Assembly (NCBI GenBank): GCA_021018995.1 | Contig: CM037587.1 | Coordinates: forward strand, 11,910,866-11,974,865 | DNA from: Chloranthus sessilifolius | Lineage: Eukaryota > Streptophyta > Magnoliopsida > Chloranthales > Chloranthaceae | Direction: 5' to 3' | DNA length: 64,000 nt | Part shown: positions 1 to 64,000 of the stretch, piece by piece | Layout of the letters: the number at the start of each line of letters is the position of its first letter | Position numbering within the stretch: the first letter of the stretch is position 1 | Position numbers and translations under genes: made by a program | Notes under the pieces: generated by a model | Told to the model about the DNA's origin: nothing | What the model saw: the letters and a program-made list of their open reading frames with translations, nothing else | Databases searched by the model: none

Positions 1-581
1 GAACTCTTTGAACTCCGAAATTAGTTATATGTTATAACTATAATTTAAACATCGTATGTCAATGTTGCTTGATGCTTTAAGGTTATATGAACAAAACCCC
101 ATAAGGACCGGTATGGCGGTTTATACCATCCACTGTGGACCGGTACGACGATCTATACCGTACATTTGTAAGTGTTTATGGAACACTGATGGCTAGGAGA
201 TTTTCATCGACAATTTGGCTCATCAACGCTATACTGTGTTGGAGTTATTTAAGTTACAATTTAAGTCAAGTAATAGATTAAGCATAGTAAGATATGGGAA
301 AATAATAGAAAATCGATGCCATACGAAATTTTCAAATATTGATTGAATATTGTTTTGAAAACCAAAGTTCTTTTGAATTCTATTTGAATATGAAATGACA
401 TTTGAAAGTTCATTATTTGATTCAATTTGATATGATAAATGCTGTTGATTATGCCATTGAACCTATGTTTCGAATTAATGTAATGTGAGTTAATATTGAT
501 ATTTTTCTACTGGACTTAGACTGTTAGCTCATCTCGACATCTTATGTCACAGGTTTAGACGTGGATCGGGATTTTAAGCTA

Positions 582-743
582 CACTACAAAAAATAAGACT
601 ATTAGCGGCAGCCAAAAACTATCGCTATTAACAAAAAACTATCGCTAATACCCTTGTCGCTAATAGTCTTTAATAATTTTTTGTTAATAGCGGCAGTTTT
701 TTGCTCCAAAAACCTGTCGCTAATAATCTATTTTTTTGTAGTG
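582..743. mobile_element. CACTA-type MITE, copy 1 (162 bp, TSD CTA)
   Basis: Begins CACTACAAAAAATAAGACTA and ends TTTTTTTGTAGTG, the terminal inverted repeat typical of plant CACTA (En/Spm) elements. It is flanked by the 3-bp duplication CTA at 579-581 and 744-746. The interior is a set of inverted AGCGGCAG / TGTCGCTAATA subterminal repeats and has no coding capacity. It lies inside the LTR of 1-1144. Confidence 0.9.
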
Positions 744-910
744 CTAGGAGAGGATCTTGATTATGTGCCAGAGGCAAAAGAGGAGCTTCCACCAGAAGAT
801 TATTTCCCTTAGTTTGTGATAGATTTTGGCTTAAAACACTCTAGTGGTTGTAAGTAGAATATGTGAATTAAGATACTATGATCTCTTATAATTTTGAAAA
901 CCACTGTTTA

Positions 911-930
911 GGTGACGGTCGGCCGTCATC
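911..930 (+). other. conserved LTR hairpin, copy A
   Basis: GGTGACGG-TCGG-CCGTCATC, an 8-bp stem (one G-U pair) with a UCGG loop, preceded by TGTTTA. Same place and form as at 47271, 57250 and 59814. Confidence 0.7.
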
Positions 931-1144
931 GGTGATTATTTTGTTAGTTTTGGATTATGTTATGTATAGAACTGGAATCAAAATCCTGTCATATGATATC
1001 TTCTTTGCCTTCTGTATACGTGAATATACCTTAAAAAGCATCAGATAGTTCGATTTTCCCCATTCTTAGTAAGGAGGAAACTGGATTGTCATCTGACGAC
1101 CCGACTTTTCCTAGAAATTCGTGTGAGAAAAGTCGGGCTATCAC

Positions 1145-1326
1145 AGGAAAAGTCTCTCAAGTTATATTTCTGTTCTCGTTTAAAACTGCTACGATCTAGT
1201 CGTAAACCCGAACATTCCCGATCAAGTTAACGAAAATGAGAAGTTAAATCGATAGTATTTAACTAATATTTTCACGACTACTTTGATAAATGAAATTAAT
1301 CTTTGCCACACTTTAAGCATTTCCTG

Positions 1327-1408
<82 letters not shown>

Positions 1409-2127
1409 ATCTGTGTGTGTGTGAAAATTTAAGGATTTTAGAAAAGAGAAATGACGTAAGAAGTTGAAATAGAAATACGAATATGAATATGAATAGAAAG
1501 TGTGTGCGTCGCGCGCCTGCCTCGGTGCCACTGTCATGGGTTACGCGAGGCTGAGGAGTGCGAGGGTTGTGACATATCTACATACTTATAATCCTAATAC
1601 GACATATGCAAGAGTCGTTGCTCGATCCTATCATGTGAGGGTCACCATAGTAGCTTACTACCATAACATAACGTCCTCCATAACATATCATAACATAACA
1701 TAGACCTCATCCAGTCTCAGGGGCAGCCGACAAACATAACTCATAATATTTTCTGGGAGACTCGTCTTGACTGCAGACGTTATGCTCCTTACTGTGGCTA
1801 CATAAGGAATGACACGTAAAGACTTAGGTTCTTAATCTTATGCTAGCCTACATAGTGGTGTCATATTATCATACTCATATATTAACATTTAACTTAACCT
1901 TGAACTTATCCTCAAACAAGACCTACACGTAATCTATCATATTTAAGACTCATGGTGGTAAGATCACTGTTTATAGCACCATGTACGCCGTTACACTGAA
2001 GATCGCGTTGAAGCAATAAATTTCGACTACTCATATTACACGTTTCGATAGGAAATGAGTTATGTATGAGCGGTAAAAAATTCCACTTAAATTATGTGAA
2101 TGCGCACACTTTGGTGATGCAGGAATG
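1145..2127. other. intergenic, no gene seen
   Basis: No believable coding region. It holds a long AT microsatellite (1329-1406) and AT-rich unique sequence with several 'CATAACATA' runs near 1660-1700. Confidence 0.5.
1329..1406. repeat. (AT)39 microsatellite followed by a short (TG)n
   Basis: Uninterrupted AT dinucleotides for 78 bp, then CTATC and five to six TG units to about 1422. The length is likely polymorphic. Confidence 0.98.
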
Positions 2128-2340
2128 ACAGAGGTCCGTCCTACAACCATGGGGGTCTGTCCTATGCATACAAATGATAGACGTCCGTCATAAAACCACG
2201 GAGGTCCGTCTTGTACAGAAATAGAGGGTAGGAAATTCACGGAGGTTCGCCCTAAACCCACAGAGGTCTATCCTGTACAGAAACAAAGGGTAGGAAGCCA
2301 TGGACGTCCGTCCAAAAGCGACAAATGTCTATCCTGAATG
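2128..2340. repeat. array of GAGGTCCGTCC-type short motifs
   Basis: About eight degenerate copies of [GA]GAGGTCCGTCCT or GACGTCCGTCC occur in roughly 210 bp (near 2131, 2152, 2183, 2201, 2240, 2262, 2305 and 2325), several followed by TGTACAGAAA. The GGACGTCCGTCC form is a near-palindrome. The layout matches the palindrome arrays inside the LTRs elsewhere in this window, so this is probably part of a decayed LTR. No boundaries were found. Confidence 0.6.
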
Positions 2341-2908
2341 GATCCGAACTAGTTCGTTCGAATGACCAGTTGCCAAACAGATTCAATAGAAAATAAAAAT
2401 AAAAAAATAACAAATTGAAAGAGAAAATACAAAATGTGTAGATTTACAAAATATATAGATTCCAAGAAAAATATAATATGAAATATGTAGGTCTATCAAA
2501 ATTAAGGGATATTAAGGTTTAAATAAAATTTTAAACCCGTTGGTGCACGATCGAACGCATCCTACATGACGGGATTTGAGAAGTACAGAGGGGATTGATG
2601 GGTACCCACCCGTTGAAGCGTGAAGGGTGATTTATGGCGGTTAGGTTGAAGAGATTGATGTTTGACGCGTCATTTCGTCCAAACTTTTTCTTCTTCTTCC
2701 TCCTGATCTTGTCGGTGGTTGAGCGAGAAATTTAAGGAAAGAGATTAGGGAGTTTTGGAAAAGATGAGTTGAAAGAGAGGAGTGGTGATGACCAGGATTT
2801 CTTAAAAGAAAAGAGATGAAAGACGGTTAGGTTTTCTTAAAAGAAGAAAATGTGAAAAGAGAGTTACGTAAATTAATAGGTTTTCTAAAATAGGGTTGAT
2901 TCTGGTGT

Positions 2909-3007
2909 CACTATAAAAACAAGACTATTAGCGGCAGCCAAAAACTGCCGCTATTAACAAAAAACTGCCGCTAATAGTCTCTACTAATAATCTATTTTTT
3001 TGCAGTG
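2909..3007. mobile_element. CACTA-type MITE, copy 2 (99 bp, TSD TGT)
   Basis: CACTATAAAAAC...TTTTTTTGCAGTG flanked by TGT at 2906-2908 and 3008-3010. Same AGACTATTAGCGGCAGCC start as copy 1, with a shorter interior. Confidence 0.88.
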
Positions 3008-3094
3008 TGTGGAGAGCTAACACCGTGCATAGTGTGAAAATATATTTAGCACAATTAAATAAAATTAAGAAAAATCGGGTTGTTATAGTCAAAT

Positions 3095-3385
3095 AGCTGA
3101 GCTAGCTTGAAGGCTCGAATCGATCAACTCGAAAAATAGTGCTTTTAAGGTCTTTAGCTCGGCTTGTGATGCTAACCTAGTTAGAGCACCCGAAGCTCGA
3201 GTAATATAGAGCCGAGCTAGAGCTGAGGCTCCTGAAACTAGCTCGGCTTGGCCCGACTCTACACATATAAGTTAAATATATGTAATTAGTATATAACTCT
3301 AGCTCATGGAGCATAAAAGTTTTCGGCTCGATGAGCTTAGAGCCAAGCTAGCTAGACCTCAAGTTTGTTAGGGCAGAGCCGACCT
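3095..3385. repeat. degenerate AGCTCGGCTTG/GAGCTAG motif array
   Basis: Many copies of AGCTCGGCTTG, CCGAGCTAG and GAAGCTCGAG occur in both orientations across about 290 bp. Short palindromic clusters of this type are common in plant intergenic DNA. No element boundary or coding capacity was seen. Confidence 0.45.
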
Positions 3386-4600
3386 CCAGTTCGCTTGTGA
3401 AAGCCTTATTGAGAAGAGATGCAACTCAGATTAATCTCCTCATAACATAAGCAAGTCCGCGAGCATTATCTCATCTATTTGGGTAAAATTTTTGCGAGTC
3501 TTATCTTTCACTCATTTTTATTTTTATTGAGTATTCATGTACTTACTTATTGCTTTCCTCTAACGCTTTTATTGGTCTTCCTCTTCTTTTATTTTGTTGT
3601 GCTTGTAGTTCCTTATTTTGATGCCAAAAAAATTTCACTTATTTTAATGCAAGAAAAAATTCTCATTTTGAGTCAAATCGGATACTCTTTTGTCCACGAA
3701 AAAAAAGTCTCAAACTCTATTTGGTACTCAAACATGACAGTCTTTTCCAGAAAAAAAGATCTTGACTTTAATTAAGAGATTTATGATCATACCATCAAAC
3801 GGTCAATTTTTGATTTGACGTGCACAAATCCTAAAAGTAGCACGCTTAAATGTGATTTTACAACCATTTTTGGGATCAGTGTCATGTGGAATCAAAACTG
3901 ATCGCCTGATGGTATGATATGGTCTCAAAAACCTTTGTGTGAAAATTAGAGAGAAATTATCTGTATCGTTTGATTCAAAGCAGTCAAAATGGGTTTTAGA
4001 TGTCGAAGTCAGAAATCCCATTGACAGGGACAGAGGTACCTTTTATTTATGGGAGCCATTACGCGCGCACGAGAAGTTGGTCATTGCACATGCTTTAAAA
4101 CGACTTGATATTTAGGGATTTGTGCCATGTGAAAAGAGAGTTCAAGTCGTCTTATTGGAAGGCCATATGATCTAAATATCTTAGGTGAAAAAGATTGACA
4201 CCTATCATAATCTTTTGCATAAGAGTCAATGCAATCAAAGGGCTTTCTATGATTCAACAGTTGACTATGCTGAGCCATGTGATAGAGTCAAGTTTTGTGC
4301 CAATCTTTTGCGTTGTGGATCTTCAGATCGTGAACTTCAAATCAGACACCTTAGATGATGTTTTCACATGGCATAGGTCCTCGAAAACCAAGTTATTTCT
4401 TTTAAATAATGTGTAATGGCCTCCTAGTGTGTTAAGTAATGGCTCCTTTAATATATTTATTATTATTATTATTTTTATTGACTTCTGTCAACATTATATA
4501 GCTTTACTAAGGGACCCAGGGTCCCACCACAACTCATTTTCTATTCATCTCACAGGCTCTGTACTTGATTTCCATTTCCATTTTTAGGCTTGTTTTCTAT
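3386..4600. other. intergenic with foldback-MITE fragments
   Basis: No supported gene. Two stretches (about 3785-3995 and 4085-4400) carry self-complementary arms such as CATACCATCAAACGGTC against GATCGCCTGATGGTATG. Their phrases (CATGTGGAATCAAAA, GTTTGATTCAAAGCAGTCA) recur at 4740-4990, 7480-7620, 10960-11110 and 44240-44470, so they look like decayed members of one dispersed family. Confidence 0.45.
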
Positions 4601-4624
4601 TTTTGCTCAAGCAAAATCACCATA

Positions 4625-5023
4625 GGGTACGGCTATTTTCACCCGTATTGTAAGTATTAGAGTTTTTTTAAGGACGAAAATCATTGACTAAATTTTATTA
4701 GATAATATAGATTGTTTTTTTTCTAATGTTCCTCACGATAGATCTTAAAATCATAGCGTGCCTATGAAACGGTCATATGTTGATTTTCACATAAGACACA
4801 TCTCCAAAACTAACATAAATCATGTGCAAAGGAGTTGACCCTCAATTTTGGGAACATGTGTCATGTGAAATCAACATCTGACCGTTTGATAGGCGCGCCA
4901 TGATCTTAAGATCTATCATAAGAAAGATTGGAACAAAAAAAAATCTTCATCGTCTGATTCAAATCAATCACTAGTTTTCATCCGTGAAAAAACTGTGGTA
5001 CTTAGGGTGAGAATAGCCGTACT
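4625..5023. mobile_element. foldback MITE, ~400 bp
   Basis: The ends are inverted repeats: GGGTACGGCTATTTTCACCC at 4625-4644 and its complement GGGTGAGAATAGCCGTAC at 5005-5022. The inverted match continues inward through the GGACGAAAATCA / TTTTCATCC and GATAGATCTTAAAATCAT / ATGATCTTAAGATCTATC blocks. Nearly the whole element can therefore fold into one long hairpin. No coding capacity. The target duplication is not clear, so the superfamily is left open. Confidence 0.7.
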
Positions 5024-5027
5024 ATTA

Positions 5028-6594
5028 ATTGTGTGGTACCTACTTAAAAACCCTGTGGTACTTACTGTTTTTATTTATTTATTTAATTTAATTTTTTGAT
5101 AACTTTGGGTAGTCCCAAGCTTACACTAGGACTAATCCCTAAGGCCTCGGCTCCATCAGATAATGAGTATTTCACGATTTATGCACTCTAGGAGACATCC
5201 TGTTATCATAGAAGGGAGATGCCAATACTCGATCTCCCGACCTATTGGTAACAAATCAAAGACCCCTATCAACAATCTGTCATTAATTAGTACTTACTAT
5301 TTATAAACTGTGTGATACTATTAGTTCTTAGAATTTTAACTTCATAAATTATTCGCTATTTTTTTAAATATTTGGAGAATTTGGTGAATATGTATAAGCG
5401 GATGTGAAACAAACTTCGAATTTATGAACTTAGTCCCACCTATTAAATTTAAAAACAGGTGTGAAACATCGTACTATATTGATATTATAGTATTCCATAG
5501 ATCGGATGATTTATATCCCAACACTATTTTGACACTATCGATCACCCATGTATTTCATCTAGAATTATCTTTGATGCTATGGATTTCCCACACATCTTAA
5601 ACCTTTAATTGTGTAAAAATCATTTAAACAATAATCAGTTGTTTATGTGATGGTCGAGGCCTTTTTTTTGTCAACTAATCTTTCAAAAACAAAAAATTAA
5701 CTTTTGTCAACTATATAGCTGGCTTTAATTGGGGACCCTGAGCTCCACGCCACTCATTATTCATATCTGACGAGATCCTCCTTGATTTTCTTCTACTTTT
5801 AGGCTTTTTTTCTATCTTTCCTCTAACAAAAATCACCAAAAATGTCAGATCTTCATCCATACGTTAACAGACCCGTTCACTCTCATATGCATACGGGATA
5901 CGGCCCATCTCCTCATGCTAAAACTGTGAAACCTGTATTTTCACAGATTTACAAGCCCACAAATAGTTGTGGACTGATTGAATGTTTGACCATTTTAGCG
6001 CAAGGAAATTGACCCAATCACACTTGATTGTAAACAGGGCCATTTACCAAATGCACTAGCCGGAGCAATCGGCCGGCCCAAGCCTTATGTGTCAGGCTTA
6101 AGTGGAGGTTGTTGCCTCGTACGATGATAAAAGGCTTGGACCGTCAAGCATAAAAATGCGAGTTCAAGCTCAGTGAGCATTCACTTTGTGTGTAAAAAGC
6201 CGGTTAGGTTACGTATAGGTAGTTATTTAATGTGAATGAGACAATGCGAGCTTAACCAAAAAAAAATTTGTAACCCTCGTTAGATTTTTTTTTTTTTTTT
6301 TTTCACTAGGCAAGCATTGAGGTTGGCAGCCCATCACCCTGCCCATTCCAAAATGTCAGGCTCTTCAGATCGACGTGTTTTCCATGCATTCCAAAAGAAA
6401 ATGTGGGGTCTAAATTTGATTTCGGCAATAATTCAAAGAACATATTTGAACCTATTTAGAGTTAAAAGTGATATTTTTAAGTAATAAATTTGAAAAATTT
6501 GAGGAGAATAGGTGAATTTGCGAAGTTCGGGACCACCTATTCGGGTATTTAGTTGAAAATTTAATTTAATTTATTTTCTTAAGTATTACGGTGA
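5028..6594. other. intergenic, possible short retroposon tails
   Basis: No gene seen. A segment near 5085-5270 (CCAAGCTTACACTAGGACTA ... ACTCGATCTCCCGACC) looks like a SINE or short non-LTR copy on the minus strand with its A-tail at the left, but this is only a resemblance. A T20 tract at about 6282-6302 followed by GGCAAGCATTGAGGTTGGCA resembles the tail of the LINE at 9763 and may be a second truncated LINE end. Confidence 0.3.
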
Positions 6595-6766
6595 CACTAC
6601 AAAAAATAAGACTATTAGCGGCAGCCAAAAATTGCAGCTATTAATAAAAAAACGGTCTCTAATACTCTTGCCACTATTACTCTTAATAGCCTTTAATAAT
6701 TTTTTATTAATAGCGATAGTTTTTTATAACAAAAAATTGTAGCTAATAGTCTTATTTTTTGTAGTG
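6595..6766. mobile_element. CACTA-type MITE, copy 3 (172 bp, TSD TGA)
   Basis: CACTACAAAAAATAAGACTA...TTATTTTTTGTAGTG flanked by TGA at 6592-6594 and 6767-6769. Same family as 582-743. Confidence 0.9.
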
Positions 6767-6769
6767 TGA

Positions 6770-7740
6770 TGGTAAATAATAAATTTAAAATAAAGTACAA
6801 TTTTTTTTTTTCTAAATTGAAAAGAAAAAGTAAAGAAAAGGCATGTTTCCCTTTTACCGCATCGAAGTTTAAAATTTAAGCACTAACAAATGTAATAATA
6901 CCCATTTTTGTTTTAATTTACTACAACTATTCTTTTGTAATAGCCCTAGAATTAAGGACACCAGTTCTCTAGACTAAATCTAGGCCTCAAGATGCATTTT
7001 TGTTTTATTTTTTAAAATTGATAAATGCAATGCCCTTTTGTTTCACATATCATAGATCGGATTTGGTTAGGTTAAACAGGTTGAACTCTATATGTGCTTC
7101 AACCAATTTTGAAACCATTGGATGTGAGGGAATTTTGACTTTTATTTTTATTGATTTGCATTCACTTTTGAAAGCTGGTGCATCCAATGGTATCAAAAAT
7201 TGGTTGAACCACATTTAGAGTCCAACCGATTGGGCCTGATCAGAGCCCGTCAAAGAAATAGATATTTGGGGTGCCACCTAGAGCTCAGCCCACCTGTCAC
7301 TCTAACCACTGGATTCTTTTAAATTCAAAATCTAAATCAAGCTGGTTATTCTATATTTAGGGGACACGTGCCCTTGCTGCTCAGATATTAATTTGAAGAT
7401 TATCATGCTTTTATTTTCGCTAAACTTGGAGCAAGACTAAAATGTTGTGGCAGCATACACAAAACTCAGTCATTTTGGGATATGTGTGTCACCTGAAATC
7501 AAAATCTAACCATTTGATGGAATGATCATTATCTAAAGATCTATGATGTAAATAATAGGCCGACAAAAGATTTCCATCACTTATAATTCAAAGCAGTCAA
7601 CAGATTTTTGCTTTGTATAAGTGAGGTGGCTGTAATATAAGGCAGTGTGCTAGTAACACCAGCCTTTTTTATTTTTATTAAAAAAAAAGAAAAAAAATAA
7701 CTTATCTATATTACCATTTTGCCCTTTCGTTAATTACAAA
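6770..7740. other. intergenic upstream of the EAR-motif gene
   Basis: AT-rich sequence without a supported gene. About 7440-7680 belongs to the foldback family noted at 3785-4400. Its phrase 'AAGTGAGGTGGC(T/C)GT...GTAACA(C/T)CAGCCTTTTT' recurs almost exactly near 11055-11122. Confidence 0.4.
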
Positions 7741-7750
7741 GCTTATAATC

Positions 7751-7758
7751 TATAAAAG
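7751..7758 (+). promoter_or_regulatory. TATA box of the EAR-motif gene
   Basis: TATAAAAG lies 134 bp upstream of the ATG at 7885. With a start site some 30 bp downstream it gives a leader of about 100 bp that includes the CT repeat. Confidence 0.65.
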
Positions 7759-7838
7759 GCCATTACATCCAACTGATCCAACCCTCCAAACCTCAACAGT
7801 CTTTCCTTTCCCCTTTGTTTCAAAGTAGTGGTCTTTCT

Positions 7839-7841
<3 letters not shown>

Positions 7842-7882
<41 letters not shown>
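7842..7882 (+). repeat. (TC)n microsatellite in the 5' leader
   Basis: About twenty TC units end three bases before the ATG at 7885. CT-rich leaders between the TATA box and start codon are common in plant genes. The repeat is in frame with the gene as an open Leu-Ser run, but no ATG precedes it in that frame. Confidence 0.9.
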
Positions 7883-7884
<2 letters not shown>

Positions 7885-8427
7885 ATGGAGAACAAATCTA
7901 TCCTTGGTCATACCAAGTTGAACTCAAATGGGCTTGACGAAGGAGTGAGAGCCCCAGCAGAGACACAAAGGTCTGGTGGTTATGTATGCTCTCATTGCCC
8001 CAAGAAGTTGATGCGCCTATATGGCTCTCGGTCGCAGAAGAAGCTTTACCGTGGCGGCCACTTACAGGCGGATAGAGTGAGGAGACTGATCCCGAAGGCA
8101 GTCGCAAAGCTGGCACTGGTTGCACCTTCACCAGCTCCTCCTCCTCCCCCCAGGATGTCGCATACAATGAAAACATCGGTGCACAAACCACTTGCCAAGT
8201 GCACCACGTTGCTCCATCCCAAGCCCCCAAAAGTCCCTTCTTCTATCCTATTACCGGTGAGCGTAAAATCGGAGGTTGTTCATCACTATGAGGTAGGATC
8301 GAGTAGTGGTTTGAAGAAAGTGAAAGACGAGACCGATTTGAATCGTCGCAAAGACGATGGCCTAGAACCTAAACCACCGAAGTTTAAGTTTGATCTGAAC
8401 AAGTTACCGACCGAGTTCGATGAATGA
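7885..8427 (+). CDS. EAR-motif protein with a decayed C2H2 zinc finger (180 aa)
   Basis: The only non-transposon coding region I can support. The protein has a single zinc-finger-like segment (residues 33-66) starting YVCSHCPKK with Cys35 and Cys38, followed by GGH at 57-59. A plant QALGGH-type finger would have about 12 residues between Cys38 and the first His and a second His four residues on. Here the spacing is 20, and the second His position is Asp63. A proline-rich stretch follows (near 88-97). The C-terminus is FDLNKLPTEFDE (169-180), an EAR-type DLN-xx-P repression motif as in small plant C2H2 repressors of the SUPERMAN/KNUCKLES/ZAT kind. The likely role is therefore nuclear transcriptional repression, but the finger may no longer bind zinc or DNA. 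ATG 7885 was chosen because it is the first ATG downstream of the TATA box and CT leader. Single exon. It may be a diverging duplicate or a recent pseudogene without stops. Confidence 0.65.
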   Translation: MENKSILGHTKLNSNGLDEGVRAPAETQRSGGYVCSHCPKKLMRLYGSRSQKKLYRGGHLQADRVRRLIPKAVAKLALVAPSPAPPPPPRMSHTMKTSVHKPLAKCTTLLHPKPPKVPSSILLPVSVKSEVVHHYEVGSSSGLKKVKDETDLNRRKDDGLEPKPPKFKFDLNKLPTEFDE

Positions 8428-9244
8428 GGGGTCTACTTAATGTTGGGAGTCACAACATTTATATGGCTTCTTTATTTGGATGTTTGGTTCCTTGGGGTTT
8501 TCTTGTGATGGTGTGGAGGTTATGTTGTCTGGTAATTTCATGGGCTGCATATGGCATTGCTATTTGGTAACCCTTGCCGCGGTAGAGTTCAGCCGTTTTA
8601 GTTGATTCTCATTCTCTTTTCTAACTTTCTTGCAAAGAAGGATTTACCTACACTAGCTCCCTATCAGAGCAAATAAAATCAGCTCTGACAAAGAGTGAGT
8701 AGAGAGGAGGGTAGAACTGCTAAATAAGTAAATCATGTATAAAATCTTGCTATGCAAGAAGTTATCGAGGAGAAGAGGTACTTGCTAAAGCAGGTAGCGA
8801 GATGTTAATAAAGAGGATGAGAACCTGTTAAAGTAGGTGAGCTTTGCTATGACAGAGGCTACCATAGAACAATGCCATATGCAGCCATAGTTTGTGTCAA
8901 AGTGATGGTTCATATGTCAAGTAATCGAGTCTAATAAGCGTGTCCTGAAGAATGATAGAATATATATTTTATTTAGCATAACGAGTTAGCATATTGCCCT
9001 TTTATTTCACATCTTGAATCATGTTTAAGAAGAATGAATATGTTGAATTCATAACCGTTAAGCCATCGAAATGTTGATACGGGAAAATGATGGGTGATGA
9101 AGGAAAGTCTATTAAAATGTATTTTTTTGTCGAATAAGTATTTTCACTCTGATTAGAGAAGATTACTTTGTAAGACAAATTCGATCCCGAGGAAACACCA
9201 TCATCAACCTTAGTTGTTGAAATTTTTCATAAAACCTTAAAAGT
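8428..9244. other. 3' flank of the EAR-motif gene, no further gene
   Basis: Contains AATAAA at 8672-8677, a possible poly(A) signal about 245 bp after the stop. Otherwise unremarkable sequence without a supported reading frame. Confidence 0.45.
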
Positions 9245-9330
9245 TTTTTTATTTTATTTTAATCGGCAAAGATCAATTTCATTAAGAGAATAAAGTTCCT
9301 CCAGATCAGGTCAGCAAGGAGCTTAGAGTG
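9245..9330 (-). mobile_element. possible LINE/SINE 3' tail
   Basis: A T-rich run followed by AATCGGCAAAGATCAATTTCATTAA on the plus strand is the complement of a typical plant LINE 3' end (ATTGATCTTTGCCGATT plus A tail). The rest is truncated, so this is only a tail. Confidence 0.4.
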
Positions 9331-9478
9331 AAAAAAAATAAAATAAAAGAAATTGCAAAAACAAAAGAGAGCCAATAGAGAGCTTCCACATCACCATCAC
9401 CAATATGGGAACTACCTCGACCTCAGAGGTGAAAAGATATATGAGAAAGTGGTATTGAAAAATGCATGCCTCTTTTAT

Positions 9479-9605
9479 CACTACAAAAAAACAGATTATT
9501 AGCGGCAGTGTTTTGGAGTAAAAAATTGCTGCTATTAACAAAAAACTATTAAAGACTATTAGCGACAGTTTTTGGCTGCCACTTATAGTCTTGTTTTTTG
9601 TAGTG
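9479..9605. mobile_element. CACTA-type MITE, copy 4 (127 bp, TSD TAT)
   Basis: CACTACAAAAAAACAGATTA...TTGTTTTTTGTAGTG flanked by TAT at 9476-9478 and 9606-9608. It contains the family's AGCGGCAG / CTGCC subterminal units in inverted order. Confidence 0.9.
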
Positions 9606-10876
9606 TATCGATAATAATGCCTCGGATACCAAATGCGTAAATATATTCCAACTGTAATAACGACTTCAAAGCATCCGTACCGTGTAACGATTACGTACCT
9701 CTGTCGGGCTAGCTCTAATTATAAAGATATTTGAAGCGGAAACTAGCCAAGAGAAAACTACCTTTTTGTTTTTTTTTTGGATCGGTAAGCATTTGAGGTT
9801 AGTGGGACCTCACCCTAATATTAGGAACTAAAAAGAAGGAATACTATACAAGTACATCAGTAGCCTAGATCGGTTGAACCTTGAGAAGCTTCCACATGGC
9901 CATCACCTCTATCAAATCCAACTAAATCTAGACTACAAAGCAACAAAAATAAATAAAAATTAAAACATTTACATGCGAAAAAATGACGAGGGACCATCCT
10001 TATCGAGAAGGAATTGGAGCTCTTTAGGGATAAAACTTAAATTATTCCACCTTGTCATTAGCCAAGAAATCTGCACAAGAGTTGGTCTCTCTCCATCGGT
10101 GCTCAAACACAATCTAGCTCTTTAAACCTATCTTTGTACTTCCCTATCTTCCTAACACATCTTAGATATCTCCAAGGGATTTCAGTCTTACCATTTATGT
10201 AGTCAATGGCATTCTTCGAATCAGAGCTAACAATAATTAGATCCCATTTCTGATCGGCAAAATGGAGGGCGTTAAGGATGGACTCAAGTCCTACAATATT
10301 TATATCCATATGGCTGCTGCCACCAGCTTCTGCATGAATAAATTGACAATAGCTGTCTCGGATAATAAAATAATAACCTGCCCCTTCATTAGATAGTGCC
10401 CCATTGGTTTTAATTTTGATGAATTCGGAGTTCGATTTCTGCCAGTAACATCTGATAGGAATCTGATTTTTCACCCGCATATTAAGACTCCATTTAGATA
10501 GAATTATGGAGGAGTTAGTACTTGACTTTTCAAGCAACTTACAATCCCCAAAACTATCTCTTATGTCTCTACGTATCTGCTCCAAAATAATCCTTTTATG
10601 GGTGATCTTATTTTCAAAAATCCTATTATTTTTTTCCCGCCAAATATGCCACACAACTCCAACCACTGATTTCTTCAATGCACTAACCACCCCTTGAGTA
10701 TTACAAGAGTTGGAGAGAAATTCTAACTCATTTTCAATAGAGCCCATTGTATTTCTTTTTAAAACAAATCTAGCATATATGAATCTGATTATCCAACAAG
10801 AGAAAGAACATCCAAAAAACACATGGTCTTTATTTTCTCAATCAGCCCAATACAATACGCATCTGGAAGGGATAGT

Positions 10877-11522
10877 CAGAGCCGGCCCTGAGATTTTAGG
10901 GGCCCAAGGCGAGTACCTAAAATGGGGCCCCTCTTTGACATTACTGTGAAAAAAAAAATTCACAACAACAGTTTGATAGTAGGTTCATGATCTCAAGATC
11001 TATTGTGTGGAGGATGAAAATCGATCTCCATCGTCTGATTTGAACCAATCAACAGTTTTTTCCTTTGTTAAAGTGAGGTGGCCGTGAAATGAAGTTGTGT
11101 GATAGTAACATCAGCCTTTTTAATTGTTTATGAATTAAATAAGTACCCAACTCTTCCTGCAATGAAAAATGCAAATATGCAGTTTGGGTTTCAAATCGCC
11201 ATGTGTATAAGGGGCCTTCCACTGCCACACCCCCTTAACTTAAAAAACCCTAATTACTAAATAAGATAAAAATTAAATCAATATTTAATTAAATAAGTGC
11301 AATCATCAAGATTTAAGAGAGAGAAAGAGATAGAATTAAAGAAACTAAGACAAAGAGAGAGAGAAAAAAAAATACCTCAAAATCATAAAAACCCTAATTT
11401 GGGATTGGCCGATGAAAAAGCCGAAGAGGGTGCCAGGGTGGGGCCCGGGGATGTTGGATGCTATGTTCCCTCCCGTGTTGGGGCCGGCCGATGGTGGGTG
11501 GGGCCGCGGTGGTGGTGTGGAG

Positions 11523-11564
<42 letters not shown>

Positions 11565-11855
11565 GAGAGAGAGAGAGAATAGCTGAATAGGGGGCAATTG
11601 AAAGAGAGGTGGGTATTTATTTTTTTCGTTTAAAAGGCTTAAAGCTTAAGTGGGCTCACCCGATTCCGTCAGGCCCAATGGCCCAATCTTAATTTGCATT
11701 GTGAGGGGTCCATGTCAACTGGGCAAGGGGCCCCTCTAAAAAAATTTTCAAATGCAAAACCAATTAAAAAAATTGTGATTCTAGGTTTGGGGCCCCCTAA
11801 ATTTCAGGGGCCCAAGGCAGCCGCCTCTATGGCCTTGGTCTAGGGCCGGTAGTGC
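10877..11855. mobile_element. non-autonomous hAT-type element (979 bp, TSD GGGATAGT)
   Basis: Flanked by a perfect 8-bp duplication, GGGATAGT, at 10869-10876 and 11856-11863. The ends are imperfect inverted repeats: CAGAGCCGGCCCTGAG on the left and the complement of CTAGGGCCGGTAGTG on the right, with further subterminal AGGGGCCCAAGGC blocks at both ends. An 8-bp duplication with CA...TG ends indicates the hAT superfamily. No transposase. The interior holds a foldback-family fragment (about 10960-11120) and a GA repeat. It inserted in the LINE reading frame. Confidence 0.85.
11525..11579. repeat. (GA)n microsatellite
   Basis: Two GA runs (11525-11560 and about 11564-11579) inside the hAT-type element. 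The apparent open frames over them are low-complexity artefacts. Confidence 0.9.
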
Positions 11856-12210
11856 GGGATAGTAATGCACTTCTTGGTGAGATTTTCAATGGTAGGAAGT
11901 TTTTTATTTATTGCCAACCACATGCAAACAGAATGCTTAGGAATACGATACTTATGCCAGATGAGATGTGTCCATATAAAATTATCAAGAGTTTCCCGAA
12001 TAGCTACCCATGCACTTTTTAGTGTGAATTTGTAGGAGATTGAAGGAATCCACGCCATTAAGTCCTCGTAGCCCTCAGTTGGGATCGCTTGAGACACAAC
12101 CTCGTCTCTAATCTTTGTCATACGTTCAGTATAAGGATCTTCAAGATCCCACATCTGATGTGTAATCATCTCATTAACTTTGGCATTTGGGTGTAATCTT
12201 TCTCATTAAC

Positions 12211-14197
12211 TACCTTATCGTTGACACGATAATAACTGCCTAGGTAACCTACAAAAATAAATTACTTTATACACTTTCTAAGCTAAGAAAATTACATAAA
12301 ATATATATCATGTAAATAATCTACAATAGACCTTTAAGAAAATATACAAACAATTTGATAAGTTTTGGTATATAGGTTGGTCTAGTTGTAAGTAATCTAT
12401 AGTAAATCTTTCAACCTGCTGATTTTCTAGTTAAAAGAGGCGCCATTGCAAGCATAGTTGTAGAATGGGCATCTGATACTAGTTTACTTCCGTCCTTAAT
12501 CTCTCTTATTAAAAGAATTATAATGTGCGATCGGCTTTAATCTTTCATTTTTTAATAAAGGGCGATGATCCAACAACCTATTGTTGCACTCTGAAATCAA
12601 TGAATTTGTCCCCTAGAGAGTAGCTAAATAATACATGAAGATACAAATTGATTACTTTAGGTTTATATATCATAATGCCTTCCAAGATGAATCCTAATAA
12701 TACATCTTAATTATGGCATATTAGTTCCAATATTAACATTGATATGAGTTTCTCTTATGCTTATATTATATGGCGCTATTTTTTCAACACAATTGAATTT
12801 TATAAGAGATTATCTTTGAGCCCATTTCACTTTTTGGAACCCTATTTCACTTTCAGCTTCCAATCTACTCCTATCTAACTTACAAAAAAGTAAATGTTTA
12901 ATAGAGAAGGCAAAATCAGAGTTCCAATGCTTTGCAAGAAGGATTGAGTATAAGCCTTAGATTTTTACGAAATCTATCTTTTAAAGCAGAGGATATTTGA
13001 AAAGGGATAATTAGAGAAACATGTCTCAAAAATAAACGTTTTTTTTTAAAAAAAGTGCTTTCACAATTTTCTGAAGTTTCAAAATCTGTGAAAAATCTAA
13101 TTTTAGAAGATGCCAGTTTGAAGATGGAATTTCCCTAAAAATAGTGTTAAAAATATTTTGTATACGGATTTTAATCATATGACACTATTTTGAAAAGTTT
13201 CAAAATGCCTATGCTTTAAAGTGACCAAGAATACTTTTGGAATACTAATCTTTGAATATAATTTCTCCTAAATTTTATAGATAAATAAGGTTTTAAATAT
13301 TATATTTGTTTTATTCAAATATTTTATCATTATATTAAGAAAAAAAATCTTTTTTGTTTTTATTGGCTTGTATCTGCAAGATAACTTATGTCTATTTAAA
13401 TCCCTACAAACTATTTTAAATTAAATATTTTAAAAAGTGATCAATTTGGAGACAGAAAGTCATTTTATAAGATGTAATAAAAGCTTGCTTCTATACAAAA
13501 GGTAGTTAATCCTTTCAAAAACTCATAAATTCACCAAATAGGGCATATTTTGGTCACTTGACCGATCAAAATGTCGGATCATCTTAAGTCAATTTTATCG
13601 ATGGTGGTGATTGGACGAAAGAAAAGATGTTAGCGATGTGAATCACTCGGAAGATCATGGCTCGGAAGCTACAACATCAAAGTTTTAAGTTCCATCAATG
13701 CATGGTGCTTAAATGATCGTATACCATTGACGGGCTCAAGGGGTGGGTAATCCACACCGTCAAAGTGATGGATCATATAGTGGGACCAAAAATAAATTTT
13801 TTTGAGAGGTTTTAATCATCTGATCTGTGCACTCTAATACCAACCGTTGCGTTTAGTTATAATGGCTGATATTCAAACTCTCCAATGGGATGGTTCACAT
13901 CCACTTATGGATATGATTCTTTAGCTAAAACATTTTCCAATGTTGGATTGCCGCCTGAACCATTTAGATTGATCATAAATCGATGCTAGCTGCATAGCAT
14001 ATTAGGAAACCACATTTCAATGGTGTGAGATAAAAAATTTCTGATTTAGTGGTGGTAGATTGTTTAAACACATTTGGTGTTTAAATGTCGGTCCGGAGCC
14101 ATAATTATCCCTTCAATGATATGGTTTCTTTCTTTGGATGTTTGTGCTCCTTCGAGTTATCAAGTCTATTGATCTCGTCAAGAAGAATGATCAAATA
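12211..14197. other. intergenic, nothing recognised
   Basis: AT-rich sequence with no supported coding region, inverted-repeat element or RNA gene. Confidence 0.5.
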
Positions 14198-14416
14198 TGT
14201 GTTTGATTTCATGTTGACTCACTTTTAGATAACTCTTCAGTTACCCATGTATGCACGTTGTAACCCACATTCCCACAACATTAGTCACCAGAATGTTGGT
14301 TACTGTATTATAAAAAAAATGACAACTCTAGCGCTTTTGTATTAACTAAGAAAAATAAAATAAAGTTTATCTTTTTATATTTTCATTCGGTCATCTGCTT
14401 TTTATCTCTTTCTTCA
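14198..14416 (+). repeat. copia 5' LTR
   Basis: Matches the 3' LTR from AGATAACTC (14227) to the terminal TCTTTCTTCA (14416), including TTACCCATGTATGCA, the TATTATAAAAAAAA TATA region and GCGCTTTTGTATTAA. The beginning is rearranged, so the start is approximate. Confidence 0.75.
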
Positions 14417-14428
14417 TGGTATTAGAGC
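14417..14428 (+). other. copia primer-binding site (initiator Met tRNA)
   Basis: TGGTATTAGAGC directly follows the LTR end and differs by one base from TGGTATCAGAGC, the complement of the initiator tRNA-Met 3' end. Confidence 0.85.
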
Positions 14429-14477
14429 ACCTCTATTAAAGCTCTCGCGAGCTCTCTTCTATCTAACTGTCGTTATA

Positions 14478-15380
14478 TCCATGACTTCTCTACCTACTCA
14501 CCTCTAATTTCTGTTGTCTAGTATCTACTCTTTAGTTACTGTGAAGCTACATGCCTCTAGCCACCGAATCCGAAAATCCCAAACTAGAAACATCCTTGAG
14601 GCTACTAGCTTTCTTCAATACATAGATGATCCAGATTCTTGTTCTTCTTCAACCATTATTGCTTTAGATGACACATATTTCTAATCCAAAACACACTTAA
14701 TGGAAACAAGTTGACCAGTTACTAGTTTCTGCCATCTATGCCACCATCACACCCTCTGTTCTTCCATATGTTATATCCATTAAAAGTTGTCATGAACTTT
14801 TTACTGCCCTTGATACTAGGCTAACAATCCATCCAGATTCCATATTCTACAAAAAAAATTCCAACTCCAATAGCTTCAGAGAGGAAAATTAACAATGCAA
14901 GAGTATTTTGATTCGATTCAAAAAATAGTTAGCGATTTTGCTGCTGCATCGTCATCATTAGATGACGAAGATGTTATCCTCTATACTTTAAATGTTCTTC
15001 CATGGTCTTATGGCGCAGTCAAGACGTCGGTTCGCACACGTCTTGTTCCCATGACTCTTAATGAGTTTTTTACTCTACTATCCAGTGAAGACCTAAATGT
15101 GGAGCTTGAAGCTGATGGTGATGGAAAGTTCACCACAACGACAATCATGGCTGCTACTCAAACTCTAGCCTCTGAATCTCGATCATTCTTTCATGGTGGT
15201 CGTAATGGCTAGTGACAAGGCCACGGCAATAGCGGATTTCACGACCGCTCTGCAGGAAATCGCTCGGACAGTCAGATTCTTTGTCATTACAATCAAGTCC
15301 CCAACCCTATCAATCTCCAATACCTTGATTCTTTTGTCACATTTGTGACAGATCCAACCATAATGCCGATCGTTGTTGGT
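14478..15380 (+). pseudogene. copia gag
   Basis: Degenerate gag begins with an ATG at 14480. A gag core segment near 14702-14830 (WKQVDQLLVSAIYATITPSV) and the open stretch 14895-15212 (MQEYFDSIQKIVSDFAAA...) lie in different frames, so at least one frameshift and several stops are present. A zinc knuckle C-x2-C-x4-H-x4-C (CHICDRSNHNADRC) is at about 15335-15376. Gag packages the element RNA into virus-like particles in the cytoplasm; this copy cannot. Confidence 0.8.
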
Positions 15381-17076
15381 ACCGCAATGACCCGCCTCAA
15401 CCGCCCCTTCTTCCGACACCAAATCAAGCTTTTGTTGCTACCCAACACAATCCTCCTTATTCCAACTGGTATATTGATAATGGGGCTTCAAACCACATCA
15501 CATAAGATCTGTCACAACTTTCACTTCACATCAGATCTATTTGCAATACAGGTTTTGGTATTATATATACTTCCAATAATAAATTTATTCTCAACAATGT
15601 CTTACATGTGCCTCATATGTCCCCCAATTTACTATCTGTGCACAAATTTGCAAAGGATAATAACTATGTACTTTTCTTTGATTCTTCTGGGTTTGTTAGG
15701 ACAAAGAAATGATGATGATTCTTACCAAGGGCAGTAGCCAACATCGACTTTATCCCATCAGATCTTCTTCATCATCTCCGAACTCCACTACAACCTTCAT
15801 TTCCTCTCGGTAGCCCCGCAACAATATGGCATAATCGGCTCAGTCATCCCTCATTAAATACCCTTCAATTTTTAGCTTCTAAATTTCATCTTTCTCTTTC
15901 TAGTAAATTTCCTTTATATTGTGAGCATTGTAACATTGAAAAAGCCTATAAACTTTCCTTTGCTTTATCTTCATCTCAAACTCAAGCACCTTTACAACTT
16001 ATCCATGCAGATGTTTGAGGTCCATTCCCCTTAACTTCTTTTCGAGGATATAAATATTATGTTATCTACATTGATAATTTTTCTCGCTTTTGTTGGTTAT
16101 ATCCTCTCATACACAAATCAAATGTTTATCGTTCTTTTGTTCATTTTAAAAACTTAGTTGAAAATCAATTTTCTCGCCAAATAAAAGTTTTTCGCAGTGA
16201 CGATGGGGGAGAATTTGTTAATAAACAAATGCTGCATCTGTGTACAACTAATGACATTATTCATAAAAAATCGTGCCCACATACACCCGAGCAAAATGGA
16301 GTTGCAGAGAGGAAACACTGACATCTCATAGAAACCGCTATTACTCTAATGCACACCGCATCTATGCCTCTCACATATGGGTTGGATGCCCTGTGTACTA
16401 TCATTTTCCTCATCAACCAATTGCCCAGCCCTACCATTGGCAACAAAACTCCTTATGCAAAACTTTATAATGCTGTCCCAGATATTTCAATTCTAAGGAC
16501 ATTTGGCTGCTACTGTTATCCTTGGTTGACACCCTACTCTGTACATAAATTAAAACCCCGGTCAATACAATGTTGCTTTCTTAGTTACTCCTCTGAACAC
16601 AAAGGCTATTGGTGCCTTGATATTAATACAGGTAAAGTATACATTTCGAGACATGTTAGATTCCTTAAAAATTCCTTTCCTTTTAAGACCTGTACCCACA
16701 TTCTTCAGGCTCCACAAATTGTCCCAATGCTATAAATATGTCACTTACCCCTACACCCATTCACCCAACCTCTCCACTAGTCACTTCCAATCTTACCCAT
16801 TTACCAAATTCTCACCCCACATCACCTACTACCTTTAACCCTTATACTACACCGATTCACATCATTCCACCAACTTCCCCACAAACTACTAATCAATTAC
16901 CTCCTATCCCCATCCTGTCTTCTATTAGTACATTCACTGCTCAAAACTCTCATTCTACCCTTACAACCAACAATTCCCATCCAATGCAAACCCGATCCAA
17001 ACAAGTGGTTTAAGAAGAAACATATCCTTTCTCTTCATACCCGATCCTCTAAACTTTTCGCATGGCGATCCGTCAT
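15381..17076 (+). pseudogene. copia protease and integrase
   Basis: Protease: WYIDNGASNHIT near 15463-15500, where the usual DSG/DTG active site reads DNG. Integrase: the pre-integrase segment IWHNRLSHPSLNTLQFL near 15830-15870 and the zinc-binding C-x2-C pair CEHCN near 15920. The rve core includes the Asp of HADV (15995-16020), DDGGEF with the second Asp near 16200, and the catalytic Glu in PEQNGVAERKH near 16290-16320. Stops (TGA after HADV, TGA after ERKH, TAA near 16735) break it. The linker ending HPMQTRSK (about 16978-17000) leads to the reverse transcriptase, whose first residues WRSV end at the Tat insertion. Confidence 0.85.
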
Positions 17077-17339
17077 TGTAGATACCCCTATTTTGCCTTC
17101 TCGAAGTATACAAACTTGTTCGGTTAACCTTTGACCTTTTAACCCTCGATATGGGACCATGCAATGGTACATGATTGAACACAGGCTGAAATAATAGTTC
17201 TGTGGCTCAGATCCCAGCGTAGGGAGACTATATACTAAAACAATAGTATATAGCTATAACGCAGATTGAAACAATAGTCTTACATTTCAATCTAGAGACT
17301 AGACCTGGACAACCCCGAATTCCATGGTAGAAACCCCGT

Positions 17340-17680
17340 ACGCAATTCGATCATGCGTAAAACCACAAGTGTGCGATCAGTCCCCCTTTCAGACCAAACT
17401 TCCTTTCCCAGACAATCTCGAGACTCGATTACGCCCGACCTAGTCTTACCACCCATGACCCTTAAGTTTCCTTGATTATGTGCTCCAGGTAAAGCACTTA
17501 ATCAGATTGAGCGCCTGATAAAGTGCGCGCAATTAGCCCTAATTTTATTAGGACTAGAAAACTCGCTGAGCAAGTTAGCCGATCACTCACTGAGTCGGTG
17601 ACCGACTCAAAGCGATTAAGCGCCAGAATCCAAGTGCGCAATTCAATTAAACGCCCGAAAACAGGCGCGTAATTGGAAGA
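17340..17680 (+). promoter_or_regulatory. GCGC-type palindrome array upstream of the LTR TATA box
   Basis: Repeated half-sites such as AAAGCACTTAATCAGATTG, AGCGCCTGATAAAGTGCGCG, GATTAAGCGCC, GGTGACCGACTC and ACGCCCGAAAACAGGCGCG are spaced 20-60 bp apart and stop a few bases before TATAAAAG. The position suggests an enhancer or promoter element. The same motifs recur in the 3' LTR (39250-39580) and in the internal region (33905-34235, 36470-36835). Confidence 0.6.
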
Positions 17681-17685
17681 AAACC

Positions 17686-17693
17686 TATAAAAG
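17686..17693 (+). promoter_or_regulatory. TATA box of the Tat 5' LTR
   Basis: TATAAAAG at the downstream edge of the palindrome array. The matching site in the 3' LTR is missing through a ~28-bp deletion. Confidence 0.7.
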
Positions 17694-19371
17694 CTTATTT
17701 TCGAAACACAACGAGGAGGTTGGATTTTGTTTGGACTTTTTTTTGGAATTGGAGCGACTAAGAGTTCCGAGAATAGGATGAATGGAGAAGAGCACCAAGA
17801 CCATGATTTCGAGATTCAAACTCTCGAACTTCCGATGATTCTTCTCCACTGCCTCGACCTTCGATAAGAATTTAGTTTTGTTTTAGGTTTAGGATTTCCC
17901 CCTTAGATTAATTCTTAATTTTTTTTTTCGTCTTAGATCGTAGCACCTTTTTTAGACAGAAATCTCTATGTCTGATCCCAATCCTCAGAGTCTGGGACCA
18001 ATCCTTGATCTAACAGCCCGAGACACCGACCCCTAAGACTAAATTCCACTCTAATATTAGAATTTAGAGTCGTATCATTAATCTCTGGTTATAACTCTCA
18101 CAGTTAAGAACCAGTCCTTAATCATACGGTCTGATTTTCTGATTTCGAACCCGAATTCAGTCCTAGAATTTTAGATCTTAATTTCAAGTTAATATTTTTA
18201 CCACTTCCAATCATTAGTTTAGTTGTTTAATTCTATTTCCTTAATTTAATTCATCTCCATAATCTTGAAGATAATTTAAAAAATCTAAAAAATATTACTT
18301 CATAACCCAAAATTTAATTTTTTTCTCTTTAATCTCAGTCACCCGATTTTCCCAAGGGAGCTTACAGAGAGTACTCGGGAACGATGCCAATCCTCCTTAG
18401 CATAATGGGCCCGAACCCCCCCTTTTTTTAGAATTTTAGGATTAATTAATTGCTTTGATTAGTTCGTAACTAGATATAATTGATTATTTGCATTAATAGG
18501 GCCTTGATATAATTATTAGAATGTTAAAATCAAAATTTCTTTTCCCTTAGTTTAGTTAATTAATTGTTTCAAATCAGAATTTTAGGAAGTTTAGTTTATG
18601 CATGATTAGTTATATTTTTTTCATAATTCATTCATCGATCATTAGAGTCGTAGAAAAAATCAGTCTTTTTATTTCCATTGATACTTAAATAGAAAATTAA
18701 ACTTATTGCTTTAATTAGGCTCGTAGAAAAATCAGTCTTTTTATTTCAATTTGAATTACAATAGAATTATTACAATTGCTTCGAATAGAATTGGAGTATA
18801 ATATGTATACTTATTTTAGTTAGAATCCCAATGCAATTAGCATGATTGATTTAATCAGAACATTATTGGAACTGATACATATGCACTCCTAGTATAGTAG
18901 GAGAGTGAAACTGATTGGACTTTTAGTAATACTAGAACCTTGATACTAATTGGACTCTTGATAGCATTAGAACACTAAAATAACTCACTTTAATAAGCCC
19001 ATATAACCAGAGAATAACAATAATAGAATTGAGAAATTTAAACTGATCGGAACTATAATTACAAAGGGAAATAAGAGGAGAATTAAACTAACTAAACTTA
19101 AGAGAAACACTGCTGCTGACGTTTGTGGGCGGACGATTCAGTATAGAAGTAACCCACACCCGCTTCACAGCATGATCACTGACGTGTTGCAGCGTCGTTA
19201 AATATCTGTAGCTGGCGATCGCAATCAAACTAGGAACCTTCCTAGAAAATCTCCCTTTTATTCATTTTTATTATTTCAGACACCGCATTGCTAGAGTCCA
19301 CCTGGACAGAATTGGAGCCACTGATTCAACGGGAATCGAGAGGAATCCAGAAAAAGTGCGCACCAACAGAC

Positions 19372-19388
19372 TGGCAATCGCGATGGGA
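19372..19388 (+). other. probable Tat primer-binding site
   Basis: TGGCAATCGCGATGGGA begins three bases after the LTR end. It is a weak match to the TGGCGACT...GGGG type of site used by Tat elements (tRNA-Arg); the position supports it more than the sequence does. Confidence 0.4.
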
Positions 19389-19477
19389 GTTGTTTTGCAA
19401 ACTTTTCTTAGATAGTTTTATTTTACTTCCTTATCTCCCTTCCCGTCGTGTCATTTAGGTTCCTTTTTTTTAGATAT

Positions 19478-21200
19478 ATGAGTCTTCGTCAAAGACTTGA
19501 GATGTCTGGCATACGTAGAGTAAGTCTAGGAGACCCTCCATTGTGGGGACTTCATGACAACCCCGCATACGAGGAAGAACCGCCTTATACTTTTAGCCCA
19601 TGACAATATGAGGTTAATATGGCTGGTGAACAAGAGAATCCCTTCTCTACACCGCGCACCAGTAGTAATCATAGAGGGGGAAATGGTAGCTCTGGATAAA
19701 ACCTCACTACTCAACAAATCGTAGAACTTAGCATATAAAGAATACAAAGAGGAGGTGATGACTCCGAAGAGTTGCTTCGAGGATTGGCCGCTGCATACGA
19801 AACCATTAGGGGATAATAAAATTTGGAAGAGCAAGAGTGATAAGAAAGACCACCGCCTACCCCGAGTACGGTGTTAGCTCGCGCTGCGTCATTGAGGCAG
19901 AATGCTCATACATCCTTTAACGACGACGCACTGAATAGAGCTAGCTTGCAGCTCACGCCAAAGGACAACACCATTAAGGTTGAAGATCTCCCTAAAATGC
20001 TTGACGAGTACATGGCCAAGAGGGAACACCCTGGTCATTCATTCAGGTTCGATAAATTTTACAGGGATGTCGAATTTAACTTTCTTATAGGATTCAAACC
20101 GCCAAAATTCACCAAATATAATGGCACGGGAAATCCGAACCATCACTTGGCACTCTTCTGCAATGATTGTCGGCCCATATGCGGCAACCAAGGACTTCTC
20201 ATTCACTACTTCCAATGTTCATTAGAAGGGGAAGCTCTAGACTGGTTTGCGGGACTCCCACTCTATAAGATCGAAACCTTTGACGATTTAGTCGGTTAGT
20301 TCTTAGACCAATACAAACACTTGATCCAAGAGACAGTTAGCCTCAGCGACCTGATGGCCGCAAAGCAAGGACCTGATGAAGAATTTGTTGACTTCATCGC
20401 TCGATGGAGAAAACCTGCCGAGAGGACCGGCACTTCGATGAAAGAGAAAGACGCGGTCGACATTATTATCGATAATACTAGGGAACCATTGAAGAGCGCG
20501 CTTGTCATTAGCGATTGCCCCGACTTCATTGCACTCCATTCCCGGGTATCCCGACTAGCGCGACACATTAAAGGCGGAGACCTCGCCTTATCCATCGTTA
20601 CATCCAAGGTAGGCTCCTTTAGTGAATCAAAGGCAATAAATAATAAGAAAGCCTTAGGAACTGAATAGGTTAACACCGTTGTTAACTAAGGAAAAAATTC
20701 AAATAATGGCAGCTTCAAACCGCGAAACTTCAGACAAAACCAAAACCAACAATGGTATACCAACCAGAATCAGAACGCTAATCAGTCCAGATATGCAAAC
20801 CAGCACCAAGGCCAAAACCAGGGTCAAGGCCTGTACCAAAACAGAAACCAGTACCCTAATACCTATCAAAACCAAAATGCAGCACATAATCGATCGGCTC
20901 ACGTGCTGAATTATAATAACGTCTCCCCACCATAAAACTTTAATCCGGCTAGAGGCCCCTACCGACCAAGGCGGGAACATTATCCCCTTTACTCGATATG
21001 ATCTCCAATGTCTTTCGAGTTCTTAACACTCAGAATCTCCTTCGATTCCCACCAGAAAAACCTCGACCATGGCCTGTGAATTTAGAATATAGCAAATACT
21101 GTGCATGCCATCGATATGCTGGACACAGCTTAGAGGACTATTGGGTCCTCCGAGATGTAATCTACGACATGAACGATCGAAATCAAATCGACTAGGAAGC
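19478..21200 (+). pseudogene. Tat gag
   Basis: Starts at ATG 19478 (MSLRQRLEMSG) and holds the retrotransposon-gag core FKPPKFTKYNGTGNPNHHL and EGEALDWFAGLPL (20090-20260), continuing past an in-frame TAG (20297) through FLDQYKHLIQETVSLSDL to about 20668. A glutamine/asparagine-rich stretch follows (20700-20920, in another frame). It ends with a zinc-knuckle-like segment, KYCACHRYAGHSLEDYW (about 21090-21140), in which the last Cys is lost. Several stops are CAG to TAG. Confidence 0.8.
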
Positions 21201-21201
21201 G

Positions 21202-24200
21202 TTGAAGAACCCTAACCCCAATGAGAACCAACCCCAACAAAACTTAGGGATCATAAACAACCCCATGCCTAATCACAACCAGGGGGCATCGGCTCAGGTC
21301 ACTATTGTGGATCTCTCTAGTCAACCCTCTTTCCAACCCTCTATTTTAATCACTCGCATCCAACCCTCCGACGTTCCTGCTACCCCTGTGAGAATCTTTT
21401 CACTTCCACATCCTTCGACCTTGATCACTCGCATTACCCTGCCAAACCCGCCTCCTTATCCGAAATTCACTCAGATATGGGTCTATTCCTTTAAGGCCAG
21501 AAAATCATTCCTCCATCGTCACCCATCGAAACCTCCAACCCCTCCAAATCTTGAACCTATGCCATCACCACCTCCTTTGTCTGACTCTGAACCCGAGTAT
21601 GGCGATCACGTTCTTCAAACTGCCACCCAAATTGCCACATGGGTAGAAAGAGTCACTCGAAAGACTCCAAACTTAGAAAACGGAGGGAAAGCTAAGTGTT
21701 CACAAAACGTAGAAGAAAGTGAGTGAGAAGAACATTCTGACCTCATGAGGCACTAGTCTCTACTTTCTTAGAAGAAGAGGATTACACGCAGTACCTCCCA
21801 CCTTGGAACGGCGCCGTGTAGGCCCACGCTTCGACTTCTGACTTTACTCGCTTCGCAAATACGTCAGCATCAAGCCACGCTAGGTTCAGTCAACAGCCGA
21901 CTTGCCTGATTCTTAAATCCGGAATCAATTATCCACCTCCTCCTTTCCCTCAAAATAGGGATTTTGCGAATGCGCTACAGTAAGATGGGAACGCAAGAGA
22001 AAGAGAGTTTAACTTGTCGCCCCCACCTCACATCATCCCTTCGCCAATTCCTGCATCTCAACTGCTCCAACCACCTGCACCTAAAGCTCATCGGCCAGGC
22101 AAAGAGATTACACTCGAGCCAGGGCAAGAATATAACCTTTTACGACACCTTCAAAAGATCCCACCTCAGATATCCATATTAGAGCTCATCAAGAAATCGC
22201 TTGATCATCATCAACTATTGATAAGGACAGTTGAGGGCACACAGGTAGACGAGGACACGACCTTAGATGAGCTTCATCAAATCACCTCAGTCATGGCGCA
22301 ACCTCCAGCACTCACGTTCACTGATGCAGACATGCCTAAGGAGTCACTCCGTGGGAGTGCTCCTATATATCTCACAGTCATCATTAGAGGATTCTCTGTA
22401 CCTCATGTGTTAGTGGATACTGGAGCAGGACTTAATATTTGCCCGCTCTCGACGTTAAAGATACTCAAGTACACGGAACAAGATGTAAGGCCCTCGGCCT
22501 TATCACTCATAGCTTATGATGGCTCGCGTCGCTTTATTAAAGGGACTATTAAACTCTAAGTTTGTCTCAGACCTGTGACAAAGGACATTACCTTCCATGT
22601 TTCTGATTCCGCTAGCACATCTCATCTTAGGAAGAAAGTTGTTAGAATTAATGAAGGCCATCGCGTCTACATATCATCAATGTGTAAAGTTCCCATACAA
22701 GGACTCCATCATCCGTATATACGCCGATGCACCTCTCTAGGAAATGGATACTAATTATGCGACAAGCATTCCGACGGCCCATGATTCCGTATTAAATACG
22801 AGACACGTTCAAAAGACTCGAATCCCAGATGAGACAACCGTAGCAGAAGTCCGCCACCCGACCCATCCTAGTTCTCCCCTGACGTGTCGACAAGAGTTGA
22901 TGAGTAGAGAGGTTGGTCCAGACCTCGCAAAGATTTATGACATCAACCCCACCGCAACAAAAGGGTGAGATCTTATGTACCAACTTGGATACATTCCTCA
23001 CACCGGACTTGGTAAGAATAAGCAAGGTCGCGTAGGACCCGTCATCCCAATGAAAATATGCAAGCATATAGGGCTAGGTTACCAATCGGACGGCTCACAA
23101 GCCGACTTGTTCCCTACTTCACCAAAATGGTCTCTATATGACCACTTCGTCTATGGGGCCATTGAGAAAGCCAATGTACCTAAGCAAAAAGAGGTATCCT
23201 TCACTAAATCCCCAAAAGTGGAAATCGAACAAATGGCTAAAGCATTCGATGATTTGATGAACCTGAATGATGACCTTGATGAACCCTTTGAAGGAGTTAA
23301 ACCCTTGTTTGACCTCAAAGAGCCTACAGGAAAGGGAAGGGAGGAACCTCCTTAACCCGATCCACAATCAAAAGATTGGGAATCCACTGATGATGAGGAC
23401 TTCCACATAGCTACCTTGCAAGGAGATGAAGAGCATTTATACTCAATGTGGGAAGAAGATGATGCCTCATAAGCAGAATTTAACTCGTATAGCATCCGCC
23501 TCTGCCTTGGGCTTGGAGGATGGGAATGCCCGTTGGACTCATCTTGTATCTTTCACCCATATCAACCCCGTTGCGAGGCATGCACTCACATATTAAAGCA
23601 ATTCGCCAGTGGGATCCGACATTCTGCAATGACAGAAGTGAACGGCTCTAGCCCTGTAACGATGGAAGCAAGCAACAACTTACCGGCTCTGCTATTGACG
23701 CAAGGAGAAGAGAATTCTGACAACCAGTTGGCTGACCCAGGAGGAAATACCCACGTCACACTCTTAGGGTTTGAAGAGGAGTTTGAATCAGACTCTCCTT
23801 CATCCCCAGATGCACCGCAACTCCAAATATTTTGGAAATCGCTCGAGGAAGAGTGGCGACCTCCGCCAAGTGATGACGAGGACTACTGAATAGATCTCCC
23901 TGCACTCGAATTAGCAGAGCAAGCCAACCTAGGACTTAAGCCTTATCAGATCAAGAAAGTGAATTCGATATTATCATCGATTCTAAAGGATGGGAATGCC
24001 CTTAGGAATCTCCCTATGTTTTTCACCATTACCAGCCTCGTTGCCGAGCATGCGTGCTCATCCCAATGTATTATGAAGATTAGGAGAGAGAGAGAGAGCT
24101 CCCCCTAGGGATCCTTTAGGAGACCCTTGGTGGGAAGAGCAACCATATCATACCTTCGAGGATGATAGTTCATTTGATTACGATCTCCAGATCTTCTTTG

Positions 24201-24850
24201 AGGAAAAGGTAATCAACGTGATAGAGGGAATCCAAACTACGATACTCCTGTCACCCATGTCATTTATTCAGAAGCTCTCATTAGGTGAGGACTAAAAAAA
24301 AAACAAAAATGCCAAATTCAGAACAAGTCCACATCTCTCGAACGGCTCCAACAGTCGTCTCGCTCACTCAATTAGAGGAAGCAACTCTCCCAATGCCTCT
24401 TAAGGCAACCGACCCTGTACCATATTTATTATCAAAAATTAAAAGAATAGAAAAAATAGAAAATCCTAAAAATTTGAAAACATAAAATCCAAAAAAATAA
24501 AAAAATCTCAAAAAAGAAAGGGAACCATTCGTCCCGAATCCATCGTCCGATCAACAAGGAGACTTTTCTCCTGAGACTACTATCCTATCTTTCGCACTAG
24601 GACGTAAAGCATCCCGACTAAACAACAAGCCGGTGGTCATACCCGATGAGATACTTCATGACCTTGAGAGAAGAATCAATAGCCTTGACCTTTACCTTAC
24701 CAAAGATCTCTCGATCATAAAATGCACCGATGAAGGGTTGCTTCTCGCAAAATCGAATCCCTAGTATAGTAATTTTGCAGTATACGAGCTTACCGATGAT
24801 GAGGAAGGAACACCAGTCACCGAAGGGGCGTAGGACTTCCAATGGGTTAT
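21202..24850 (+). pseudogene. Tat protease, G-patch-like segment and linkers
   Basis: After a proline-rich linker (21202-22000), a retropepsin-type protease is seen at about 22290-22560 with VLVDTGAGLNICPL (DTGA at 22416-22427). A glycine-rich segment at 22975-23095 (YQLGYIPHTGLGKNKQGRVG ... GLGY) resembles a G-patch, a nucleic-acid-linked module found at this position in Tat polyproteins. The 23518-24060 part contains a direct repeat with a ~470-bp offset (GGATGGGAATGCCC...GCATGC). The region has no single open frame. Confidence 0.7.
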
Positions 24851-26440
24851 CAAGCATTTCGACGAGCAAACTCAAGCTGTCGTGGAACTGACAGAAGAAG
24901 TTAACTTTGACACAGAAGAGAAACCCAAAAAATTACTAATTAGCGCAACGCTCAACTCCAAAGAACGCCAAGAAATTATGCAACTCTTGTAAGAACACCT
25001 TGACTCTTTCGCGTGGTTCTATGAAGATATGCCCGGTTTAAACCCCAGCTTGGTAGAACATCGGCTCGTGTTGGAGCCTGATGCGAAACCCGTAAAGCAG
25101 AAACTCCGTAGGATGCACCCACAAACAGCTCTGCAAGTCAAAGAGGAAGTCGACAAGGTACACAAAGCCAAATTCATCCGTGTCGTCCTCTACCCTAAAT
25201 GGGTCACCAACATAGTACCTGTCGCTAAGAAGGATGGCAGAGTACGGGTTTGCATTGAATTTCGAAACCTCAGCCAGGCATGCCCAAAAGATGGCTTCCC
25301 ACTTCCGCACATTGACACTCTCGTTGACAATACTGCCGGACATGAGATGCTATCCTTCATGGAAAATTTCTCTGGATATAATCAAATCAAATTAGCTGAG
25401 TCCGATCAAGAGAAGACTTCTTTCACCACACCCTAAGGAACTTACTATTACGTCGTTATGCCTTTTGGGCTCAAGAACGCAGGAGCTACATATCGATGCG
25501 CTATGATGGCCATTTTTTACGACATGATGCATAAATGTGTAGAAGTCTACGTCGATGATATATTAGTGAAGTCCCAAACACGGGCAGGACATGTTGAAGC
25601 ACTCCGACTGGTACTATAAAGGGCTAAGAAATATCAGCTGAAAATGAACCCAAAGAAATGTGTCTTTGGAGTCACTTCCGAAAAGTTACTCGATTTTATA
25701 GTTAGCAAGCGAAGGATTGAAGTCAACCTTGCTAAAGTTAGAGCCATCCTTGAGATGCCACCTCCCTGTGATATCAAAGAATTACGAGGCCTGATAGGAA
25801 GATTGCAATTCATCAGGAGATTTATCTCCCAACATTCAGACATATGCGATCCTTTCTACAGACTACTTAAAGGAGGAACCGAGTATAAATGGGATGACCA
25901 ATGCCAGCAAGCCTTCGATAACATTAAAAGTTACCTCCTTAACCCACCAATACTATAGCCCCCAGTTCCTGAAAGGCCCCTAATCCTTTACCTCTCAGCA
26001 AATGACAAAGCAATGGGAGTAATTCTGGGACAATATGAAGAAGACGGTAAGAGAGAGAAGGCTATCTACTACCTTAGTAGGATGATGGTCAAATACGAAC
26101 GGAAATACACTCTCATAGAGAAGACCTGCCTCACATTGGTATGGGCTTCAACCAAATTACGACACTACTTCAGAGCACATAAGATACTAGTACTAGCCCG
26201 AATGGACCCTCTGAAGTACGTATTCGAAAAGCTCGTAACATCAGGGAAGATTGCTCGCTGTCATATGCTATTACAAGAGTTTGATATTACTTACATCACG
26301 TAGAAATCGGTCAAAGGGCAAGCAATTGCTGATTACCTCACAGATCTCCCACTCCCAAGTGATGAACCCATACATGCAGACTTCCCCGATGAAGACCTAC
26401 TTACAGTCCACAACGAGGAGCCCGATAAGATTTCGTGCCT
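24851..26440 (+). pseudogene. Tat reverse transcriptase and RNase H
   Basis: Reverse-transcriptase landmarks: LLISATLNSKERQEIMQLL upstream, then KPVKQKLRRMHP, WVTNIVPVAKKDGRVRVCIEFRNL (Glu where most copies have Asp), PFGLKNAGATY, and the catalytic YVDD at 25548-25559. The thumb and connection follow (ELRGLIGRLQFIRRFI). The ordinary RNase H starts near 25980 with LYLSANDKAMGVILGQ and continues through HYFRAHKILVL. In-frame stops are at about 25434, 25617, 25957 and 26302. Confidence 0.88.
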
Positions 26441-26850
26441 TATTTTGACGGCGCTCTAAATTATAAAGGAAAAGGCATCGGGATAGTCCTCCTAAGCTCG
26501 GAAGGAGTTGTCATACCTAAAGCTTTTCAATTAGACTTCCCTATCACTAATAACGTTACCGAATACGAAGCGTTTATAGTTGGACTATGAGCAACATTAC
26601 AATTAGGCGTTAAATAGTTGAAAACCATTGGTGATTCTAAGCTAGTAATCTCACAAGTCATAGGGGAATGGAAAACTAAGGAAAGGAGACTAGTGACATA
26701 TTTAGAAACCGCTCAATATCTAGTGAACAAATTTGAAAGAATCTCTTTTACGCATATCCCTAAATTAGAAAACAAGCTTGCATACTCCCTAGCTACACTA
26801 GCCTCAGTCATTCAGATACCCCTTGGACAAAGTACCAAAGCCTTCTTTAT
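26440..26850 (+). pseudogene. Tat second (archaeal-type) RNase H
   Basis: YFDGALNYKGKGIGIVLLS (Asp at 26446-26448), VTEYEAFIVGL with Glu, and KTIGDSKLVISQV with the second Asp near 26630. This duplicated RNase H is a hallmark of the Tat lineage. A frame change at its start and stops (TGA 26587, TAG 26614) break it. Confidence 0.85.
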
Positions 26851-27054
26851 AGAAAAATTAACAGTACCTGCCCACGAGGTGACATGGACCGTCAAGAGAG
26901 AATTATCGATCCTTCCCATGAGCATGACACCAAAGGAAGCAATTACTCTGAAAAAGCACGACAAGTCAGGAGCCGAAGTTGCTACGTTCAGATTTGAAAG
27001 ATCACCAACCGACGACAGACAGCCGTGGTATTTCAACATTTGAAACTTTCTCAA

Positions 27055-28281
27055 ACACCAGCACATTCCTCCCTATGCCACAAAGATCGAACGAAAGACT
27101 ATGAGGAACCAATGCGCCAGATTCTGCATACTTGGCGAAACATTATACAAAGAAGCCTTCACTAAAGGAGTACTTCTATGATGCGTTACGACCGTCGAAG
27201 GACAATACATCATCCGAGAAGCACACACCAGTGCTTGCGGTGCCCACGCCGGTAGAGAAAGACTCGCCGATCAAATTGCACGACGAGGCTACTTCTGACA
27301 GACAATGATAAGAGATTGCCACCTCTACGTCTAATTCTGCAAGCAATGCCAATAACATGCCGCACTCATCAAAGCTCCATCAGTTACATTGAACACTATG
27401 ACCTCGCCATGGTTGTTCTCAATGTGGGCCTTCGATGTCGTCGGACCTTTCACAGACACAGTTGGGAACACTCACAAGCACGCGTTTATACTTACAACAA
27501 CCGAATACTATACCAAATGGGTAGAAGCCGAATCATACGTCAGGATCACTACTTCTACCCTCATAAGGTTTATTATGCAGAATATCATCACCAGATTAGA
27601 GTACCCAGAATATTTGTCACCGACAACGGACCGCAGTTCATTGCGGAGAAGACAAAGAAGTTATGCAAGAAATTCGGCATTGATCTACACAACTCCTCAC
27701 TGTTCTACCCTCAAGGAAATAGGCAAGTAGAAGCCACCAACAAAATGTAGATTCAAATTCTAAAACGTATAGTAGAAACAAGCAATGGAGCCTACTGGCT
27801 TGAACAACTACCAGAAACACTCTGGGCCTATCGGACTTCTATTCGTACGACCATTGGCCAAACTCCCTACCTCCTTACCTACGGGATGGAGGCCGTCTTA
27901 CCATATGAGATACAAGTACTATCCTTACGAATTCAACTCGATGATGAGCTATCCTTAGACGAGAGGAGGATTGCCCTACTTATGCAGCTAGAGCAACTCG
28001 ATGAAACACGTCTAAGGTCAACTGATCACGCTCAGGTATATCAGAGGAGAGTGGCCAGGGCTTACGATAAGAAAGTCCATGAATGAACCTTCAATATCGG
28101 AGAATTAGTCTTGAAGAAAATCATGCCCTCTAAGCACACCCATCCGAAAGGAAAACTGAAGCCAAACTGGGAAGGCCCTTACGTCATAAACCCTGGGAAT
28201 GCATATAAACTAGCGAACCAAGATGGGGGAGAACTCCCTAGCCCTTGGAATGCCATGTACCTTAGAAAATACTACCCTTAG
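27055..28281 (+). pseudogene. Tat integrase
   Basis: The zinc-binding part (HTSACGAHAGRERL, then C-x2-C of FCKQCQ near 27330) is followed by the rve core: WAFDVVGPF with the first Asp (27425-27450), VTDNGPQF with the second Asp (27616-27640), and GNRQVEATNK with the Glu (27720). The C-terminal part ends YLRKYYP with TAG at 28279-28281. Frame changes occur between 27400 and 27600, with several stops. It lacks a chromodomain, in contrast to the element at 45285. Confidence 0.87.
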
Positions 28282-30003
28282 CCCTGTGATCATCACATCC
28301 CGTGGTTAAATACTTATAGCCATCACCCCCGTAGTTGTCACGACCCAATCATTAGTCGTACGCTTTCAATCCCTAGAATATCCTTGAGACCTCCTGTTTA
28401 TCGCCCACCTTCTTATTCGGGTAATCTGACCAAAGGACTAGTAACCTACCTAATCTCTTTCAAAAGTATAAGTAACACCTAATCCTTATTCCTTCCCTCA
28501 CCATTAGAGGATACATTAGAGCAAAAAAAATAAAAATTCTAGGTTCAATCAAAACTCATTATTCTTGCGCTAGCAGGATGCTTTCAAAATATATCTACCT
28601 ATCAAAAGTTGAGTGAGAGCATTACGACGAATGAACAAGTCAATGAGCTCAAGGAAGCATAAGCAGGCCATGAGGACATCCCTGGTAGCTTCACCAGAAG
28701 TGATAAGCAAACTACGAGGGCCCCCTTGATGTCCCTATACTAATAGATGTTGTCGTAAGGTGGCGGGAGGAGGACAAACTCCTGCTAACCATAGAATGTG
28801 AGATTTTGATGGTACTAAAACATGACGGAGAGCTCAATCATGGCACCGCCCCTCGTTCCCCAAGGAGAGGACTATTACTCATCTCTTTTACAGAGCGTTA
28901 ATTACAAACTACTCCCCACATCATTGAGCCTTATCCTTTTTCTACTTTTTTTATATTTTGGACGATCAGTTGGAAGCCTTGCAGGATACTCCAAGGAATG
29001 AAACCAAAAACTGATGAATGATGACTGATATAATCACCCGCTGTACCTACCATACTCCTCCTAATATCCATGGGATAGGATGACCACCACCACCCCAAAG
29101 ATAGACTCCGTATGCAACTGACCTAATTAAAAGACCTCTCACTCCCCCAGTTTGACGACAACATTGATGAACATTTTCTTCAAAACTAACGCAATGCTCA
29201 TCTAAAGCCAGAAAAGCTCCATTGCATCTACACATTGGGGCATTTTTTTTGGATCGGAAGGAGAATCATATCAAAATCACTGACTCGTCTACCAAAAGAT
29301 AAAGAATGTCGAAGCTACCGTGCAAAGAAGGTTGCCGAAGACACTATACTGCTGATACTACCACGCTCCTATGCTGGGGCATTTTGTTTTATTTTTTATT
29401 TTTACTTTTATTTCTTGTTGAGCTAGTTATTTGCTTTCCCTATTGTATTACCTTTTCAAAAAAAAAAGAGAGCATATATCTACATTTATTACTAAGCTCC
29501 GGTCTGAGATACTTACCCCCTTGACAACTAGCAAGGGGGAGAACAAAGATTACTAATAGCGTTACCTTTACATGAGCAGATACAAAGCAACCTTCAACCA
29601 CCATTGGGCTAGCTCGCAAAGCATCCAAGTCCCGATGATGATTGACGGCACTAGGAGCAAAAGTAAAAGTAGACGCAAGAGGTAACTAAAAGAAAAGAAG
29701 CTGATCAGGTATGCCTAAATCCAAAATCTCAATATATATGTCAAATTTTACTTTCTTGTTATTCTTTACAATCGTCACCTGGGGCATCCCCCCCTGTATG
29801 TACAATGCGCACTCACAATGGGCAAAACATACACATGCACACACCTACTCCCTACGCTGCCGCTGGGACGGTCGAGCACCACTGTCCCCAGTATCATCAG
29901 CTCGAAGGTCCGTAGACTGGTCCTCTGAAAATATGATCTCGGCGCCTGGAGTCACTAGAACCTCTAGACGGCGCGACCCCACTATAGAGCCCTCCTTGCT
30001 CGC
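28282..30003 (+). other. Tat post-pol spacer
   Basis: No convincing gene. It contains a T-rich run near 29387-29415 and an A-tract near 29457. It forms the 3' flank of the antisense gene that ends at 30004. Confidence 0.5.
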
Positions 30004-33000
30004 TTAACTAACAATCCGCCTTGGCCGAGAATGAGGAGGATGCCCACTGAGAACCCCACGCGTAATAGAATCCTCGCGAGTATCACTCCTGACATGATCA
30101 CATGTTGTGTGGCGAGACTACCCGGACGAAGGCCCCGTAGCCCTCGACTCTGATCCCTCAAGCTGGCTAGCTGATCTACGCGTCCCTCGCTCCCTCGCCA
30201 GATGATACTGCAGCCGATCCATAGACGCCTACATCTCTACTCGCGTGGACTGGAGCTTCGCCTCCAATGCCTCGACCTGAGTCTTTTGCACAACCATCAT
30301 CTCAACAAATAAGTCGTCATGACTCTATGTCTCCCCAAGGACTCGCCTCGCCTCGAGAGTGGCACGCACCCGTGCTGCCTCTAAATGCGCCTCCTCAAGC
30401 TGACGAACCTGTGTAGCCACCCCAAGTCAAAAGAAAAATCAATATATAAACATAAGAAGCTTTAAAAAAAAAATAGTTTTTTTACCAGGATTGATCTCTT
30501 CCCCAGAAGGCTCTCGACCGTCGCAGCAGTCACAGGATCAACTGTCGGCACGGAAGGAGTGGCAAACATAGGCGGCTGCAACAAGAACAAACAAATATAT
30601 CAGATAACTCTACGATGACTAATAAACTATAAATACATCAACTAAAACATACCCGACTAGGAATAGGAACGGACCCCTGAGGGGGAGCCTCAGGAGCAGA
30701 ATCCGGAACAGCCTACACGAACAACCAAGCAAACCAACACAAAATATGTCAGAGACAAATAGGACAAAATAACCTAAATAGAATTGCACCCAAAAATTAG
30801 AAATTATACCTAACTCTCTGGGCGTAAAGAGGTAGCAGTCGCCTCCCTCATCCAAAGGTCCTCAGCAACCTGACGCTGAAGCACCGACGCATGTTAGTAA
30901 ACTATTAAGTCAACACAATAATAACACCTAACAAACTAGCACAATAACACAAGTAAACTGAAGAGTGAGGGAACCTACCCAATGCTCCAGCTCAGACTGA
31001 AGATGAGCCATCGCTGGATCCTCCCGACTGGAGGAGGCCACTGAAGAGGGATCAAATGCCCGAGCAGAAGCCTCCGCAGCGGAAAGCTCTGCCGTCTGCA
31101 TACACCGCCAACATTCCAACATTAATAAGGATCCCCGAACCATCAACAGTTAATAAATCTAATCCAAAATACCCACCAATTGCTCAATCTCAGAGCGAAG
31201 GCTAGCCGCCACCATGTGATCGGCCTGCTGCTGACCGCGATAGATCTCCAATAGAGCTGCCTGACGAGCAACCTCAGACTCTCTCTCAGACTGCCCATAA
31301 TAAAACGAGACGACCATGTCAAAAACATCACCAGAATAAGCCAACATAATATGCGAACGAATTAAAAAACTAATAAACTAACTCACCAGTAATCATCGGG
31401 TCTCTGCTAGTCGAGCCCCTAACTCATCCTCTGTCGCCCTGGCCCGAGCGACTGAATTGGTCAAAGAGTGCAAAATCTTCTCATCAGGACGAGGATCATG
31501 CCCCATCTACTCCATCGCCCTATGGAGAGCATCCAGTGCCCCCGTACACTCACCGTCAGATGGCCCTCCTCCAATGAGGCCAATCTCTCCCTCAATGCCG
31601 ATGCTGACTTTGGCCCATCGATGGCGAAAGAACCACTGCCATGAAAGGGACACGTGAAGAGGTGCCCACCACCCAATGTGCTGAACCACCTCCTATACTC
31701 TCGTACATCCGCCTCGTCACGTGCCCCCATGACCCTTGTTCCCCCAGCTCTAAAATCGGCTATCTAGAGTGCCATCCGCTCCGCAAAATTCTAACCTGGA
31801 GGGCCGATCATCCTCTTCGCCACTCCGTGGCTAACCTCTGGAGGGACTCCTTGAGCAAGCCCCAGCTGCCGTACCGCTCAAGAGGTGTGGATCCTCTCCA
31901 CCCTCTCAAAACAATGGACCCATATGTCCATATCGAAGAAGGGCCGACCAGATTCAATCACCGCCTCACCCGCATCCTCCTCATCATCGTAGGGCCTCTA
32001 GATTACCTATCCAAATGAACAAGCTGACCCATTAACAAAGCCTAAGAATCCCAAAACAAAACAAAGCCAGACGAAAACATGACGATATATACCTGCCCCG
32101 CGTGCATATCCTCGAAGAGGCCCCGTGTGGTCTGAAGATCCGAAGATCAACGGCGACCCCTCAACGCCTCCCTCCACTCGTGCATCCGAGGGAACATGAA
32201 CTTAACCCCCACTGGAACCCCCGGATGAAGAAAAGCGAAATGATCATATGCCCAAAACTGAAAAAAAGAAATAGCGACAACACATAAAAAAAAGGATCGT
32301 TAAAAAAAAAAAAACTATGAACGAAATTAATGAAACTAAAGTTATCATGATACCAATTAACCAAAACTTACCTGGAGGAATGGAAGGAAACCTCCGATCG
32401 ACGCGATGCCCTGTCCTCGATGGTAGAGCTGCTCGTAGAAATGCGCCAATGCGGCCGCACCCCACGCATAAGTAGGGACCTGATCCAAGTCCCCGAGAAC
32501 CATCAAAACCAACCCAGTGATGCATCCCCGAGTTGAAGAAGAGAAAAGAACTGTGCCCAAGAAGTGCATTAGAAACACTCGGAGTACCACATCAGAGCCA
32601 ACGGCTCGACCACGGGCTCCCACCATCGCCTTTGCACAGCTCATAAGGCGCCCTCACCTTTGAATGATGCCTCAGAGGGGTAAGATTGCTGGCAAACATA
32701 TTGAAGAACCAAGTGACCCGAACTACCCCTGTCCCTGATCCACTCGACCTATAAGGGACTCCCAAGATCTCCTCACACACCTCTAAATACTGTCCCTCCA
32801 TCCACCCCGTGATCGGTTTGCCCTCAAAATGAAGACCGGTGATGCGAACCCAGTCCTTCGGGGTCGACAACATCATACAAACCAGAAAGAGATCACCGCG
32901 ACCAGGCCTCGATTAACCTGAAAGGGCTCTAACCCTTGAATCGTCCCAAAAGCAAAAGACACCAGCCGCTCCCACTGAAACTCTGGCAAGGCACGGTACC

Positions 33001-33710
33001 AGGCATGAGACTCACCCCATGCCGAGTTGATAGCCACCTGTGAGGCTCCTATCGACCATAATGACCAACACGAAAAAGAATGACAATAACAATAAGACTA
33101 ACACGCACTTATGACGAAAGATAAATGAATTTAGGAGTTGAAAATGAATAAGACATGTCTCGAACGCTATGACAACTTACAACAAGCACACAAAACATGA
33201 TGAGAATATCCAGCATAAACATGACTTATCTCTAGATGCGAGCATGATGCATGAGCGAGCACACAACAAATAATCAATGCAGGTTCGACATAAATTAGAA
33301 GGGTTTACAGATCCTAATAAGCCACTGTCATAATCTGAATGCCTAGGAAACTGAAGGAACTCTTGCTTACGAGGCCCTACCTGACCTCTAGCAAAGAAAT
33401 CCTCCAGCGGATAGTGCTTGCGATCCCGAGGCTCCGTGCCTGACTGTTCCTCACCCTCAGCTCCCTCATCCTCAGCTCTCTCACCCTCAACTCTCTCGCC
33501 CTCCTCCTCGACTACCCCCAGTTCAATCCCGGGTACCTCCTCCCTGGCCACCATCTAGTCACCCTTGGGGACCTCTACGATCATCCCCCTGATATCCCCC
33601 TCCATGGCGACAGTGCCAGTCTGCGCCTCGAAAGTTTCACCCACATCCCCCATCAACATCCTCTCCAACTCAGAAATAGTGACCAACGTGACATCACCCT
33701 CACCCTCCAT
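30004..33710 (-). pseudogene. antisense 10-exon gene: PMD core plus coiled-coil tail (~875 aa before decay)
   Basis: Exons in coding order are 33710-33381, 33037-32372, 32257-32093, 32006-31387, 31290-31177, 31095-30979, 30869-30810, 30712-30653, 30575-30486 and 30408-30004. All nine introns (77-343 bp) are GT-AG and fall between codons. Exon 1 is acidic (repeats of EGE/EDE). Exons 2-4 encode the plant mobile domain: STPKDWVRITGLHFEGKPITG, the hallmark YAWGAAALAHFYEQL near 32460, and AVRQLGLAQGVPPE then DEADVREYRRWF. Exons 5-10 are Glu/Ala/Arg-rich with heptad-like spacing and end at TAA 30004-30006. PMD proteins are nuclear factors and are also known from transposons. In-frame stops are mostly CAG-to-TAG or CGA-to-TGA. 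Frameshifts are near 31570 (one base lost), 32640 and 32900 (these two cancel). The introns survive because the element's genomic RNA is of the other strand. Confidence 0.8.
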
Positions 33711-33881
33711 ACCAGAACAAAGAACTCAAAAAACTGAAGAGGATGGAAGAAACGACACCTCAAATGGACGACCGGATTACTAGATATCACGAAAACATGA
33801 AAAATCGAGTACAAGGAAACCAGGAAATTAGATAATCAAAGACTAAAATGGATAACGCGATGAAAAATAAAAAGTTTGAAC

Positions 33882-33889
33882 TATTTATA
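33882..33889 (-). promoter_or_regulatory. TATA box of the antisense PMD gene
   Basis: On the minus strand TATAAATA lies about 170 bp upstream of the ATG at 33710, directly next to a GCGC-type palindrome array on its upstream side. Confidence 0.65.
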
Positions 33890-33904
33890 GAACTCACTTG
33901 AATC

Positions 33905-34235
33905 GCACGCTTAAATCTATGCATCTAATCAAATCACGCGTTATTCACTACGCGCTTAATTCGGATCAAACGCTCTCAATCTTGGGTGTGTGATATAATC
34001 GTCGCCCGCTCAGAATAACCCGACCGCATGGTTGCGCGCCTCCCACTAGGCGCGCAATCATATCAAGCGCCCGAACGATGGCGCACGAATGCCAAAGGTC
34101 ACTTGATCTTACGTCTCCAACCTTGCGCTTAATTCGATTAAGCGCCAGTGAACTGACGCTTAATAACCTTCTGTCGCTTGTAAATGTGCGTCCCCATTCC
34201 GGAGCGCAATTCATTCAGGCGCTTGGACAATGGGG
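33905..34235 (-). promoter_or_regulatory. internal GCGC-type palindrome array (promoter of antisense gene)
   Basis: Dense copies of ACGCGCTTAATTCG, GGCGCGCAATCAT, GCGCTTAATTCGATTAAGCG (an inverted repeat around TTCGA) and GGAGCGCAATTCATTCAGGC. They are the same motifs as in the LTR arrays but lie on the far side of a minus-strand TATA box. Confidence 0.65.
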
Positions 34236-34239
34236 CGTA

Positions 34240-35210
34240 ATAGTCCAAAAACTAAAAATTTTACATGCCCAGAACAGTAAACCTGAAACTGAAATTAAGA
34301 CGTCCTGAATCACTTACTACCAACTTAAATTACGCCGTTGATAAAACCAACTCCAAAACACTCTTAACTGAAGAAAATTTACACCCCGAAAACCGAAAAG
34401 AAAACTCTCTAAATTAAACAGTTAAAACTCAAAAAGAAAAAATGTCCTTTCCTTCACTTTTCTCAACCAAAAACAAAATGCCCCTGCCCTTCAAGTGTCC
34501 TCAATAAGATCAAATACACACATTGCCTCTATATGCTTAAGATTAAACAAAAAAATTATCCTTAACACGCCCCAGATTTAAAATAAACAAACCAAATTAA
34601 AACAAAAAACATCACACCACAACGAGACGCACGCATTATAAATTAAATCAAACCAAGAAAAATCATAAATCACCACAAATGGAATTAAAACTAATCACTC
34701 CATAGATTAATAGAAATCATTACAACACCCACCGAGGGCATACCCTTTGAATATACAACTTAAAACAAGAATGCTAAAATTAGCACGTTCAGGCAATGCC
34801 CGAATCCGGACTTATTCGAGAGACTAGAGATCTCGGAGAGGCCTGGAGGGGGAACGCACCTTGAATGAATTCTAATCGTGATGACCTCTTCCCCTTGCCC
34901 TGAGCTAGAAGAAAAGGAGTGGCTTACAGAAAGCCACCAAGGACCTGCGGGATCCACCTTTGAAAGCTCTCCTTGGACACATTAAAAAGGAGGAGCAACT
35001 AACACTGAATCCGCAGAGCCTACCGAAGAAAAATAGGCATTGGTTACGAGAACTTTGACCCCACCTTATCCTTGGGTTTCTTCTCTACCACTTTTTCTCC
35101 TCCACCTCTTCTCCTAATGGGGTGACACTTTGAGTTGGATTGATAGCACCAACCCCAGTGTCACCGTGAATTCCCAATCCCATCCATTCTCATAATCCAC
35201 TTAATAAACA
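34240..35210 (-). other. A-rich spacer and first antisense block of unknown function
   Basis: 34240-34700 is A-rich. 34703-35210 is a minus-strand block whose left end (CATTACAACACCCACCGAGGGCATACCCTTTGAAT) parallels 35896-35940. In both copies the minus strand has short broken frames with GEE/EEK-type acidic stretches. No family was recognised. Confidence 0.35.
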
Positions 35211-36440
35211 CAGTTCTTTGGGTCTACTACTCGGGAAATGAAATAGAAAGGAATAAAAGACATTAATGAATAAAAAAATGCCCAAAGTTACAAACACAAG
35301 ATATGCCCCCAAAATGTTCAATCTCTAAACCTGAAATAAATAAGAAAACAATAAGCTAAAACCTTAAGACTCATGCATTTATAAACCATACCCCTTATAT
35401 TGACAAATGTCACACATTTGAAACTCTTCCAACCTAATTAAATCTAAAACTAAACACATGCCCCTCTGAAAAGCACAAATCCCCCAAATTCAGATAGACC
35501 AATAGAAATGAAACACCTAACCACCATCCAGAACCCATGAAAACTCACACCGTTTCAACAAGTATCATTTCAAAAAAAAAAAACCTCAAACAAAACACCT
35601 TAAATGAAACCAACAAAAAAAAACCTTAAATAAAATAAAACAAAATCTAACTTGTTTAAGATCACCCCAAAATGCCCCAGCAAACCAATAGAACCAAGTA
35701 AACACTTTAAACCAGGTGAACTGATCTCAAAATAAACCTTGAATAAAAAAAATATATATATATACTACTAAGCTCAATCAAATCCTAAAACCATGTAAAA
35801 AAAAATTAGATAAGTTCAATTAATCCATTAAGAAAATTTAAACCAACTAACTGAACACAAAAGACAATAGACAATAAAAAAAATGCCCATTGATTCATAA
35901 TTCAAAATTTTACAATATCACCGGAGGCATACCTCCTGAATTACAACCCAAAATGAAAACCTAAAATTTAACATACAACCCAAAACGAAAACCTAAACTA
36001 TAATGAGCCAAAGCGAGGAGCAAAACATCAAATCGGAGGCTTCAGAGATGTTGCCACCTGACTTGGAGAACTCTAACTAGCCACCGGCAGAAGAGACGAA
36101 AAATGGGTTGGGGAGTACATCTCTCCATTTACAACACCTCCTCTCCCCGTCATCTTCACCTCCTCTGCTGCCACCTCCGTAACGCTGCCTTCACTGCTCC
36201 CTAAAAAGGAATGGTGTGAAGACTAACGCCCTCGTTCCCAATGCCGCCCATTCCCAAAACAATACTGTCCCCGAGCATCACCTCAGGGTAAAGATCATGC
36301 GAAATAACGAATATAGGAAGAAACCCCATCCCAATATGACGGTTAGATAGCTCAATATCACTAAAACATGAATCTCAGAACACCAGAACACTCAGAAAAG
36401 TTAAAACTCGAGACTAAACCAGAGAATGAGAAACAAATGA
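35211..36440 (-). other. A-rich spacer and second antisense block
   Basis: 35240-35880 is A-rich and low in information. 35885-36330 repeats the layout of the block at 34703-35210. On the minus strand it lies just downstream of a TATA box (36452-36459), so it may be the remnant of a second short antisense gene. No intact frame or known domain. Confidence 0.35.
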
Positions 36441-36451
36441 AGACTCCTTCA

Positions 36452-36459
36452 CTTATATA
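36452..36459 (-). promoter_or_regulatory. second antisense TATA box
   Basis: TATATAAG on the minus strand at the edge of another GCGC-type array, repeating the arrangement at 33882. Confidence 0.5.
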
Positions 36460-36469
36460 GAGTACGGCC

Positions 36470-36835
36470 TTAATCATGCGCTTAACCACGCACGCTTAAT
36501 TCGATCACGCGCTAGGTACAAAGCGTTCAATCCAAAACCTGTGCTCCTAACCAGGCGCGCAATGAGCCTGTAGCCCGTGCAGGTGGCGCGACCTTCCGAT
36601 CTCACGCTATTCAAAGACTGTACAATCCGATTAAACGACTCACTTCTGCCACGCAATTTGAAAGGTCACCCGTACATTGACCTGGCGGTGCTTCGATCGC
36701 ACGCAAGAATTAGAGCGTGCAATCTAATCCCACGCTCACATTCACATGTGCAAACAGCCCCTTAGGCCCTGAATCGCACGCTTGAAATCAGGCGTGGAAT
36801 CAGATCCAGCGATTGGAAATGGACGCGCAATATCT
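36470..36835 (-). promoter_or_regulatory. second internal GCGC-type palindrome array
   Basis: Copies include ATGCGCTTAACCACGC, ACGCTTAATTCGATCACGCG, CCAGGCGCGCAATGAGCC and CGCACGCTTGAAATCAGGCG. Same motif family as the LTR arrays of this element. Confidence 0.6.
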
Positions 36836-36867
36836 GATTTTTCACGAAATTTTATCCTGCTTTAAGT

Positions 36868-37562
36868 AGAAATCCCCTTTGTCCCATCGAGCAACCACTC
36901 AAGCACGTCATACCGAAATAATAAAACACACACATATAAACCACCCCGATATCCGATCCCATCGCAAAAAAATTGTAACCATGCCCTCATGTCCCATCAC
37001 GCCGAAAAAGAAATTCTAAAAACGGAAATACGTCAAAAAGCCAACACAATGCAACCACAACGTGAGCTCACCTGACCCAAGATCTGCCAAAGAAAGAGAC
37101 CAACGTCCCAGCATGAAAATATCCCACCAGCGTCCCATCGCCAACTACGCCACACTTCCCATCACGGACATCACTACCCAGAAAGTTCAAACAACACCGA
37201 CCGCGCTAAAAAAAAAGGAAAAGGAGACGGTTCGATCATGTCCCATTGCTAAAATGAAGAGCCTCCTCCCGAATTGCTCGCTACAAGTAGTCACTAGATA
37301 CCACAACAGATGAAAGCAAAAAAAAAAAAGGGAAATTCGAAACTCCCCCCATGTCCCATCGCATCTCACTAATGCCAAGCTACAACATGAACATACTGTC
37401 GAAAACTATCCAAGGCCCATCGCGGTGTCACCCCAACACCACTTGCCCCATCGCGACAGTATACTCGTAACATTGCATCAAGGTGATAGCTACAAAGTCC
37501 CATCGTGACACTACAACATCACCGATCCCACCACAATGTCATAGGTCCCATCGCACAATTTA
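36868..37562. repeat. array of GTCCCATCGCG-type motifs
   Basis: At least twelve copies of (G)TCCCATCGCG or close variants occur at irregular 20-110 bp spacing (near 36878, 36957, 36990, 37134, 37158, 37239, 37350, 37412, 37446, 37499, 37530 and 37550). The complement, CGCGATGGGA, occurs once at the start of the internal region (19379-19388). Confidence 0.65.
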
Positions 37563-38084
37563 GGTAAGTATCACCTCATGTAAGTACTATTCAGTTTTCA
37601 ATTACTCGATATTGCTTACAAATATAGTTATCTATGATTAAGTCAAAATATTTTCAAAACCCATCTCTCTCGACTCGCGAATTACTGTAGTCCTCCCATA
37701 AGAGACAATTATTAGTATTCACCGAGAAGGTTAGACGAAGTATTCGGCGTGCCAAGTGTCATCTTGACAAACACATAAACGGCCGGGTCTACAAATCCCG
37801 TATCGGTGGATCTACGCAGCGATGTCTCGGTAGCCACATTTTTCGCCGTTTTACCACTGAATTGATCTTAAGTTAAAATTTCCAGAATTTCAAAATCTCA
37901 AAACCCCCTTACTTGCTTCCAAAAATCTTTTACTACCAAAGAAAAAAAAGAAAAAAATCAGAAAAAATATACTACCCCAAAAAAAAAAGTAACAAAGTAA
38001 ATAGACCCAATTCACCCTTCTCTAAATACCAAAAAAAAATCGATTAAGTGCCTCATTACCCATATGCCATAAATCTGACTTTTG
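37563..38084 (+). other. Tat 3' spacer
   Basis: No gene seen; ends in A-rich sequence (37920-38040). Confidence 0.4.
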
Positions 38085-38390
38085 GCTCCTAAGACCACCT
38101 GAACTTACAATCAAGCACATATCCCACTATGCAGAATTGGATCGAGCGTATACGTCACTAGACAGAATCCCTTGTTTAGATACCTTAGGACCAGAATTCC
38201 TCAATTTAAAAGACCCCTGAACTCACAATCAAGTGCATACCCCACTCTGCAGAATTGGATCGAGCGCATACGCCACTGCGCAGAATCATTTGCTCAGATA
38301 CATTAGGACTAGAATTCCCTACTTAAAAGCTGACTCCAGATGAATCAAGCGCATGTGCCACTGCACATAATTCAATTGAGCACACCTCAC
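38085..38390 (+). repeat. 118-bp tandem repeat, ~2.4 copies
   Basis: GAACTTACAATCAAGCACAT at 38101 is repeated as GAACTCACAATCAAGTGCAT at 38219, with the rest of the unit (GCAGAATTGGATCGAGCG...) also matching. A partial third copy follows near 38335. Tandem repeats just upstream of the 3' LTR are typical of Tat elements. Confidence 0.75.
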
Positions 38391-38902
38391 AAGACCCCCA
38401 CAAAATTCACTTCAATTACCAGCCCAAACCTACCCTTCCTCTGGGAAACCGAACAACAAATATACTCAATCTAAGAACTTACAAACGCCTATTAGAAAAG
38501 GAACGCCTGACGCGCATTGGTGTGAGCAATGATGCGCCGGTCTGACATGACTTGTTAAAGCCTTCGACATCATATTACAATCTCTTCTTTTTTTTATATT
38601 ACCGGTCCCTGGACCTTATGGACATTTGTATGACGCCCCCTGGTACCTCATCCGCCATATCCCTCTGTTAGCTCGTGCCATATGACGGGATGCGCCATGC
38701 ACCCACAGATCCGGAAAGTGCCTTTCGACAGCTACCATTGGGCCCCCGAATGCTCCATTTTAGCTTACGTTGATAGATAAGAAAGCCAAGCATTTCATAT
38801 CAGTATCCCCAATTCACATTTGTGAATTCCTAAGTAAAACAAGAAAGCACCTCGCATGAGGGGTGTCTACTTCTTCGACGCGATCTTACTTCGCAAGAGC
38901 GC

Positions 38903-38918
38903 GCCGAAGAGGGGCATC
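38903..38918 (+). other. Tat polypurine tract
   Basis: GCCGAAGAGGGGCATC ends directly before the 3' LTR (TGTAGACA). Confidence 0.75.
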
Positions 38919-41249
38919 TGTAGACACTCCCATTTTGCCTTCTTGGAGTATACAAATTTATTCGATCAACCTTTGACTCTTTTAACCCTCGATATGGGAC
39001 CATGCAATGGTACATGGCTGAACACAGGCTGAAATAATAGTTATGTGGCTCAGATCCCAGCGTAGGGAGACTATATAATGAAATAATAGTATATAGCCGA
39101 AATGCAGACTGAAATAATAGTCTTGCATTTCAATCTAGAGACCAGACCCGGACAACCGCAAATTCTGTGCTAGAAATCCCGCGCGTAATTCCTTCACGCG
39201 TAAAACTACAAGTGCGCGATCAGTCCCCCTTTCAGACCAAACTTCCTTTCCCAGACCATCTCGAGACTCGATTACGCGCTTGAATCCAGGCGTATGATCA
39301 GATTGAGTGCCTCACCACCGACGCGCAATTGGCCTACGCCCGACCTAATCTTACCACCCTTGACCCTTAAGTTTCCTCGATTATGCGCTCCAGGTAAAGC
39401 GCTTAATCAGATTGAGCGCTCGACAAAGTGCGCGCAATTAGCCCTAATTTTGTTAGGACTAGGAAACTCGCTGAGCAAGTCAGCCGGTCACTCACTGAGT
39501 CGGTGACCGACTCAAAGTGATTAAGCGCCGAAATCCAGGTGCGTAATTCAATTAAACGCCCGAAAACAGGTGTGTAATTAAAAGAAACACAACGTGGAGG
39601 CTGGATTTTGTTTGGACTTTTTTTTGGAATTCGAGTGATTAAGAGTTTCGAGAATAGGACAAATGGAGAAGAGCACCAAAACCATGATTTCGAGATTCAA
39701 ACTCTCGAACTTCTGATGATTCTTCTCCACAGCCCTGACCTTCGGTAAGAATTTAATTTTATTTTAGGTTTAGGATTTCCCCCTTAGATTAATTCTTAAT
39801 TTTATTTTTCGTCTTAGACCGTAGCACCCTTTTCGGATCGAAATCTCAATGTCTGATCCCAATCCTCAGAGTCCGGGACCAGTTCTTGATCTGACAGCCT
39901 GATACACCGACCCCTAAGACTAAATTCCAGTCTAAAATCACAATTTACAGTCCTATCATTAATCTCTAGTTCTAACTCTCACAGTTCAGATCCAATCCTT
40001 AATCATACGACCTGATTTTCTGATTTCGGACCAGAATTCAGTCAAAGAATTTTAGATCTTAATTTCAAGTTAATATTTTTACCACTTCTAATCATTAGTT
40101 TAGTTGTTTCATTCTATGTCCTTCATTTAATTCATCTCCATAATCCTGAAAACAATTTGAAAAATCTAAAAAATATTACTTCATAACCCAAAATTCAATT
40201 TTTTTCTCTTTAATCTTAGCCACTCGATTTGCCCAAGGGAGCTTACGGAGGGTACTCGGGAACGAGGCCAATCCTCCTTACCATAACGGGCCCGAACCCT
40301 CTTTTTTTTAGAATTTTAGGATTAATTAATTGCTTTGATTAGTTCGTAAGTAGATATAATTGATTATTTGCATTAATGGGGCCTTGATATAATTATTAGA
40401 ATGTTTAAATCAAAATTTCTTTTCCCTTAGTTTAGTTAATTAATTATTTCAAATCAGAATTTTAGGAAGTTCAGTTTATGCATGATTAGTTATATTTTTT
40501 TCATAATTCATTTATCGATCATTAGAGTCGTAGAAAAAATCAGTCTTTTTATTTCCATTAATACTTAAATAGAAAATTAAACTTATTGCTTTAATTAGGC
40601 TCGTAGAAAAATCAGTCTTTTTATTTCAATTAGAATTACAATAGAATTATTACAATTGCTTCGAATAGAATTGTAGTACAATATGTATACTTATTTTAGT
40701 TAGAATCCCAATGCAATTGGCATGATTGATTTAATCAGAACATTATTGGAATTGATACATATGCACTCCTAGTATCAGTAGGAGAGTGAAACTGATTGAA
40801 CTTTTAGTAATACTAGAACCTTGATACTAATTGGACTCTTGATAGCATTAGAACACTAAAATAACTCACCTTAATAAGCCCATATAACCAGAGAATAACA
40901 ATAATAGAATTGGGAAATCTTAACTGATCGGAACTATAATTACAAAGGGAAATAAGAGGAGAATTAAACTAACTAAACTTAAGAGATACACTGTTGCTGA
41001 CGTTCGTAGGTGGATGATTCAGTATAGAAGTAACCCACACCCACATCACAGCATGATCACTGACGTGTTGCAGCGTCGTTAAATATCTGCAGCTGGCGAT
41101 CGCAATCAAACTAGGAACCTTCCTAGAAAATCCCCCTTTTATTCATTTTTATTATTTCAGACACCGCATCGCTAGAGTCCACTTGGACAGAATTGGAGCT
41201 ACTGATTCAACGGGAATCGAGACGAACCCAGAAAAAGCGCGCACCAACA
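38919..41249 (+). repeat. Tat 3' LTR (2331 bp)
   Basis: Colinear with the 5' LTR over its length, with scattered substitutions and indels. It keeps the GCGC array but has lost about 28 bp carrying the TATA box between short GAAA repeats (near 39580). Confidence 0.92.
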
Positions 41250-41374
41250 GTCATGTCTGATGAATTCAATGCCCTCCTTCAACACGACACGTAGACACTA
41301 GTCTTAATGTCTCACAATAGAAAAATTATTGGGTGCAAATGGATCTTTAAAATCAAAACCCTTGCAGATGGTAC

Positions 41375-42594
41375 TTATCATCTTAAAATATGACCTTGCA
41401 AGTGCATAAGTCCGAATGTACTAGGGCAAGTACACAAGTGTGTCGAACCACAGGTGAGTATTCTACCTAATCTAATCCCAGTCCCTACAAGGCCACTAAG
41501 GTTTCATTAAATAGAAATAAACCTCTACAATCGCTCGATCTCGATGACTCTCGGAACCTCCAACGTACAATCATACCATTCCGAGGATTTAAAAATAGCA
41601 AAAAGAAATAACACTTTATTGAATACTCATCTGAAATTTACAAGAGATCCCTGGTTGAAGCCTTACACACGCATCGATTCAAAGTTCTTCATCACTAGGG
41701 AAGACTCTAATCAATGATCACAATTAATTCCAGACTATTCCTAACCTAATCTACTGAAACTCACGTCAGAGCCCTCTAGAAAGATTCTGGCATGCGAGTC
41801 TCCTCAAACTAAGCCCTAGGGTCCTTATTTATAAACTATAAGGCCCTAGAACAGATATACACGGCAAGGGATCTTTAGATCCTAAAAATCCTCCAAGGAC
41901 GATGAGTTTAGAAGGAAATCCGTGCGATTTGGAGTTATCCCAATTGTTTAGAAGAGCTTTCCGGAGAGGATCTCGGAGTTTAGGCGTTATCTACAGTTGT
42001 GCCAACCTGATTTCTCGTGCAGAAACTCTGTTTCGACCGGTTGGTGTTGGAGAACCGACCGGTCGAGTTTTACTTTCCTTCTCCAAGTAGAAGACGACCC
42101 CGTGAAGCTTCAGGACTCTTTAGTTTAATTTCCAGACCGATTGAATTTAGCTAGACCGATCAATTAATTCCTCTGAATATGTTTGCATTCTGCCCTTCCA
42201 GTTTCGACTGGTCGATTGAGTCCTGACTGGTCTCTCTTTGCAATTCTGAAGCTTTTTTAGAGTTCTGACCGGCCGAAAGTGATGCTTCGACCGGTCCATT
42301 TAGGCTCAATTCTCTTCAGCTAGGAACTCCTTCTACTGTGCTGTTTTGACTGGTCGAATTTGTAGTTTCGACCGGTCCAATTAACCTTTTAAAGCACTCC
42401 TTCAGCTACATCTCCGTGGATCCTTGCCTTTTGCTTGGGTTTCTTCGTAACTTTTTTTTTTAGCCTTTTTAGCATTTAATCAGCTTCTGCACTTGTTGCA
42501 ACACAACGCGAACTAAAAACATATATTAGTGGTTAAGTGAGGTCTAACAAAGCTGGGATTTGGGGATAATTTGTATAACTTTTGGGTTCGATCA
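41375..42594 (-). mobile_element. Athila-like solo LTR (1220 bp, TSD GGTAC)
   Basis: Flanked by GGTAC at 41370-41374 and 42595-42599. Removing it rejoins the copia reverse-transcriptase frame at DGT-IARYRARL. On the minus strand it begins TGATCGAACC and ends ATGATAA. Near its end comes CCTGTGGTTCGACACACTTG followed by TACTTGCCC, a layout known from the R-U5 end of Athila-type LTRs. It has a palindrome array at 42025-42380 and a minus-strand TATAAATA near 41825. No internal region, so this is a solo LTR left by recombination. Confidence 0.65.
42025..42380 (-). repeat. array of CGACCGGTCGA palindromes in the solo LTR
   Basis: About ten variants of TTCGACCGGTCGAA (for example at 42028, 42053, 42202, 42264, 42285, 42345 and 42367) occur in 350 bp, upstream of the minus-strand TATAAATA near 41825. 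Confidence 0.7.
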
Positions 42595-43874
42595 GGTACC
42601 ATAGCGCGGTATAGAGCCCGACTCGTCGCCAAAGGCTATGATCAAGACTATGGCCTTGATTACACAGAAACATTTAGCCCTGTTGCCAAACATCCAACAA
42701 TTCGTGTTGTAATTTCAATGGCAATTCATTACAATTGGACAGTTAGACAATTAGATGTGTCTAATGCTTTTCTCCATGGATATTTAGATGATGACATTTA
42801 CATGTTTCAACCACCTGGATTTGAGGATCCCTCCTTTTCGAAGCACATTTGCAAGCTTTGCAAAGACATTTACGACTAGAAACAAGCTCCATGTGCTTGG
42901 TTTTCAATGTTGTCAAAATTTTTAGTTGCTCAAGGCTTCCAATCTAGTTCTGCCGATAGCTCCTTATTCGTGCAACACAATGCATGTCGCATTACCGTTG
43001 TATGTGTATGTGGATGATATTTTGGTCATTGGTAGCGACAACACATACATCACAGAATTTGTGCACACTCTTGGTCAGCGATTTTGTATCAAAGATTTAG
43101 GTCTTCTCAACTATTTTCTCGGCGTTGAAGTTACAAAAATTGTAACATCAGTTAACCTTATGGAAACCAAATATGCTCATGAAATCCTAGCTTGTGCCTC
43201 CATGACTGATTGCGAGCCATACAAAAACCTACTCTCCTCAAAACCATCCACCTACCCGAATGGAGACATAGAATTCTCTGATGTCACCTTGTATCACAGC
43301 TTAGTTGGGGCTCTATAGTCCCTCACGATTACTCGCCCGGATCTCTCCTTTGCGGTCAACAAAGTGTGTCAACATATGCATAAGCCACTTAATAAACATT
43401 TTTGTGAGGTCAAACGGATTCTACGGTTTATCAAAGGTACAATCAACCATGGCTTAACCTTCACACCTGGTTCTTTGGATATTCAAGCCTACTCAGATGC
43501 TGATTGGGCTAGTGACATTATTGATCGACGGTCTTCCACTAGATTACACTGTGCATTGGCCCATACTGCAACTGAGGTGTTATGGCTAAAACAACTACTT
43601 CAGGATCTCTACATTCCTAAATGATCGAAGCCAATCATCTAGTGTGACAACATCCCTGCAATAGCTTTGGCCTCTAATCCCGTATTTCACGCCTGCACCA
43701 AGCATATTGAGGTTGATTGTCACTTCATCCGCGAAAAGTTCATCAACAATGAGCTTCAAGTCTTCCACATCTCATCTGTCGATCAGATTGCTGATATATT
43801 CACCAAACCCCTCTCATCTCCTTGGTTTGCTTATCTCCAAGACAAGCTGATGATAAAAGAACGCCAATCATCTT

Positions 43875-43883
43875 GAGGGGAGG
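43875..43883 (+). other. copia polypurine tract
   Basis: GAGGGGAGG immediately precedes the 3' LTR and overlaps the pol stop codon; it primes plus-strand DNA synthesis in the family. Confidence 0.8.
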
Positions 43884-44107
43884 TGATAGGGCTCCACACC
43901 GTATCATTTCCAACCTCTAGATAACTCTTTAGTTACCCATGTATGCATGCTGTAAACCACATTCCCATGACATCAGTCTCGAGAATGTTTGTTACAGTAT
44001 TATAAAAAAAAGAGGACTCTAGCCCTTTTGTATTAATTGAGAAAAATAAAATAAAAATTATCTTTCTATTTTGTCATTCTATCATCTTCTTTTTATCTCT
44101 TTCTTCA
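43884..44107 (+). repeat. copia 3' LTR (224 bp)
   Basis: TGATAGGGCTCC ... TCTTTCTTCA, bounded on the left by the polypurine tract. Colinear with 14227-14416. Confidence 0.85.
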
Positions 44108-44733
44108 ACTATTTTCTATCTTATTAAATGTCACTATTATCTATCTTATTATATGTTTAAAAAGTAACAAGAGGATTGAATATATTGAAGGGTTCCTGTA
44201 TTCGAGCTTACATATTTATTGAATGTGCCTACGCTCGAAACCCCTCCAAACCCATTTGGAGATTGTTTTTCACCCCGATCTTTCATCCAATGGATCTTAA
44301 GACCGTGAGTGTACCATATGACGGTCAGCTTTAGGTTCCACATGGCACGAAAATCCAAAAAGTTGCCCTAAAAAAATAACTCATCACCCTCAAACTTGAT
44401 TTTAAGGCATTTTTTAAGGATCTGTGACACGTGGAATAAAAGACGGACTGCCTAATCATAATATCACACTCAAACTTGATTTTAGGGTATTTTATTACAG
44501 AAACAAGATTACAACCAGATCGCCCCTAGCGACCAGCTACGTAGAAAGGAAAAGGAAATAAGAAAAAATAAAAAATCTTATCATGGCAACAACAAAATTT
44601 CCCTTGAAGAGCGTCGACATCATCGTTACCCTTGGGAGGGGGAGTTGAAAAGCTAGCGACAACACTAGAACCTAGATGTCGAGCTACAAGAATTAAGTTT
44701 TCCCACTCGTCTGACACTCATTCAAGGTTCTAT
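44108..44733. other. intergenic, foldback fragment
   Basis: No gene. 44240-44470 has foldback-family phrases and a 79-bp-spaced direct repeat of CACNCTCAAACTTGATTTTA (44387 and 44466). Confidence 0.4.
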
Positions 44734-44736
44734 GAT

Positions 44737-45021
44737 CTTATACCCCATTGAGCTACCATTCCAACCAAAACCAATTGGTGATCATGGAAGAGGTATAAAT
44801 CAATGTCTTAAGGTGATAGGAGAGCGTTTATAGTGTAGCCCACCCCCCATTCGGCCCATGAGGGTTTTACAGTGACCTAACAACCCCCCCCCCCCCTACT
44901 AGTATCACCTAAGGGGGACTGCCAGGCTCTGATACTACTTGCAACACCTTATACCCCATTAAGCTATCATTCCAACAAAAATCAATTGGTGGTCGAAGAG
45001 GTACAATTCAATGTTTTAAGG
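44737..45021 (-). mobile_element. TRIM-like element
   Basis: Two direct repeats of about 75 bp (44737-44813 and 44948-45021; CTTATACCCCATT(G/A)AGCTA...CTTAAGG or TTTTAAGG) flank a ~135-bp middle. Read on the minus strand, the first repeat is followed at 44938-44925 by GTAGTATCAGAGCC, close to the Met-tRNA primer site TGGTATCAGAGC. This is the layout of a terminal-repeat retrotransposon in miniature. A C13-14 tract lies in the middle. No coding capacity. Confidence 0.55.
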
Positions 45022-45027
45022 ATTAAT

Positions 45028-45280
45028 TGGAAGCCTCATATTTTCAAAAACCATATTGTGCAACCGTGGGCTCTCGCGAGTCCATCGTGACGATGCGCTT
45101 TCTTAAAAAAGATGGAGTCACCACTCTGAGCTTTTGGTGTCCCGGGATACCTCAAAATCGATATATAAGCACCGAAGTGCAAAAATATGACTCTGATTCA
45201 CCGGTCAACATCAAAGGCTCTTGGGTAGGGGCCTCGGTTATCAATTGGGAAGGTGTTAGGCACCCGATCGTAAGCGGTCT
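45028..45280 (+). mobile_element. remnant of a gypsy-type leader or UTR
   Basis: AAGATGGAGTCACCACTCTG ... GGGAAGGTGTTAGGCACCCG follows the wording of a leader or UTR common in plant gypsy elements (GGAGTCGCCACC...GTTAGGCACCC). The open frame through it is probably fortuitous. The chromovirus at 45285 inserted at its end, and the sequence resumes at 57437. Confidence 0.4.
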
Positions 45281-45284
45281 CTAC

Positions 45285-47457
45285 TGTAACATCCCGAAGA
45301 TTTTTGGACCCGAACGTACCCGACTCCGGGTCCGTGTCCGACAAGTTACGCGATGACATCATGAATTTTTAAGAATGATTGATATATTTTGGGTGAAAAA
45401 GGGAGTTTAGGATATTAATTAGGCCTTTAATAGATAACCGTGCACCGATGTGTGGTGTGTGGGCTTAGCAACAAAGTGAACCCTTTTAAAGTCAGGTGGA
45501 TAGAATTTTAAGGATAAATATCTAGGATATTTATTTCTCATTGTATTGCTTTATAAGAGAGAAGAGAAAACTCTCACTTCTCAAATCCTCTCGTGAGACC
45601 AAGGTTATAAGATCACTTTGCAGATTCCTTTGTCTTCCTCATTAGGATCAACTAGGTTTCCAATCACTCTCGCAATCCCGACCACGGAGAAGCTTCGAAC
45701 TCAGACATAGAATAGATCTAAGATAACAAGAGAGGGTGGGTTTAATTGGTTGTGAACCGATCATTGTGGACGCGTGATCCGCGAGTTGAGAAGGTGAGGA
45801 GTAGCATGTACTAGTAGGAGCTTTGATTTGAGCTTCGTTCTGATTCGATCGTCGTGAGAATCCACGAATTCGGCACCGAAACCCTCTTTGGCAATATCTC
45901 TCGGAAGCCGCGTAATCAGCCAAAGAAAGGTGAGCAATCTTTTGAAATTATGTAATAAATAATGACTTTAAGCTTAGATAAATGATTGGATGAAAATTGA
46001 GCTTTATTGGATGAGCTTTTAGGGAAAATGAACCAAGGAAGAAGAATCTCGAAGGGCTACAACATCTGTCAAAATAGAACGATCGATTTTGACAGAACTA
46101 GGAGATGTAGGATTTCTGAAGAAATTGATCGATAGATTTTCCTCGTTTTTGGCTGCATCATTGTCTTTTGAAAAACTTCGAATTTTACATGTTCTTCGCT
46201 TTTAATACGTAGTACGTGGTCTTTGTATGATCTAGGTTAAGAACGGGAGACGTGAATAAAGATTTTTGTATCATTTGAAAGGCTCCGAACTTACGGTAGG
46301 GGAAACTCAACATCACTTATATTTTTTTGGATTATCATGGGTTTTGTGACTTGAATTTCTAGCATTTGATATCTGATTTCCGCTTTGAATATGATTTGAA
46401 CTTTGGCTTTGAACCTATGAATACAAGTTCTGAAGTTGAATCCGAACTCTGATACTCTAAATATGAAATCTGATACTTTGAACTCTAAAACTCCGAATCT
46501 AGCTATTTATTTAATTACTCTGAAATAAGTATTAGAATCCACATTTGATCTTAGGTTCATACGAACGAACCCCTCAATTCTTTGAACTGTGTTGACAGTA
46601 AATTTAAATAGCACTAGTTACCCTCATAACGCAGGGGCTTGTTGCAACTTCCGAAAAGTGTTCATTGAAGGACGATGGTTAGGTAGGCCATCAAAAATCT
46701 CCGGCTCCCAAGCTATAGTTGCTTGAAAGATTACTTAAATTATGATTTAAGACATGGATAAGAGAAGCATTGCACATACATGTTAAGAACAAATAATCAT
46801 CCGAAACTATTTGAAATCCTGATTTGTTTGAATTCAATTTATAGAACTTGAAATGCTATTTTTATAAGAAAATGCATCTAATCTTGGTCTTTGAAATTTA
46901 GTTATTAAATTTTCTTTGAAAATCATATGTTTCCGAATCACGTCCTTGAAAATATGTTTGTTCTAATAAGATATGATTGAAATTGAGTTTCTTTTACTGA
47001 GCTTAGACTGTTAGCTCACCCCAAGTATACGTCGCAGGTGTAGATGCAGCCCAGCATCAGGGATTTGAGAGCAATTTGGATTACAAACTGGAGGATGAGA
47101 CAAAGACTCCACTTGATGAGTTCTACCCATAGACGTGGGATTTTGAACTCGAAATAGTTTTTGGCTGAATTACTTTAAATTCGATACATTTTGGATTATG
47201 GGCTCTATGCTCGGTATATTGAATATTTGTATATACTTTTTGGGGAACCATTATTGGGAATCATTGTTTAGGTGATGGTCGGCCATCACCGGTGGTTCAT
47301 CTTGGTTCCTTTTTGGTTCTATATGTATATAGAGGTAGAATGTCCTTTATCCATATATTGTATCTGCTTTAGTTTCTGTTGATATTATGAACGAACCGAT
47401 CCGATGGCGAGTCGACTTTCAAGGTAATTAGAGAAAGGGGAAAGTCGGGTCGTCACA
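45285..47457 (+). repeat. chromovirus 5' LTR (2173 bp)
   Basis: TATA-like TATAAGAG at 45552. A short cluster of CGATCGATTTT motifs lies at 46077-46140, a GAGCTTAGACTGTTAGCTC hairpin near 47002, the GGTGATGG hairpin at 47271-47290, and an inverted GACTTTC/GAAAGTC pair just before the end. Confidence 0.93.
47271..47290 (+). other. conserved LTR hairpin, copy B
   Basis: GGTGATGG-TCGG-CCATCACC, a perfect 8-bp stem; relative to copy A a C-G pair is replaced by U-A. Confidence 0.75.
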
Positions 47458-47459
47458 TT

Positions 47460-47471
47460 TGGTATCAGAGC
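47460..47471 (+). other. chromovirus primer-binding site (initiator Met tRNA)
   Basis: TGGTATCAGAGC, an exact match to the complement of the initiator tRNA-Met 3' end, two bases after the LTR. Confidence 0.95.
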
Positions 47472-47565
47472 TATGACTTTAGGTCCGAAGTTCCTAGGAT
47501 AATAGGCTTGATTGTTTTCACAATCAATACTAATCAAAATTATTGTTGAACAATGATAGATCAGC

Positions 47566-48853
47566 ATGGCCCCACGATTCAGAGGCAGAGGCAGAGGCAG
47601 AGGTAGAGACGGATCGAGAATGGTTCGTGTGGACGACGTCCCAGAGGACGTAGGTACATCGAGGGGTGCTGAGATTGCTACCAGTCCTAATGCCACTCCT
47701 ATATGTGGAAGAGGAAATGAGGGACATGTTGAGAAAGTGTTGGAAGCCTTGGACAACAATATGGCTCAACAGACAGCGCCAATGGCTCAACAAGCAGAGT
47801 TACTTGTAGCTAGAAATCACCCTACTGGGTTTGCAGAGTTTAGGAGGATGCATCCTCCAAAATTTTCGGGTCAGACTGATCTGCTTGAAGCCGAGCGGTG
47901 GCTTAATGAAATGGAGAAAATCTTTAGTGTGCTTCCTTGCACTGGAGATGAAAAGGATAGGTGGGCAACTTTCAAATTGGATGGAGAAGTTGACCCGTGG
48001 TGGAAGTCGGTATCCAAGACCAGAGAGCAGGAGATTCCAAACACTCCATGAACTTGGGCCGAGTTTGTAGCAATGTTTAATGATGAGTACTTTTCCAACG
48101 TAGTGAGGAATCAATGGGAAGTACAGTTTATAGAGTTGAAGCAAGACAGAATGACCGTGCGTGAGTACGGGGCCGACTTCACAAGACTATCGAGGTTTAC
48201 ACCTCAGCACGAGGCCACAGAGTTGATGAAGGCCAGAAAGTTCCAACGTGGCCTAAGGCCTAACATTCAAGAAAGAGTCTCCATCCTTGAGCTAGATACG
48301 TACACAGGGGTAATGGTAAAGGCCCTTATTACTAAGGAGGATATTGATAAGATGTTCAAAAGAAGAGACGAGCAGAATCGAGATAGATCTGGTCAAGGGC
48401 AGTCAAGTACCTCTGGGCAGGCCAATAAGAGACCAAGGTTTTTGAAATCGCCGCGATATCCTACTCAGCCGACTTACTCGAGACTAACTACTTATTTAGG
48501 ACCGATCTCCTATCAGAGACCACCTATGCCCTTATCTATGCGACCCTTCCGTCCTTCAGGCACTACTGCAAGTGGGGCATCGGTGGCACAAGGATTCTCG
48601 CGTGTGACATCTTTCTCTTTGATCCCATTATGTGCAAGGTGTGGGAAATCACACAAGACTGAAGAATGTAGGAGGATCTCTGGAGCTTGCTTCAGATGTG
48701 GCAAGATAGGACACCAGATCAAGGATTGTCCTGAAGAAAGCAAGGAAAGGTACTCTTTGACTTCCACTCAGAGATCTTCTCGACCTACTATTCAGGGTTG
48801 AGCCTATGTTGTTTCAGCACAAGATTCTCAAACGTCAAATGATATCATCCAAG
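47566..48853 (+). pseudogene. chromovirus gag
   Basis: ATG 47566 opens with an Arg-Gly repeat (RFRGRGRGRGRDG). The gag core FRRMHPPKFSGQTDLLEAERW (about 47845-47900) is followed by an in-frame TGA at 48049 and continues WAEFVAMFNDEYFS to RMTVREYGADFTRLSRF. Two zinc knuckles are at 48630-48735: CARCGKSHKTEEC (C-x2-C-x3-H-x4-C) and CFRCGKIGHQIKDC (C-x2-C-x4-H-x4-C). Another TGA at 48799 interrupts it, and the frame then runs to a splice-donor-like AAG|GTATAA at 48853/48854. Confidence 0.88.
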
Positions 48854-48998
48854 GTATAAATTGGTTATCGACTATCAAAGTATTGCCTTAATTTCAGTTG
48901 ATAAATATCCCTAATAATTGTTTTATTTGTAATTTATTTTTTTATATATAACGAAACCATCATCGTAGACTTAACTAAATCACATGCATGAAACATAG
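48854..48998 (+). other. probable spliced intron at the gag-protease junction (145 bp)
   Basis: GTATAAATTG ... AAACATAG, AT-rich with a CTTAACTAA branch-like site about 25 bp from the acceptor. Unspliced, the gag frame hits TAA near 48890. Joining 48853 to 48999 completes a Gly codon and continues in the frame of the protease at 49052. The length is not a multiple of three. Just downstream (49000-49050) the sequence also shows a small frame disturbance. Confidence 0.65.
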
Positions 48999-51975
48999 GT
49001 ACATTACCTTTCTATCAGCGTAGCAACATCTGTCATCACAGATCATGCATTTTGATAGACCTGGGGTCTACGCACTCCTTTTTCATGTCTCAATTCACAA
49101 CAGAATTGAGCATCACTCCCGAGCCCATAGATTTCATATTAGCAGTGTCAGTTCCTACAGGAAGCTCGATGAGCACGGATACAGTATGTCAATCGGTGAT
49201 TGTTGCAGTTGAAGGTCATGAGACGATAGTCAATTTGATCCTGTTAGATATGCAAGGATTCGATGTAATCCTTGGGATGCATTGGCTATTTGCATACCAT
49301 GCTAGCATGGATTGCCTCCGAAAAGTGGTAACTTTCCGCCCTTCAAAGGGAAAATCCTTCAGATTTTGTGGAGTGAAGTCCAACATCGCACCATTCATCT
49401 CTGCCATTCGAGCAGAGCGTATGATGAGCAATGGGTGCCATGGGTACCTCACGTTTGTGAAGGGCCAACAGGAAGGGGAAATCAACATCAACGATGTTCC
49501 CGTTGTATCCGAGTTCCCAGATGTATTTCCTGAGGATCTCTCCGGATTACCACCTGATAGGGAGATCAAGTTCACGATTGAATTGGTTCCAAGTATTGAG
49601 CCATTATCGAAAGCTCCGTATCTCATGGAGCCAACTGAGTTGAAAAAACTAAAGGAGCAGCTTGAAGAACTTTTAGATAAAGGATTTATTAGACCAAGTG
49701 TGTCTCCTTGGTGAGCACCAGTACTATTTGTTAAAAAGGAGGGTTCGATGCGGCTCTGCATCGATTACCGCCAATTAAACAAGTTGACGATTAAGAATCG
49801 TTATCCACTTCCGTGGATTGATGACGCCTTCGATCAACTACAGGGCGCAAAATTCTTCTCAGAGATCGATTTATGGTCAGGTTACCATTAGTTGAAAATA
49901 AAGGTCGAGGATATTTCAAAGACAGCATTCCGCACGAGGTATGGTCACTATGAGTTCCTAATGATGCCATTTGGATTGATGAATGCGTCAGCGTCGTTTA
50001 TGGATTTGATGAACCGGGTATTCAAACCACACCTCGACAAATTTGTGGTTGTTTTCGTAGATGATATCCTCATCTATTCAAAAATGAAAGAGGAGCACGA
50101 ATAACATTTACGAGTAGCTCTCTAGATACTCAGAGACCATCAATTATATGCAAAGCTACGTAAGTGTGAGTTTTGGATTTAACAGGTCAGTTTCTTAGGA
50201 CATGTCGTCTCTGAGACTGGCATAATCATTGATCCTGCCAAGATTGAAGCTATTGTGAAGTAGGAACATCCAGAGATAATAACAGAAGTACATAGTTTCC
50301 TTGGTTTGGCTAGTTACTACAGGAGATTCGTAGAAGGTTTCTCCAAGATTTCAGGTCCCCTCACGCAACTCATAAGGAAGAATGCTAAGTTTGAGTGTTT
50401 GAACAGTGTGAGCAATATTTTCAGGAGCTTAAGAAGAGATTGACCACTGCTCCAGTGCTTGCCACACTGTCAGGCAGTGGGGGCTTTACAGTATACAATG
50501 ATGCGTCATACAATGGATTAGGCCGTGTGCTTAATCAAAATGAGAGAGTCATTATTTATGGCTCTCGGCCGCTCAAGGACCACGAAAAGAATTATTCGAC
50601 TCATGACCTTGAGTTTACAGCAGTCATCTTTACTCTGAAGATTTGGAAGAATTACCTTTACGGGGAGACCTTCGATATATTCATCGATCACAAGAGGCTT
50701 AAGTACCTTTTCATCGAAAAGGACTTGAACATGAGGTAACGCAGATGGATGAAATTCCTCAAAGACTATGATTGTTCCATCCAATACCACCCCGGGAAGG
50801 CTAATGTTGTAGTAGATGCACTGAGCCAAAAGTTTTCTGCTCAGTTGTCACACCTCATTGCGAGAGTACATAGATAGCAGTTACATGAAGATATGACCCT
50901 ATGCAACACAAGGTTTGATGTTAGAGGTTCGGGAACCTTGATGGCTACTATTGTGATCCAGTCTACACTTTTTGAGAACATCCATAAACTATAGATGACA
51001 GATGATGATCTCATGACCATCAGACAGGATGTGATTAGTGAAAATCGACCTGATTTCTCCATCAGGGAGGACAACTCATTACTATTTTGAGGTCGGATCT
51101 GCATACCAACAAATACCGAGCTTCGAGACACAATCCTGGAGGAAGCTCATAAGTCGATGTATGCCATCCTTCCTGGGAGTACGAAGATGTACCAGGACCT
51201 GAATAAGAGTTTCTGGTGGAGAGGCTTGAAGAAAGATGTAGCAAATTATGTTTAAAAATGCCTAGTCTGCTAGCAAGTAAAAGTTGATCATCGGAACCCA
51301 TCTGGGCTATTACAACCATTGCTGATACTAGAATGGAAATGGGAAGCCATCTCTAGGGACTTCATTCTTAGACTGTCAAGAACAGTGAAAGGGCATAATG
51401 CCATCTGGGTCATTGTTGATCGCTTGACTAAGTCTGCCCATTTCTTACCATACAAAACAAAGCATATAGCAACCAAGCTTGCAGAGCTGTATCTCAAAGA
51501 AATTGCAAGATTATATGGTGTACCGGTCAGTATTGTTTCAGACAGGGACCCATTATATACTTCATAGTTTTGGCAACGATTCTAAGAAGGAATGGGTTCA
51601 CGATTGAATTTTAGTTCGATGTTTCACCCTCAGACTGATGGGCAAACTGAAAGGGTGAGCCAGATAATTGAAGATATGCTATAGGCTTATATGTTGGATT
51701 TCCGAGGATCATGGGATAAGCATTTACCCCTGATCGAATTCACCTACAATAATAGTTATTAGGCAAGCATTGGAATGACTCCATATGAAGCCTTGTATGG
51801 TCGGAGATGCAAGTCTCCACTTAATTGGGAAGAAGTTGGCGAGAAGCTCATTTTGGGTCTAGAGATCGTGGAAAGCATGATCGAAATAGTTCGATTAATC
51901 CGTGAGAGGTTGCGAGTTGTACAAAGTCGCCAAAAGACTTATGACGATCTCAAAAGAATGCACATCGAGTTTCAG
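48999..51975 (+). pseudogene. chromovirus protease, reverse transcriptase, RNase H, integrase core
   Basis: Protease: LIDLGSTHSF at 49052 on (the usual DSG/DTG reads DLG). Reverse transcriptase: [55 protein letters not shown], and FVDDILIYS with the catalytic DD at 50059-50064. RNase [12 protein letters not shown] near 50495, [13 protein letters not shown], and [10 protein letters not shown]. Integrase: a zinc-binding part near 51150-51275, the rve core EWKWEAISRDFI, SDRDPLYTS, and MFHPQTDGQTERVSQ, ending KRMHIEFQ at 51975. The many stops include TGA 49712, TAG 49889, TAA 50102, TAG 50123 and TAG 50735. Confidence 0.9.
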
Positions 51976-52045
51976 GTGAGCATGATTGTATTAATGACCT
52001 TTAGTTTCCTTCATCTTATATAGTATTGACTCCCCACATTTTCAG
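51976..52045 (+). other. probable spliced intron in the integrase tail (70 bp)
   Basis: CAG|GTGAGC ... CCCACATTTTCAG|ATC, a textbook plant donor and acceptor with a TTGAC branch-like site. The frame before (HIEFQ) and after (IGDNAFVKISPTKG) belong to one continuous integrase segment found without interruption in related elements. Length 70 is not a multiple of three, and the segment contains stops. Confidence 0.8.
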
Positions 52046-52465
52046 ATCGGGGACAATGCCTTCGTAAAGATCTCGCCTACTAAGGGCGTGATGTGTTTCA
52101 GAAAGCGTGGGAAACTGAGCCCGCGTTATGTTGGGCCCTTCGAGATCCTAGGTCGGGTTGGCGAAGTCGCATGTCACCTTGCTTTGCCCCCGCAACTATC
52201 CAACATGCACAATGTATTTCACGTGTCCATGCTGCAGAAGTACTTTAGAGACCCGACTCACATCTTAGACTACCAACCCCTTGACTTTCAAGAAGATTTG
52301 ACATTGGCCAAAGAACCTATGAAAATCTTGGATCATAAAGAACAAACCCTACAGACCAAACGAATTCCCTTTGTGCTCGTGAAGTGGTAGAATCACTCAT
52401 CGGAGGAAGCCACTTGGGAGCACGAAGCAGAGGTTCATGAGCAATACCCGCATCTATTCGAGTGA
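52046..52465 (+). pseudogene. chromovirus integrase tail and chromodomain-like end
   Basis: GKLSPRYVGPFEILGRVGEVAC and NVFHVSMLQKYFRDPTHIL are the conserved integrase C-terminus. The last part, ILDHKEQTLQTKRIPFVLVKW, a TAG (52388), then NHSSEEATWEHEAEV, is the chromodomain-like module that in chromoviruses steers insertion toward modified chromatin. Stop TGA at 52463-52465. Confidence 0.85.
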
Positions 52466-52845
52466 GATTCGATAATTTTGTAAATAATGATAGGTTAGGG
52501 AATACAATGACATTTTGATAACATTCTATGTATCATAGCTTATGTGAAATTTTCCTTAATGTATGTGGTGTATCATTTCGACTTAGTTTTTCAATGCCTA
52601 CAGGTTGTATTTGGAGATTCGCTCCCTATCCAAATGAGTGTGTAGCCGATGAAATTTTGATTTTGATAATATAATCGAAATCGGCAACGAAAGGCCAAAA
52701 ATTTCAATTAATGTGTTCTGAATGAATGTGTGTGGGTATACCAAGTGTAGGATGCAGGTACAAAAGTGAAATTAGGACCTAAAGTCCACAATAGGGTAGG
52801 GAAATTTATTCAAGAAATTTCAGGCCAAAATTTTTCTGAGAAAAT
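52466..52845 (+). other. spacer between pol and accessory gene
   Basis: No gene seen; non-coding sequence leading into the palindrome cluster. Confidence 0.5.
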
Positions 52846-52969
52846 TGAACGATCGATTTTTCTCTTTGAAAAATTCGATCAATCGGTTTTATCGGGCTGC
52901 TGAGTGTTCAAAAAAATCGATTGATCGACTTTGGAAACCGATCGTTCGATTCTGGCAGTATAAAAGGGG
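52846..52969 (+). promoter_or_regulatory. internal promoter: CGATCGATT cluster plus TATA box
   Basis: Five variants of AACGATCGATTTT / AATCGATTGATCGAC / CCGATCGTTCGATT lie at 52846-52955 and are followed at once by TATAAAAGGGG (52959-52969). The accessory ATG is 234 bp further on. The same motif occurs in both LTRs of this element (46077-46140, 56018-56100). A donor-like AAG|GTAAACC at 53118 suggests the leader may contain an intron. Confidence 0.6.
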
Positions 52970-53202
52970 TCGTGAGTTTATTTCTCTCATTTGCACGACT
53001 CCAAATCAGAAAAATTAGGGCTTTTCTTCCTTTTTCACGAGAGTTCACCGCAATTCAACTCGGATCCCACGAAAGCATCTATTTCCTTGGTGAAGATCGA
53101 ATTCAAATTCCCTAGAAAGGTAAACCCTACCTTTCCTTTGGATTAAATTTGTTTATTTACAAGTCTTAAACCCTAGATTTAAAAATCTCCTTTGAAATAC
53201 AA

Positions 53203-54470
53203 ATGAGGACTAAAAAGCAACCGGCCATTAAAAACCGTACATCTAAGAGACCCGCATCAAAGGCCACTTCCTCAAAGAAGCATGCCAACGATGATCCACC
53301 ACCACCACCACCGTGCGAGAAACCGACCGTGTGGTGGGATGCGAAGAAAGTTTAGGTTGAATGGTCCTTTGACCATGAGCTTTTTGAGTAACAAAAGATG
53401 ACCGCGTGGGCATATTAATATCTCGAAAAAGTCGGGTTGAAATCGTTGCTCCAACCTTGTCACCAATATTACTACCCATGAATGGTAAAATTATTCGACC
53501 AAAACATGTATTCTAGCATGGACAGCGATACCCTATGCACCAAAATAGATAACCAAGTCTATGAATTCACCCTTGATCACATCGCTGAGGCGGCTATGCA
53601 ATGCTCTTCCATTTTCGATCAGAACATGGGTTTAACGACATCGAACCACATACCTATAGCTTATCATGTAATTCTCGAGAAGATGACTCACGGAGAACAT
53701 GGGTCTGGGCAGTCCGCAACAAGAGCCCAATTACCTGATAAAATATGGATGTTGGACATTAAATTTAAGTGTAATCTGTACCCCTTGAGGCATAAATCGG
53801 AGCGAATTGGAGTCATTCAACAGGAGCTATTCTTAGCTTTTCATGGACAATAGATTAGTGCTGCAGCAGTGGTATTTGAAGGCATACATCATGCACGCGA
53901 TTGCATGTTGGAAGGGAGAGCGTCACCTCTGAGGAAAATGCCTTATGCTTGCCTCATCACCAGTATGGTTGAGGAATATCAGACCGGCATAAATGATTAT
54001 CAATTATTGCCAGATGAGCAACTATTGAATTTCAACGTTAAAAGGTATAACATTAAGGATTGGGGGAAGACTTTCCATCAATTAGAGAAAAGTGTTTAGG
54101 AGAGACAAAATCCAGAGGCAGCCAAACTCGTCGAACCAAAATCGGCACAGCTGAGAACTGCCGCACAGCCTCCTCAAGCTGCTCAGCTCAAATGCCTCCA
54201 CCTCAGAGAGCATCGACCTCGACAATCGACGATGTACTCTCCTTGATGGCGGAAAATAATTGTCAGCTGCACCACCGTTTAGATTTCCATGAGGGTTTGC
54301 TGATGCACATGATGCAACATGACTACCTTACCACCTATACACCATATGTCATCAAGGCACACACCCACGTTGCTGACCCACACGACTATGCTACCGACGA
54401 ATCTACTTCCAGAGCTAGGGGTGCCGAGGACCGAGGAGCAGGACCATCTCACCAGCAGGCAGGTCAGTGA
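53203..54470 (+). pseudogene. accessory gene between pol and 3' LTR (plant-transposon-protein-like)
   Basis: From ATG 53203 the frame begins with a basic, Lys-rich stretch (KKQPAIKNRTSKRPASKAT) and a polyproline run. It then continues through several stops into the open parts 53482-53853 and 53869-54099. A frame change near 54185 leads to 54470 (IDDVLSLMAENNCQLHHRLD). The pattern of FKCNLYPLRHKSERIGVIQQ, a short gap, ISAAAVVFEGIHHARD, then LRKMPYACLITSMVEEYQ resembles the 'putative plant transposon protein' domain (PF20167), known from extra reading frames of plant retrotransposons. The function is unknown; the basic N-terminus suggests nuclear import. Ancestral length about 420 residues. Confidence 0.6.
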
Positions 54471-55218
54471 AGAGAGTTATCGATAAACTTTTACATAACT
54501 TTTGAAAATTTAAATCCTGCATGTACTTTTAAGAACTATTGGGTCTTGGTGACCCTCCTGCCACATTTCATTATAGTCATGAGTACTTTATGGACATGAA
54601 TTCTTGTGGGTACTTTTCGTTTGCTAATTGCTTTGTGGTTAAGTGTTCGATGTGACTCAAATTAGTTGTGATTAATAACTGAATGAAATGCATACATCTT
54701 GCTTAGTTGTAGATATCTAAGACTGCTGCAAGTGTATATTTCTATGATACATAACAAGTTGATTAGTTGTGGATATCTAGGATTGTTGTAGGTGTGTGTG
54801 TTTGTGTAATGGATACCAGAAATTTATCTGAGTGCTAGGAATTCATTAGTTGGGAATATTATAGGATTGTTTTGGGGATGCATGCCTTGTTTTAAATCTA
54901 TATGTGAATGCATTCTAACGGTTGTGGATATGTATTATGCTTGTGAATGTATGGGTGTTTTTAGATAAATGCATGATTGACTAAGTAACTGAACCACCCA
55001 TGCCATTCTTATGAGTTGTAGCATACTCAATTGTCTTACTCTTGGACAAATGTTTTGAAAATTTGAAATTAGTTAAAGGATTGGATTCGTTTGAGGTAGA
55101 GACTTCCAATACCTATAGATATACTCCTATTCTATGAATGGTATGACTATGTTTTAGACTAAGTGTTGTCATCTTGACCCAAAGGACTCGTTAGGAAGTT
55201 TCAAGGACGAAATTTTTT
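54471..55218 (+). other. chromovirus 3' spacer
   Basis: T/G-rich non-coding sequence up to the polypurine tract; GTTGTGGATATCTAGGATTG-like phrases repeat near 54706 and 54766. Confidence 0.5.
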
Positions 55219-55232
55219 AAAGGAAGGGAGAA
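55219..55232 (+). other. chromovirus polypurine tract
   Basis: AAAGGAAGGGAGAA directly before the 3' LTR. Confidence 0.85.
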
Positions 55233-57436
55233 TGTAACATCCCGAAGATTTCCAGACCCGAACGTACCCAACTCTGTATCGTTGTCAGACAAGTCGCACG
55301 ATGACATCATGAAATTTTAAGAATGATTGATTTAGTTTGCGTGAAAAGGGAGTTTAGAATATTAATTGGGTCTTGAATGGATAACTGTGCACCGGTGTGT
55401 GGTGTGCAGGCTTAGCACCAATGCGAACCCTTTAAAGTCAAGTGGATAGAATTTTAAGGATAAATATTTAGGATATTTCTTTCTCATTGTTTTGCTTTAT
55501 AAGAGAGAAGTGAGAAGAGTAAAATCTCACTTCTCAAATCCTCTCGTGAGACCAAGGTTATAAGATCACTTCACAAATTCCTTTGTCTTCCTTGCGAGGA
55601 TCACATAGGTTTCCAATCAGTCTCGTGATCCCGACCGTAGAGAAGCTTTGAACTCCGACATAGAATAGATCTAAGATAACAAGAGAGGGTGGGTTTAATT
55701 GGTTGTGAACTGATCATTATGGATGTGTGATCCGTGAGGAATAGCATGTACTAGTAAGGAGCTTCGATTGAGCTTCGTTTCGATTCGATCGCCGTGAGAA
55801 TCCAGGAATTCGGCATCGAATCTCTCTTTGGTAATATCTCTCAGAAGCCGCATAATCAGCCAAGGAAAGGTGAGCAATCTTTCGTAATTATGTAGTAAAT
55901 AACTACTTTAAGCTTAGATAAATGAGTGGATGAAAATTGAGCTTTATTGGATGAGTTTTTAGGGAAAATGAACCAAGGAAGAAGAAGCCCAAAGGGCTAC
56001 AATATCAGTCAGAACTGAACGATCGATTTTGAAAATTGATCGATCGATTTTGACAGAATTGGGAGATGCAGGATTTCTGAAGAAATTGATCGATTGATTT
56101 CCCCTATTTTTGGCTGCTTCATTGTCTTTTGAGAAACTTTGAATTTGATGTGCTCTTCGCCTTTAATATGTAGTACGTGGTCTTTGTATGAACTAGGTTA
56201 AGAACGAGAGATGTGAATAGAGATTTTTATATCGTTTGAAAGGATACAAACATATGGTAGGGGAAACTCTACATCACTTATATTTTTCTGGATTATCATG
56301 GGTTTTGTGACTTGAATTTCTAGCATTTGATATCTGATTTCCGCTTTGAATATGATTTGAACTTTTGCTTTGAACCTCTGAATACAAGTTCTGAAATTGA
56401 ATCTGAACTCTAATACTCTGAATATGAAATCTGATACTTTGAACTCTGAAACTCTGAATCTAGCTATTTATTTAAATACTCTGAATTAAGTATTAGAATC
56501 CGCATTTGATTTTAGGTTCATAAGAACAAACCCCACAATTCTTTAAACCATGTTGACGGTAAATTTGAATAACACAAGTTACCTTCATAATGCAGGGGCT
56601 TGTTGCATCTTTCGAAAAGTGTTCATTGAAGGACAATGGTTAGGTAAGGGTTCCCATCGGAAATCTCCGGCTCCCAAGCTATAGTTGCTTGGGAGATTAC
56701 TTAAGTTATGATTTAAGTCATGGATAAGAGAAGCATTGCATGTACATGTTAAGAACAAATAAGCATACGAAACTATTTGAAATCTTGATTTGTTTGAATT
56801 CAATTTATAAAAGTTGAAATGCTATTTGTATAAGAAAATGCATATGATCTTGGCCTTTGAAATTAAGTTATTAAATTTTCTTTGATTATTTGCTTTGAAA
56901 ATCATATGTTTCCGAATCACGTCCTTGAAACCATGTTTGTTCTAATAAGATATGATTGAAATTGAGTTTCTTTTACTGAGCTTAGACTGTTAGCTCACCC
57001 CGACTATACGTCACAGGTGTAGACGTAGCCCAGGATCAGAGATTTGAGAGCGATCTGGATTACAATCTGGAGGATGAGACGGGGACTCCACCTGACGAGT
57101 TCTACCTGTAGGCGTGGGATTTTGAACTCGGTATAGTTTTTGTTTGAAGTACTTTAAATTCAATACATTTTGGATTATGAGCCCTAGGCTCGGTATATTG
57201 AATGTTTGTATATACTTTTTGGGGAACCATTATTGGAAACCATTGTTTAGGTGATGGTCGGCCATCACCGGTGGTTCATCTTAGTTCATTTTTGGTTCTA
57301 TATGTATATAGAGGTAGAATGTCTTTTAGCTATATATTGTATTTGCTTTAGTTTCTGCTGATATTATGAACGAATTGATCCAATGGCGAGCCGGCTTTCC
57401 CGGTAATTAGGGAAAGGGGAAAGTCGGGTCGTCACA
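55233..57436 (+). repeat. chromovirus 3' LTR (2204 bp)
   Basis: Colinear with 45285-47457 and has the same ends. TATAAGAG at 55498. Its CGATCGATTTT cluster (56018-56100) has one more unit than the 5' copy. Confidence 0.93.
57250..57269 (+). other. conserved LTR hairpin, copy C
   Basis: GGTGATGG-TCGG-CCATCACC, identical to copy B. Confidence 0.75.
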
Positions 57437-58652
57437 TCTACTATGGCCGAGTCTATGTTTAGATGTATATATATATATATAATTATATATGTAAAAAAAA
57501 TAAAAAAGTGAGCGACACTTCCTCTTGTTCGATGGCACTACGATCCTATCAAGCTCTCCGCCAACATAGAAATCTCGACGGCGTAATGGCTTGAATCTTT
57601 GGATAGAGGAAAAGCAAAGAGGGTAGAGGAAAAGAGGGAAGAGCCGGAGCTCTCGGGCCCTTGTAGCAGTGGTGGTTGGATCTTCGCGTGAGAGCATCAC
57701 CGATGAGCTTCCGATAGCAAATGGGTTGAGGAATGGTCTAAGGCTTGGAAGGATTGATGGTTAGGAATGGTGGTTTTGATGGATGCAAACCAAGGCTCTA
57801 GGTCTAGAAGTTTGGAGGCTTTAAGATGGGGAGCTAATTTTGTAGAGTTTCTCCTCTAGGATTTGGAAAAGGTGTCCTAATCAAGGAGGGGTGGGTCTCT
57901 ATTTATAGAGTTGAGGTAATTAGTGAGGGATTAGGTCACTAATTGATTTAGAAATTAGGTAATGAGCCATCTAAGGTTTTCTTAGTTTTCTAGGGCTTGG
58001 ACGGAAATTGGGTTTTAATGGTAGATGATAGGGTGATGATTTAAATAGAAAAAGGGTGGAACTTAAGGTTGGGAGGGGTATAATGGTCCTAAAGAAATAC
58101 ACCCGGATGGCTGGGATGGTCCACAAGTCAAACCCCAAAGTGAAAATCTGCCATTTTTCACGAGTTGCAGAAAATGGGAGTGCGTGCATAGTATGCACAC
58201 AAAATTCTTTGCAAGCTCAAACCACAACTGAGCTTGATCTGGGTATCGTTGCGATCAGAGCGACAGAAGATCGAGCCATTGGATGATAGGAAGTTCGAAC
58301 ACCGATGATTCCCGACACTGAAGGTTATAGGCCGCGCATACGCGAAATCTACGGAGGTAAATTTCTTTACCTTATCGTGACATCTTCATTTTGAAAATTT
58401 AGGCATAGAATCACGTGTGGTTGACTCGCATGCAAGAATTTTGAAAATCAGAACTGCTGGAAATGTGAGCACCGATGTTTTCGTTGCCGATCTTCGAAAT
58501 CGCCCCATGGGAATCGTTGCTTGCGAAAGAATTGAGGTAGAAGGTCACATATTGAAATTGTAGCATGAAGCTAGATTTGGCTTTGTGCTTGGGATGGAAA
58601 AAAAAATTTCGGACTGAGAAGGAAGAGCCAAAGGGCGGCGAGTTCAGAGGAA

Positions 58653-58822
58653 TTCGCTGTAGCGACCCTGAAACCTCGCTACAGCGAGGTGCCTCCTGAA
58701 CCCCCCGCTGCAGCGAAAATTCTAAGCCAATTCGGCTCTGGGAAAAGTCGCTGCTGCGAGTCCGGTGTCATTTGTAGAGCTCGCTGGAGTGACCCTAGAG
58801 CTCGCTGCAGCGAGATCCCTTG
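58653..58822 (+). repeat. array of CTCGCTGCAGCGAG palindromes
   Basis: Six variants: TTCGCTGTAGCGACC, CCTCGCTACAGCGAGG, CCGCTGCAGCGAAA, GTCGCTGCTGCGAG, GCTCGCTGGAGTGACC and GCTCGCTGCAGCGAG. They are spaced 20-50 bp apart, at about the same LTR position as the CGATCGATTTT cluster of the neighbouring element. Confidence 0.75.
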
Positions 58823-59813
58823 TTCTGAAGGTGTAAAGTATGATCTATTTTAAGCTGAAAGAACCTGTCTTAGATCAATTCTCATCACTGATATGTCATG
58901 TACGAATATTGTATGCTCTAGGGTAAATACAGGAGACCATAGATAGGATCTCTGCCTCGATTCATGCAATTATCTCCGCACAACTCCGACATTAAGGTAG
59001 GGAAAATCTCAATGCTAATTACATTTTTCCGTGAATCATGGTTATAGATATGGTCATTAAATGAATTCGTGCTTTTAGCACTGCATTGTACCTGCATATT
59101 GAAACTTTGGAATGATTAAGAATTTGATTTTTGCATATGATGATAGCATCTTGCACTTGGCATATTGATACATTGAGTCATTAAATTCAAAATTTTGAAC
59201 TCCGATCTGATTTATGTCCTGTGATATATATATGTATGGTCTATTTGACTTCGAGATCATGCGTAAAGAGGAGTGGAGTCTCCAAGAGAGGGGTGGAGTC
59301 CTCGGGGTTGAGATCCTGCTCCCGATGATACTACGCGCTCTGTGTGCTTTGCATTCTGATATGCCTGTTCTCCGATATACTCTGTTTCCTTGACATGTTG
59401 TGTTCTGTCATGATTCCTTGATTCGATATGCATCTGTTTCACTCGTCATCTGCATCATGATACGACATGTTTTAGAATTTTGTTTCAGTTAAATACTTGC
59501 ATGTGTGTTTGATATGAATGTGAGTATTTGAATCATTTTCAATCTATGTATCAGTTCTCCCTATTGAGCTTGGACTGTAGCTCATCCCTCGACTATACGT
59601 CACAGCTGCAGGTGTAGAACCAGAAGGGGATCCTGAACAAGAAGAGGACCCTGATTATAATCTAGGAGAGGAGGAAAAACAACCCAAGGAATTATTCCCT
59701 TGATCAGCTCTTCTGACTTTTATCAGAGTGTGAACAGTAGTACTTTCAATACTTGGTATAGTTTTTGAATTAGATCTTTTGTATAATTTTGTATAATTGT
59801 AAACCACTGTTTA

Positions 59814-59833
59814 GGTGACGGTCGGCTGTCACC
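59814..59833 (+). other. conserved LTR hairpin, copy D
   Basis: GGTGACGG-TCGG-CTGTCACC, an 8-bp stem with one G-U pair at a different place from copy A. Confidence 0.7.
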
Positions 59834-59996
59834 GGTGATCTGTATAGTTTTGGGTTATATAGTAGAATGATGGAAATCTTTTGTTATAATGCCATATGTT
59901 TGTACGGCTTTGCTTCCTCGCTTATGCAAACTTATCGAATGCTTGATGGCCCGATCTTTCCAATTATCCATTTAGGGGAAGATCGAGCTATCACAA

Positions 59997-60008
59997 AGGT
60001 ATCAAAGC
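59997..60008 (+). other. degenerate Met-tRNA primer-binding site
   Basis: AGGTATCAAAGC, two mismatches to TGGTATCAGAGC, just after the LTR end. It marks the preceding sequence as a 5' LTR. The internal region ends within about 100 bp at the junction with the minus-strand Tat element. Confidence 0.6.
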
Positions 60009-60099
60009 ACACCGATACCAAAGAAACCTTTATAATCGGATTGTGTTCTACGATCTGATGGCATGGATTTTGAGGTTAGGAAATTCAGGCTGCCACATT

Positions 60100-60249
60100 T
60101 GGGATGGCTCCTAAGGGTTTGGGATGATTCCTAAGGGTTTGGGAAGTGCTCTCAGAAGCTCAGGTGCACGCCTTTCTTTGAAGTATGTGTCGGTTGTGCC
60201 TTGGGCCAAATTTGGATGTTTATAGATGCCCCTCTTTGGTATCCAATCA
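60100..60249 (-). mobile_element. truncated 3' LTR start and polypurine tract of a minus-strand Tat element
   Basis: On the minus strand ACCAAAGAGGGGCATC (60250-60235) is followed by TATAAACATCCAAATTTGGCC, matching in form the GAAGAGGGGCATC-TGTAGACACTCCCATTTTGCC junction of the Tat element at 38919. The LTR is cut off near 60100, where a 20-21-bp tandem (GGGATGGCTCCTAAGGGTTT) begins. Confidence 0.5.
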
Positions 60250-60370
60250 CTAATGATCGTATGCCAAAGAAAGAGACATCCGAAGAGGCCGAAGGCAAAC
60301 GCTCTTGGATCCGCCGTATTCAAAGCGAACCTTAAACATCAAAACAAAAAGAAGAATATAGAAAGTAGAG

Positions 60371-60560
60371 GAAGCCCAAACGATTGGGAAAATGTCTGTT
60401 CCTTAAATGGAGAGTAATGGAAGCCTAGTGTGTTAGGAAAATATCCGTCCTCGAAAGGAGAGTAGCAAAAGCCCAGTATGTTGGGAAAATGTCTGTTCCT
60501 CGAATGGAGAGTAGTGGAAGCCCATTATGTTGGGAAAACGCCCATTCCTCAAAGCTATCA
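60371..60560 (-). repeat. 49-bp tandem repeat, ~3.8 copies
   Basis: Units start at 60371, 60420, 60468 and 60517 with consensus GAAGCCCAGTATGTTGGGAA, then AATGTCTGTTCCTCGAATGG and AGAGTAGTG. The open frame across them is a by-product. Confidence 0.85.
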
Positions 60561-62080
60561 GTCCCCAAGTGCTTAGCGACTTTACTGGGAAAAACTGTGA
60601 TGGTGTGATTGATGGTGCACGATGTTTAAGTTTCATTTTGAATAAGACAGCCTCGCGAGCGGGAGGGTGGTCGATCCATACTTTTAGGATTAGCGTAAAG
60701 CAATGATACGAAGATCCAACCAATTTGTGCCCAATCTCATGAGGCATTGATTGCCCCACTTTGATTCGTCACGGGTGCCTCTACCCGAGATAGGGTTCGA
60801 GGTGTTTGAGCGAACTCATTAACCCCGATGTTAATTTAGCACAATTACCCGAGCGGAGCGAATATTGATGTCATAACGCTTTTTGGGAGTGTGGGTCACT
60901 TTTGATGACGATCTTACAAACAGATCAACTATGCAAAAATATGGACCCATTAGGGGCGATAAATAACAAAGGTGAATGGAAGCTCGGACCCAAATCCCGT
61001 CCGAGTACCGTTTATAGGAACAGTGACCATCCTACAGATATCCAAACACATTGCGTACACTTTAGAGGGATACCATGCAAGTTTTTAAGCTTGCAACCGA
61101 GAATAAACACGAGAAAAGATCCCTTCTGCATCCATATTTGAATATAGTTGTTGGCTATGTAATCTAATTTAGCGGTGGAATCAAACTGATCGAAACTTTG
61201 ACTGTTTGACCGAGATTAACACTGTCGTTCCTACTTTGAAGTAGATTCAAAGATCTAAGGTGAACCTTAGATTTAGGACATTAATTTAGCATAACTACGT
61301 TGCCGATAAAATATTGACATTTTTCTATATTAAAGCATGTATGTGCATGACAAAAAGTACAACGAAAACACTGATTTTTATTTTCTTTTTCAAATGATTG
61401 CTTTTTCCCATATTTTCTTAAATAGATCGATGTGAGTAGTGAGATGCTTCCTCTGCTCTTTCAATCGCTGAGAGGTTGCCTGCCTCGAGGCTTTAGGCCA
61501 TTTGATGTTCCTGTACATTTTCAAGAAAATGTCAGTCCCTTTTTTGTTTATATTGATAACCAATGTGTTTTCTAATTAACAGAAGAAACAAACTTTTACC
61601 TATATTTTAAAAAATTTTCTTTCTTCGAAACTTATATTTTTAGATTTTTTTAGTTTTTCCTTTTTCTCTCTTCTTTGAGATGAAAGTACGATGCTGCAAA
61701 TGTGTACATGGACATAAAAAGGAGTATATATTTTTAGATTTTTTCAATTTTTTTCTTTCTTTCTCTTTCTTTTCTTCTCTTTTTTGTTTGATGTCTTAAC
61801 AATGAGACGAAGTAAGGTTCCCATTTTGATCATAGTTGAACCCATTCGTGTGGTCAACATGAGTGAGGTTCAAAATTTTTACCAAGGTCGAAACGTCCAT
61901 CCCTTTGGTTTGAACAAGTATTTTATCCTTATCTCGGGTCATGTATTTGACGGTGCGACTGTGAAGATATACCTAATTAGGACCTGATTTGAACTAACAT
62001 AACTAGCCCAAAGACAACCAGAAATGTAATTAAAGGAGTAACTGATGATTTTTCTTTCTTTTTCTTCTCTCTTTTTAGCT
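60561..62080 (-). other. 3' untranslated region of the minus-strand Tat element
   Basis: No gene seen. T-rich on the plus strand in its right part (61380-61790). Confidence 0.4.
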
Positions 62081-62084
62081 TTTT

Positions 62085-62290
62085 TTTTTACTCACAGCTC
62101 CCAAGATGAGTTTTTGCCATGCTTGTTATTACCCTCTTTTTTTTTACCCGTAGCGCCCCTTCGAGTTTTTACTACGTCTATGGGTACTACATTTTTACCC
62201 TAGGTACCTTTTCGGGTTTTTACAATCCGCACAAGCTCGCTCTTTTTACCCGTAGTGCCCTTTCAAATTTTCATCACGTCCATTTTTCTT
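62085..62290 (-). repeat. ~51-bp tandem repeat, ~4 degenerate copies
   Basis: Units with TTTTTACCCGTAGTGCCCTT then TCGAGTTTTTACTACGTC start at about 62085, 62142, 62192 and 62243. Such repeats are usual between pol and the 3' LTR of Tat elements. Confidence 0.7.
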
Positions 62291-62907
62291 TGAGCTTGTA
62301 TATATATATTTTCATTTTCTTTTCTTTTCATTCATTTTTCCAAAGACCACGACATGGATATTGATTCCGTCATAGCTGACTGGATGAAGTTCTTTGTTGT
62401 CCCCCAGCTTGGCTCATATTGACTTAACGGATATTATGACTGCTCGTAGACCTTAAAGAGGGCTTTCTTTCGGGATGAATCGTGGCACACGGGTTAGAAG
62501 GGGTAGGTTAGGAATTTTGAAGGTATTCTTAGGGTTAAAGCGTTTTCTTGATTAGGTTCCAGCTGCCGTAATACACTTCTTCCTTGGAGAATTTTTACTG
62601 TATGTGCCCCATGATTTTTCTCTCTCCCTTTCTACTTTTTTTGTTCTTTTTTTGTTCTTTTTGTTCTTTTTTTAATTTTGATGATAACTCTTTTTCTCCC
62701 TTTTTTTGTTTGATATATACATTTTTCTTTCTTCTTTTTATGGGGAGGGGTTTATGAAAGAAAGGCTAATGGCTCAATGGGTGTAGCAAAAGATATGAGC
62801 ATTCAGGGAAGCTTTTTGGCTACTTGGTTTTGAAATGATGGCCTCTTTTATGGGGTCCTTAAGTAGTCACATATCCATTTTATCAATACTTACCTTGCCA
62901 TGGGAGA
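62291..62907 (-). other. T-rich spacer after the minus-strand pol
   Basis: Low-complexity TTTTTGTTCTTTT-type sequence near 62630-62740; no gene. Confidence 0.45.
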
Positions 62908-64000
62908 CTAAGAGTAGAATCGTCGTATGTATCTAGCGTTGATGGGCTCAGGAAAATGATCTCTGTCCATGGTGGTAAGGCAAAGTGCGTATCCAGGGAG
63001 TACTTCTTGGATGATGTAAGGTCCTTCCCAGTTGGGCTTGAATTTCCCCCTCGGATCAGCGTGGAGAGAAGGGAAGATCTTCTTGAGTACCGTATCATCA
63101 CTTTTAAATCTCGAATGTGAACACGCTTGTTGTAAGCAGGTGCGATCCTCCTTTTATAGGCCTGGGTGTGACATAAGGCTAGGAGCCTTTTGTCATCGAT
63201 CAGGTTCAGTTGTTCAAAACAGGATCTTTCTCTTTCGGCTTCTGGTAAATTGGACTCGATGAGGATACAGAGTGAAGGTACTTCAACTGGTAGCATGGCC
63301 TCAGTTCCATACGCAAGGGAGAATGGTGTTGCCCCTTAAGCGGTATGGATCGATGTTTGGTAGGCCCATAATGCGAAAGGTAACTTTTAACTCTAATCTC
63401 GGTACGTGACGACAATCTTCTTAAGGATGCAGACAACTATTTTGTTGGCTGCTTCTACGGCTCCGTTAGTCTGCGACCTATATGGTGAAGAGCGATGATG
63501 TTTGATTTTATACTGCTTGCATAAGGCTTTAATGCACTTGTTCGCAAAGTTAGTGCCATTATCGGTGATGATGTCCTTGGGTATGTTGAATCGACATACG
63601 ATGTTGTTCTTGATAAATTTCTTGACATGACTGACCATAATGTTTGTGTAAGATGCTGCTTTTACCCATTTGGTGAAGTACTCGATAGCAACCAGGATGA
63701 ATTGATGCCCGCTTGAAGTTTTCAGATTGACCTTTCCGATGACATCGAGGCCCCATGTGGCGAATGGCTATAGAGTGGTCATGCTGTGTAGATCTATAGT
63801 AGGAGCATGTATTAGGCTGAAGTGTTCTTGGCATTTATAGTACTTCTGAATGTGCTTGCAATAGTTAGTTTCCATGGTGGTCTAAAAATACCCATGCCGT
63901 AGGATCTTTTTAGGGAGCAAGTGCCCATTGATGTGGGCCCCACATACTCCTTCATGTATCTCCTTTACAATGCTGACTACCTCGCTCTCGGTTAGACACC
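62908..64000 (-). pseudogene. Tat integrase, partial (runs off the window)
   Basis: Reading down from 64000: the zinc-binding region HEGVCGAHINGH ... YYKCQEHF, then the rve core with WGLDVIGKV (first Asp, near 63745), FILVAIEYFTKWVKAASY, IITDNGTNF (second Asp, near 63560), and SQTNGAVEAANK (Glu, near 63465). The C-terminus has AMLPVEVPS and RERSCFEQLNLIDDKRLLAL, and ends PINARYIRRFYS with TAG at 62908-62910. Frame changes near 63100 and 63330-63400 and a few stops make it defective. The wording is closer to the Ogre-type branch than to the Tat element at 17077. The reverse transcriptase would lie beyond 64000. Confidence 0.85.

Follow-up and report, generated by a model that had tools for sequence, protein, structure and literature searches.

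Does the segment between pol and the 3′ LTR of a Tat-lineage retrotransposon in Chloranthus sessilifolius carry, on the strand opposite to pol, an intron-bearing gene for a plant mobile domain (PMD) protein, and has selection acted on that gene? The locus lies in a window of 64 kb (G000:C4:11910866-11974865), the whole stretch of DNA that was analysed, and copies were searched for on the same 2.17-Gb assembly. The window contains a single 24-kb Tat-lineage Ty3/gypsy element with TG...CA ends and GTCAT duplicated on both sides, whose features, with protein domains called by Pfam, are as follows:

17077-19368, plus strand: 5′ LTR, TGTAGA...CCAACA, preceded by the target-site duplication (TSD) GTCAT at 17072-17076
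20200-27700, plus strand: gag-pol remnants in three frames
~20.2k, plus strand: GAG
22957-23355, plus strand: G-patch (PF01585), just above cut-off, ahead of RT
~25.2-25.7k, plus strand: RT
~25.9-26.3k, plus strand: RH
~26.45-26.8k, plus strand: RVT_3, a second RNase H-like domain, read as aRH
~27.2k, plus strand: INT zinc binding (Integrase_H2C2), above cut-off
~27.6k, plus strand: INT core, under the curated cut-off
38919-41249, plus strand: 3′ LTR, followed by the TSD GTCAT at 41250-41254

GAG, RT, RH and RVT_3 likewise score above their cut-offs. As its domains fall in three frames, the gag-pol polyprotein is broken. The assignment to the Tat lineage follows from domain order rather than from a tree: LTRs with a 5-bp TSD are present, the domains follow one another as RT-RH-INT, and there is a further RNase H. 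Ogre in the narrow sense is set apart by RT phylogeny, a tRNA-Arg PBS and an intron between GAG-PROT and RT. The RVT_3 domain, which we read as aRH, is flanked by RT_RNaseH and Integrase_H2C2 and so lies between RH and INT, the place where aRH is located in Ogre and Retand elements (PMC6317226). The G-patch is also frequent among the atypical domains of Gypsy elements (PMC9289625). The K2P distance between the LTRs is ~0.093 (2333 sites), a value slightly high because short flanks were included in the slice. At commonly used substitution rates, this distance would correspond to an age of roughly 4-7 million years. The element is flanked by repeats that are 87% identical (14226-14416 and 43918-44107) and by two ORFs (16349-16735 and 42926-43318). 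Judged by eye, these ORFs resemble Copia, and a Copia element seems to have been the target into which the Tat element inserted.

An earlier note, made from the sequence of the window, had placed a gene of ten exons and nine GT-AG introns on the opposite strand between the integrase and the 3′ LTR. Both its location and the positions of its introns were borne out, giving the following map:

33881-33889, minus strand: TATA box TATAAATAG, 179 nt 5′ of the ATG, exact in 21/26 copies
33381-33710, minus strand: exon 1, acidic, one stop here; ATG present in 26/28 copies
32372-33037, minus strand: exon 2, first part of the PMD, internal frame change, 666 nt here
32093-32257, minus strand: exon 3, PMD, one stop here
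31387-32006, minus strand: exon 4, end of the PMD and the region after it, 620 nt here
31177-31290, minus strand: exon 5
30979-31095, minus strand: exon 6
30810-30869, minus strand: exon 7, one stop here, little constraint
30653-30712, minus strand: exon 8, proline-rich, little constraint
30486-30575, minus strand: exon 9
29845-30408, minus strand: exon 10, including the family stop at 29847-29845, found in 24/24 copies

Exons and introns differ in base composition (exons GC 0.56; introns GC 0.35, T 0.46). A 15-nt tandem repeat at 33449-33503, within exon 1, codes for an acidic stretch. The gene had been called complete, which is wrong for the window copy, since in-frame stops are found in six exons (E1, E2, E3, E4, E7 and E10) and frame shifts within E2 and E4; this copy is a decayed, broken copy of an accessory gene. 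Its end, previously set at 30004, also had to be moved: the stop at 30006-30004 occurs in 3/23 copies, against all 24 for the stop 159 nt beyond it, and the gene therefore runs from 33710 to 29845, with an exon 10 of 561 nt plus the stop.

These corrections rest on an alignment of 30 loci including the window. The genome was searched for such loci at the DNA level, scoring being confined to the best 39 of 5966 candidates, and more copies therefore exist. The other 29 copies are 78-87% identical, and most of the 30 have in common the ATG, the TATA box, the nine GT-AG introns and the exon frames. When alignment columns occupied in fewer than half of the copies are ignored, E1-E9 measure 327, 711, 165, 621, 114, 117, 60, 60 and 90 nt, and E10 measures 405 nt to the end given in the earlier note or 561 nt to the family end, both multiples of three. 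All ten exons are thus multiples of three, as expected from the phase-0 introns that had been described, whereas by the same column rule only 3-4 of the nine introns are. The proposal that the 620-nt exon (E4) had lost one base agrees with the family length of 621, while the 666 nt given for E2 hold for the window copy and not for the family, in which E2 has 711. Indels blur the frame in individual copies, with lengths that are multiples of three in 17/28 copies for E2 and 11/24 for E10, and no copy (0/30) has all of its assessed exons open. Donor GTs are kept in 246/264 cells and acceptor AGs in 236/262; conservation exceeds that of background dinucleotides for the donor (0.930 vs 0.790, p 0.0013), while for the acceptor the difference from other AGs is not significant (0.901 vs 0.866, p 0.26). 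As background for the TATA box, the most frequent 9-mer was determined at 540 positions upstream, and its frequency averages 0.33.

Comparison of the copies at the codon level, which had been suggested as a check, revealed constraint. With the corrected exon 10, codons at which 50% or more of the copies carry a stop number 0/942 in frame versus 31 and 60 in the other frames, although three short exons (E5, E6 and E8) are additionally open in one wrong frame; stops shared in this way are present in 25/27 intron frames and in 3/3 frames of the 5′ upstream region. Variants shared by at least three copies (those in exactly two copies being left out of both counts) are distributed over the codon positions as 282/258/366, with an excess at the third (p 2e-5), while singletons show no significant bias (390/361/412, p 0.18); compared directly, the two sets of counts give p 0.068. 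The ratio of nonsynonymous plus stop to synonymous changes, (N+stop):S, is 571:399 among shared variants and 943:353 among singletons (p 5e-12), and 106:149 versus 731:246 when C>T and G>A are excluded. In frame, pairwise comparisons give a pN/pS of 0.477 (bootstrap 0.454-0.508). The other two frames give 0.719 and 0.839, and the intron frames 0.763, 0.577 and 0.740. Among the exons, values are lowest for E2-E5 (0.38-0.45), while E7 (0.77) and E8 (0.76) have the highest. Overall divergence among the aligned copies is not lower in exons than in introns, which is expected if decay dominates. This is the pattern of lineages that spread under selection and whose inserted copies then decayed neutrally, and the comparison of the 30 copies leads us to conclude that the gene was retained under selection during the spread of the family. 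With the architecture, the presence in 30 copies, the frame constraint and the decay of the sampled copies all demonstrated, we regard it as very probable that the locus belongs to a Tat-lineage family with an antisense accessory gene that is spliced and was under selection.

The codon-level pattern also bears on the best-surviving alternative, in which it is the antisense transcript that matters and not the protein, the transcript pairing with the sense RNA and feeding a pool of small RNAs by which the element is restrained or modulated. Such a role has precedents, as 175 PHAS loci with 21-nt phasiRNAs lie at PMD genes of the tea plant (PMC10673657) and regulation by antisense dsRNA is discussed for ORFs of this kind (PMC7264820). 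It requires no reading frame, however, yet frames and synonymous sites are constrained here, and small RNAs would be compatible with a simultaneous role of the protein; we consider this alternative unlikely.

The predicted protein of this gene is recognizable by its domain. The PMD core that had been read from the sequence was confirmed with the Pfam profile: a piece spliced together from the 3′ part of E2, E3 and the 5′ part of E4, with stops written as X, matches PF10536 with E 7.1e-25 (88.3 bits, cut-off 34.9). No Pfam family was found above its cut-off in two other pieces of E2 or in E1, E4 alone, E5, E6, E9 or E10. With E values of up to 1 allowed, Transposase_28 (PF04195) was absent from the scanned pieces, which came from E1-E6, E9 and E10. 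The coiled coil predicted across the six tail exons was not supported by a heptad test, which was clearly above shuffles nowhere (E4 +1.6 sd, E10 +0.7 sd, no signal in E5, E6 and E9); this test is crude, with few open copies (two for E4, one for E10) and with E7 and E8 too short for it.

Transcript evidence comes from P0001, a 299-residue product of a Trinity transcript in eukprot and the one sequence of 357 candidates to pass. P0001 is 55% identical over 86% of the query, scores 152.5 bits against the PMD and crosses both the E2/E3 joint (residues 198/199) and the E3/E4 joint (253/254) without intron sequence. It stops shortly past the latter, so that RNA coverage extends to two of the nine introns. 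P0001 thus supports splicing at introns 2 and 3, although it falls short of proof. A protein search with P0001 as the query returned only P0001 itself among 1923 candidates. An AlphaFold model of P0001 alone was set aside (mean pLDDT 37.5).

The gene is linked to the element in other copies as well. On the pol side of eight copies, five are colinear with the integrase region of the window to ~26.3k, the end of the fetched piece, two are partly colinear (to 27.8k and 28.3k) and one breaks at 29.9k. An LTR and exon 1 lie in order at 16/26 other places (best 27 of 15994 candidates scored). Since the scored places are the best matches, neither rate is that of all copies. That an antisense, intron-bearing PMD gene lies within the Tat element, as the earlier note had proposed, is borne out, and the gene is common to copies of the family.

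PMDs elsewhere in the genome were surveyed with the PMD profile (best 117 of 20277 candidates scored). Of 128 rows, 116 begin within the first 40 profile positions, and these end at 179-185 (70 rows), at 235-243 (23), at 293 or beyond (six) or elsewhere (17); the first two of these ranges coincide with two exon joints of the window. In three loci (L001, L002 and L003; 641-739 aa), PMD positions 1-347 are matched in one open frame with no stops, unlike the PMD of the element, which is interrupted by two introns; our guess is that these three are probably host genes of the MAIN/MAIL type. A GT-AG intron occupies the position of intron 2 in L005 and L007, which are ~24% and ~23% identical to P0001, while L006 has the acceptor at this position and lacks the donor GT. 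L007 together with L054 (G000:C9:87849278-87856823) is a Tat element whose RT is 56% identical to that of the window; its PMD lies in sense, directly downstream of the integrase, with the GT-AG intron at the place of intron 2. Given this sense copy, intron 2 appears to predate the divergence in orientation. The same copy rules out that all PMD copies of the genome are antisense. Weak RT matches lie ~5 kb upstream of L005 on the opposite strand, and weak RT/RH matches ~5 kb upstream of L006 on the same strand; no RT/RH match was found upstream of L008, and no pol match within 4 kb downstream of L005, L006 or L008. Near L005, a MULE transposase domain (L047) lies 3.5-7.5 kb away on the strand opposite to the PMD copy.

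A further alternative is that a host gene or another transposon was captured by insertion, introns included, and is passive cargo that the element does not use. PMDs are indeed also known from host genes and MULE elements (PMC5418596), and L001-L003 are probably host-type PMD genes in this very genome. Nevertheless, passive cargo would not account for a frame constrained across the family copies or for the retained TATA box and ATG, and L001-L003 hold in one open frame the domain that two introns divide in the element, leaving this explanation very improbable. That antisense sequence without coding function was read as a gene by chance is scarcely credible: the window copy alone, with its stops in six exons, its frame changes and its exons chosen by length and frame, might allow it, but the PMD match (E 7e-25), the shared stops (0/942 vs 31 and 60) and the agreement of the P0001 transcript product with two joints oppose it, refuting it for the PMD exons E2-E4 and excluding it least for E7 and E8.

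For the selected accessory gene, we propose the following mechanism. The family form would encode a PMD protein of ~942 codons, antisense between pol and the 3′ LTR and divided by nine phase-0 introns, with transcription probably starting from its own TATA promoter 179 nt 5′ of the ATG and with transcription and splicing presumably taking place in Chloranthus sessilifolius. The antisense direction would shield the introns, since it is the sense RNA that is reverse-transcribed, and introns of antisense orientation stay unspliced in it. The earlier note had likewise attributed the survival of the introns to the opposite polarity of the genomic RNA; the reasoning is sound and fits the data, although it falls short of proof, and the PMD of the related element L007+L054 lies in sense and still has a GT-AG intron at the place of intron 2. 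The protein may act in the nucleus on behalf of the element, and the selected gene is a candidate helper gene that may oppose host silencing. An anti-silencing role is plausible and has been proposed before for PMDs borne by transposable elements (PMC5418596, PMC8616336). As the likeliest single role we tentatively suggest interference with the host MAIN/MAIL1-PP7L silencing pathway through PMD mimicry; a different role in the regulation of the element has a substantial, if less than even, chance. No evidence for a packaging role was found in this analysis. On a broader and rather doubtful view, the lineage holds a multi-exon antisense nuclear gene with an internal promoter that has been turned against host PMD (MAIN/MAIL1-PP7L) silencing, and the antisense strand would be a refuge for spliced retroelement genes because an antisense mRNA is never reverse-transcribed, so that introns could accumulate and escape loss.

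Parts of this arrangement are familiar. The PMD is the commonest atypical domain of Gypsy elements (PMC9289625) and is reported in 57% of Ogre elements (Neumann 2019, PMC6317226), and the PMD-A1/A2 clades are described as exclusive to Gypsy elements (Ikeda 2017, PMC5418596); PMDs that MULEs have captured have been suggested to counteract silencing (PMC5418596), as have those of transposable elements (PMC8616336). Like the PMD-bearing Ogre/Tat elements, the window element has PF10536 in an extra gene (PMC6317226, PMC5418596), but the extra ORFs of Neumann are each uninterrupted and no shorter than 250 codons (PMC6317226), compared with ten exons here. Carriage by a Gypsy element matches the PMD-A clade, which is itself defined by a PMD tree; as Ikeda used Fgenesh, which predicts introns, split PMD genes may sit unremarked in that data set (PMC5418596). 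Antisense ORFs between pol and the 3′ LTR are likewise known (PMC7264820, PMC11963269). Among these, the TRP28 ORFs of Retand elements (Vicient 2025) match the gene in position but carry Transposase_28 and were called as ORFs, whereas the present gene has a PMD in ten exons (PMC11963269). Gene23 of the maize element Grande is antisense, lies in the 3′ internal region, is driven by a promoter of its own and encodes a nuclear protein (PMC7264820). Genes of this type are recognized by a demonstrated antisense promoter and transcript; the window family has a conserved TATA box. No PMD is named for gene23, the words "intron" and "mobile domain" being absent from the main text of the review (PMC7264820). 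The MAIN/MAIL proteins are PMD proteins as well and act with PP7L in the silencing of transposable elements (PMC7156037), but their genes are host genes, and the three full-length PMD genes found here have the domain in one open frame. Antisense accessory genes and Tat-borne PMDs are thus already known, while the split, ten-exon antisense PMD gene appears to be new: we found no report of one in the literature searched, which took in few subscription papers.

Split antisense genes escape ORF scans of retrotransposons. Two surveys were based on uninterrupted ORFs with a minimum length of 250 codons or 600 bp (PMC6317226, PMC11963269), and in such scans the selected gene of 942 codons described here would show up only as fragments. 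The origin of the host PMD silencing genes, by domestication or by capture, was left undecided in the account of Ikeda (PMC5418596); it can be tested by intron positions, intron 2 being common to L005 and L007. If split antisense genes are general, Tat elements have a larger coding load than current estimates allow.
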